From positions 1 to 47,741 of the forward strand of contig DYOR01000008.1 in the NCBI GenBank assembly GCA_020720385.1: a DNA stretch of 47,741 bases, given 5' to 3'. Numbering within the stretch: the stretch's first letter is position 1; each line of letters opens with the position of its first letter. This stretch comes from Rubrivivax sp. GTDB lineage: Bacteria; Pseudomonadota; Gammaproteobacteria; Burkholderiales; Burkholderiaceae_C. The notes beneath the pieces are model-generated. The model had not been told where the DNA came from. It ran no database searches and worked only from the letters and a program-made list of their open reading frames with translations. Below are positions 1 to 47,741 of this stretch, in pieces. Made by a program: the position numbers and the translations under genes.

Positions 1-1004
1 ACCCCGTAGTACCCCCGGTACCACTCCACGAACCGCCCCACCCCCGTGCGCACGTCGGTGGCCGGCGTGAACCCCACCCACTCGCGCAGCGCGTCCACAT
101 CGGCGTAGGTCGCCGGCACGTCGCCGTCCTGCAGCGGCAGCAGGTTCATCTGCGCCTTGCGCCCCAGCGCCTCCTCGATGCTGGCGATGTAGTCCAGCAG
201 TTGCACCGGCTGGTGGTTGCCGATGTTGAAGACGCGGTAGGGCACGTTGCTCGTCGCCGGGTCGGGCGTGTCGGAGACGTAGGCCGGGTTGGGCGCGGCT
301 GCCCGGTCGAGCACGCGAATCACGCCCTCGGCGATGTCGTCGACGAAGGTGAAGTCGCGCTGCATGCGGCCGTGGTTGAAGACGTCGATGGCCCGGCCTT
401 CGAGGATCGCCTTGGTGAAGAGGAACAGCGCCATGTCCGGCCGGCCCCAGGGCCCGTAGACAGTGAAGAAGCGCAGCCCCGTGGTGGGCAGGCCGAAGAG
501 GTGGCTGTAGGTGTGTGCCATGAGCTCGTTGGCTTTCTTCGTCGCCGCGTACATGCTCACCGGGTGGTCCACCGCGTCGTGCTCGGAGAACGGCATCTTC
601 GTGTTGCCGCCGTAGACGCTGGAGCTCGAGGCGTACACCAGGTGCTGCACCTGGCTGTGGCGGCAGCCCTCGAGCACGTTCATGAAGCCCACGATGTTGC
701 TGTCGATGTAGGAGTGCGGGTTCTTCAGCGAATAGCGCACGCCGGCCTGCGCCGCCAGGTGGATGACGCGCTCGAAGCGCTCGACGGCGAAGAGCCGCGC
801 CATGCCCTCGCGGTCGGCCACGTCCATCTTCACGAAGCGAAAGCGCTCGTGCGGCGTGAGCCGCGCCAGGCGTGCTTCCTTGAGGCTCACCTCGTAGTAG
901 TCGTTGAGGTTGTCCAGGCCGACCACCTCGTCGCCACGCGCGAGCAGGCGCAGCGAAGTGGTCATGCCGATGAAGCCGGCGGCGCCGGTGAGCAGTACTT
1001 TCAT
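1..1004 (-). CDS. NAD-dependent epimerase, UDP-glucuronate 4-epimerase type (3' end beyond window edge)
   Basis: Reverse strand from ATG at 1004 reads [46 protein letters not shown]...; GxxGxxG Rossmann motif, SSSSVYG and YAATKKANE (YxxxK) SDR motifs. Confidence 0.88.
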
Positions 1005-1208
1005 GGGGTGCGCGGGCGGTGGGGAGCGGCTGCGCGGCAGGCACAGCGGGCGCGGAATGCGGCTCTCGGGCCATTCTGGCATGCGCTCGCGCCGCTCCCA
1101 GCCAGGGTGCCGGGCGGCCGGCGAGAAGAGTTCACGCCCCTGGCGTGGTGCGTGCCTGGTCGGCGCGTGCCCGCCGCGGGGCGGCTGCGCAGCGGCCCCG
1201 CCGCCCGT

Positions 1209-1799
1209 CTACAGCACCCGGGCGGCCACCTCGAAGGGCAGGCGCGGGCCGCGCGGGTGGTTGCCGCTGGCGTCCCCGTAACCCAGGTTGACGAGGAAGT
1301 TGGCCTTCCAGCGCCCGTCGGGGAAGAACTCGGCGTCGACCTTGGCGGCGTCGAAGCCGCTCATCGGCCCGCAGTCCAGCCCGAGCATGCGCGCGGCGAG
1401 GATGAGGTAGGCGCCCTGCAGCGTACCGCTGCGCGCCGCAGTGGCCTCGGACAGCGCGGCGTTGCCCTCGAACAGCGCCCGGCCCCCGGGGAAGGCCGGG
1501 AACTGCTCGGGCAGGAACTCGTGGAAGCGCGTGTCGGTGGCCACGATCACCACCACCGGCGCGGCCAGGGTCTTGTCGCGGTTGCCCGCCGACAGCGCGG
1601 GCTCGAGGCGCTGCCTGGCCTGCGCGCTGCGCAGGAAGACGAAGCGCCCGGGCTGCGCGTTCATCGAGGTCGGCCCCCACTTGAGCAGCTCGTAGAGCCG
1701 GCGCAGCGTCTCCTCGCTCACCGGCTCGGGGCGGAACTTGTTGAAGGTGCGGGCGAGGCGAAAGGCCTGGTCCAGCGATCGGTCGTCGAGTGTCGTCAT
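1209..1799 (-). CDS. Nitroreductase-family protein, malonic semialdehyde reductase RutE/HadB-like
   Basis: ORF 196 aa; [42 protein letters not shown] and [11 protein letters not shown] typical of the RutE/HadB group. Confidence 0.82.
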
Positions 1800-1830
1800 G
1801 GTGCGCAGCGGCGAAGTGGGTGAGTTCGAG

Positions 1831-1854
1831 TTTCCTTGAACCGCTTCAAGGAAA
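1831..1854. promoter_or_regulatory. DNR/FNR/NNR-type operator, perfect dyad upstream of norC
   Basis: tttccttgaa-ccgc-ttcaaggaaa: 10-bp perfect inverted arms containing TTGA-N6-TCAA; 57 bp upstream of norC ATG. Confidence 0.75.
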
Positions 1855-1910
1855 TTCCCGAGCAGATCCGTAGGCTACCTCCCTTCAGCAAAGACGGTCG
1901 GAGGCACCCC

Positions 1911-3771
<1,861 letters not shown>

Positions 3772-3790
3772 GGCTGCCCCGGGGTTGAGC

Positions 3791-4603
3791 ATGGAAATGA
3801 CCAGCGCGCGCCAGTTGGCAGCCCTGCCGTTCTACGCGGCGCAGGGCGCGGAGTGCGAGCTCTTCGCACAGGCCCATGCCAGCCGGCTGCCGCTGCTCAT
3901 CAAAGGCCCCACCGGCTGCGGCAAGACGCGGCTGGTGGAGCACATGGCGGCCCGGCTGGGCCGCCCGCTGGTCACCGTGAGCTGCCACGACGACCTCAGC
4001 GCGTCCGACCTCGTCGGCCGCCACCTCATCGCCGGCGGCGACACCGCGTGGTGCGACGGCCCGCTCACGCGCGCCGTGCGCAGCGGCGCCATCTGCTACC
4101 TCGACGAGGTGGTGGAAGCGCGCAAGGACACCACGGTGGTGCTGCATCCGCTGGCCGACGACCGGCGCGTGCTGCCGGTGGAGCGCACCGGCGAGCTGCT
4201 GCCCGCCGCACCGGGCTTCATGCTCGTCATCTCCTACAACCCGGGCTACCAGAACCTGCTCAAGGGCCTCAAGCCGAGCACGCGCCAGCGCTTCGTGGCG
4301 CTCACGCTGGGCTACCCGCCCGCCGCGCTGGAGCGCAGCATCGTGCAGGCCGAGAGCCAGTGCAGCGAGGCCACCGCCGCACGGCTCGTGCAGCTCGCGC
4401 AGGCCCTGCGCCGGCTCACCGACCACGACCTGGAAGAGACCGCCAGCACGCGCCTGCTGGTGATGGCCGCGCGGCTGCACGTGGCCGGGATGACCCTGCC
4501 GCAGGCCTGCCAGGCCGCGGTGGTGGACGCCCTCACCGACGACGCCGAGACCGCCGCGGCGCTGGCCGACGTGGTGCATGCCGTGGTGGGCGATGCGCAG
4601 TGA
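3791..4603 (+). CDS. norQ: NorQ/NirQ/CbbQ MoxR-type AAA+ ATPase
   Basis: Walker A GPTGCGKT, SCHDDLSASDLVGRHLI, CYLDEVVEAR Walker B; between norB and norD. Confidence 0.92.
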   Translation: MEMTSARQLAALPFYAAQGAECELFAQAHASRLPLLIKGPTGCGKTRLVEHMAARLGRPLVTVSCHDDLSASDLVGRHLIAGGDTAWCDGPLTRAVRSGAICYLDEVVEARKDTTVVLHPLADDRRVLPVERTGELLPAAPGFMLVISYNPGYQNLLKGLKPSTRQRFVALTLGYPPAALERSIVQAESQCSEATAARLVQLAQALRRLTDHDLEETASTRLLVMAARLHVAGMTLPQACQAAVVDALTDDAETAAALADVVHAVVGDAQ

Positions 4604-5603
4604 GCGCGCCGGCAGCGCCGTGCTCGGGGTACGCACGCCACCGGGCGCGGACCCGGCCACCGCGCCGCGCCGGCAGGCCCGGCTGCAACGCCTGCGGCGC
4701 ACGCTGCAGTTCGCCTTCTTCGCGCTCTTCCTGCTCGCCCCGGCGCTGAACCTGCTGCGCTTCGACCTCACCGAGACGCAGCTCTGGGTGCTGGGTTTTC
4801 GCTGGTCGCTGGGCATCGACGCCTTCCTGCGCGGCGAGGCCAGCGCCACCCAGGCGGCGCTGGGCATCATCCTGCGCGGCATCCTGCCGGTATTCGCCGT
4901 CATCGTCACCGTGCTCATCGTGGCCTACCGCTACGGGCGCCTGTACTGCGGCTGGCTGTGCCCGCACTTCACCATGGTCGAGGCGCTCAACGACCTGCTG
5001 CACCGCGCCATCGGCCGCTTCAGCCTGTGGGACGCGCAGCCCAGCGCGCATGGGGGCCGCGTGCCGCAGCGGCGCTGGTGGCCGGTGTTCATCGTCTCGT
5101 GCGCCTTCTTCGGCTTCCTCTGGGCCATCACCCTGCTCAGCTACCTGCTGCCGCCGGCGCAGATCTGGGGCAACCTGGTGCACGGCACGCTCACCCCCAA
5201 CCAGGCGCGTTTCCTGCTCATCTTCAGCGCGATCTTCACGCTCGAGGCCGCCTTCGCCCGCCACCTGTTCTGCCGCTACGCCTGCGCCGCGGGCCTCTTC
5301 CAGAGCCTGGCCTGGATGGCCAACCCGCGCGCGCTGGTGGTGAGCTTCGACCGTAGCCGCTCGCGCGACTGCCGCAGTTGCAGCACGGCGGCCTACCCCG
5401 AAGGCAACGCCTGCGACAACGCCTGTCCGATGCGGCTGCCGCCGCGCAGCGTCAAGCGGCTCATGTTCACCTGCGTGCAGTGCGGCCAGTGCGTCGACGA
5501 ATGCGAGGCCTCGCACGCCGCGCAGCAGCGCACACCCAACCTGGAGTGGAAGGTCGGGCTGGACGCGCTGCGCGAATCGCTGCGCCAGCGGCGCGAAGGC
5601 TGA
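4593..5603 (+). CDS. 4Fe-4S polyferredoxin membrane protein (NapH/CcoG-like) in nor operon
   Basis: YRYGRLYCGWLCPHFTMVEA, CRSCSTAAYPEGNACDNACPMRLPPRS, MFTCVQCGQCVDECEASH; several TM segments; overlaps norQ stop. Confidence 0.85.
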   Translation: MRSERAGSAVLGVRTPPGADPATAPRRQARLQRLRRTLQFAFFALFLLAPALNLLRFDLTETQLWVLGFRWSLGIDAFLRGEASATQAALGIILRGILPVFAVIVTVLIVAYRYGRLYCGWLCPHFTMVEALNDLLHRAIGRFSLWDAQPSAHGGRVPQRRWWPVFIVSCAFFGFLWAITLLSYLLPPAQIWGNLVHGTLTPNQARFLLIFSAIFTLEAAFARHLFCRYACAAGLFQSLAWMANPRALVVSFDRSRSRDCRSCSTAAYPEGNACDNACPMRLPPRSVKRLMFTCVQCGQCVDECEASHAAQQRTPNLEWKVGLDALRESLRQRREG

Positions 5604-5616
5604 AGGCGAGCGCCCC

Positions 5617-7431
5617 ATGGAAGAGTGGATCGGGGAGCGCTGGCACCGCCTCGTCACCCGGCTCGCCGAGCCCGGGTTCGCCGCCCAGGCGGTGACGCTG
5701 GCACAAGTGCAGCGGCCGGTGGCAATGCTCTTTCGCGCCGCCGGGGGCGCCAGCGGCGTGCGCGTGGTGCCGGCCGCGGCGGCGCGCATAGCCGGGCCGC
5801 GCGGCTGGCTGCAGCGCCTGGCCGGCAGCGGGCTGCGCGCGGCGCTCACCCGGCTCGACGGCGACACCCTCGCCCTGCCCCCGGTGGTGGCGGTGTTCGA
5901 CGACGCCGCACTCAACCGCGACCTCTACCTGTGGCTGGCGGCACTGGCCGCGGTGCACGAGCCGGGCCGGCCCTGGATCGCCGGCAACGTAGCGGCCACG
6001 CAGGCGGCACTCGAGCGCTGCCCAGGCCTGTGGCCGCGCTGGCAGCGGCTGCTGCACGCCCACCTGATGCAGCGGCCGGCGCTGGCGCGGCTGCAGGGCC
6101 AGGCCGCGGCGGCCGAGGCGGTGGTGCAGGCGGCGCTGCGCGGCGCGCCCGCGCCAGATGACATCGACCCGCAGGCCGTCGCCCCGGTGTGGCTGTGGCT
6201 CGAGGCGCTGCCCCCCGCCGCCCTGCGCGGTGAAGAAGCCGGCGAGGCCGCGGCGCGCCAGGCCCAGACGGCGTGCGCCGCCAGCAGCGAGGTGCGCCGG
6301 CGCACGCGCCGCGCCGCGCCGCCCAGCGGCCGCGCGCCGCTGCTGCTGCCCTCGCGCTACGAGTCGCTCAACACCTGGAGCGAACACGTGCCGCTGGACC
6401 GCGGCCACGACGACGAGAACGACCCCCAGGCCACGGCCGCCGCCGACGACATGGAGCAGCTCAGCCTCAGCCGCGACGGCGCGGCGCCGGCCTCGCGCGT
6501 GAAGTTCGACCTCGACCTGCCCAGCGCCAGCGCCGACGACCAGCCCCTGGGCCCGGGCGAGACGCTGCCCGAATGGGACTGGAAGCGTCAGTGCCTGCGC
6601 GCCGACCATTGCCGCGTCACCACCCTGGTGGCCGCCCCGGGCGCGCCCTTCCTGCCCTGCGCCGCGCTGCGCGCCACCGCAAGGCGCGTGCGCCGGCGCC
6701 TCGAGGTGCTGCGCGGGGCACCGCAGTGGCAGCGCGGTTGCGCCGACGGCGAGGCCATCGACCTGGATGCCTGGGTGCGCCACGCCAGCAGCGGCGCTGC
6801 CCTGCGCAGCGGCGAACCGCCCGTGTTTGCGCGCCGCGGGCGCGGCGAGCGCAGCCTGGCCACCCTGCTGCTGGCCGACCTGTCGCTGTCCACCGACGCG
6901 CACGCCAACGACGAGCAGCGCGTCATCGACGTCATCCGCGACGCGCTGTACGTCTTCGGCGAGGCCTTGCACGGAACCGGCGACGCCTTCGCCATGCTCG
7001 GCTTCAGCTCGGTGCGGCGCAGCCAGGTGCGCATGCAGCACCTGAAGGGCTTCGACGAGCCCTGGGCGGGGGCCGTGCAGGCGCGCGTGGGCGCCATCAA
7101 GCCGGGCTACTACACGCGCATGGGCGCCGCCCTGCGCCTGGCCACCCGCCGCCTGGCCCAGCGCAGCGAGCGCCAGCGCCTGCTCCTCATCCTCACCGAT
7201 GGCAAGCCCAACGACATCGACGTCTACGAGGGCCGCTGGGGCCTGGAGGACACGCGCCACGCGGTGATGCAGGCGCGCCAGGCGGGCCTGCTGCCTTTCT
7301 GCCTGAGCATCGACGAGCAGGCGCACGCCTACCTGCCGCACCTCTTCGGGCGCCAGGGCTGGGCCCACGTGCCGCGGCCGGCCATGCTGCCGACCCGCCT
7401 GGCCACGGTGTATTCCCGGCTCACACGATGA
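5617..7431 (+). CDS. norD: NorD, von Willebrand factor A-domain protein required for NOR activation
   Basis: 604 aa; C-terminal VWA ATLLLADLSLSTDAHA (DxSxS MIDAS), ILTDGKPNDIDVYEGRWGLEDTRHAV; operon position after norQ. Confidence 0.92.
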   Translation: MEEWIGERWHRLVTRLAEPGFAAQAVTLAQVQRPVAMLFRAAGGASGVRVVPAAAARIAGPRGWLQRLAGSGLRAALTRLDGDTLALPPVVAVFDDAALNRDLYLWLAALAAVHEPGRPWIAGNVAATQAALERCPGLWPRWQRLLHAHLMQRPALARLQGQAAAAEAVVQAALRGAPAPDDIDPQAVAPVWLWLEALPPAALRGEEAGEAAARQAQTACAASSEVRRRTRRAAPPSGRAPLLLPSRYESLNTWSEHVPLDRGHDDENDPQATAAADDMEQLSLSRDGAAPASRVKFDLDLPSASADDQPLGPGETLPEWDWKRQCLRADHCRVTTLVAAPGAPFLPCAALRATARRVRRRLEVLRGAPQWQRGCADGEAIDLDAWVRHASSGAALRSGEPPVFARRGRGERSLATLLLADLSLSTDAHANDEQRVIDVIRDALYVFGEALHGTGDAFAMLGFSSVRRSQVRMQHLKGFDEPWAGAVQARVGAIKPGYYTRMGAALRLATRRLAQRSERQRLLLILTDGKPNDIDVYEGRWGLEDTRHAVMQARQAGLLPFCLSIDEQAHAYLPHLFGRQGWAHVPRPAMLPTRLATVYSRLTR

Positions 7432-8180
7432 ACCTGCCTTGCCCCGACAATGCGGCTTTGCCCCAGAGCGAGCCCCCTGTCTTGGAACCGCGCGTTTTCG
7501 ACCTGCCAAGCTACCTGGCCACGCTGCCAGTCTTCAGCGGCCTCGGCCGCCCCGAGCTCGAGCGGCTGGCCGCGGGCTGCGCGCTGCGCCGGCTGGCGCG
7601 CGGCGAGACGATCTTCCGCGTGGGCGAACCCTGCCAGGAGTTCCACGTCGTCGTCACCGGGCAGGTGAAACTCTTCGCGCTCTCGCCCGGCGGGCAGGAA
7701 AAGGTCATCGAGCTCATCGGGCCGGGGCACAGCTTTGCCGAGGCGCTGATGTTCACCGACCGCCCCTACATCCTCAACGCCCAGGCGCTCAGCGAGACGC
7801 TGCTGCTCTCCGTGGGCAAGGCGGTGGTGATCGCCGAGATCGAGGCCGATTCGCGCGTCGCGCTGCGCATGCTCGCCGGCGTCTCGCGCCGCCTGCACGG
7901 GCTGGTGCACGATGTGCAGACCTACGCCCTGGACAGCGGCATGCAGCGCGTCATCGGCTACCTGCTGCGCGGGCACGCCGCCGACGACGCCAGCCCGGGC
8001 GAAGTCCTCACCGTGTCGCTGCCGGTGAGCAAGGCCACCGTGGCCTCGCGCCTGAGCATCACCCCGGAGTACTTCTCGCGCGTGCTCCACGAGCTCGAGG
8101 CGGCGGGGCTGATCGAGGTCGACAAGCGCGACATCCGCATCCTCGACGCGGGCGGCCTGGCGCGCCACGCCGCACCCTGA
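7428..8180 (+). CDS. dnr: Crp/Fnr-family transcriptional regulator, Dnr-like
   Basis: ATGA overlap with norD; cNMP-binding fold (FRVGEPCQEFHVVVTGQVKLFALSPGGQEKVIELIGPG) plus HTH (SKATVASRLSITPEYFSRVLHELEAAGLI). Confidence 0.87.
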   Translation: MNLPCPDNAALPQSEPPVLEPRVFDLPSYLATLPVFSGLGRPELERLAAGCALRRLARGETIFRVGEPCQEFHVVVTGQVKLFALSPGGQEKVIELIGPGHSFAEALMFTDRPYILNAQALSETLLLSVGKAVVIAEIEADSRVALRMLAGVSRRLHGLVHDVQTYALDSGMQRVIGYLLRGHAADDASPGEVLTVSLPVSKATVASRLSITPEYFSRVLHELEAAGLIEVDKRDIRILDAGGLARHAAP

Positions 8181-8425
8181 GCGGCACGCCCGGCGGCCCG
8201 CCTGGGGTGGTCTGCAACGATGCGGTGCGCCGGCCCCCGCCAGGACCAGGTGCATGACATGCCCGTGATAAGCTGAGTCTTCGCGCCACTTCTCCCCCCA
8301 TCGTCGAGGGTCAGGCCGGCCCATATTGACGGGGTCGCGGCGCCGGCCGCCTGGCACGCTCGGGCGCGGCCGGGCAAGCGCCGGCCGGCCCCGTCGACGC
8401 ACGACTTCCAGAGCTCGGAGAACCC

Positions 8426-10306
8426 ATGAAGGACCCTGCACAACCAGCTCCTGTCGCATCCGACCTGATGCACTTCAATCCGGGGACGCGCGAGGGCCCG
8501 CTGTCCCGCCTGCTCCACCAGCGTTCATTGACGCCCTGGTTCCAGCCCATCGTCTCGCTGGAGAGCGGTGCGGTGTTCGCACACGAGGCACTGGTCCGGG
8601 GTCCGCAGAACATGCCCTTGTGCATGCCGGATGCACTGTTTGCGGCGGCACGCCGGGAGGGCCTGCTGCAGGACTTCGAGGTCGCCTGTGTCGTTCTGGC
8701 CCTGGAGCGTTGGAGCGCGCTCAATGCCCCCGGACGCCTGTTCTTGAACATCAGCGCCACGGCACTGGTACGCTGTTTCGGCAAGTACCTGGCGCCGGTG
8801 ATCGGCGCATCGATGCGCCACTTCGGCGTGCCACCGCAACGGGTGGTGTTCGAGATCACCGAGCACGAGAACGTCAGCGACATTCCCGGGTTCATCGCGG
8901 TGGCCCAGGAAGTGCAGGCGGCGGGCATGTGCTTCGCGCTGGACGACTTCGGGGATGGGCGTTCGAGCCTCAGGCTGTGGTCGGAGCTGGGCCCGGACTT
9001 CGTGAAGATCGACAAGTACTTCACGCGCGAGATCTCGCAGCACGCCAGGAGGCTGCGCACCCTGCGCGCGCTGATGCAGATCGCCGAGACCTTCGGCACG
9101 ACCCTGGTGGCCGAGGGCGTGGAGACAAGCGAGGACCTGCGGGTCTTGCGCGACCTCGGCGTGCCGCTGGTGCAGGGCTACTTCCTCGGCCGTCCCGCAC
9201 CGCTTCCGCGCGAGAAGGCTGACGCGCACGCCGCCGCGGTGCTGGAAGATGCACGCGTCTCGGTGATGCCGACCATGCGCACCGCCTCCTCGCCGGGCCG
9301 GCTCATGAAGTGCCATGTCATCGAGGCCGAGCCGGCGCCGGCTGACGCGACCAACTGCGACATCGCGGCGCGCTTCGACGACCACGCCGACTTGCACGCC
9401 ATCGCCCTGGTGGACGGGGACATTGCCGTGGCACTGCTGGGCCGCGAGCAGTTCCTCAATCGCTATGCCAAGCCCTACTTCAGGGAGCTCTACGGCCGCA
9501 AGCCATGCATCGCCTTCGCCAACACCTCGCCGGTCCGCATCGACGTGGGCGCCGACGTGAACGATCTCATCCAGGTCCTGACGTCGGCCGATCAGCGCTA
9601 CCTCAACGAGGGCTTCATCTACACCGAGAACGGCCGCTATCGCGGGCTGGGCACGGGTCACCAGCTGGTGCGGCAGGTCACTGAAAGCCGCATCGAGGCC
9701 GCGCGCCATGCCAACCCGCTCACGTTGCTGCCCGGCAACATCCCCATCAGCGAACACATCGAGCGGCTGCTCGCGGCCGGTGCGACCTTCGTCTGCTGCT
9801 ACGCCGACCTGAGCGACTTCAAGCCCTTCAACGACCACTTCGGATATTGGCGCGGCGACGAGGTCATCAAGTTGCTGGCATCCACGCTGCAGAGCGCTTG
9901 CGACCCGCAGTGCGACTTCGTCGGGCACGTGGGCGGCGACGACTTCGTGGTTCTCTTCCAGAGCGCCGACTGGCTGCAACGCTGCGAGCGCATGGTCAAC
10001 ACCTTCAACGCCGCAGCGGTGCAGTTGTACGGCGAAGAAGAACGCCAGGCGGGTGGCATCTGCGCCGAAGACCGGCACGGCGTGAAACGCTTCTTCGGCT
10101 TCACTTCGCTTTACATGGGCGCCGTTCACGCCTCAGCCCCGAGTGCCTACCGTGCCGCCCCCGACGTCGCCAGCGCCGCGGCGCGCGCCAAGCAGCAGGC
10201 GAAGATACTCAAGTCGCCGATTTACGTCGACCGCCCAGCCCCCGCCGCGTCGGCGCACCGGTCGGGGCGGATCGAGTCGGAGTCCACGGCGGCGCCGATG
10301 AGCTGA
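8426..10306 (+). CDS. EAL-(CBS-like linker)-GGDEF cyclic-di-GMP protein
   Basis: EAL motifs HEALVRGP, FLNISA, EITEHE, LDDFGDG, VKIDKYF, VAEGVET, QGYFLGRP; GGDEF variant HVGGDDFVV. Confidence 0.92.
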   Translation: MKDPAQPAPVASDLMHFNPGTREGPLSRLLHQRSLTPWFQPIVSLESGAVFAHEALVRGPQNMPLCMPDALFAAARREGLLQDFEVACVVLALERWSALNAPGRLFLNISATALVRCFGKYLAPVIGASMRHFGVPPQRVVFEITEHENVSDIPGFIAVAQEVQAAGMCFALDDFGDGRSSLRLWSELGPDFVKIDKYFTREISQHARRLRTLRALMQIAETFGTTLVAEGVETSEDLRVLRDLGVPLVQGYFLGRPAPLPREKADAHAAAVLEDARVSVMPTMRTASSPGRLMKCHVIEAEPAPADATNCDIAARFDDHADLHAIALVDGDIAVALLGREQFLNRYAKPYFRELYGRKPCIAFANTSPVRIDVGADVNDLIQVLTSADQRYLNEGFIYTENGRYRGLGTGHQLVRQVTESRIEAARHANPLTLLPGNIPISEHIERLLAAGATFVCCYADLSDFKPFNDHFGYWRGDEVIKLLASTLQSACDPQCDFVGHVGGDDFVVLFQSADWLQRCERMVNTFNAAAVQLYGEEERQAGGICAEDRHGVKRFFGFTSLYMGAVHASAPSAYRAAPDVASAAARAKQQAKILKSPIYVDRPAPAASAHRSGRIESESTAAPMS

Positions 10307-10322
10307 GCGCCGGCGCACGACA

Positions 10323-11444
10323 ATGCCGGACATGCAACCCCTCGACGACCCCGGCCACGACCGCGAAATCGGCCAGCGCAACACCACCCGCGACACCACG
10401 CGCATCGACGACACGCGCATCGACGCGGTGCGCCCGCTGATCACGCCGGCGCTGCTCATGGAGCGGCTGCCCGGCTCGGACGCCACGCCGGCGCTGGTCG
10501 AGCGCAGCCGCCAGGCCATCGCCCGCGTGCTGCAGGGCGCCGACGACCGGCTGCTGGTGGTGGTGGGCCCATGCTCGATCCACGACCACGAGCAGGCGCT
10601 CGAGTACGCGGCGCTGCTCAAGGCCGCCGCCGAGCCCCTGGCCGACGCGCTGCTGGTGGTCATGCGCACCTACTTCGAGAAGCCGCGCACCACGGTGGGC
10701 TGGAAGGGCTACATCAACGACCCGCACCTGGACGGCAGCTTCGCCATCAACGAGGGGCTGGAGCGCGCGCGCCGCCTGCTGCTGCAGATCGTCGAGAGCG
10801 GGCTGCCCGTGGGCACCGAGTTCCTCGACCTGCTCAGCCCGCAGTTCATCAGCGACCTCGTCGCCTGGGGCGCCATCGGCGCGCGCACCACCGAGAGCCA
10901 GAGCCACCGCCAGCTCGCCTCGGGGCTGAGCTGCCCGGTGGGCTTCAAGAACGGCACCGACGGCGGCGTGAAGGTGGCGGCCGATGCCATCGTCGCCGCG
11001 GCCGCGCCGCACGCCTTCATGGGCATGACGAAGATGGGCCAGGCCGCCATCTTCGAGACACGCGGCAACCAGGACTGCCACGCCATCCTGCGCGGCGGCA
11101 AGCGCCCCAACTTCAGCGCCGCCGACGTCGACGCCGCCTGCGCCGTGCTGCGCGAGGCCGGCTTGCGCGAGCAGGTGATGATCGACGTCTCGCACGCCAA
11201 CAGCGCCAAGCAGCACCGCCGCCAGATCGAGGTCGCGGCGGACCTCGCCGCGCGCATCGCCGGCGGCGAGCGCCGCATCATCGGCGTGATGATCGAGAGC
11301 CACCTCGAGGAAGGGCGGCAGGAGCTGACGCCGGGCCAGGCGCTGCGCCACGGCGTGTCGATCACCGATGCCTGCATCGGCTGGGCGCAGACGACGCCGG
11401 TGTTGCAGGCGCTGGCGCAGGCGGTGCGCAGGCGCAGGGGCTGA
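10323..11444 (+). CDS. aroG: 3-deoxy-7-phosphoheptulonate (DAHP) synthase, AroF/G/H class
   Basis: VVVGPCSIHDHEQALEYA, MRTYFEKPRTTVGWKGYINDP, DVSHANSAKQ, ITDACIGW. Confidence 0.96.
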   Translation: MPDMQPLDDPGHDREIGQRNTTRDTTRIDDTRIDAVRPLITPALLMERLPGSDATPALVERSRQAIARVLQGADDRLLVVVGPCSIHDHEQALEYAALLKAAAEPLADALLVVMRTYFEKPRTTVGWKGYINDPHLDGSFAINEGLERARRLLLQIVESGLPVGTEFLDLLSPQFISDLVAWGAIGARTTESQSHRQLASGLSCPVGFKNGTDGGVKVAADAIVAAAAPHAFMGMTKMGQAAIFETRGNQDCHAILRGGKRPNFSAADVDAACAVLREAGLREQVMIDVSHANSAKQHRRQIEVAADLAARIAGGERRIIGVMIESHLEEGRQELTPGQALRHGVSITDACIGWAQTTPVLQALAQAVRRRRG

Positions 11445-11481
11445 GGCGGCAAAGACGGGCCCGGCGCCCGGCCTTGCCGCC
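11445..11481. terminator. Candidate hairpin between convergent aroG and olsB
   Basis: ggcggcaa (11445-11452) / ttgccgcc (11474-11481) with an inner gggcccggcgcccgg stem; no clear T tract. Confidence 0.4.
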
Positions 11482-11587
11482 CGGCGAGGGGGCCTCGTGT
11501 TAGTGGCGTGGTGTTCGTGGCGTCGGGCCTCACGGCGGCGCGCCGCGACCCCAGGGGGCACGCGAGCTCGCCCGGGACCGCGCCGCG

Positions 11588-12409
11588 TCAGGCGCTGAGA
11601 AAGCGCCTGCGGTAGGTCTCCGGCAGGTCTGCCAGGCGCAGCATCATCGGCAGGTCGGCGGTGCCGAAATCGGGGTCCCAGGACGGCGGGCCGAGAACCC
11701 GCCCGCCGCAGCGCAGGTAGCCCTTGATCAGCGGTGGCGGCTCCACCGGGTGCGCCGACGCCGGCGGCTCGACGGGCAGCGGCAGGCGCGGGCGGACGTG
11801 CAGTTCGGGGGGCGCGAGGTGCGTCTTGCGCAGCTGGTGCCACAGGTTCGAGGCCAGGGTGCCGCCGTCGCGCAGGGTGACGCTGGCGCAGCCCACGACG
11901 CAGTCCAGCGCGTTGCGCTGCAGAAACTGGCCCAGCGAGCTCCACAGGGTAAGGATGACCCCGCCGGTGCGCCACTGCGGGTCGGTGCACGAGCGCCCGA
12001 GCTCGGCCATGCGCGGCCGCAGGTGGCGCAGACGCACGAGGTCGAATTCGGTTTCGCTGTACAGGCCGCCGGCGACCCGCGCCGCGCCGGGGGTGAGCAC
12101 GCGATAGGTGCCCACCACGCGGGCCGGCGTGTCGTCGCTGGCCACGGTGCGCACGAGCAGGTGTTCGCAGTGGGCGTCGAAGAGGTCCACGTCCAGCCCC
12201 GGTGCGCTGCCCGGGAGCGGGTTCAGCCGCGCGCCCATCTCCTCGGCGAAGACGCGCCAGCGCAGCGCCTGCGCGGCGCGCACCTCGTCGTCGTGGCGCG
12301 CCCAGACGGCTTCGAGCCGGGCTTCGGTCGGGAGCTCGCGCGCCGGGCTGGCGCTCCAGGGGCCGGCGGCCGCGGGCGTGCGCATGGAGGAAAGCTGCGG
12401 GGTCGTCAT
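11588..12409 (-). CDS. olsB: GNAT acyltransferase, L-ornithine N-alpha-acyltransferase OlsB-like
   Basis: From ATG 12409: LRWRVFAEEMGARLNP, VGTYRVLTP, GGLYSETEFDL, MAELGRSCTDPQWRTGGVILTLWSSL, IKGYLRCGGRVLGPPSWDPDFGTADL. Confidence 0.85.
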   Translation of the reverse strand: MTTPQLSSMRTPAAAGPWSASPARELPTEARLEAVWARHDDEVRAAQALRWRVFAEEMGARLNPLPGSAPGLDVDLFDAHCEHLLVRTVASDDTPARVVGTYRVLTPGAARVAGGLYSETEFDLVRLRHLRPRMAELGRSCTDPQWRTGGVILTLWSSLGQFLQRNALDCVVGCASVTLRDGGTLASNLWHQLRKTHLAPPELHVRPRLPLPVEPPASAHPVEPPPLIKGYLRCGGRVLGPPSWDPDFGTADLPMMLRLADLPETYRRRFLSA

Positions 12410-12431
12410 GCGCCCATGCTCTCGTGCGTGT

Positions 12432-12471
12432 ATGACGCGCCGGCGACGGAGCGATGAAAAAGCGGTGACGC
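12432..12471 (-). promoter_or_regulatory. Candidate tandem PhoB-binding array upstream of olsB
   Basis: Minus strand GCGTCAC-CGCT-TTTTCAT-CGCT-CCGTCGC-CGGC-GCGTCAT: four TCAY/TCGC-core 7-mers at exact 11-bp period. Confidence 0.55.
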
Positions 12472-13323
12472 TCAGCCCGCCACCGGCTGCGGCAGCGCCA
12501 CCGCGGCCGGCCGGGCACGTGCCAGATGCTCGGCCCAGTCGATGATCTCGAGCCGGCCGTCGCCATGTTCGACGAGCGCGGTGAGGCTCTCCACCCAGTC
12601 TCCGTCGTTGCAATAGAGCACGCCGTCGATGGTGCGCATCTCGGCGTGGTGGATATGGCCGCAGACCACGCCGTGCACGCCGCGCGAACGCGCCTCGCGG
12701 GCCACGGCGGACTCGAAATCGCTGACATAGCTCACCGCGCGCTTGACCTTGAGCTTGAGGTAGCGCGACAGGCTCCAGTAGGGCAGCCCCAGGCGCGCGC
12801 GCAGCGAGTTCAGGTGGCGGTTCATGCGCAGCGTGAATTCGTAGGCCGAGTCACCCAGGTACGCCAGCCACTTGGCGCACTGGATCACGCCGTCGTAGAG
12901 GTCGCCGTGCGTGACCCACAGCCGGCGGCCATCGGCAAGGAGGTGGATGTGCTCGCGCACCACGTCGACCCCGCCGAAGGTGTGCCCGAGGTACTTGCGT
13001 GCGAACTCGTCGTGGTTGCCGGGCACGAAGATCACCCGCGTGCCCTTGCGTGCCTTGCGCAGCAGCTTCTGCACCACGTCGTTGTGCGCCTGCGGCCAGT
13101 ACCAGTGACGCTTGAGCTGCCAGCCGTCGATGATGTCGCCCACCAGGTACAGCGTGTCGCACTCAAGGTGGCGCAGGAATTCCAGCAGCGCTGTCGCCTG
13201 GCAGCCCGGCGTGCCCAGGTGCAGATCGGAGATCCACGCCGTGCGCACCGCCAGCCGCAGGGGCACGGGGGCGTCGTCTTCGGGCGCTGCGGGGAGCTCG
13301 TCGCGTCGCATGGCGAGCGCCAT
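12472..13323 (-). CDS. Metallophosphoesterase, PlcP (phospholipase C)/LpxH-like
   Basis: WISDLHLGTPGCQ, YLVGDIIDGWQLKRHWYWPQAHNDVVQKLLRKARKGTRVIFVPGNHDEF, GVVCGHIHHAEMR, YCNDGDWVES; resembles the PlcP branch of UDP-diacylglucosamine hydrolase-like proteins. Confidence 0.83.
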   Translation of the reverse strand: MALAMRRDELPAAPEDDAPVPLRLAVRTAWISDLHLGTPGCQATALLEFLRHLECDTLYLVGDIIDGWQLKRHWYWPQAHNDVVQKLLRKARKGTRVIFVPGNHDEFARKYLGHTFGGVDVVREHIHLLADGRRLWVTHGDLYDGVIQCAKWLAYLGDSAYEFTLRMNRHLNSLRARLGLPYWSLSRYLKLKVKRAVSYVSDFESAVAREARSRGVHGVVCGHIHHAEMRTIDGVLYCNDGDWVESLTALVEHGDGRLEIIDWAEHLARARPAAVALPQPVAG

Positions 13324-13337
13324 GTTGGAACGCCAGC

Positions 13338-13377
13338 GCGACGCTGTCGTGACAGTGGCGAGTCAGGCGGATGACGC
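13338..13377 (-). promoter_or_regulatory. Candidate tandem PhoB-binding array upstream of plcP-like gene
   Basis: Minus strand GCGTCAT-CCGC-CTGACTC-GCCA-CTGTCAC-GACA-GCGTCGC, 11-bp period; overlaps 3' end of the GT28 gene. Confidence 0.5.
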
Positions 13378-14535
13378 GGCCAGGGCGATGGCAGCGGCCG
13401 CGCCGGCCTGTGCGCGCTGCTGGCCGAGGATGCGATCGAGGATCTCGGGCACCTCGAACAGGGCGCGGTTGTCGATGCGCGCCACGGCGGCCTGGAACTC
13501 GGGCAGGCGCGCCGTCAGCGTGGCCACCGCGCCGCGCAGCTCGCGAAAGCTGCGCAGCACCAGGCCCAGGCCCTGCTGCTGCACCCACTGCGTGTTCCAG
13601 CGCTCCTGCGGCATGGTCCAGGCGTTGCGCGTGACGATCACCGGCAAACCCCGCTGCACCGCCTCGCTCAGGCTGCCCGGCCCGGGCTTGCCGATGAAGA
13701 AGTCCGCCAGTCGCATCCAGCGCGCGACATCCGGCGTGTGGCCCACGACCACGCGCGGCGCGCGGCCCGGCGGCAGGGCGCGCAGCTCCATGGCCAGGGC
13801 TTCGTTGCGGCCGCACATCAGGACCAGGGGCGTGTCGGTCAGTTGCAAGGCGATGCGCTTCATCACCCGCGAGCCCGCGCCGCCGAAGAGCACCAGCCCG
13901 GTGGGCGTGTGCTCGTCCAGGCCCGCCGCCAAGCGCTCGGCACGGCGGTCGCCGGCGTCACCGAAATAGAACTCCGGCCGCAGGATCATGCCGCTGGCGC
14001 GGTGGATACGCGCCGCCTCCACGCCTGCGGCCAATGCCTGTGCCGCGGCGTGCCCGGTGCCGCACACCACGTGCTGCGCCAGCCCGGGCTGGATCCAGAA
14101 GTTCGGCGGGTGGTCGGCCATGTCGGTGAGCACGGTGACGAAGGGCGCGCCGGGCCGCGCCAGCGCCAGCGCGTCGTGCAGGGCGCGGTTGAAGTTGGGC
14201 ACCAGCGAGACCACCAGGTCGGGCTGCGTCGCGCTCCAGTGCTGCGCCAGGCGCTGCACCAGGCGCGGGTGGCTCATGCGGATCAGGCCGTGGAGCAACT
14301 TGAGCTCCTGCGTCAGCCCGAGGGTGAAGCCGCTCGCCAGGCGCTTGTTGTAGAGATCCTCGGGCGCGATGCCCGTGAGCCGCTTGAACGCGCCCGTGGG
14401 GTCGAGCACCTCGCTCAGGTTGACGCGGCGCGCGTGCCAGGGCCGGCCCTGGGCGAGCATCACCTGCTCGAGGGCCTGCGCCGCAGCACGGTGGCCGCCG
14501 CCGGCGTTGAACCAGATCAGGTCGATGGTGGTCAT
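13363..14535 (-). CDS. GT28-family glycosyltransferase, MGDG synthase/MurG-like
   Basis: From ATG 14535: MTTIDLIWFNAGGGHRAAAQALEQV, VVSLVPNFNRALHDAL, VLTDMADHPPNFWI, FGGAGSRVMKRIA, DFFIGKPGPGSLSEAVQRGLPVIV. Confidence 0.85.
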   Translation of the reverse strand: MTTIDLIWFNAGGGHRAAAQALEQVMLAQGRPWHARRVNLSEVLDPTGAFKRLTGIAPEDLYNKRLASGFTLGLTQELKLLHGLIRMSHPRLVQRLAQHWSATQPDLVVSLVPNFNRALHDALALARPGAPFVTVLTDMADHPPNFWIQPGLAQHVVCGTGHAAAQALAAGVEAARIHRASGMILRPEFYFGDAGDRRAERLAAGLDEHTPTGLVLFGGAGSRVMKRIALQLTDTPLVLMCGRNEALAMELRALPPGRAPRVVVGHTPDVARWMRLADFFIGKPGPGSLSEAVQRGLPVIVTRNAWTMPQERWNTQWVQQQGLGLVLRSFRELRGAVATLTARLPEFQAAVARIDNRALFEVPEILDRILGQQRAQAGAAAAIALAASSA

Positions 14536-15494
14536 GGCGCGCGATCCTCGGGCCGGCGTGTGACGATCGCGTGACGCTCCAGCCTGGGCCCCGGACCCGG
14601 CACGGGCAGCCGCATCAGCGGCTGGCCCATGCGCATGCGCTGGCCGCTGGCGATGCCCGGCGCGAGCGTGAATCCTGGCGGGGCGAAGACGATGATCGTC
14701 GAACCGTGCTCGAACCAGCCCAGTTCCTGGCCCTTGTCGACGTGGGCGTCGCAGGGCATCTCGCTCGGGCCCGGCCAGCGCAGGTGCAGCAGCACGTTCA
14801 GGAAGTGCAGCCGGATGCTCGCCACCAGGATCGCCGCCACCGGCACCAGCGCCAGCGGCTGCCCGCCGGCCAGCGTCATGCGGATCACGGCGCGCTCGTT
14901 GCGGCAGAACAGCCGCTCGATGCGCCTGAGCGCGATCGGGTTCACGTTCCAGGTGTCGCCGCTGAGGTAGCTCACGTGTTCGATGCGTCCGTCGTGCGGC
15001 GCATGGAAGCGGTGGTACATGCTCGAGGTCAGGCGCAGCGTGGCGTAGCACCCCCCTTCGAATGGGGCGGCGCGCTCGGCCTGGCCGAAGAGCTCATCGA
15101 TGCGGTACGGGTAGCCCTTGGCCTGCAGCACGCTGCCCGCGTCCACCACGCCGCACTCGCCGACGATGGCGTCGCAGGGGCTGGCGAGCATGTCGCGGCG
15201 CATGTCGACGACGCGCGAGCCGGGCCTGAGCTGGCGCGTGAAGCACTCGTGCAGGCTGGCGAAGCGCGTCTGGCGGGCTTCGCTCAGGTCGAGGTCGGTG
15301 AAGAGCTTCCACACGGCGATCGAGGCCCGGCACACCCAGGGATGGCGGATCTTGCTGAACCAGCCCATGAAGTGCGTCAGCGCCGCGCGCGGCACGCGGT
15401 TGGTGAGAAGGAAGTTGAGATCCTCCTGCAGCAGCAGGCGGTCGCGCCAGGCGGCCAACTGAGCAGTCACGGGGAGACGCACGGAAGGCGGCAT
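14532..15494 (-). CDS. psd: Phosphatidylserine decarboxylase family protein
   Basis: FSKIRHPWVCRASIAVWKLFTDLDLSEA, SSMYHRFHAPHDGRIEHVSYLSGDTWNVNP, LGWFEHGSTIIVFAPPG (variant of the LGST processing site). Confidence 0.87.
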   Translation of the reverse strand: MPPSVRLPVTAQLAAWRDRLLLQEDLNFLLTNRVPRAALTHFMGWFSKIRHPWVCRASIAVWKLFTDLDLSEARQTRFASLHECFTRQLRPGSRVVDMRRDMLASPCDAIVGECGVVDAGSVLQAKGYPYRIDELFGQAERAAPFEGGCYATLRLTSSMYHRFHAPHDGRIEHVSYLSGDTWNVNPIALRRIERLFCRNERAVIRMTLAGGQPLALVPVAAILVASIRLHFLNVLLHLRWPGPSEMPCDAHVDKGQELGWFEHGSTIIVFAPPGFTLAPGIASGQRMRMGQPLMRLPVPGPGPRLERHAIVTRRPEDRAP

Positions 15495-15521
15495 TTCATC
15501 ACCTTGTCAACGAGAACCCAT
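15493..15521 (+). promoter_or_regulatory. Candidate PhoB-binding array upstream of the aminotransferase gene
   Basis: ATTTCAT-CACC-TTGTCAA-CGAG-AACCCAT, 11-bp period, 32 bp upstream of ATG; weaker match than the others. Confidence 0.35.
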
Positions 15522-15552
15522 ACACCGGCGCATCCCTCACACCGGACGCGCC

Positions 15553-17208
15553 ATGCCCGACACCCTGACCCTCACCGCCCTGGCCGCAGCCGCCGCGCTC
15601 GCCCTGGCCTGGCCGCGCCTGACGCGCCGCCTGGCGCTGTCGCGCGCCAAGCATCCGTCGCTCACCGGCCACTCGCGCATGGCCAAGCGCGTGGCCGCGC
15701 TGGTGCCCGGCTATGCCTACGACGAAGCGCGCTTTTTCGGCTCCGACGGCGCACCGACCGCGGTGCAGGAGCGCCGCCGCGCGGGCTTTGCGCGCCTCGC
15801 CGGGGAGCTCAACACGCGGCACGCCAAGTCCATCGCCATGACACAGCAGGCGCGCGAGGGCATCTCCGACCTGCAGTTCACCGGCGCCTATCGCGTGCCC
15901 TTCCAGTACGGCCCCTACCTGCGCCAGCGCCTCCAGCTCGGCGCCTTCGTGCAGCGCAGCGACGGCGTCACGCTCACCGACCTGGACGGCCAGCGCCTCA
16001 TCGACCTCACCGGCTCGTACGGCGTGAACGTCTTCGGCCACGACTTCTACAAGGAGTGCATCGCGCAAGGCAGCGCGCGCGCCGCCGAGCTCGGCCTGGT
16101 GCTCGGCAGCTACCACCCGGCCGTGGCCTGGAACGTCGGCGAATTGCGCCGCATCTCCGGCCTGGACGAGGTGAGCTTCCACATGAGCGGCACCGAGGCG
16201 GTGATGCAGGCCGTGCGCCTGGCGCGCTACCACACGCGGCGCAGGCACCTGGTGCGCTTCGCCGGCGCCTACCACGGCTGGTGGGAGGACGTGCAGCCCG
16301 GCCCGGGCAACCCGCTGCCGCCGGGGCACACCTACACGCTCAAGGAGATGGACGAGCGCACGCTGCACGTGCTGCGCCAGCGCCGCGACATCGCCTGCGT
16401 GCTCGTCAACCCGCTGCAGGCGCTGCACCCCAACGCCGGCGCGCCGGGGGACAGCGCGCTGGTCGACAGCACCCGGCGCGCGCATTTCGACCGCGAGGCC
16501 TACACCGCGTGGCTGCAGCAGCTGCGCCAGGTGTGCAGCGAGCGCGGCATCGTGCTCATCTTCGACGAGGTGTTCATGGGCTTTCGCCTGGCGCCGGGTG
16601 GCGCGCAGGAGTACTTCGGCGTGCGTGCCGACATGGTCACCTACGGCAAGACCCTGGGCGGCGGGCTGCCCGTGGGCGTGGTCTGCGGCCGCGCCGCGCT
16701 GATGAAGCGCTACCGCGAAGAGCGGCCCGCCGACATCTGCTTCGCCCGCGGCACCTTCAATTCGCACCCCTACGTGATGTGTGCCATGCAGGTCTTCCTG
16801 GAGAAGCTGCAGAGCCCGGCCGTGCAGGCGCTGTATGCCGACCTCGACGGCGTGTGGAACCGCCGCGCCATGCAGCTCAACCATGCCCTGCGCGAGGCCG
16901 GCGTGCCGGTGCAGGTGGCCAACCTGAGCAGCGTGTGGACGGTGCTCTACACGCAGCCCTCGCGCTACAACTGGATGCTCCAGTTCTACCTGCGCGAGCA
17001 GGGCCTGGCGCTGTCGTGGGTGGGCACCGGCCGGCTGATCTTCAGCCTCGACTTCACCGCGGCCGATTTCGACGCCGTGTGCCGGCGCTTCGTCGCCGCG
17101 GCGGCCGCGATGCAGGCCGACGGCTGGTGGCACGACACAGCGCTCACCAACCCGCAGATCAAGCGCGGCCTGCTGCGCGAGATGCTGCGCGAGCGTCTGG
17201 GGGTCTGA
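15553..17208 (+). CDS. Class-III PLP aminotransferase / glutamate-1-semialdehyde aminomutase-like, with N-terminal TM segment
   Basis: N-terminus LTLTALAAAAALALAWPRL hydrophobic; SFHMSGTEAVMQAVRLAR, FAGAYHGWWED, LIFDEVFMGFR, VTYGKTLGGGLPVG (PLP lysine). Confidence 0.88.
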   Translation: MPDTLTLTALAAAAALALAWPRLTRRLALSRAKHPSLTGHSRMAKRVAALVPGYAYDEARFFGSDGAPTAVQERRRAGFARLAGELNTRHAKSIAMTQQAREGISDLQFTGAYRVPFQYGPYLRQRLQLGAFVQRSDGVTLTDLDGQRLIDLTGSYGVNVFGHDFYKECIAQGSARAAELGLVLGSYHPAVAWNVGELRRISGLDEVSFHMSGTEAVMQAVRLARYHTRRRHLVRFAGAYHGWWEDVQPGPGNPLPPGHTYTLKEMDERTLHVLRQRRDIACVLVNPLQALHPNAGAPGDSALVDSTRRAHFDREAYTAWLQQLRQVCSERGIVLIFDEVFMGFRLAPGGAQEYFGVRADMVTYGKTLGGGLPVGVVCGRAALMKRYREERPADICFARGTFNSHPYVMCAMQVFLEKLQSPAVQALYADLDGVWNRRAMQLNHALREAGVPVQVANLSSVWTVLYTQPSRYNWMLQFYLREQGLALSWVGTGRLIFSLDFTAADFDAVCRRFVAAAAAMQADGWWHDTALTNPQIKRGLLREMLRERLGV

Positions 17209-17224
17209 TCGCATGCTTCGGCCC

Positions 17225-17258
17225 GCCGGACCCCGGGCTATGGCCGCGCGGGGCCGGC
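17225..17258. terminator. Candidate hairpin between convergent genes
   Basis: gccgg-a-cccc ... ggggccggc inverted repeat in the 60-bp convergent gap. Confidence 0.35.
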
Positions 17259-17267
17259 AGGCTGTGC

Positions 17268-17888
17268 TCAGGCCTCGACGGAGTGCCCGCCTTCGGGCTG
17301 CAAGGGGTCGTAGCGCTGGCCACGCAGCAGCGCCAGCGGCGAGCGCCAGTAGATGTCGACGTTGTGGAACGGGTCGGTGAGGATCTTCGTCGCCCAGGCC
17401 AGGCCCCAGATCGGGCCGCGCAGGAAGAACAGATGCACGGTGCGGAAGATCAGGCCGGCGACGCCCAGGGCGAGCCAGATCAGGCCCACGTCATGCACGA
17501 AGCCCGCCAGGTCGGTGCTGGGCTCGATGAGGCCGAACAGGCTGCGCTCGAAGTACAGCAGCGCCGGCAGTGACAGCCAGACGCCGATGAGGATGGTCTT
17601 GCGCCGCATGCTGTAGCCCACCTTGATGGATTCCTTGCCGGCGTACGAGATCTGGTTCACCTGGTCGTAGCCGCGCGGCTCGAAGAAGATGTGGCCCGAC
17701 TGGCGCGTCACCATGCCCACCAGCCAGCCGACCAGCCCGGCCGCGGCCGGGTCGACGAAGAGCAGGCCGTAGGCCACCAGGAAGCTGATCGCACTGATGA
17801 GGTGCAGCGTCTGGTTGATGCGGCACTGGTGGTAGTAGCGGTGGTCGTCCCAGCGCAGCGTTTCGACCAATTTGAAGAACTTGTTCAC
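17268..17888 (-). CDS. Small polytopic membrane protein; tentatively Mpo1/DUF962-like
   Basis: 206 aa, several TM segments; HQCRINQTLHLISAISF and RQSGHIFFEPRG resemble DUF962 Nx3H and GHxxFE signatures. Confidence 0.5.
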   Translation of the reverse strand: MNKFFKLVETLRWDDHRYYHQCRINQTLHLISAISFLVAYGLLFVDPAAAGLVGWLVGMVTRQSGHIFFEPRGYDQVNQISYAGKESIKVGYSMRRKTILIGVWLSLPALLYFERSLFGLIEPSTDLAGFVHDVGLIWLALGVAGLIFRTVHLFFLRGPIWGLAWATKILTDPFHNVDIYWRSPLALLRGQRYDPLQPEGGHSVEA

Positions 17889-17978
17889 CGGGCGGCTCCT
17901 GGGATGGACAGGGGATGGATGAAACGCCGGCTCGGGCTTGGCGCACGAGCCTGCGTGACCGCATCGTCATCGCGGCGC

Positions 17979-18018
17979 ATGAATTCGGCGTGACGGAGGT
18001 GTGTCAGGACGATGGCAG
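17979..18018 (-). promoter_or_regulatory. Candidate tandem PhoB-binding array facing the 17888 gene
   Basis: Minus strand CTGCCAT-CGTC-CTGACAC-ACCT-CCGTCAC-GCCG-AATTCAT, 11-bp period. Confidence 0.55.
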
Positions 18019-18024
18019 TGCCGC

Positions 18025-18042
18025 CTGTCATCGAACTGTTGC
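18025..18042 (+). promoter_or_regulatory. Candidate Pho box facing the GT4 gene
   Basis: CTGTCAT-CGAA-CTGTTGC: first half-site is a perfect CTGTCAT, 4-bp spacer, second half-site 5/7. Confidence 0.65.
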
Positions 18043-18064
18043 GCTGGCACGCCAGCATGGGCCC

Positions 18065-19303
18065 ATGGACACACAACCAGGGGACTGCTTCGTGGTCGAC
18101 GACTACACCCCGTCGCGGCGCTCGTTGCGCGTCGCCCTGGTGACTGAAACCTACCCACCCGAGGTCAACGGCGTGGCCGCCTCGCTGGCCCGTGTCGTCG
18201 GTGGCCTGCGCGCGCGCGGCCACGAGCTGCAGCTGGTGCGGCCGCGGCAGGACCGTGCCGACAGCGGCAGCGACGACGGTCAGTTCGAGGAGGTGCTCAT
18301 GCGCGGGCTGCCCATCCCGCGCTACCCGCAGCTGAAGATGGGGCTGCCCTCGCGGCGCGCCCTGGTGCGGCTGTGGCGCGAACGCCGGCCCGACGTGGTG
18401 CACCTCGTCACCGAGGGCCCGCTGGGCTGGTCCGGTCTGCAGGCTGCGCAGCAGCTGCGCCTGCCCATGGTGAGCGACTTCCGCACCAACTTCCACGCCT
18501 ACAGCCGCCACTACGGCGTGGCCTGGCTGCGCACGCCCATCATGGCCTACTTGCGCAAGTTCCATAACCGCACCGCCTGCACCATGGTGCCCACCGAGCA
18601 CCTGCGCAGCGAACTCGCCGCCGCGGGCTTCAAGGGACTGCGCGTGGTCTCGCGCGGCGTCGATGCACAGCTCTTCGACCCCGCGCGGCGCAGCGACGTG
18701 TTGCGCGCCGGCTGGGGCGCGGGCCCGGCCACCACCGTGGCGCTGTGCGTCGGCCGGCTGGCGCCGGAGAAGAACCTGGGCGCGGTCGTGGCGGCCGTGC
18801 AGGCCATGCGCGCCGAGGAGCCGCGCATGCGCCTGGTGCTGGTGGGCGACGGCCCCGAGCGCCAGGCGCTGATGCAGTGCTGCCCCGACGCCGTCTTCGC
18901 CGGCCTGCGCCGCGGCGAGGATCTGGCGGCGCACTACGCGTCGGCGGACGTGTTCCTCTTCCCCAGCGTCACCGAGACCTTCGGCAACGTGGTGCCCGAG
19001 GCCATGGCCAGCGGGCTGGCGGTGGTGGCCTACGACCACGCCGCCGCCGGCCAGCTGCTGCGCCACGGCGACAACGGGCTGCTCGCCCGCCTGGGCGACG
19101 AGGCCGACTTCTGCCGCTGGGCGCGCCGCCTGGCCGGCGACCTGCCGCACACGCGTGCCCTGGGTGGGCAGGCGCGGCAAACCGCGCTGCAGCACGACTG
19201 GGGCCGCATCGTCGAAGCCGTGGAAGCGGAGTACGACGCGGCGATGGCGGCCCACGCCGCCGCGCCCAGGCCGGCCTGGCGGCGGGCCCTGCCGGCCGCC
19301 TGA
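18065..19303 (+). CDS. GT4-family glycosyltransferase (MgtA/SqdX/Agt-like)
   Basis: LRVALVTETYPPEVNGVAASLARVV, HLVTEGPLGWSGLQAA, SDFRTNFHAYSRHYG, VGRLAPEKNLG, FLFPSVTETFGNVVPEAMASGLAVVAYDHAAAGQLL; the track start at 17915 is probably too far upstream. Confidence 0.88.
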   Translation: MDTQPGDCFVVDDYTPSRRSLRVALVTETYPPEVNGVAASLARVVGGLRARGHELQLVRPRQDRADSGSDDGQFEEVLMRGLPIPRYPQLKMGLPSRRALVRLWRERRPDVVHLVTEGPLGWSGLQAAQQLRLPMVSDFRTNFHAYSRHYGVAWLRTPIMAYLRKFHNRTACTMVPTEHLRSELAAAGFKGLRVVSRGVDAQLFDPARRSDVLRAGWGAGPATTVALCVGRLAPEKNLGAVVAAVQAMRAEEPRMRLVLVGDGPERQALMQCCPDAVFAGLRRGEDLAAHYASADVFLFPSVTETFGNVVPEAMASGLAVVAYDHAAAGQLLRHGDNGLLARLGDEADFCRWARRLAGDLPHTRALGGQARQTALQHDWGRIVEAVEAEYDAAMAAHAAAPRPAWRRALPAA

Positions 19304-19340
19304 GCGCGGGCCGGGAACGGGCCGGGCCCGCCGCGGGGCT

Positions 19341-20570
19341 TCAGCAGGTGTCGGCGCGTGCCAGCGCGACCTGGCGCAGCCGCTCGCGCCACACCAGTGC
19401 GGCCACCACCGCCGCGACGAAGGCGCCCAGCGCGGCCATGATGACGCGGATGTCGACCTGCAATGCGAGCAGCCCGGCGTAGACGCCCAGCATCACCAGC
19501 ATGCTCAGGTTCTCGTTGAAGTTCTGCACCGCGATCGAGCGGCCCGCCGTGAGAAGCTGGTGGCCGCGATGCTGCAACAGCGCGTTCAGCGGCACCACCA
19601 TCGCGCCGCCCAGCGCCCCGACGAGCAGCAACAGCGGCAGCGCCAGCGGCCAGTCCTGCACCCAGGCCACCAGCGGCACGGCCACACCCATCGCCACCCC
19701 CAGCGGCAGCACGCGCGCGGCGCGCGCCAGGGCCACGCGCTCGCCCACCAGCGCCGCCCCGGCAACGATGCCCAGCGCCACGGCCGCCTGCAGATAGGCC
19801 GCGCGCTCCAGGCTCAGGCCCAGCCAATCGACCGACCAGCGCAGCACCGCGAACTGCAACACCGCCGCCGCGCCCCAGAACAGCGTCGTCACGGTCATCG
19901 ACAACCCGCCCTCGGCGTCGGCCCAGAGCACGCGCTGGGCGCGCCAGAACGCGCGCCACAGGGCGCGCGGCGCCTTGTGTGCGCGGCGGTAGCGCACGCC
20001 GCTGTCGGGGATGCCCAGGTTGAGCAGCGCCGCCAGCGCATAGCCCGCCAGCAGCAGCGCCGCGCCCGCGCGCAAGGGCGCCACCTCCGGCCACTGGCGC
20101 AGCACCCACTCCGTGGCCAGCGGGCCGACGAGCACGCCGCCCAGGCCGGCACCAAGGAGCACGGCGCAGACCGTGGAGATCTCGATCCAGCCGTTGGCAC
20201 GCACGAGCAGCCGCGGCGCCACCATCTCGGTGACCAGTCCGTACTTGGCCGGCGCGTAGGCTGCGGCGCCGACGCCGATGACGGCGAACGCCAGCAGCGG
20301 GTTGCCGCCCGCGAGCAGCAGCGCCACGCCCAGCACCTTCAGCGCATTCATCGCCATCATCAGCCGCGCCTTGACGAAGCCGTCGGCGAGCGCGCCGACG
20401 AATGGCGCCAGCACGACGTAGGCGATGCTCAGACTGAACTTGAGCAGGGGCGCCCACCACCCCGGCAGGCCGTCGTGCTGCAGCATGGCGATGGCCACGA
20501 TGAGCAAGGCGTTGTCGGACAGCGCGGAGAAGAACTGGGCCGCGATCAGGAGGTGGAAACCGGGCGGCAT
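19341..20570 (-). CDS. lplT: MFS lysophospholipid transporter LplT-like
   Basis: FHLLIAAQFFSALSDNALLIVAIAMLQ, APFVGALADGFVKARLMM, AYAPAKYGLVTEMV, RANGWIEISTV. Confidence 0.88.
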   Translation of the reverse strand: MPPGFHLLIAAQFFSALSDNALLIVAIAMLQHDGLPGWWAPLLKFSLSIAYVVLAPFVGALADGFVKARLMMAMNALKVLGVALLLAGGNPLLAFAVIGVGAAAYAPAKYGLVTEMVAPRLLVRANGWIEISTVCAVLLGAGLGGVLVGPLATEWVLRQWPEVAPLRAGAALLLAGYALAALLNLGIPDSGVRYRRAHKAPRALWRAFWRAQRVLWADAEGGLSMTVTTLFWGAAAVLQFAVLRWSVDWLGLSLERAAYLQAAVALGIVAGAALVGERVALARAARVLPLGVAMGVAVPLVAWVQDWPLALPLLLLVGALGGAMVVPLNALLQHRGHQLLTAGRSIAVQNFNENLSMLVMLGVYAGLLALQVDIRVIMAALGAFVAAVVAALVWRERLRQVALARADTC

Positions 20571-20609
20571 CGATGGGTGTGCGGGCTGGCGCGATTGCAG
20601 CGCGCCGCC

Positions 20610-20649
20610 GTGCCGGGCGTGTGACGGCCCGGCGACGTTTGGATGACAA
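20610..20649 (-). promoter_or_regulatory. Candidate tandem PhoB-binding array upstream of lplT
   Basis: Minus strand TTGTCAT-CCAA-ACGTCGC-CGGG-CCGTCAC-ACGC-CCGGCAC, 11-bp period; 40 bp upstream of start. Confidence 0.55.
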
Positions 20650-20663
20650 GCGGCGGACCCTCA

Positions 20664-20824
20664 GAGCTTGTGAAGTGTTCCGGCGCGCCCGAGCGGGTGT
20701 CCGAAACGGTGTCGATCGAGGCGCAAAGCACAGCCGTAGCCCGGGCTACGGCGAGCATTTGCAACGACGAGCGGCGCCGTTTCGGGCGCACGAGCGGGTG
20801 CGGCGGAATGCTTCACAAGCGCTC
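20664..20824. repeat. 161-bp near-palindromic element with about 80-bp imperfect arms
   Basis: Outer gagcttgtgaag/cttcacaagcgctc, middle ccgaaacgg/ccgtttcgg, centre perfect 20-bp gccgtagcccgggctacggc (20733-20752). Confidence 0.8.
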
Positions 20825-22292
20825 AGCCCCAGAAGCGCGGCGCGCGGCCCACCCCGCGCAGCGCGCGCTGCCCGCGGCGCGCGCTCAGCGCCAGCTGCCC
20901 GTGCAGGAATTGCGCGGCTGCGGCGGCGTCGGTGTCGCCGCAGCCTTGCTGGGTGAAGCGCTGCGCGGCCACGGCCAGGTCGTTGTGCGCACCCAGTGCG
21001 TCCTGCGCCGGCTGCAACGGGCCCAGGTAGCGCTCCACCGCCCGCGCCGGCCAGAGCGATCGCACGAACTCGGCCAGGTAGCGCAGCCGCTTGAGCTGCT
21101 TGCGCACACGGTGCTGGCGCGCCAGGCTCAGGTGACGGAAGCGCTGGCCGGCGTCGGCCACGCGCCGGTGCAGCCGCTCCAGCCGCGCCGCCAGGTGCTT
21201 GCGCGTGGCGCCGGCCGCGAGGCCCACCGATGGCGCGCCATCGGCATGCGCCAGCCCAAGCAGGGCGACGAGCGCCGCCTGGAAGGCCGGCGCACGCACG
21301 GCCAGGACGACCTGCGCGGCATCGGGCGGGTCGCGGCGCGGCACCACCAGGGCCGCGGCCTGCAGCAGCGGGCCCACCACGCGCACCATGGACTCCTCGT
21401 CGCGGTAGTCGCCGAGCCGGGCGAAGGCCTCGCTCAGCGCCGCCGTCCAGGCCGGGGCGATGGCCGGCCCCAGCGCCGCCAGTTCGCGCAAGGCCGTGCG
21501 CAGGCGCCGCAGGCCCACGCGCAGCTGATGCACGCGCTCGGCATCGGTGTCGCCCTCGGCCAGCGCGCCGGCATGGGCGAGCACGGGGTCGAGCACCGCG
21601 CGCAGCACCTGGCGCCACAGGGCGGGGCCGTCGGCCGCCGCAGACAGCACCAGCGGCGGGGCGCGCACGGCGCAGGGTGCCTGGCCGCTGAGCGCGTGTT
21701 CGCCACGCTGCGACTTGGTCTGCGTGCTCAGGCACAGGCCGCCGTGCGCCGCCCAGGCCTGCGCCAGGTCGAAGAGGCCCTCGACCGGCCCGGCCTTGAG
21801 CTCGAGTTCGAGCTCCGCAATCGGCGTGCGCCGCCCCGCGGCGAGCACCTGCCCGGTGTCCAGGGCGATCTCGATGCGGCTGCCCGCCTCGGTGCACAGT
21901 TCGAGGCGCAGGCGATCGACCTCCACCACGAAGCGCTCGACCAGCGCGCGCGGCGCAGTCCCGCCCAGGGCGGCGCGCAGCAGCGCCTGGGCCTGGGCGT
22001 CGGCATGGCGTTCCAAGTCCAGGGCAGGAACCTGGCCCGGCGCGGTGCGCACCGGCACCTCGTGCTCGAAGCGCTGCACGCGGCTCGCGCCGGTGGCCTT
22101 GAGCGTCTGCCGCCACACGCCACCCTCGCGCCGCAGGCGCAGCGAGATGCCGCGCTCGGCCAGCCGTGCGTCAGCAGTGTCGAAGTAGCGCGCGGCGAGC
22201 CTCACCCGCCGCGCCCCGCGCGCGCGCAGGGCCTCGCGCAGCGAGACCAGGGCCTGCGCGTCGAGCGAGAACTTGAGTTCGAGTTCGGTCAT
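20823..22292 (-). CDS. CYTH-CHAD protein (triphosphate tunnel metalloenzyme plus CHAD domain)
   Basis: MTELELKFSLD (ExExK), YFDTADARLAERGISLRLRREG; C-terminal RVHQLRVGLRRLRTALREL and RKQLKRLRYLAEF CHAD helices. Confidence 0.9.
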   Translation of the reverse strand: MTELELKFSLDAQALVSLREALRARGARRVRLAARYFDTADARLAERGISLRLRREGGVWRQTLKATGASRVQRFEHEVPVRTAPGQVPALDLERHADAQAQALLRAALGGTAPRALVERFVVEVDRLRLELCTEAGSRIEIALDTGQVLAAGRRTPIAELELELKAGPVEGLFDLAQAWAAHGGLCLSTQTKSQRGEHALSGQAPCAVRAPPLVLSAAADGPALWRQVLRAVLDPVLAHAGALAEGDTDAERVHQLRVGLRRLRTALRELAALGPAIAPAWTAALSEAFARLGDYRDEESMVRVVGPLLQAAALVVPRRDPPDAAQVVLAVRAPAFQAALVALLGLAHADGAPSVGLAAGATRKHLAARLERLHRRVADAGQRFRHLSLARQHRVRKQLKRLRYLAEFVRSLWPARAVERYLGPLQPAQDALGAHNDLAVAAQRFTQQGCGDTDAAAAAQFLHGQLALSARRGQRALRGVGRAPRFWG

Positions 22293-22357
22293 GGGCCCGT
22301 GCCGCGAAGGGCGAACAGCTCGCATCGACGCCGTCCGGCAGACCCAGCGCCGTGCCT

Positions 22358-22846
22358 TCAGTCCTTCTTGCCGTCGCGTTTCTTGCCCTTGCCGGCCACG
22401 GCGGCATCGTCGGCGGGCTTGCCGGCTTTCGGCCGGCCCGTCTTGATCGTCGGCGTGGCCTGCAGCGCCGCCAGCAGCGCCGCGTCGGCCGCGGCCGCGA
22501 GCAGCTTCAACCCGGCACGCAACAGCTCGCTCTTCTTCGCCGGGCGCGCCAGCTCCACCGCGCGGTGCTTGAGTTGGCCGATGAGCGCGTACTCCGAGGC
22601 CGGCATGGTGAAACTGTCGCGCACGAGCTTGTCGCGGTGCGGCTTGGCTTCGACCGGCGCCGGCGGCGCCAGCGGCGCGGCGGCCACGGATGGCGCAGCG
22701 GCATCAGCCGGCGCACGCACGGGCCGCCGCGGGGAGGCCGCGCGCTTGGCCGGTGCGGCGCGCTTCACCGGGGCCTTGGCGCCGGCATCGGCGGGGCGCG
22801 CGGGGGTCTTGCGTGGAGTCTTGCGTGGGGTGCGTGCGCTGACCAT
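22358..22846 (-). CDS. Histone H1/AlgP-like basic protein with a conserved C-terminal domain
   Basis: Lys/Ala/Pro-rich N-terminus TPRKTPRKTPARPADAGAKAPVKRAAPAKRAAS, then KLVRDSFTMPASEYALIGQLKHRAVELARPAKKSELLRAGLKLL. Confidence 0.7.
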   Translation of the reverse strand: MVSARTPRKTPRKTPARPADAGAKAPVKRAAPAKRAASPRRPVRAPADAAAPSVAAAPLAPPAPVEAKPHRDKLVRDSFTMPASEYALIGQLKHRAVELARPAKKSELLRAGLKLLAAAADAALLAALQATPTIKTGRPKAGKPADDAAVAGKGKKRDGKKD

Positions 22847-22869
22847 GGGAGACCTCGGAAGTTGAACAA

Positions 22870-22885
22870 TGTATACAGTTTATAC
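22870..22885. promoter_or_regulatory. AT-rich operator/promoter-like dyad in divergent intergenic region
   Basis: TGTATACA palindrome and GTATA-cagtt-TATAC inverted repeat in an otherwise very GC-rich background, about 25 bp upstream of the 22846 start. Confidence 0.4.
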
Positions 22886-23013
22886 CGTTTATCGGCCGGT
22901 GCGGGGGCCTTCAGGCGCCCGACTGCCGCGCCCGGACTGTCATCGAAATCCGCGCTCCGGCGCGCTAGACTGAATCTGGACTGAATCGAGAACATCCAGC
23001 GAGAGCCTTGCCC

Positions 23014-23232
23014 ATGGACCTCCAGACCAAGATCACGGTCTACAGCTTCTACATCTTCGAGCACGGCTTCGAGTGCGCCCGTGTGGCGCCCTGCAAGGCC
23101 CCCCGCCAGACGATCCTCGACCTCTTCCGCGGCGATCCCATCGAGAGCACGGCCCAGTCCGTGGATGCGGAAGAACTGGACTCCAGGGGCTGCTACCGGC
23201 GCCTGCCCACGGGCTGGGGCGAACTCAACTGA
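23014..23232 (+). CDS. Small hypothetical protein (72 aa)
   Basis: MDLQTKITVYSFYIFEHGFECARVAPCKAPRQTILDLFRGDPIESTAQSVDAEELDSRGCYRRLPTGWGELN; non-low-complexity composition, ATG start. Confidence 0.6.
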   Translation: MDLQTKITVYSFYIFEHGFECARVAPCKAPRQTILDLFRGDPIESTAQSVDAEELDSRGCYRRLPTGWGELN

Positions 23233-23316
23233 GCGGGCTCAGCATGCAACGCCACGAGGTGTCATGGCCGTGCGGGATACTGCCGCGCAGCGTGAAGTGG
23301 CCGGCGTAACGGCGAG

Positions 23317-25215
23317 GTGAAACCCACCCGCCCGGCGTCCGGCGCCGACCCCACCTGGGACCTTGCCGTCTGCGAGGCCTTGATCCAGGAGCTGTGGGAG
23401 ATCCGCGAGTCGATGCGCCTGGGCGAAGCCCGCGCCGCCGAGTGGCTGCACGAGGTCGCCCCATCGCATGCGGCCAGCGCCGTCAACCTGGCGCATTACC
23501 TGGCCTTGCGCCGCGCCGACCTGCGCCAGTTGCAGGAGCGCCTGGCGCGACTGGGTTTGTCGTCGCTGGGCCGTGCCGAGACCCACGTGATGGCCAACCT
23601 CGACAAGGTGCTGGGCATCCTGCACCGCCTCGTCGGCCGCCCCTGGAAGGCCTTGTCCGAGGACGAGCCCGCCGGCTCGCGGCGCGGGCCCGCCCTGCTC
23701 GAGGCGCATGCCGCGGCGCTTTTCGGCCGCGCGCCGGCGGAGCGCCGCGTGCGCGTCATGGTCACCTTGCCCAGCCAGGCGGCCGTGGACGAGCGGCTCG
23801 TCGACGACCTCGTCACCGCGGGCATGGACGTGGCGCGCATCAACTGCGCGCACGACGCGGCCGACGCCTGGCGCGCCATGAGCGCCAACGTGCGCCGCGC
23901 CGCACGCGCCGCGGGCCGGCCGGTGCGCATCCTCATGGACCTGGGCGGGCCCAAGCTGCGCACCGGCCCGGTCGCCGGCACCCAGGACGTGGCGAAGATC
24001 AAGCCCGCCAAGGACGAGCTCGGCCGGGTCACGCAGCCGGGGCGGCTCGGGCTGCGCCCGGCGGGCTCGCCGGGCGCGGTCGAGGGCGCCGAGCTCGCCA
24101 TCGGCGTCGACGCCACCTGGCTGGCCGCGCTCGAGGCGGGCGCGCGCATCGAGCTCGTCGATGCGCGCGGCTCCAGGCGCCGCCTCACCGTGGTGGTGTG
24201 CGCCGGCGAGGGTGTCCTCGTCGAGTGCAAGCGCTCCGTCTACATCACCACCGACACGCTGCTCGGCCTGCCGCGCAAGGCCGCGCCGGCGGCCGTGACG
24301 CGGGTGCACGACCTTCCGGTGCGCCCGGGCGCCCTGGTGCTGCACCGCGGCGACCGCCTGCACCTGGTGCGCGAGGGCCTGGGCCACGGGCCGCTGGCAC
24401 CCGCCAAGGGCAGGCGCAGCGTGCCGGCGACGATCGCCTGCACCCTGCCCGAGGCGCTGGCGCATGCGCGCAAGGGCGAGCGCATCTGCTTCGACGATGG
24501 CCGCATCGGCGGCGTCGTGCGGCGCCGCACGGCGACGCGGCTGGAGATCGACATCACGCATGCGCGCGAGGCCGGCGAGCGGCTGCTCGCCGACAAGGGC
24601 ATCAACCTGCCCGACACGAAGCTCGAGCTGCCCGCCCTGAGCACCCAGGACCTCGAGGACTTGCAGGCCGTCGCCGCGTGCGCGGACATGGTCGGCCTGT
24701 CCTTCGCCCAGTCGGCGGCCGACGTGCGCGAGCTGCGGCGCCGGCTCGTGGAACTGGGTGCGGGCCACCTCGGCATGGTGCTGAAGATCGAGACGCGGCG
24801 CGGTTTCGAGCACCTGCCCGAGATGCTCATGGCGGCTCTCGCCAGCCCGGCCACGGGGGTGATGATCGCGCGCGGCGACCTGGCGGTGGAAGTCGGCTAC
24901 GAGCGCCTGGCGGAGGTCCAGGAGGAGATCCTCTGGGCCTGCGAGGCCGCGCATGTGCCCGTCATCTGGGCCACGCAGGTGCTCGAGACCCTGGCCAAGA
25001 CCGGCCTGCCCTCGCGCGCCGAGATCACCGATGCGGCGATGTCCGAGCGCGCCGAATGCGTCATGCTGAACAAGGGCCCGCATATCCTCGATGCGATGCG
25101 CACGCTCGACGACATCCTGCGCCGCATGGCCACGCACCAGTCGAAGAAGCGGCCCCTGATGCGCGCGCTGAAGGCCTGGGCCTCGTTGCCCGAGCTCCCC
25201 GCAGCCCGCCCCTGA
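23317..25215 (+). CDS. Pyruvate kinase-like protein with N-terminal extension and no recognisable C-terminal domain
   Basis: RVRVMVTLPSQA, MDVARINCAHD, LMDLGGPKLRTGPV, MVLKIETRRGFEHL, GVMIARGDLAVEVGYE, IWATQVLETLAKTGLPSRAEITDAA; GTG start. Confidence 0.85.
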   Translation: MKPTRPASGADPTWDLAVCEALIQELWEIRESMRLGEARAAEWLHEVAPSHAASAVNLAHYLALRRADLRQLQERLARLGLSSLGRAETHVMANLDKVLGILHRLVGRPWKALSEDEPAGSRRGPALLEAHAAALFGRAPAERRVRVMVTLPSQAAVDERLVDDLVTAGMDVARINCAHDAADAWRAMSANVRRAARAAGRPVRILMDLGGPKLRTGPVAGTQDVAKIKPAKDELGRVTQPGRLGLRPAGSPGAVEGAELAIGVDATWLAALEAGARIELVDARGSRRRLTVVVCAGEGVLVECKRSVYITTDTLLGLPRKAAPAAVTRVHDLPVRPGALVLHRGDRLHLVREGLGHGPLAPAKGRRSVPATIACTLPEALAHARKGERICFDDGRIGGVVRRRTATRLEIDITHAREAGERLLADKGINLPDTKLELPALSTQDLEDLQAVAACADMVGLSFAQSAADVRELRRRLVELGAGHLGMVLKIETRRGFEHLPEMLMAALASPATGVMIARGDLAVEVGYERLAEVQEEILWACEAAHVPVIWATQVLETLAKTGLPSRAEITDAAMSERAECVMLNKGPHILDAMRTLDDILRRMATHQSKKRPLMRALKAWASLPELPAARP

Positions 25216-25264
25216 CGGTGCGGCGGCGACCTCGCCGTAGCGCAAGCCACGCGCGGCAGGCGGC

Positions 25265-25828
25265 TCAAGCTCGGGCGCGCTGGCGCAGCACCTCGTCGAG
25301 CCACGCGGCCCAGGCCGCGGGCTCCACGGGCAACTGCGGGGCTTCGCCGACGAAGCGCTGCCAGGCCTGCAGGTGGCGCGGCGCCACCACGATGAGCACG
25401 GGAATCCCGCGCTCCAGCAGCGTCAGCAGTTCGGCGACGAAGCCGCCATTCTCCGCCTCCAGCGAACCGAAGCGGTTGCACACGACGAGGTCCGGCCGGC
25501 CCTGCGCGGCGTCGCGCAGCACCCGGCTGGCGCGCGCGAAGCCCTGCGGGTCGGCCTTGCACGCCCGCGAGTCCGTGCCCAGGCGCTGCGAGACGAGGTA
25601 CTCGTCGCCGCTGGCGATGTCGGTGAGCACGAGGTCGTCCTGGCAGCCCGCGCCGCGCTCGCGGTGCGTCATGAGCAGGCCGCGCACCTCGCGCCCCGCG
25701 GCGCGCTGGGCGCGGGCAAAGGTGTCGAGCAGGGCATCGACGTCGCTGTGCCCGTCGTGCACGATGGCGGCCACGGCGGGCGCTGCCGCGTCCTCGTGCA
25801 GTTCCTCGCGCAGGTCGTCCACGGCCAT
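25265..25828 (-). CDS. DUF2478-family protein
   Basis: AAIVHDGHSDVDALLDTFARAQRAAGREVRGLLMT, LVVCNRFGSLEAENGGFVAELLTLLERGIPVLIVV. Confidence 0.7.
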   Translation of the reverse strand: MAVDDLREELHEDAAAPAVAAIVHDGHSDVDALLDTFARAQRAAGREVRGLLMTHRERGAGCQDDLVLTDIASGDEYLVSQRLGTDSRACKADPQGFARASRVLRDAAQGRPDLVVCNRFGSLEAENGGFVAELLTLLERGIPVLIVVAPRHLQAWQRFVGEAPQLPVEPAAWAAWLDEVLRQRARA

Positions 25829-25836
25829 GCTGCGCC

Positions 25837-26709
25837 TCAGGTGCCCGCGACCCAGCGCTGCAGCGCCAGCGTAAGCACGAAGGCCCCCACCGCCAGCGCC
25901 GCCGGCAGGATCTGCCCAGCGCCCGCGAGCACGATGCCGTCGAGCACCGACATGCCGGCGATGAGCATGACCACGGCGCGCGGCACATCGCCCCGCGCGC
26001 GACGCCGCAGCAGGCCGAGCGCGAAGATCACCACCGCCTCGTAGAGCGCGAGCCAGGCCCAGACCACCGGACTGTGCATCGCCAGCGCAAAGCCGTACAC
26101 ACCCGGCAGCGCCAGGAAACCGAGCGGCCACAGGCTGCCGACGCGGCCCAGGTGTTCCTGCTTGGCGACGTAGGTGAGGCCGATGAGGTGGCACAGCAGG
26201 GCGATCGCCGCGAGGACCACCGCGGTCGGCAGCGCCACGCTCACACTGAACGCTGCCGTGAGCACCACCAGCACGCGACAAAGACCCATCACCAGCGGGC
26301 TCAGCGGGTTGCCCTTGTGGTGTGCGTTGTAGTAGACGATGGCCGCGGCCAGAGCCGCGCCCGACGCCAGCGCGCGCCAGGCGGGCAGGCCGTCCGCGGC
26401 GCGGCTGGCCACGGCCACGCCCGCCAGCCCCAGCGCCAGCAATCCGAAGCCGATGACGAAGACCTGCTGCGCCGAGACCTGGCCCGAAGGAATCGGCCGC
26501 TCCGGGCGATGCCGGGCGTCGAACTCGCGGTCGAAGGCGTCGTTGAGGAACATCCCCCCCACGTAGAACAGCGACAGTGCGAGCATCAGCAGGGGCAACC
26601 GCACATCGGCCAGGCCGCCGCCGGCGAGCAAGGCGCCCACGAGGACGTTGCTCCAGACGGTGGGCAGGTTGGAGATGCGTCCGAGCCGCAGGGCAAGCGT
26701 GAGGTTCAA
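25837..26709 (-). CDS. eboC: EboC, UbiA-family prenyltransferase-like membrane protein
   Basis: LRLGRISNLPTVWSNVLVGALLAG, FLNDAFDREFDARHRPERPIPSG (NDxxDxxxD), VYYNAHHKGNPLSPLVMG; TTG start overlapping eboE stop. Confidence 0.87.
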   Translation of the reverse strand: MNLTLALRLGRISNLPTVWSNVLVGALLAGGGLADVRLPLLMLALSLFYVGGMFLNDAFDREFDARHRPERPIPSGQVSAQQVFVIGFGLLALGLAGVAVASRAADGLPAWRALASGAALAAAIVYYNAHHKGNPLSPLVMGLCRVLVVLTAAFSVSVALPTAVVLAAIALLCHLIGLTYVAKQEHLGRVGSLWPLGFLALPGVYGFALAMHSPVVWAWLALYEAVVIFALGLLRRRARGDVPRAVVMLIAGMSVLDGIVLAGAGQILPAALAVGAFVLTLALQRWVAGT

Positions 26710-27908
26710 GGGGCGAGTTCCGTTCGTACCCAATCCAGTTCGCGCGCCACCGCCTCGTCCACTGCACCATGGCGATGGGGCTCGGGCAGCACCTCCCAAG
26801 TGTAGGTCTCGACCTCCAGGTGCGCCGACACCGGCTGCACGCGGTGCAGGGCCAGCACCTCGCGGATGAAGGACTGCGTCGAGAGGAAGGGCGCCAGGCG
26901 TTCGAGGAAGATCGGCACATGGAAGTGCACGCGCCACTCCAGCCCCCGGGTGTCGGCCGGCAGCGCCGCCAGGGCCGCGGGCAGGTCGGCAAAGCGCGCC
27001 AGCCCACCCCCCGGCCCGCGCTGCACCACCTGATGCAGGTACACCGCATCGTCGAAGCGCCGCAGCGCCTGCAGCGCCGGGGCATCCAGCGTGGGCAGGT
27101 GCAGGCCGGCGCTGATCTGCATCTTGAGCACGCGAATGCCTGCCTCGGCGAGCCGGCGGATGCCTTCGGCGGGTTCCTCGAACTCCACCGCGGCGTGGCA
27201 CAGGTCCAGGCACACGCCGAGGTGCTCGTGCAGGGCGCGCGCGGCCGCGTCGCGGTCCAGGGCGGTGAGATGCATCAATCGGCGCACGGCGGCGGGGCCG
27301 TGCAGCTCGTGCGCGAAGAACTCGACGAGCTCGGCGATGGTCTCCAGGAAGCAGTGCGGTTCGGGCTCCAGCGCCAGGGTCACCACCCGCCCCGTGCGCG
27401 CGCGCAAGCCCACCAGGTGCGCCACGTGGCGCAGCAGGTGCTCGACCATGAGCGCCACGTCGCCAGTCCCGCCCAGCGCGGGCTTGAAGGCGCCGGGCAC
27501 GCTGCTCACGCTGCCCTCGAGCGCCGGGTCGGCGGGCAGCAGCGCCGCCAGCAGATCGGCCAGCTGGTCGGTGTAGCGCAGCCGCTCGGGGTCGCGCCAG
27601 TCGGGCAGGTACACGCCTTCCTTCACGCGCTGGCCGTGGAAGCTGCCGTAGGGGAAGCCGTTGAGGGTGAAGACGTAGAGGCGATGGCGCGCGAGGAAGG
27701 CGCGGAACTCCGCCAGCACCGCGGGCGCGGACAATTCCGCCGCCGCCCGTGCCGACAGGCGCAGGCCGAGGCCGAAGTCGCCCGCGGGGTGCACGCGCTC
27801 GCGCACGGCGAGCATGTGTCTTTCGACATTGGCGCGCACCTCGGCCCAGGACTCGCCGGGGTGGATGTTGCTGCAGTAGGTGAGGTGGACGCCGCCGCCC
27901 AGGTTCAC
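26706..27908 (-). CDS. eboE: EboE, TIM-barrel (xylose isomerase-like) metabolite traffic protein
   Basis: VHLTYCSNIHPGESWAEVRANVERHM, RLYVFTLNGFPYGSFHG, VKEGVYLPDW, LALEPEPHCFLET, GVCLDLCHAAVEFE; GTG start. Confidence 0.9.
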   Translation of the reverse strand: MNLGGGVHLTYCSNIHPGESWAEVRANVERHMLAVRERVHPAGDFGLGLRLSARAAAELSAPAVLAEFRAFLARHRLYVFTLNGFPYGSFHGQRVKEGVYLPDWRDPERLRYTDQLADLLAALLPADPALEGSVSSVPGAFKPALGGTGDVALMVEHLLRHVAHLVGLRARTGRVVTLALEPEPHCFLETIAELVEFFAHELHGPAAVRRLMHLTALDRDAAARALHEHLGVCLDLCHAAVEFEEPAEGIRRLAEAGIRVLKMQISAGLHLPTLDAPALQALRRFDDAVYLHQVVQRGPGGGLARFADLPAALAALPADTRGLEWRVHFHVPIFLERLAPFLSTQSFIREVLALHRVQPVSAHLEVETYTWEVLPEPHRHGAVDEAVARELDWVRTELAP

Positions 27909-29116
27909 ACGCCCTGCTCCCGCTGCCGCAGCCACGCCAGCGCACGCAGGATCGCGTCGGTGTCCATCTCGTGGACCTCTTCGCCCACGCCGATGTCGCG
28001 CAGCAGCGTGATGGTGAGCTCGCCGCCAAGGTGCTCGCGGAACTCCTTGAGCCCGCGCAGCAGCAGCCACTGGCCGTCGGCATCGCGGGCTTCGAGCGCC
28101 GGGTGCCAGAGGTCGAAGCCCAGGCGCTCGAGCAGGGCGCACACGCGCTCTTCGCCGCCCGCAGGGAGCATGCGCGCCTGCACCGAGTAACGCGCGTCCA
28201 GCGCCAGGCCGATGGCCACCGCCTCGCCGTGGCGCAGCTCGTGGTCGGTGAGCGCCTCCAGGCGGTGGGCGGACCAGTGGCCGTAGTCCAGCGGGCGCGC
28301 GCTGCCGGTCTCGAAGGGGTCGCCACCGTGCGCGATCTGGTGCATGTGCAGCTCGGCGCAGCGGCGGATCATGTGGCCCATGGCGGCGGCGTCGCAGGCG
28401 CGCAGCGCCGCGGCACTGGCCTCCATCCACTCGAAGAACTCGCGGTCGCGGATGAGCGCCACCTTCACCGCCTCGGCCACGCCGGCGATCTTGTCGCGCG
28501 GCTGCAGCGTGTGCAGGAAAGCGGAGTCGTTGAGCACTGCGAAGGGCGGCGCGAAGCTGCCCAGCAGGTTCTTCACGCCGAAGGCGTTGACGCCGTTCTT
28601 CACCCCCACGCCGGAGTCGTTCTGTGCCAGCACCGTGGTGGGCACGCGGATGTGGCGCACGCCACGGTGCGTGGTCGAGGCAGCATAGCCGATGAGGTCG
28701 AGGAACGCGCCGCCGCCGATGCCGACGACGAAGGAATGCCGGTCCAGGCCCAGCGCCACCAGCCGGCGCTGCAGCTGCGTGAGCAAGGCCGGGTCGTTCT
28801 TCACCTGCTCGCCGCCGGGAACGGTGTCGGGGTGGGCCAGGATCTCCATCGCCTGGCCATGCTGCCGCGCATAGGCCTCGATGTCGTCGGCCAGCGCAGG
28901 GAACGCCGCCGCCACCTCGGCGTCGATGAAGGCGGCGAAGCGATGGCGCTTGCCCGGTTCACGGCGCAGCAGGGTGTCGCGGAAGACCAGGTTGTCGAGC
29001 GCGAAGAGGTGCTCGGTGAACCACACGGCGAAGTCGTAGTGCACCGAGAAGGACTGCTCGTAGACGGCGGAACGCCTTTCGCTGCGGTGCGGTGCGGTGA
29101 TGATCTCGGCTCTCAC
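27905..29116 (-). CDS. eboD: EboD, 3-dehydroquinate synthase/sugar phosphate cyclase family
   Basis: GGEQVKNDPALLTQL, FVVGIGGGAFLDLIGYAASTTHRGVRHIRVPTTVLAQNDSGVGVKNGVNAFGVKNLLGSF, LDYGHWSAHRLEALTDHELRHGEAVAIG; GTG start. Confidence 0.9.
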   Translation of the reverse strand: MRAEIITAPHRSERRSAVYEQSFSVHYDFAVWFTEHLFALDNLVFRDTLLRREPGKRHRFAAFIDAEVAAAFPALADDIEAYARQHGQAMEILAHPDTVPGGEQVKNDPALLTQLQRRLVALGLDRHSFVVGIGGGAFLDLIGYAASTTHRGVRHIRVPTTVLAQNDSGVGVKNGVNAFGVKNLLGSFAPPFAVLNDSAFLHTLQPRDKIAGVAEAVKVALIRDREFFEWMEASAAALRACDAAAMGHMIRRCAELHMHQIAHGGDPFETGSARPLDYGHWSAHRLEALTDHELRHGEAVAIGLALDARYSVQARMLPAGGEERVCALLERLGFDLWHPALEARDADGQWLLLRGLKEFREHLGGELTITLLRDIGVGEEVHEMDTDAILRALAWLRQREQGV

Positions 29117-29153
29117 GGAAACGGCACTCCTGTGCGGGTGGGCTGGGCTCGCC

Positions 29154-30080
29154 CTACTTGATCGCCACGGCGGCGACGGGCCGGGCGCTCTCGGGCAGCG
29201 TGCCCACGCGCGGCTCCTGCCCGCGCAGCACGGTGTTGCCCTCGAAGAGGCCGCGTTGGTCGACGATCTCGCCGGCCAGCCAGTGCGACTCCTGCATCTG
29301 GCCGCTCTGGCCGTAGGCGGCCAGCGCGTTGCCGTAGCAGGTGGCCTCGACGTCCTGGCGCGCGATGCCGCGCTCGAGCATGAGCTGCGCCGTGCGCGGC
29401 ACGGCCAGCGGATCGGACACGCCCCAGTCGGCGCTGGAGTCGACGATGATGCGCTCCGAGCCGTACTGGCGCACGATCTCGACCATGCGCTCGCTGCCCA
29501 TCTTGGTGTTCGGATACAGGGTGAAGCCGGCCCAGAAGCCGCGCTCGAGCACGTCGTGCACGGTTTCCTCGTTGTTGTGGTCGATGACCACGCGGCCCGG
29601 CGCCATGCCCATCTCGACGGCAACGTCCATGCTGCGCACGGTGCCCGCCCTCTTGTCGCGGTGCGGCGTGTGCACCATCACCAACATGTCGAACTCCAGC
29701 GCCAGCGCCAGCTGCGCGCGGTAGTACTTGTCCTCCAGCGCGCTGCCGTCGTCGTAGCCGATCTCGCCCACCGCCACCACGCCTTCCTTGGACAGGTAGC
29801 GCGGCAGGATGTCCATCACCGCTTCGGCCAGGGCCTCGTTGTTGGCCTCCTTGCTGTTCAGGCCGATGGTGCAGTAGTGGCGGATGCCGAACTGCGAGGC
29901 GCGGAAGCGCTCCCAGCCGACGATGCTCGAGAGGTAGTCGATGTAGCTGCCGATGTTCGTGCGCGGCTGGCCGAGCCAGAAGGCCGGTTCGATGACGGCC
30001 ACGATGCCGGCGGCCTTCATGCGTTCGTAGTCGTCCGTGGTGCGCGACGACATGTGGATGTGCGGGTCGATGAAGCGCAT
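29154..30080 (-). CDS. eboB: EboB, TatD-like metal-dependent hydrolase
   Basis: MRFIDPHIHMSSRTTDDYERM, VGEIGYDDGS, MVHTPHRDKR, IIVDSSADWGVSDPLAV. Confidence 0.9.
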   Translation of the reverse strand: MRFIDPHIHMSSRTTDDYERMKAAGIVAVIEPAFWLGQPRTNIGSYIDYLSSIVGWERFRASQFGIRHYCTIGLNSKEANNEALAEAVMDILPRYLSKEGVVAVGEIGYDDGSALEDKYYRAQLALALEFDMLVMVHTPHRDKRAGTVRSMDVAVEMGMAPGRVVIDHNNEETVHDVLERGFWAGFTLYPNTKMGSERMVEIVRQYGSERIIVDSSADWGVSDPLAVPRTAQLMLERGIARQDVEATCYGNALAAYGQSGQMQESHWLAGEIVDQRGLFEGNTVLRGQEPRVGTLPESARPVAAVAIK

Positions 30081-30097
30081 GCGCCTTCTCCTTGCGG

Positions 30098-30976
30098 TCA
30101 GTTGAATTCGAATTCGAGCACCGATTTCCAGTCGACATCATGCGCGGCCACGGCATCCCGCAAGGCCGCATGGTGGTCGAGGAGTCGGCGCGCCTCGGGG
30201 CCAGGAGCGTGGCGCAGCGCCAGCACGGCCGCGGCACGCTCCGCGGGCGTGCCCGTGTCGAGCACGCGGGCCAGGTCCGCGAGCAAGGCGCCGCTGGCGA
30301 ACGGCCCCACGCAGCGCCACAGCTCCGGGCTCACCGGCCGGCCGGCCGACCAGCGCTCGTGCGCGTAGTCGCCGAGCATGCGCGCCAGCGTGGCGTTGGC
30401 GCGGCGGTCCAGGCCGACGATGGGCCACAGCAGGCTGCCCACGAACAGCGCCTTGAGCACCATCTGGTTCCAGGCCTCTTCAGGCAGCTGCTCGGCCGCA
30501 TAGGGGTTGTGCAGGGCCACCGCCTCGAAGACCACGCGCATGTTCGTGCGCACGCCCTCGGCCGCACGCAGGCGGTGCCGCGGCGCATCCGGGTAGAGCG
30601 GCAGGCCGCGGTAGAACGCCACCAGCTCGTCGACGTCGGCGGTGGCGCAGAGCTGGTCGAGGCGGCGCACGAAGGTGTCGCTGTCGTGGTCGCTGTCGGA
30701 TTCGGCAGCGAGCAGCAAGCGGACGCGCGCAGCCTCGTCGACCGTCAGCGGCGAGGGGTCCCAGCCCGGCCGCGCGTCCTCGGCCATGGCGATCTCGGCC
30801 ATGTCGAGCTCCAGCGGCGCCTTGCCTAGCTTGCGCGCCACCAGGCTCACGCTGCGAAAGAGGTCGCGATCCGTGCCCCCGCCCGCCAGGCTCGCCACGC
30901 ACTCGCGCAACCACTGGGCGCCGGCGGCGCCCAGGCGCCGGTCCAGCCAATGCTGCAAAACCGTCTCGGGGGTCAT
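30098..30976 (-). CDS. eboA: EboA-like protein
   Basis: Position in ebo cluster; MTPETVLQHWLDRRLGAAGAQWLRECV..., FEAVALHNPYAAEQLPEEAWNQMVLKALFVG. Confidence 0.8.
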   Translation of the reverse strand: MTPETVLQHWLDRRLGAAGAQWLRECVASLAGGGTDRDLFRSVSLVARKLGKAPLELDMAEIAMAEDARPGWDPSPLTVDEAARVRLLLAAESDSDHDSDTFVRRLDQLCATADVDELVAFYRGLPLYPDAPRHRLRAAEGVRTNMRVVFEAVALHNPYAAEQLPEEAWNQMVLKALFVGSLLWPIVGLDRRANATLARMLGDYAHERWSAGRPVSPELWRCVGPFASGALLADLARVLDTGTPAERAAAVLALRHAPGPEARRLLDHHAALRDAVAAHDVDWKSVLEFEFN

Positions 30977-31010
30977 GCCCTGCCCTTTCGCCATGCCGGG
31001 TGTCGTGGGT

Positions 31011-32390
31011 TCATGCGGCGCCCTCGAAGAGGTGGTCGAGCAGCAACTGCTTCACCGCCGCGGCCGGCACCGGCCCGTCGGCGAGCAGCCCCGGCGCCGT
31101 GGTGATGAACAGCGGGCCGTCCTCGGGTCGGTCGGTGGGGCGGCCGTGCGAGCCGCGCACCACCGTCGCATCCAGGCCGATGACGTCCATCAGGTAGCGC
31201 ATCCCCAGCGCCTTGCGTGCCAGCCGCGACGCCACGGCGAGCTTCGGAAACCGTATCTTGGGGTCGATGAACAACTCGACCGGGTCGTAGCCGGGCTTGC
31301 GGTGGATGTCCACCGTGCGCGCGAAGTCGGGTGCGCGCTCGTCGTCGAGGAAGTGGTAGTAGGTGAACCAGCTGTCGGCCTGGGCCACGGCGACGAGTTC
31401 GCCCGAGCGCGCATGGTCCAGCCCGGCCGCGCGCTTGCCGGCTTCGTCGAGCACCGTCTCCACGCCAGGCAGGGCCTTCAGGCACGCCGCCACCTCGGGC
31501 AGCAGCTCCGGCCGCGCGACATACACATGGGCGATCTGGTGGTCCGCCACGGCGAACGCGTCCGAGGCGCCGGCATCGAGTTGCTCGCGGCCGCGCTCGA
31601 CGCGCACCTTGAGCCAACCGGCCTGGCGCAGCGCGCGGTTCACGTGCACCGGGCGCGAGACCTCGGTGATGCCGTACTCGGACAGCACGACCACGTGCGC
31701 GCCGAGCTCGCGCGCCTTGGCGATGAGCGGCGCGCACAGCGCATCCACCGCCGCCACCTGCGCCGGGATGCCCGGGTGGTTCGGACCGAAACGCTGCAGG
31801 TCGTAGTCCAGGTGCGGCAGGTAGACCATGGTCAGCGTGGGCCGCTGGTGATGCAGCACATGCAGCGCGCTTTGCGCGATCCAGCGGCTGGAGGCAATGT
31901 CGGCGCCGGGTCCCCAGAACCTGAAGAGCGGAAACTCGCCCAGCGCGTCCTGCAGTTCGTCGCGCAGCGACGCCGGGTGCGTGTGGATGTCGGGCAGCTT
32001 GCGGCCGTCGGCCAGGTACATGGGACGCGGCGTGACGGCGTAGTCCACGCTGGCGTACATGTTGTACCACCAGAAAAGTTGTGCGCAGCTGAAGTTCGGG
32101 TCGCGCCGCTTCGCCGCCTCCCACACCTTCTCGCCTTGCACCAGGCGGTTGGACTGACGCCACAGCCAGATCTCCGAGAGGTCGCGGAAGTACCAGCCGT
32201 TGGCGACGATGCCGTGCTCACGCGGCGGCGCGCCCGTGAGCATGGTCGACTGCACCGTGGTGGTGACGGCCGGCAGCACGGTGGCCAGGGGGCGCACCGC
32301 GCCGGCCTGCGCCAGCGCGCGCAGCTGCGGCGCATGCGCGAGCAGCGCGGGCGTGAGCCCCACGACGTTGAGCACGAGGGTTGGCGTCAC
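31011..32390 (-). CDS. eboF: EboF-like alkaline phosphatase/type I phosphodiesterase-nucleotide pyrophosphatase
   Basis: VLNVVGLTPALLAHAPQLRAL, PAVTTTVQSTMLTGAPPREHGIVANGWYFRDL, VVVLSEYGITEVSRPVHVNRALR, GSHGRPTD. Confidence 0.85.
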   Translation of the reverse strand: MTPTLVLNVVGLTPALLAHAPQLRALAQAGAVRPLATVLPAVTTTVQSTMLTGAPPREHGIVANGWYFRDLSEIWLWRQSNRLVQGEKVWEAAKRRDPNFSCAQLFWWYNMYASVDYAVTPRPMYLADGRKLPDIHTHPASLRDELQDALGEFPLFRFWGPGADIASSRWIAQSALHVLHHQRPTLTMVYLPHLDYDLQRFGPNHPGIPAQVAAVDALCAPLIAKARELGAHVVVLSEYGITEVSRPVHVNRALRQAGWLKVRVERGREQLDAGASDAFAVADHQIAHVYVARPELLPEVAACLKALPGVETVLDEAGKRAAGLDHARSGELVAVAQADSWFTYYHFLDDERAPDFARTVDIHRKPGYDPVELFIDPKIRFPKLAVASRLARKALGMRYLMDVIGLDATVVRGSHGRPTDRPEDGPLFITTAPGLLADGPVPAAAVKQLLLDHLFEGAA

Positions 32391-32460
32391 TTCGGGACTC
32401 GCAGGTGTGTCAACACGTTTGGCTCATGCAGGCAGTGGGCGGCGTGCGCAGGCCCGGCGG

Positions 32461-32502
32461 CGCATCCCGCGGCCGCCATTCGGGCAACCGCGCTGGGATG
32501 CG
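32461..32502. terminator. Candidate stem-loop between the VWA gene and eboF
   Basis: cgcatccc (32461-32468) / gggatgcg (32495-32502). Confidence 0.3.
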
Positions 32503-32673
32503 AAGCGAAACACCAGGCCGCTGCCCGGCTCCATACCTGTGCTTGAGTTTAGCGGTCGCCTCCGGGCTTTCGTACGCTTCAACTCGGGGGTAGGGGGCGC
32601 AGCGCCGTGACAGTCCGCACGCGCATGCCCTTCATCGGCGCCGCACACGAGCGCATCGGCCAGCGCGGTGCAC

Positions 32674-35115
32674 TCACCGCCGGCGCCAGCGTTGCAGCAC
32701 CCGGGTGAGCCCACCCGCACCGAGCCGCGTGCGGTCGACCAGCACCCCGGCGAGAAAGAGCGCCAGGCCCAGCGCCAGCAGCGAGCGGTCGAGCGGGCGG
32801 CGCACCGGCGGCGCGCCTTCGTCTCGGCTCAGCCAGCGCGGGTCCCAGTCACGCGTGAGCCCGGCGCCGCGCCAGGCCGCCAGGTCCGGGCTCGTGCCCC
32901 AGCCCTGGCTCTCGGCGCGCTGGCGCCGCAGATGCAGGCGCCGCTCGCTGCCCTGCGCCGTGGTGACGAGCAAGGTATACAAGCCGGGCCCCGCATCGGG
33001 CAAGGCCGCCCCCACCCGACCCGGGGCCAGCGGCTCCGCAGCCAGGCTGTAGGACTGCGCCGCAGGCGTGTTCACGGCGACGGCCACGCGGCCCGCAGCG
33101 GGCATGCCTGGCGACGCCTGTGCTGGCACATCGGCCTCGACGCGCAACGCGCCCGGCAGGTCAGACACCGCCAACCCCCGCACGTCGCCAGCGCCAGCGA
33201 CCCACTCGGTCAGGCCACCGGCCAGCCGCGGCCACTCGCGCCAGGCCGGCCATTGCGGGGTCCAGCGCCCGAGCCCGCAGGTGACGGCAACGACGCGGCC
33301 GCGCCCCGCGCCCTGGTACGCGATCAGCGGTTCGCCTTGTGCGCTCTGCACCGCCACCGTGGCCGCGGCGCGCGCGCGCGTCACCGCATGCGCCGCCACC
33401 GTGGGCCAGCCCTGCAGCCGGGCGGGCGCAAAGGGCAGCGCCTGGGCCTGCTCCACGGCGATCGTGCCACGCGCGACGCGCGCGCGGCGGCGCTCGAGCC
33501 CCGCGCGCATCACCTGCGGCAACTCGGCGGCCTCGTTCACGCGCAGCACCAGGCCCTGCGCGCCGAGGAAACGCTGCAGCGCGGCGGCATCGGCCTGCGG
33601 CCCCACGGCCAGGGCAATCGTCTCGATGCGCGCGCGCTCCAGCCGCGCGCGCAGGTCGGTGAGCGGAGCGCCCTCGACGAAGCCGTCGGTGACGAGGACG
33701 AGCATGCGCCGCGCTGCCCCGGCGCGCTCGAGCTCCCCGATCGCCTCGGCCAGCGCCGGTGCCAGGCGCGTGCCACCGCCCGGCGTCGCCTTCCAGTCGC
33801 GCTCCAGCGCCAACATCCCGCCCGCCGCCGGACCGAGCGGGACGAGCACCCGCGGCGCCACGTCGAAGACCATGAGGCCCAGCGCATCGCGCGGCGTGAG
33901 GCCGCGCGCGGTCTCGACCACCGCGCGCTGTGCCAGCGCAAAGCGGTCGACCCCGCCGCTGCCCTGGCCCATGCTGCCGGACTTGTCGACGGCGAAGACG
34001 ACGCTCAGCGGCTGATCCAGCGCTGCGGGCTCCGAGGTCACCGGCAGGATGGCCTCGAGCGCCGAGCCTCGGTAACCACCGCGCGCAAACGCACGCTCGC
34101 CACCCAGCACCATGAGGCCCAGGCCGCGCTCCTGCACGGCGGCCACCAGCGCCTGCCAGAACCGCGGCCCGGCGTCGCTGACCGCCACGTCGTCGAGGAC
34201 CACCGCCTGGTAGGCCTCCAGGGCGTCGGCATGCGCGTCCAGGCGCGCCGCGGGAACCGCCTCCAGGCGCCAGCCGCCACGCTGCAGGCTGCGCGCCAGC
34301 ACCCCACCCGACCCCTGCGCATAGAGGATGGCCGCGGGCGGGACGATGTCGACCACGGCGGCGTCGGCAAAGGCGTCCAGCGTGCGGCCGGTCGCCAGTT
34401 CCTCCAGCGCCACGTCGACGACGAGCGCGCCGCCGCGGCCGGCGTCGAGGTCGAGCGTGACGCGGCTCGCGCCGGCGGCGTCGCGGCTGGTGCTTTGCGT
34501 CTCGCCGCTGGGGGTGCGCGCACTGGCCTTGACGCGCAGTGCCGGCCCGAGCTGCCCCGCCAGCTGCACTGTGATCTCGAGGCGCTGGCCGACCCGTGCA
34601 CGCTGCGGCGCGAGGACTTCGACAATGCGCGTCGGCGGCGGCGCGCGGCCCACGGCGACCCACGGCAGCGGCCCCTGCGCCGCGTGCACGGCACGCAGTG
34701 CGCGCGGCGTATCGCCGGCGTTGGCCAGGCCGTCCGAGATCATCACCAGGTGGTCGAACGCCGCCTGCGACCTTGCCGCCAAGGCGGCGTCGAGTGCCGC
34801 CTCGATGTTCGTCACCGCGGGCGCGAGATCCACGGCGGCAGCGCCCGCCCCGGTCGACGGCAGGGCCGCGCGGCCGGCGAATTCGAGTCGCTGGATCTCG
34901 CCCACGCCGGCAGAGCGCGCCGCCTGCACGACATCGCCCAAGGCCTTGTCGGCCGCCGCGCGCGGCACGCTGTCCGAACGGTCCACGAGCACCAGCAGGC
35001 GCGGCCGGCTGCGCGCATCGAGCCACGCGCTGCCGAGCAGCGCCAGGCCGAGCACCGTCAGCGCCAGCCCTTGCAGTACCAGCGCGACCACGGTGCGCGT
35101 GCGCTGCGTGTTCAC
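32674..35115 (-). CDS. VWA-domain protein with GATase1-like region, membrane anchored at both ends
   Basis: LLVLVDRSDSVPRAAADK, VFAVDKSGSMGQGSGGVDRFALAQ (MIDAS), GLGLMVLGGERAFARGGYRGSALEAILPV, C-terminal TM; GTG start overlapping upstream stop. Confidence 0.85.
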   Translation of the reverse strand: MNTQRTRTVVALVLQGLALTVLGLALLGSAWLDARSRPRLLVLVDRSDSVPRAAADKALGDVVQAARSAGVGEIQRLEFAGRAALPSTGAGAAAVDLAPAVTNIEAALDAALAARSQAAFDHLVMISDGLANAGDTPRALRAVHAAQGPLPWVAVGRAPPPTRIVEVLAPQRARVGQRLEITVQLAGQLGPALRVKASARTPSGETQSTSRDAAGASRVTLDLDAGRGGALVVDVALEELATGRTLDAFADAAVVDIVPPAAILYAQGSGGVLARSLQRGGWRLEAVPAARLDAHADALEAYQAVVLDDVAVSDAGPRFWQALVAAVQERGLGLMVLGGERAFARGGYRGSALEAILPVTSEPAALDQPLSVVFAVDKSGSMGQGSGGVDRFALAQRAVVETARGLTPRDALGLMVFDVAPRVLVPLGPAAGGMLALERDWKATPGGGTRLAPALAEAIGELERAGAARRMLVLVTDGFVEGAPLTDLRARLERARIETIALAVGPQADAAALQRFLGAQGLVLRVNEAAELPQVMRAGLERRRARVARGTIAVEQAQALPFAPARLQGWPTVAAHAVTRARAAATVAVQSAQGEPLIAYQGAGRGRVVAVTCGLGRWTPQWPAWREWPRLAGGLTEWVAGAGDVRGLAVSDLPGALRVEADVPAQASPGMPAAGRVAVAVNTPAAQSYSLAAEPLAPGRVGAALPDAGPGLYTLLVTTAQGSERRLHLRRQRAESQGWGTSPDLAAWRGAGLTRDWDPRWLSRDEGAPPVRRPLDRSLLALGLALFLAGVLVDRTRLGAGGLTRVLQRWRRR

Positions 35116-36689
35116 GGCGCCTCCCCGGGAGCGGGCCGCAAACGAACCCATTGACGCGCCAGCGCGGCGATCTCCCACGCCAGCACGAGCAGGGCGGCGA
35201 TGAGCAAGAGCGGCGCCAGCTCGCGCGGCAAGCCGGGCGAGGCGCGCCGCGCCGCGTCGTTCGCGCTCGCCGCGGCCGGTGCCGCCGGCGCCACCCGGGC
35301 CGCGCCCGCTCCGCGGTCGGTGAGCGCAATCGGGTCGAGCAGGGGCTGGCCGACGAGGCGCTCGAACATCCAGTTCACGAGCAAGGGGACTTCCGCCGCA
35401 CCGGCGGCGCCCATCGCCGCGAGGTCGAGCGAGGTCTCGATCAGCGGTGCGGCAGCGTTGCGGGCGACGACCACCGGCACGTCGCCGAGCGCGAGCAGCA
35501 CGGCGTCGCCGGGCGAGGTGCTCAGCGCCGCGGCCACGACGAGGCGCTGCGTGGCTAGCGCCGGGCGCTGCGCTGCGGGCACTGCGGAGGCCCACTGCAG
35601 CGGCCCGCGCGCAAGCGCCGGCGCGTGCTCGGCGAGCACGCGCAGCCGCGGCAGGCCCGGCACGCCCGTGCCCGTGCCGCAGTCGAGCACGGCCTGCGCG
35701 TCGCCGGCGTCAGGCGCCGCCAGGGCCAGCGCGGGGTGTGCGCTCACGGCGGCGCGCAATGCCGCGGGGCACTGCGGGTCGGTGGCGACGCGCCGGCGGC
35801 GCAGCGGCGCCAGGTCCAGGGCCAGGGCGTCGTCTTCGGCCAGCGCGTCGCCGGGCTGCAGGCTGGCGTGAACCCGGGTCGAGGCCGGCATGGTTGCCGT
35901 CACGAAGATGGAACTTCCCGCCTCCAGGCGCTGCATCGAGCGCGTCACTTCACCCGCCTCCGTGGCCCAGATCAGCGTACGCGATTCCACGTCCGTGCCG
36001 CCGTTGGTGAGCTTGAGCAACAGGTCGATGCGCTGCGCATCGTCCGGATTGCGCCTGGCTGACAGCCGCTCCAGACCGACGTTGCGCGTCACGCTGCCGA
36101 CGCGCAGGACGCGGTCGGGCCGCCGCCCGCCCGGCCACTCGAGCACGGCGGCATGCGCGCCGTCGGTGACCAGCCAATGCAGGCTGCCGCGTTGCAGCAG
36201 GGCCGCGGGCGGCGCTTGCACCGGCCCGCTCGCCGCGCCCGCGCCGAGCTGCGCGGGAAGCGTGTCGGTGAGCGCGCCCAGCGCGTGCCAGGGGTCGCCG
36301 AGCGTGCGCACCTCGAGGTCGACGCGCCCGAGTTCGCCGAGCAGCGCGCGCGCCTGCGCCACGCCCTGCGCCAAGCGCGTTCCGGCGGCCTCGCGCGCGC
36401 GCATGCTGAGCGAGTCGTCGATCCACAGCGTGACGGGCGTGCGCGTGGCGGGCAGTTGCGGTTCGGCCAGCGTGCCGAGCACCAGCGCCGCAAGCAATGC
36501 GCGGCGGCGCCACGCCGGGTCGGGAGGGCGGCGCTCACCGGCGGACGGGCTGCTCGCGGCAGCGCCACTCCACAGGCTCAGGCGCGACACCGGGACGGCG
36601 CGCCGGTGCCGTCCGCCGCGGTGCAGCCAGCGCAGCACGGGCAGCAGCGCGAGCCCCAGCAACCACAGCGGTGTGACGAAGCTCAGCAA
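35112..36689 (-). CDS. BatA-type aerotolerance/VWA membrane protein
   Basis: LSFVTPLWLLGLALLPVLRWLHRGG, RRALLAALVLGTLAEPQLPATRTPVTLWIDDSLSMRAREAAG; start (TTG 36689) tentative, coupled to the DUF58 stop. Confidence 0.8.
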   Translation of the reverse strand: MLSFVTPLWLLGLALLPVLRWLHRGGRHRRAVPVSRLSLWSGAAASSPSAGERRPPDPAWRRRALLAALVLGTLAEPQLPATRTPVTLWIDDSLSMRAREAAGTRLAQGVAQARALLGELGRVDLEVRTLGDPWHALGALTDTLPAQLGAGAASGPVQAPPAALLQRGSLHWLVTDGAHAAVLEWPGGRRPDRVLRVGSVTRNVGLERLSARRNPDDAQRIDLLLKLTNGGTDVESRTLIWATEAGEVTRSMQRLEAGSSIFVTATMPASTRVHASLQPGDALAEDDALALDLAPLRRRRVATDPQCPAALRAAVSAHPALALAAPDAGDAQAVLDCGTGTGVPGLPRLRVLAEHAPALARGPLQWASAVPAAQRPALATQRLVVAAALSTSPGDAVLLALGDVPVVVARNAAAPLIETSLDLAAMGAAGAAEVPLLVNWMFERLVGQPLLDPIALTDRGAGAARVAPAAPAAASANDAARRASPGLPRELAPLLLIAALLVLAWEIAALARQWVRLRPAPGEAP

Positions 36690-37641
36690 TGGCGTCGCGC
36701 CTGCACCAGGTGGGCCAGCAGCGTGTGTTGCCAGGGGCGCGCAATGTCCCAGTCGGTGAAGGCCACGCCGCTGCGCGCGCAAAAGCCGCGCAGGCGCGCC
36801 GTCATGGCGCTGCGCTCGGCCTGCGCCAGCGCTGCAGCGTGCTCGCCGCCCAGCGTGTGCAAGCGCGCGCCACTCTCCACGTCCACCAGGTCGAGCTCGC
36901 CCGCCAGGCGCAGCGCGGTCTCGGCGCCGGCGCTCAGCTGCAAGGCATGCAAGGTGCTGCAGCGCTGGCGCAACGCCGCCAGAGCGCTGCGCATCTCGTC
37001 GTCGGCGAGAAAGTCGCTGATGGCGAAGACCGAGGCCGCGCCATGCAGGTGGCGCGCGCACACGCCGAGTTCGGAGCCCTCTGCGAGGGGCGCGGGCTGC
37101 AGCGCCGCCAGCAGGCGCGCCAGCGCCGCGTAGTGGTGCTGCCCGCGCCCGCGCGGGCACTCGGCCACCACGCGCGCACCGAAGGCCATCAGCCCCACGC
37201 GATGGCCCAGGTGCAGCAAGGCATAGCTCATCGCGGCGGCGACCTGCACCGCCGCGCTCCACTTCGCGCCACCGTGCGCCGCCATCGACGAGCTGGCGTC
37301 CACGAGCACGGTCCAGTCGGCCACCGATTCGGCTTCGAAGCGGCGCACGACCGTGCGCCGGCTGCGCGCCGTCTGCCGCCAGTCGATGTGGCGCACCTCG
37401 TCGCCGGGCGTGTAGTCGCGGTGGTCGAGGTGCTGCAGGCCGATGCCGGGCCGGCGCGAGACGGCGCGCGCGCCGCTGGCGCGCGCCTGGCGCTCGATGA
37501 GCAACTGCGCGGCCGCGCGGGCGAAGGACTGCAACTCCGGCTCGGCCGGCAGCGCCGTGCGCTTCTCGAGCAAATGTGGCTCCGCCACTTTGCTTGAACC
37601 CCCAAAGGGGGCGGGCCGGCTCGGGCCGGACCTGGGGGTCC

Positions 37642-37660
<19 letters not shown>
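36683..37660 (-). CDS. DUF58-domain protein
   Basis: RRPGIGLQHLDHRDYTPGDEVRHIDWRQTARSRRTVVRRFEAESVADWTVLVDASSSM; N-terminal start uncertain (repeat-derived sequence). Confidence 0.87.
37595..37641. repeat. C-run/G-run hairpin element embedded at DUF58 5' end
   Basis: gaaccccca-aagggggcgggccggctcgggccggacc-tgggggtcc, near-perfect outer inverted repeat. Confidence 0.45.
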
Positions 37661-38642
<982 letters not shown>

Positions 38643-38643
<1 letters not shown>

Positions 38644-39785
38644 CAGCGACGCGCGCTCGCTTTCATCCATGCTTGTACATAGCTCGTTTCGGTAGGAGTC
38701 AGCCGCGTGGTGTCGGTGGCCGCAGGAGGGGTCGCCGCCGCCGCGGCCGGACCCTCCCCGCCGGCTGCGGCGGCACGCAGCGGGAGTTCATCGTCGTACC
38801 GGGCCTGCTGCTCCCTGTCGGCCCGCCGGCCGCTAGCCGGATGATGCAGCCCCGAGGTCGATCTTTGCACGGGCATCGTACCGCCCTGGGCACGCGAAAC
38901 GCCAACATCGGCACGCAGGTCGGGGCTGTCGCCGGCCTCGCGGCCCGTGCTCGCGCCGGCGCTATGTGCGGCGGCATCTGCGGCAGCGGCAGCGGCGGGG
39001 GCCGTGGCCGCTGCCGCCCGGCCTGCCGGGGGTTGGCCCGGCGGCGCGGCCCCCGGCTCGGTCGCCCGCGTGGGCGAGGCGTCTTCGGCGCGGCTGGTCG
39101 CGGCCGCCGGCGCGCGCCCTCCCTCGCCACGGCCGAACTCCGCCTCGGCATCGGCATCGGCCTGCGCCGCGCGCAGCACGCTTTCGATCTGGCTCAGCTG
39201 TGGCGCCGGCCCGCTTGCCTGCGCCAGCGGCGCGGCAGGCTCGGCGCCGGGCGATGCCGCAGGCGCGCTCGCTGGCGGCGCGGGAGTGGGGGAGGGGGCG
39301 AGCTGCGGCAAGGTGAGCACGAGCGTGGCCAGGGCTGTGCACGCCGCCATCGACAGCAGCGGCCGGAACAGGTGTGCCGGTGCGGGCCGCTCGGCGAGCA
39401 GGCGCAGGCTCGCCGGCACGCGCTCGCTCGCCCAATGTCCGAGCCAGCGCACGGCCGCCGCGTCGGCCCCCGCCGGTGCTGGCGCCATCTCGAGCCAGGT
39501 GCTGAAGGCGGAGGTGCCGCCGAGGTGACGGTCGGCCCAGAGCGCGCAGGCGGCATCGGTGGGCCGGCGCGCAGCGGTCCAGGCCAGGCTCGCCCCCCAC
39601 AGCAGGGCCGCTATCCCGGCCAGGGCCTCGACGCTGACCGGCCTCAGCGCCGCGTGCACCAGCGCGGCCAGCAGCGCCAAGCCCGCCGTGCCCCAGGCGG
39701 CGCGGCGCACGGCGGCGCCGAGCTGCAACCACCACAGACGGCGCCGCACCGCCGCCAGCAGGGTCCGCACGCCGGGAGCAGCCAT
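38643..39785 (-). CDS. Membrane protein with Ala/Pro-rich low-complexity C-terminal region
   Basis: MAAPGVRTLLAAVRRRLWWLQLGAAVRRAAWGTAGLALLAALVHAAL N-terminal TM segments; coupled to MoxR gene. Confidence 0.7.
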
Positions 39786-39792
39786 GTCCGCC

Positions 39793-40278
39793 TCAGGAGA
39801 GCAGCGCGGACCACGCGCTGCGCGCCGCCCACAGGCACGCCGCGAGGACGATGCCCAGGCTGGTGGCCACGACCTCGGCGCGCTCGGCGTGCCGCAGCAC
39901 GCGCCGCAGCACCGAGCCGAGATACGCCACCGTGGCTCCCGCCGCCAGCAGGATGGACTCCGCGAGCAGCACGGAGGCCAAGGGTGCAGCGCTCGCCGAC
40001 CAGGCCAGGGCCACCACGGGCCAGGCGGGGGCGGCCAGGCCGAGTGCCGCCGCGCCACCGCCGCGCCAGCCGTGCAAGGCGCCGGCGCGCAGGCCCAGCA
40101 GCAGCAGCGCCATGCCTCGCACGAGCCACGCCGCGTGCAGCGCCTGCGCCGAACTGCGCCCGGCGTCGGCGGCCCCGTCGAGGGCGATGCGTGTGCTGCC
40201 CAGCCACCACAGGGCGAGCGCGGCGGCGAACGCCAGGCCGATGAGTGCCGCGCTGCGGCGCGAGAGCATGCCGTTCAT
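39793..40278 (-). CDS. Small polytopic membrane protein, unknown function
   Basis: MNGMLSRRSAALIGLAFAAALALWWLGSTRIAL... multiple TM segments; ATGA-coupled to 40275 gene. Confidence 0.65.
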   Translation of the reverse strand: MNGMLSRRSAALIGLAFAAALALWWLGSTRIALDGAADAGRSSAQALHAAWLVRGMALLLLGLRAGALHGWRGGGAAALGLAAPAWPVVALAWSASAAPLASVLLAESILLAAGATVAYLGSVLRRVLRHAERAEVVATSLGIVLAACLWAARSAWSALLS

Positions 40279-41732
40279 GGGCCGACAGCGGTCATGAGGA
40301 GCCAGCCCTGCGAGCCCGCGGGAGCGTCCGCCACCCCGCCGAGATCGAGCTCCCACAGCGCCGCGGCGGCATCGGCGGGCATGCGTGTCAGGGCCATGCG
40401 CACGGCGGCGTCGCGCCGCGGCGGGGCACGGCGCGCGTCGATCACCGTGGCGGCGCCGGGGGCCAGGGCCGGCAGCTCGTGGGCGAGGCCTTCGGCGAGC
40501 ACGACGCCTGCAGGCCAGGCCGTGGTGCCGGAGTTGCCGACGCGGCGCGCGCCCTCGGGCAGCGCCTGCGTCGTGATGGCGCGGGCGATGGGGAAACTGC
40601 CGGCGTAGCACAGCGAGACCTGGTGAAAGAGCCGCGTGTCGAACTCGGCGAAACGGGCATCGCCGCGCGCGGCGTCGAAGTCCAGACGCAGCGCCTGGTC
40701 CGCCGAGCAGGGCTGCACCGAGGCGGCGAGCTGGGGCGAGATGGGCACGCGCGCGTGCGCGCGCGCCACGCCCACGAAGCGCTGCCAGGCCTGGTAGCGC
40801 GCCACCGTCGCGCCAGACTCGCTCTCGCTCCACACGCGCAGCGGCGCGGGCGCGGGCATGGCCTGCAGCAGCAGCGGCACGGCCACGCTCGCCAGCGCCG
40901 GCACGAACGCGATCACCGGCCACGAAGGAACGAAGGCGAAGGCCAGCAGTGCCGCCGCGAGGTACACGGCCAGCGCCACGGCCACGCGGTTCCAGACCGC
41001 CGCATCCGCCCGCGTGAGCTCGCCCATGCCCCCGGGTGGCAGCGCCGCCGGCAGGCGGGTGGCGAGCGACGCGGCGAGCTTGTCGCGGGCGTCCGCCGCC
41101 GAAGAAGCGATCAGCAGGGCCTGCCCGCCACAGCCGCCCGCGCCCTGCAGCACGCGGCGCACGCGCTCATCCGTGGTCACCACGGCGATGCGGCCGCACG
41201 CCGCGGCATGCGCGAGCAAGGCGCCGAGCTGGGCGGGGGCCAGCGCGCCCAGGGTGGCCGCATCGAGGACCAGCGCATCCATGCTCGTGTAGGCCGATGC
41301 GTGGCGCGGCAGGTCCTGCGCCGACAGCGCAACGGCATGAAAGCCGTCGAGTGCAACGGCTTCGGCGCTGGCCAGGGCCACGCCGAGCAAGGGCGCCTCG
41401 GAGCGCGCCAGGGCGAGTTCGCGCTGCTGCGTCGCGCCGTCCGCGGTGGCCAGGCTCGCCGACACCACCGTGGCCGCGGGCACGGGGACCTGCAGCCGGA
41501 CCCCCCGACCCGGCTGCAGGTCGATCTGGGCGTGCACCGAGCGCAGGCCGGCCGCGACGGCTAGCGTCGCCCGCGTCGCGGTGTCGGAGCTCACGCGCAC
41601 CTCGACCTCGGTGGTGCGGCCGGGCCGGGTCCAGCCCTGCCACGCCGGGGTCGCCGTCAGCTCGACGCGGGGCGAGGCGTGGGCGTGCGCGGCGCCGCAG
41701 AGCACCAGCGCCAGCAACAGGCGCGGCAGCAC
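40275..41732 (-). CDS. Secreted/membrane hypothetical protein
   Basis: Signal peptide MLPRLLLALVLCGAAHAHAS, internal TM VAVALAVYLAAALLAFAFVPSWPVIAFV. Confidence 0.7.
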   Translation of the reverse strand: MLPRLLLALVLCGAAHAHASPRVELTATPAWQGWTRPGRTTEVEVRVSSDTATRATLAVAAGLRSVHAQIDLQPGRGVRLQVPVPAATVVSASLATADGATQQRELALARSEAPLLGVALASAEAVALDGFHAVALSAQDLPRHASAYTSMDALVLDAATLGALAPAQLGALLAHAAACGRIAVVTTDERVRRVLQGAGGCGGQALLIASSAADARDKLAASLATRLPAALPPGGMGELTRADAAVWNRVAVALAVYLAAALLAFAFVPSWPVIAFVPALASVAVPLLLQAMPAPAPLRVWSESESGATVARYQAWQRFVGVARAHARVPISPQLAASVQPCSADQALRLDFDAARGDARFAEFDTRLFHQVSLCYAGSFPIARAITTQALPEGARRVGNSGTTAWPAGVVLAEGLAHELPALAPGAATVIDARRAPPRRDAAVRMALTRMPADAAAALWELDLGGVADAPAGSQGWLLMTAVGP

Positions 41733-41736
41733 CGGG

Positions 41737-42834
41737 TCACTTGAGCGCGTGCTCGAGGGCGATCACCGACCACGCCGTGACAAGCTGCGGCCGGTCTTCC
41801 CACCAGGCCTTCGAGTCCGGGTTGGCCCAGCTGCCGTCGGCGGCCTGCAGGCTGGTCAGTTTCTGCGCGAGCTCGATCTTCCAGTTGTGCCGCTGGCCCT
41901 TGGCGTCGGTGAAACTGTCCTCGCCATAGGCCTTCATGACCTTGGCGAAGGCGTTGTAGAAGTAGAAGATGCCGTGCTTCTTGTTCGTGCCGGGGTTGGC
42001 CTCGAGCGTGTAGTTCGCCGTCATCCACTTGTAGGCGGCCTGTACGCGCGGGTCGTTCTTGTCGGCCCCGGCGAAGAGCAGGCCGAGCAGGCCGGCGGCA
42101 GTCATGCCACCGTAGGACGAGGTCGCGCTGGCCGCAGGGAACTCGAACTCGGGCGGGTTCCAGCCCGGCATGTAGACGAAGCCGCCATCGTTGCCGGCCC
42201 ATTTCTGGTCGTTGCTTTCGCTGCGGTTCTGCGTGCGATTCACGAACACCAGGGCCTTCTGCCAGACCGGATCCTTGGGGTCGGTGGCGGTGGCCTTCAG
42301 CCCCTCCAGCGCGAGGTAGACGTTGGACATGTCGGGGCGCTCGTCACCGCCGTAGCCTATGCCACCGTAGTAGCGGTGGTCCTTCTGGTAGCCCTCGGCC
42401 TCGTCGATCTGGTGGCTGGTGAGGAATTTTTGCGCCGCGCTGATCACTGGCGCGTACTTCGGGTTCTTGGTCGCGGCCAGTGCGATCATCGCCACCGAGG
42501 TGTTGTAGCTGAGGTTCTGCAACGACTCGCTGATCGCGCCGTCGCTCCTGGCTTTGGAAAGCAAGTACTCGACCTGCTTCGTGATGAAGGCACCGTCGCC
42601 CTCGTTGTAGCCGCGATGGCTCTCCAGGAAGGCACGCAGGCTCAGCGCGGTAATGCCCGCCGAGCGCGCCACCGAGCCGTCGGCCGCTTGCTGCGTGCGC
42701 AGGTAGTTCAAGCCGGCGTCGACCGCGCGACGTGCCTTTTCGCGCAGCGCCGGGTCCATGGCTTCGGCGGCATGCGCGGCCGGCACGGCCAGCATCGTGC
42801 TGCTCACGAGGGCCAGGAAGTGTCGCTTCAACAT
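41737..42834 (-). CDS. Secreted prenyltransferase/squalene-oxidase-repeat (alpha/alpha toroid) protein
   Basis: Signal peptide; repeats AVDAGLNYLRTQQAADGSVARSAGITALSLRAFL, LTSLQAADGSWANPDSKAWWEDRPQLVTAWSVIAL. Confidence 0.85.
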   Translation of the reverse strand: MLKRHFLALVSSTMLAVPAAHAAEAMDPALREKARRAVDAGLNYLRTQQAADGSVARSAGITALSLRAFLESHRGYNEGDGAFITKQVEYLLSKARSDGAISESLQNLSYNTSVAMIALAATKNPKYAPVISAAQKFLTSHQIDEAEGYQKDHRYYGGIGYGGDERPDMSNVYLALEGLKATATDPKDPVWQKALVFVNRTQNRSESNDQKWAGNDGGFVYMPGWNPPEFEFPAASATSSYGGMTAAGLLGLLFAGADKNDPRVQAAYKWMTANYTLEANPGTNKKHGIFYFYNAFAKVMKAYGEDSFTDAKGQRHNWKIELAQKLTSLQAADGSWANPDSKAWWEDRPQLVTAWSVIALEHALK

Positions 42835-42862
42835 CGTGTGATCTCCTTTGCGGCGGGGGGGG

Positions 42863-43615
42863 TCAAGGTGCGTTCGAAGGCTCGCCCGCGCTGCGCCGCA
42901 GGCAAGCCGACCGCTCGGTCAGTACCAGCAGCGCGGTCACGGCCACGGCCAGCCCATAGCCGGGCAGCAGCAGCCGCAGGCCAGGGTAGTCGAAGGGTAA
43001 CGCGGCGAGGTTGGCGTGCTGATAGAACCACTGGTTGCGCAGCAGGTCGTTGCCGCTGGCCACGGCCAGATGGGTCAGCGGGCTGATGCCGAGCAGGACG
43101 TCGATGAGCCACGGATGGCGGTCCGAGAGCAGTTCGCCCGCGGGCCCGAGCCACAGCGGCAGCGCCCCCAGCAGTGCGAGCGTGCCCGCCACCACGCGGC
43201 CAGCCAGCTCGCGGGCACCCACGGCGACCATCGCCGATCTCGCCCCTGGCGCGGCCGCGGCGCGTCTCATGAGCAGGCCTTCGAGCCAGGCTGCCAGCGC
43301 ATGCGCCGGCAGCAGCATGAGCAGCAGCATCGCGCAGCTCGCCAGCACCTGCGCCAAGGGCTGCGGCGGGTTGCCAAGCATGGTCAGCATGATCGCGGCC
43401 AGCCCCGCGGCGGTGGCTGACCAGGCAGCGACGCGCAACGTGGTGCGCACCGGCGAGGCGGCGCATCCCGGCCAGAACAGCACGGCGAGCAGGCCAAAAA
43501 CGGCGGCGACCATCACGCGCAGCGCGGACGGCTGCAACTCGCCGCCGACAGCGCCAAGCGCCACCAGCACCAGCAGGCTGGCCACGAGCAGCATCGCACC
43601 GCGCCAGGCGATCAC
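42863..43615 (-). CDS. Polytopic membrane protein, unknown function
   Basis: VIAWRGAMLLVASLLVLVALGAVGG...; GTG start overlapping upstream stop. Confidence 0.65.
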   Translation of the reverse strand: MIAWRGAMLLVASLLVLVALGAVGGELQPSALRVMVAAVFGLLAVLFWPGCAASPVRTTLRVAAWSATAAGLAAIMLTMLGNPPQPLAQVLASCAMLLLMLLPAHALAAWLEGLLMRRAAAAPGARSAMVAVGARELAGRVVAGTLALLGALPLWLGPAGELLSDRHPWLIDVLLGISPLTHLAVASGNDLLRNQWFYQHANLAALPFDYPGLRLLLPGYGLAVAVTALLVLTERSACLRRSAGEPSNAP

Positions 43616-44358
43616 TTGGCAGCGCGCGCGGCTTCGACGATCAGCTCGATCGCCGAGCCGACCGGGGGCAGCATCGCGTGGCCGCGCACCGAGCCATAGG
43701 CGCCGATGCCTATGCCCACGGCCGACTGGATGACGTTGTTCTCGTCGGGCTTGAAACCCACCAGCGTGCCGGTGACATCGGCGGCAAAGACCGCGCCCTG
43801 CGACGCCGGCGCCCCGATGTAGACCCACTCGACGGACTCCGGCTTGGCGTCGGCCTCCGGGTTGAGCATCGCCTGCGCCGCCGTCACCTGGCGCCTCTTG
43901 CCGGCGTCCACCCAGGCCACGGAGATGGCGACGCGCGGGCCGATCAAGGGGGCCTGCATGTCCTGGCGGTGCGCCGCCACCGTGCGCGGGTCGCGCTCCA
44001 GGCCGATGAGGATGCAGGCGAGGTTGAACTCGCTGCCCGTGGCGTCGAGCTCGAAAAGCGTCTCGTAGGCCTTCGCGCCGCCCGGGCTGGTGGCCAGGTA
44101 CTCGAGCGGTTTGCCGGTGACGTGCACGCGGCCCGGCACGCTGAAGCGTCCGGCGCCCTTGTCGACGACGATGCGCCCGACCTGGAAGCGATCGGGGCCG
44201 AGTTGCTTGAGTTCGCCCACCGGCGATGCGGGAGAGGCTGGCGACGATGGCGTCGCTGGCGTCGCTGGTGGCAGCGCCGGCGATTGCGCACGGGCCCAGC
44301 CGGCGCAGGCGGCCGCGGCGCAGCCGAGTGTGGCGAGCAGACCTTGGCGGCGCTTCAC
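43612..44358 (-). CDS. YdjY-domain-like secreted protein
   Basis: Signal peptide; DRFQVGRIVVDKGAGRFSVPGRVHVTGKPLEYLATSPGGAKAYETLFELDATGSEFNLACILIGLE. Confidence 0.72.
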   Translation of the reverse strand: MKRRQGLLATLGCAAAACAGWARAQSPALPPATPATPSSPASPASPVGELKQLGPDRFQVGRIVVDKGAGRFSVPGRVHVTGKPLEYLATSPGGAKAYETLFELDATGSEFNLACILIGLERDPRTVAAHRQDMQAPLIGPRVAISVAWVDAGKRRQVTAAQAMLNPEADAKPESVEWVYIGAPASQGAVFAADVTGTLVGFKPDENNVIQSAVGIGIGAYGSVRGHAMLPPVGSAIELIVEAARAAK

Positions 44359-45377
44359 GGCTTGACCCCCATGACCACGCGGTGCGGCATGGGTGGCGGC
44401 AGCGGCAGAGTGCGCAGCTCGCGCAGGCCGGCGTCCTTCATCCAGCGCATCACCTCGGCATCCGCATGCACGCCGCCGTCGGGCGCGGTGAGCATCATGT
44501 TCAGGCCGAACAGGGTGGCGAAGGCCGGCTGCGTGCCGCCCTCGTCGGTGAAGACGTCGCTGACCACGAGCAGGCCGCCGGGCTCGAGGCAGGCCACGGC
44601 GCGTTCGACGAGGCCGCGGCAGGCGGCGGCCGATTCGCGATGGAACATGCCCGACATGAGCACCACGTCCTTGCCCGTGCCGAAATCGGCACTGTGATAG
44701 TCGCCGTCGCGCAGGCTCACGCGCTCGCTCGCCCCGGCGGCGGCGACGAGCTCACGCGCCACCGCGGCCACACCGGGCAGCTCCAGCACCTCGGACTCGA
44801 GGCCCGGGAAACGCTCGGTGAGCAGCACCGAGTACGTGCCCGGCCCGCCGCCGACGTCGAGCATGGCGCGCCGGCCGCTCAGGTCGAGCAGGGGGACGAG
44901 CGCGCGCGCGATGCCCAGGGCGCGCTCGTGCATGGCGATGACGAAACCGCGCGTGCGTGCCGGGTCGTCGCCCAGGTAGGTCTCGGCAGGCAGCGCCGGC
45001 TGGCCCGAGCGCAGCGCGCCCTCGAGCTGGCCCCAGGTGGCGTAGAGCTGGTCGCTGTAGCGGATGACGTTGCCCATGTAGGCGGGGCTGCGCGAGACGA
45101 GAAAGGTGGCCGCCAGCGGCGCGTTTTCGAAGCGGCCGTCGCGTTCCACGAGAAAGCCCAGGCCGGCGCAGGCGCGCAGGAAGAGCGCCGTGCTGCGCGC
45201 ATCGAGTTGCAGGGCAGCAGCGACTTCGTCGGCGCTGCGTGCGCCGTCGGCCAGGGCATCGAAAAGCCGCAGCCGGTTGGCGGTGAGCAGCGTCTGGCTC
45301 TCCCAGTACGCCGTGCTCAGGCGCACGATGGCCGTCGGGTCCGGGCGTGCAGCGGGGGCTTGCGCTGCGCTGCTCAT
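44355..45377 (-). CDS. SAM-dependent (O-)methyltransferase with winged-helix dimerisation domain
   Basis: TAYWESQTLLTANRLRLFDALADGARSADEVAAALQLD; AMLDVGGGPGTYSVLLTERFPGL motif I. Confidence 0.87.
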   Translation of the reverse strand: MSSAAQAPAARPDPTAIVRLSTAYWESQTLLTANRLRLFDALADGARSADEVAAALQLDARSTALFLRACAGLGFLVERDGRFENAPLAATFLVSRSPAYMGNVIRYSDQLYATWGQLEGALRSGQPALPAETYLGDDPARTRGFVIAMHERALGIARALVPLLDLSGRRAMLDVGGGPGTYSVLLTERFPGLESEVLELPGVAAVARELVAAAGASERVSLRDGDYHSADFGTGKDVVLMSGMFHRESAAACRGLVERAVACLEPGGLLVVSDVFTDEGGTQPAFATLFGLNMMLTAPDGGVHADAEVMRWMKDAGLRELRTLPLPPPMPHRVVMGVKP

Positions 45378-45379
45378 TG

Positions 45380-45466
45380 CAGCCCCCCACGGCGCGGTGC
45401 GCCGTCCCCCCCGAGGGGGCTGTGGGCCGCGGCTCCAAGTCCGCCTGCGCGGACTTGGACGGGCCG
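45380..45466. repeat. Structured intergenic element with two perfect hairpins
   Basis: acggcgc-ggt-gcgccgt (45389-45405) flanked by C/G runs, and ccaagtccgc-ctgc-gcggacttgg (45435-45458). Confidence 0.6.
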
Positions 45467-45522
45467 AAGGCCTGCCGCGTCTCGCGGCTGGCGCGAGCGC
45501 CCTCGGAACGGCCGTGCGGCGC

Positions 45523-46761
45523 TCATGCGGTCACCCCCGCAGCCTGCCGATCGACGTCGCACTCGAGCTGCATGTAGGCGCAGCGGTGGCACATGAAGCC
45601 GTCGGCGACGGCCAGCCCGTGGCGCCGGCGTATCTCGTGGTAGCCGCTGACGAGCGTCTCGAAGTAGCTGCGGATGCGCGCGTGGTAGTCGGCGCGCTGG
45701 CGCCCGCCCACCGGCCAGACGATCGAATAGATGGGCAGGATGCCGCGGCTGCAGAGGTCTTCGGCGCCGGCCAGGGCGGTGCGCGCGGCCTCCTCCCATT
45801 CCATGCCGTACTCGGGGCCGAGCTCGATGCCCGCGACCATCGCCGAATAGACCTTGCCTCGGCCGAAGGTGCGCACCGCCGTCTCCAGCGAGGCGATCCA
45901 GCGCTCGTAGCCCACGTAGCGGTTCTTGCCCGGGCTGACCTTGGCGAACAGCGGCTCGGACCACATCTCGAGGTTGAAGCACACGTACTGCACGAGACCC
46001 TCGGCGTGGAACTGCGCGATCAGGTCGTCGGGGATGGCGCCGCTGCCCAGCGTCACTGGGATGCCGCGCGTGTTCACACCCTTCACGAAACGCGCCAGCT
46101 GCAGGAAGCGTTCGCCTTCCTTGCGCCAGTCGGTGAGCGAGCCGCCCACGAGGTAGATGTGGCGGATCTCGGCCTGCCCGAGCACGGCCTCGAGTGCCTC
46201 GTGCATGCGCTCGAGCGTGGGCTGCAGGATCTCCACCCGGCCCGTCACCTGCCCCAGGTGCTTGGTGCGTTCGTCGGGCGCGCCGTAGGCGCAGAAGGTG
46301 CAGCGCATGGAGTCGCCTTCATGCTTGTGCAGGAAGTACTCGCAGCCCGGGGCGACGTTGATGATGAGCATGTCACCATGCACCGTCAGGCCCGCCTGGG
46401 CGAACGGCATCCCGTCGCTCGTTTTCTGCGTCAACCAGGGCCGCAGCGGCTCGAAGCCGATCGCCACCTCGAGCCCACTGCGGTCGTCGATGAGCTGGTA
46501 GCCCTGCGCGGGGTCGCCTTCCACGTGCCAGGGTGAGTCGCCGTCGCCGAGGATGCGGATCTCGGTGCCGTCGGCGGTGTTGATGAGGTAGGGGATGGTG
46601 GCGATGCCGCGGCCCGTGGGATCGGGCTCCCCTTCCTTGAAGCGGTAGGGGTAGTAGTTGGGCATGGAGTGCGCGGCCGCCTGGCCCAGCGCGGGCGTGT
46701 AGCGTATGCCTTCGCACATCACCTGCACCTTCAGCGCTGGCGAACCGGTGAGCGTGGTCAT
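45523..46761 (-). CDS. Radical SAM protein with non-canonical Cx13Cx2C motif
   Basis: INVAPGCEYFLHKHEGDSMRCTFCAYGAP, HIYLVGGSLTD, C-terminal FMCHRCAYMQLECD. Confidence 0.8.
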   Translation of the reverse strand: MTTLTGSPALKVQVMCEGIRYTPALGQAAAHSMPNYYPYRFKEGEPDPTGRGIATIPYLINTADGTEIRILGDGDSPWHVEGDPAQGYQLIDDRSGLEVAIGFEPLRPWLTQKTSDGMPFAQAGLTVHGDMLIINVAPGCEYFLHKHEGDSMRCTFCAYGAPDERTKHLGQVTGRVEILQPTLERMHEALEAVLGQAEIRHIYLVGGSLTDWRKEGERFLQLARFVKGVNTRGIPVTLGSGAIPDDLIAQFHAEGLVQYVCFNLEMWSEPLFAKVSPGKNRYVGYERWIASLETAVRTFGRGKVYSAMVAGIELGPEYGMEWEEAARTALAGAEDLCSRGILPIYSIVWPVGGRQRADYHARIRSYFETLVSGYHEIRRRHGLAVADGFMCHRCAYMQLECDVDRQAAGVTA

Positions 46762-46856
46762 GTCGGCCGTTCCTCGTTGCTGCGTGAAGTCTGCGCGCCC
46801 CGCGTGTGCAGCCGGGCCGCCTTCCCCACGGGTTCTTCTGCTATGGTTGTTTGATC

Positions 46857-47474
46857 ATGCCACGCAGCCCCGGCCGTGCCGCGTTCATTATTGCCGCCTC
46901 CCTGTGTGTTCCGCTGCTGCCGTTCATCGTCATCGGCGAGCTGCCGGGCGAGCGCTGGCTCTCCGCCACCGACACCCATGCCCTGCGCTTCGCCCTCACC
47001 GGCGCGGGGCTGCTCGCGGCCGACGTGCTGCTGCCGATTCCGTCGAGCATCGTCGGCAGCATGCTCGGTGCGCGGCTGGGCTTCGGCGCGGGCTTTGCGG
47101 CGGCCTTCGCCGGCATGATGACGGGGCAATCGCTCGCCTATCTCGTCAGCCGCACGCTGCTGCGCCGTCGCAGCGGCGAGCTGCCCGCGGCGCCCACGCT
47201 GGCCGCCGTGTTCCTCAGCCGCCCGGTGCCGGTGCTGGCCGAGGCCGTGGCCATCGCCGCGGGTGCGGCGCGGCTGAGCTGGCCGCAGTTCCTGCTCGCC
47301 TGCGGCGCGGGCAACGCGGTCTACGCCGCTGCGCTGGCGCTCAACGGCGCGCAGCTCATGCCCGGTGCCCTCATCGGCCCCGGCCTGTTGCCGCCCATGC
47401 TGCTGCCGGTGGTGGCGTGGCTCGTCTGGCGCAGGTTTCGTCGCCCACCCCAAACCGGACAACCAGGAGATTGA
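46857..47474 (+). CDS. VTT/DedA (SNARE-associated)-like membrane protein
   Basis: LPIPSSIVGSMLGARLGFGAGFAAAFAGMMTGQSLAYLVSRTLLRR, SRPVPVLAEAVAIAAGAARLSWPQFLLACGAGN. Confidence 0.75.
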   Translation: MPRSPGRAAFIIAASLCVPLLPFIVIGELPGERWLSATDTHALRFALTGAGLLAADVLLPIPSSIVGSMLGARLGFGAGFAAAFAGMMTGQSLAYLVSRTLLRRRSGELPAAPTLAAVFLSRPVPVLAEAVAIAAGAARLSWPQFLLACGAGNAVYAAALALNGAQLMPGALIGPGLLPPMLLPVVAWLVWRRFRRPPQTGQPGD

Positions 47475-47479
47475 CCCCA

Positions 47480-47741
47480 TGCTGTTCATGCTCACCAATC
47501 GCACGCGCAAGGACCTGAGCGCGGACCAGTACGCCGAACTCGCCACGCTGGCCAAGGCCTTCTATGCCGCTATCCCGCCGGAGGTGAAGATCCGCGGCGA
47601 GTGGGCCGCCACCGACTACTCGAACAACTACTCGCTGCTCGAGGCGCCGGACATCGATACCGTGCGCCGCATCCAGGCGCCGTTCGCCAAGTTCACCGAG
47701 ACGCTGATCGTGCCGGTGACGGCGATTTCGGGGTGGACGGC
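47480..47741 (+). CDS. Hypothetical protein, truncated by right window edge (DUF3303-like fold guess)
   Basis: MLFMLTNRTRKDLSADQYAELATLAKAFYAAIPPEVKIRGEWAATDYSNNYSLLEAPDIDTVRRIQAPFAKFTETLIVPVTAISGW. Confidence 0.55.

Follow-up and report, generated by a model that had tools for sequence, protein, structure and literature searches.

Nostoc depends on the ebo genes to produce scytonemin, and Pseudomonas depends on them to repel nematodes. More than 150 microbes, algae among them, have the cluster, which in Nostoc serves to export the scytonemin monomer (PMC6282210); for the ebo cluster of eustigmatophyte plastids a secondary metabolite has been proposed (PMC5133447), and the Pseudomonas EDB cluster is linked by a review to indole production (PMC9655573). 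The passages searched in PMC6282210 and PMC5133447, like the other literature searched, make no mention of a radical SAM enzyme in ebo clusters. The stretch of Rubrivivax DNA analysed here (47,741 nt in all, hereafter the window) encodes EboA, EboB, EboD and EboE together with EboC-like and EboF-like proteins, but differs from the clusters as described there in that a radical SAM (rSAM) gene and a methyltransferase gene are attached to it, as is an isopentenyl-diphosphate (IPP) isomerase gene too in some species. The reading that we favour, at a probability of roughly 50%, is that the rSAM protein is a radical tailoring enzyme and acts jointly with the methyltransferase on an ebo metabolite that is linked to isoprenoids.

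An expanded spacing between the first two cluster-binding cysteines is also a feature of Elp3, which reads Cx9Cx2C according to an earlier note on this DNA. Elp3 resembles the rSAM protein of the window in this expansion, and neither an acetyltransferase domain nor an Elp3 match was found in the latter with Pfam and NCBIfam. QueE (7-carboxy-7-deazaguanine synthase) reads Cx14Cx2C, its cluster site being canonical apart from a single extended loop (PMC4389238); it resembles the rSAM protein in the Cys spacing only, and no QueE model was among the Pfam and NCBIfam matches up to E = 1. NitD/MSMEG_0568 (TIGR04043), which belongs to the Nit1C cyanide-assimilation cluster, has the same parent family, an expanded Cys motif and a Cys-rich C-terminus, but NitD-like relatives read Cx9CxxC, compared with a spacing of 13-14 here, and the gene neighbourhoods differ.

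Conserved cysteines and predicted fold of the rSAM protein

The rSAM open reading frame (ORF) is real and not a chance frame, because relatives (55-90% identity, nearly full length) are encoded at 23 public-genome loci and two same-genus genomes encode one at 81% identity. Carriers belong to Rubrivivax, Ideonella, other Burkholderiales, Gammaproteobacteria and one Thermoanaerobaculia. In one Rubrivivax assembly (G433), the rSAM gene, the methyltransferase and their neighbours are present in two copies (L012, L013). L007, which matches only in part (33%) within a frame of 211 aa, was not kept as a remote homologue, and a scan for promoters and terminators around the gene gave no signal above chance.

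The earlier note had described 13 residues between the first two cysteines of the cluster motif and a C-terminal Cx2Cx6C, and the ORF contains both exactly as described: the former lies in GCEYFLHKHEGDSMRCTFCAYG (C140-x13-C154-x2-C157) and the latter in FMCHRCAYMQLECD (C391-x2-C394-x6-C401). Eight cysteines are invariant in all 24 rows of the rSAM alignment (55-100% identity), namely C140, C154, C157, C261, C337, C391, C394 and C401; these include the six of the two motifs, and the first Cys is never lost. The suggestion that the C-terminal motif forms an auxiliary cluster is upheld as far as its invariance in the 24 rows is consistent with a putative cluster, which is retained as a candidate. 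The spacing of the first Cys is 13 throughout the clade except in L027, L028 and L036, where it is 14. On the other hand, the inserted His/Glu/Asp-rich loop, to which the note had drawn attention, does not hold up as a feature: its charged residues vary between relatives (LHKHEGDSMR, LHKQDGVSMR, LARQAGGGSMR, GERRDGGSMR), and only G149, S151 and R153 are invariant across the 24 rows; L036 carries Ala at 151. We therefore rejected the idea that the His/Glu/Asp residues of the loop matter for function, and because their content varies in this way the loop is unlikely to be a supplier of metal ligands.

An AlphaFold2 model computed from the 24-row alignment (pLDDT 89.1, pTM 0.87) comprises an extra N-terminal domain (residues 1-125), a strand (131-135), a loop with C140, C154 and C157, a helix (180-196), and then alternating strands and helices as far as residue 380. 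In the model the three cysteines sit, by topology, in the loop between strand 1 and helix 1, in agreement with the cluster-binding position proposed for the first Cys. The top 22 matches of the model in a Foldseek search of the PDB were all radical SAM enzymes, with lipoyl synthase, AprD4, BlsE, MiaB, viperin and Cfr at the head of the list. The best E was 4.5e-6; the TM-scores, which by target reached 0.58, are moderate and therefore fix the superfamily but not the reaction. Neither the protein sequence nor its profile found a match in sequence searches of the PDB. The radical SAM identity given in the note is confirmed both by these fold matches and by the NCBIfam model NF045502 variant_rSAM, which the protein passes with 142.3 bits (cut-off 125) and which matches 24/24 aligned rSAM sequences. 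As modelled, the protein is a true, if divergent, member of the radical SAM superfamily with a predicted partial or full TIM-barrel fold. Pfam's general model PF04055 Radical_SAM is matched at E <= 0.01 by 21/24 aligned sequences, and the window's protein scores just under its gathering cut-off (25.7 vs 29.5 bits). A degenerate fold that has lost SAM cleavage would account for this last score, but it is extremely improbable: across relatives of 55-90% identity the three proposed cluster ligands stay invariant or near-invariant, as do the motifs of the strands that usually contact SAM (LVGGS, CFNLE, AMVAGxE), and the protein scores above the cut-off of the full family model.

Placement within the NF045502 family

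Besides passing the curated cut-off, the rSAM protein resembles NF045502 variant_rSAM in its expanded first Cys spacing, and it shares with the relatives read a C-x-aromatic...CxFC segment and a PGK motif. The Cys spacing was surveyed in some 50 relatives, retrieved with NF045502 and with the rSAM protein as queries: it is 8 in L031 and the L078 group, 9 in the NitD-like and transporter-fused groups, 10-11 in most relatives from the phylum of G450, and 14 in L079. Because the sampled relatives all read Cx8-14CxxC, this suggests that the expansion is the norm of the parent family, as judged from the sequences of sampled members rather than from a published definition. The rarity that the note had ascribed to expanded motifs is not borne out by these relatives, nor by the published QueE motif.

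In a tree of 65 sequences, the rSAM family of the window forms one clade with 100/100 support on a long branch, and in this respect the earlier suspicion of a divergent family proved right. The nearest group consists of the spacing-8 rows (99/96), a join that is uncertain because the branches are long. The clade stands apart from the other sampled groups of NF045502 in its spacing of 13-14 and in its C-terminal Cx2Cx6C, which occurs only here among them; the NitD-like rows end in CGxCGxC, and no C-terminal Cys motif was seen in the last 60 residues of the spacing 10-11 group. The transporter-fused relatives (L093, L096-L111, L113-L116) combine a variant radical SAM domain (Cx9CxxC) with an SLC13-type sodium:sulfate/citrate transporter in one ORF of about 830-930 aa and are spread over many genomes, most of which belong to a single family (f227) in the phylum sample. 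The ORF of L093 is on the minus strand, with 830 aa read, and Pfam, which was run on this one only, matched PF00939 and PF03600 in it.

Score, tree position and spacing led us to reject an assignment to NitD/MSMEG_0568, by which the protein would act in a nitrile or cyanide-assimilation pathway. This is very improbable, even though TIGR04043 gives a weak match of 42 bits and NF045502 is the parent family of both: the score is far under the cut-off of 303.7, the fully supported clade lies away from the NitD-like rows, the spacing is not 9, both types coexist in G450, and no nitrilase is among the annotated neighbours, the window having long sequence on one side of the gene only.

A methyltransferase partner and the link to ebo

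The rSAM gene and the methyltransferase gene (Table 1) are a near-obligate pair. Neither this partner nor the tie to the ebo genes of the window had been noticed in the earlier note. The methyltransferase is present in 23/24 rSAM-carrying genomes and adjoins the rSAM gene at 21 loci; it is present but unlinked in G357 and G450 (51-52% identity), and no copy was found in G449, where the contig piece stops just past the rSAM gene. Ten genomes that lack the rSAM gene, among them five with ebo (G025, G059, G523, G455 and G614), were tested at E <= 1e-30, and it was detected in none of them. An FHRE segment, which falls at the usual O-methyltransferase general-base position, is kept in 21 of the 22 methyltransferase sequences and reads LHRE in the remaining one. 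The methylated atom is uncertain, because the closest solved structures include both S- and O-methyltransferases and the PDB entry that matches best in sequence (7wdq) is a DSYB-type S-methyltransferase.

Table 1. Features of the window (motif positions counted from 46761, where the ORF starts)
Feature	Position	Strand	Remark
EboC-like UbiA prenyltransferase (PF01040)	25837..26709	-	under EboC equivalog cut-off
EboE (NF035939)	26706..27908	-	454 bits vs cut-off 250
EboD, 3-dehydroquinate-synthase-like sugar phosphate cyclase (NF004852)	27905..29116	-	
EboB, TatD-like hydrolase (PF01026)	29154..30080	-	
EboA (NF035938 domain)	30098..30994	-	173 vs 50 bits
EboF-like phosphodiesterase / nucleotide pyrophosphatase (PF01663)	31011..32375	-	
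VWA-domain protein	32674..35115	-	homologues adjoin ebo genes in L062, L066, L067
MoxR / DUF58-like / VWA block	from the 37642..38670 gene to 32674	-	DUF58 name by resemblance
MoxR-type AAA ATPase	37642..38670	-	weak BchD/MadB matches; MoxR name by resemblance
Secreted-looking alpha/alpha-toroid protein, squalene-hopene cyclase C-terminal-like repeats	41737..42834	-	
YdjY-domain protein (NF040466)	43612..44358	-	
Methyltransferase with dimerisation domain (PF00891 + PF08100)	44355..45377	-	next gene downstream of rSAM
rSAM protein, 412 aa, variant_rSAM (NF045502) family	45523..46761	-	ATG start
Codons of C391-to-C401 (Cx2Cx6C), C-terminal, rSAM gene	45559..45591	-	
Codons of C140-to-C157 (Cx13CxxC), expanded cluster-binding motif, rSAM gene	46291..46344	-	
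VTT/DedA-like membrane protein	46857..47474	+	VTT match under cut-off; divergent, conserved neighbour
DUF3303 protein	47479..47741	+	divergent, conserved neighbour; runs past window end

Genes 25837-32375 are identified by their sequences as the ebo cluster, and about 11 kb of other genes lie between it and the rSAM module. The full cluster of this Rubrivivax-type genome is followed by a DUF2478 gene (window 25265-32375). EboE was found in 19 of the 24 distinct rSAM-positive genomes and, within the genus, in 3/3 with the rSAM gene vs 1/24 without it. In the order sample, 16/349 genomes encode EboE, and only one of the 16, the window's own, carries the rSAM gene (order members without it: 15/348). 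Because 15 of the 16 EboE-positive genomes lack it, the rSAM gene is an accessory and no standard part of the ebo cluster. EboE and the rSAM gene share a contig in 11 genomes, and in a twelfth (G357) EboD adjoins the rSAM gene; an IPP isomerase is often nearby in these genomes. Synteny among the Rubrivivax-type genomes partly reflects shared ancestry, synteny within the Burkholderiales is no independent evidence, and many of the assemblies surveyed are metagenome-derived.

The gene order varies among the linked loci. L064 reads rSAM, methyltransferase, YdjY, TonB receptor, type 2 IPP isomerase and EboF-A-B-D-E-C, and L063 reads rSAM, methyltransferase, type 1 IPP isomerase and EboA-B-F, with EboC-E-D opposite. 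EboD is divergent to the rSAM gene in L062 and L036, the former also having MoxR, DUF58-like and VWA genes alongside, and in L067 the YdjY, DUF3303 and toroid genes adjoin ebo and an IPP isomerase. In several lineages (L063, L066, L067, L020 and L120) the ebo genes have a type 1 or type 2 IPP isomerase gene next to them, the ebo cluster of L120 being without the rSAM gene; those of L063, L066, L067 and L020 pass equivalog cut-offs. Homologues of the methyltransferase, YdjY and MoxR were absent from the ebo stretches read in five rSAM-less genomes (L117-L121).

Neither EboE nor EboB was detected in five rSAM-positive genomes (G444, G445, G446, G449 and G450); therefore, either the module can exist without ebo or these assemblies are incomplete. 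The former would agree with a pair that makes or modifies its own small metabolite independently of ebo, the two merely sharing a genomic region in one bacterial group, as would the rSAM-methyltransferase-YdjY trios of L024, L025 and L026, which are without ebo and in two cases adjoin a TonB receptor. We regard this as possible but doubtful, in view of the direct ebo adjacency in three different gene orders (L062, L063, L064), the fact that ebo in L067 has YdjY, DUF3303 and toroid genes next to it, and the strong co-occurrence of rSAM and EboE at genus level. The TonB-dependent receptor directly downstream of rSAM-methyltransferase-YdjY (L020/L064:7622-9793, L025:11139, L026:11070) suggests uptake of a metal complex or product.

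Many radical SAM enzymes act on proteins, and the toroid and YdjY genes are frequent neighbours of the rSAM gene. The substrate could accordingly be a protein or peptide, such as the secreted-looking toroid or YdjY protein encoded nearby, and no small molecule. We consider this improbable: no RiPP or SPASM model of Pfam or NCBIfam matches the rSAM protein, and L023/L063 keep the methyltransferase and ebo genes without an adjoining toroid or YdjY gene. Large secreted-looking proteins are also encoded near rSAM/ebo (L064:1057-2664, L067:5990-7618 and further loci), with homologues in 12 of the loci searched; their C-termini resemble dockerin repeats, by eye only.

A proposed tailoring module for an ebo product

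Under the favoured reading of a radical tailoring enzyme, the rSAM protein would be catalytically competent and would cleave SAM reductively to 5'-deoxyadenosine. C140, C154 and C157 would bind the [4Fe-4S] cluster that cleaves SAM, at its usual place in the loop that follows strand 1 of the partial barrel, and C391, C394 and C401 would probably hold a second, three-Cys cluster, the open iron site of which may bind the substrate or serve the reaction. Together with the neighbouring methyltransferase, the enzyme could work as a tailoring module that, in most lineages, modifies an isoprenoid-linked small molecule derived from the Ebo proteins, its makers presumably being the EboD sugar phosphate cyclase, the EboC prenyltransferase and EboA/B/E/F. 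The radical step would install or expose a group, which the methyltransferase would then cap. Whether the genomic linkage of rSAM and ebo amounts to a shared pathway is a matter of about even odds. A more specific version, in which an undescribed variant of the ebo pathway uses a two-cluster rSAM enzyme and a methyltransferase to remodel a prenylated, cyclitol-type lipid, is offered only tentatively; if it is true, the ebo product would be reachable via a derivative that radical modification and methylation make chemically distinctive.

The expanded motif itself is already known, as it is covered by the named family NF045502 and has a parallel in QueE at a spacing of 14 (PMC4389238). For radical SAM enzymology, the survey suggests that Cx8-14CxxC, with its variable spacing, is what one normally finds in a large family to which Pfam's general model responds only weakly. 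What is new is that a subset of ebo clusters has a putative tailoring pair of rSAM enzyme and methyltransferase attached to it, and isoprenoid enzymes nearby. The ties of the rSAM enzyme, the methyltransferase and the IPP isomerases to ebo point to an isoprenoid-linked, methylatable molecule and provide a testable handle.
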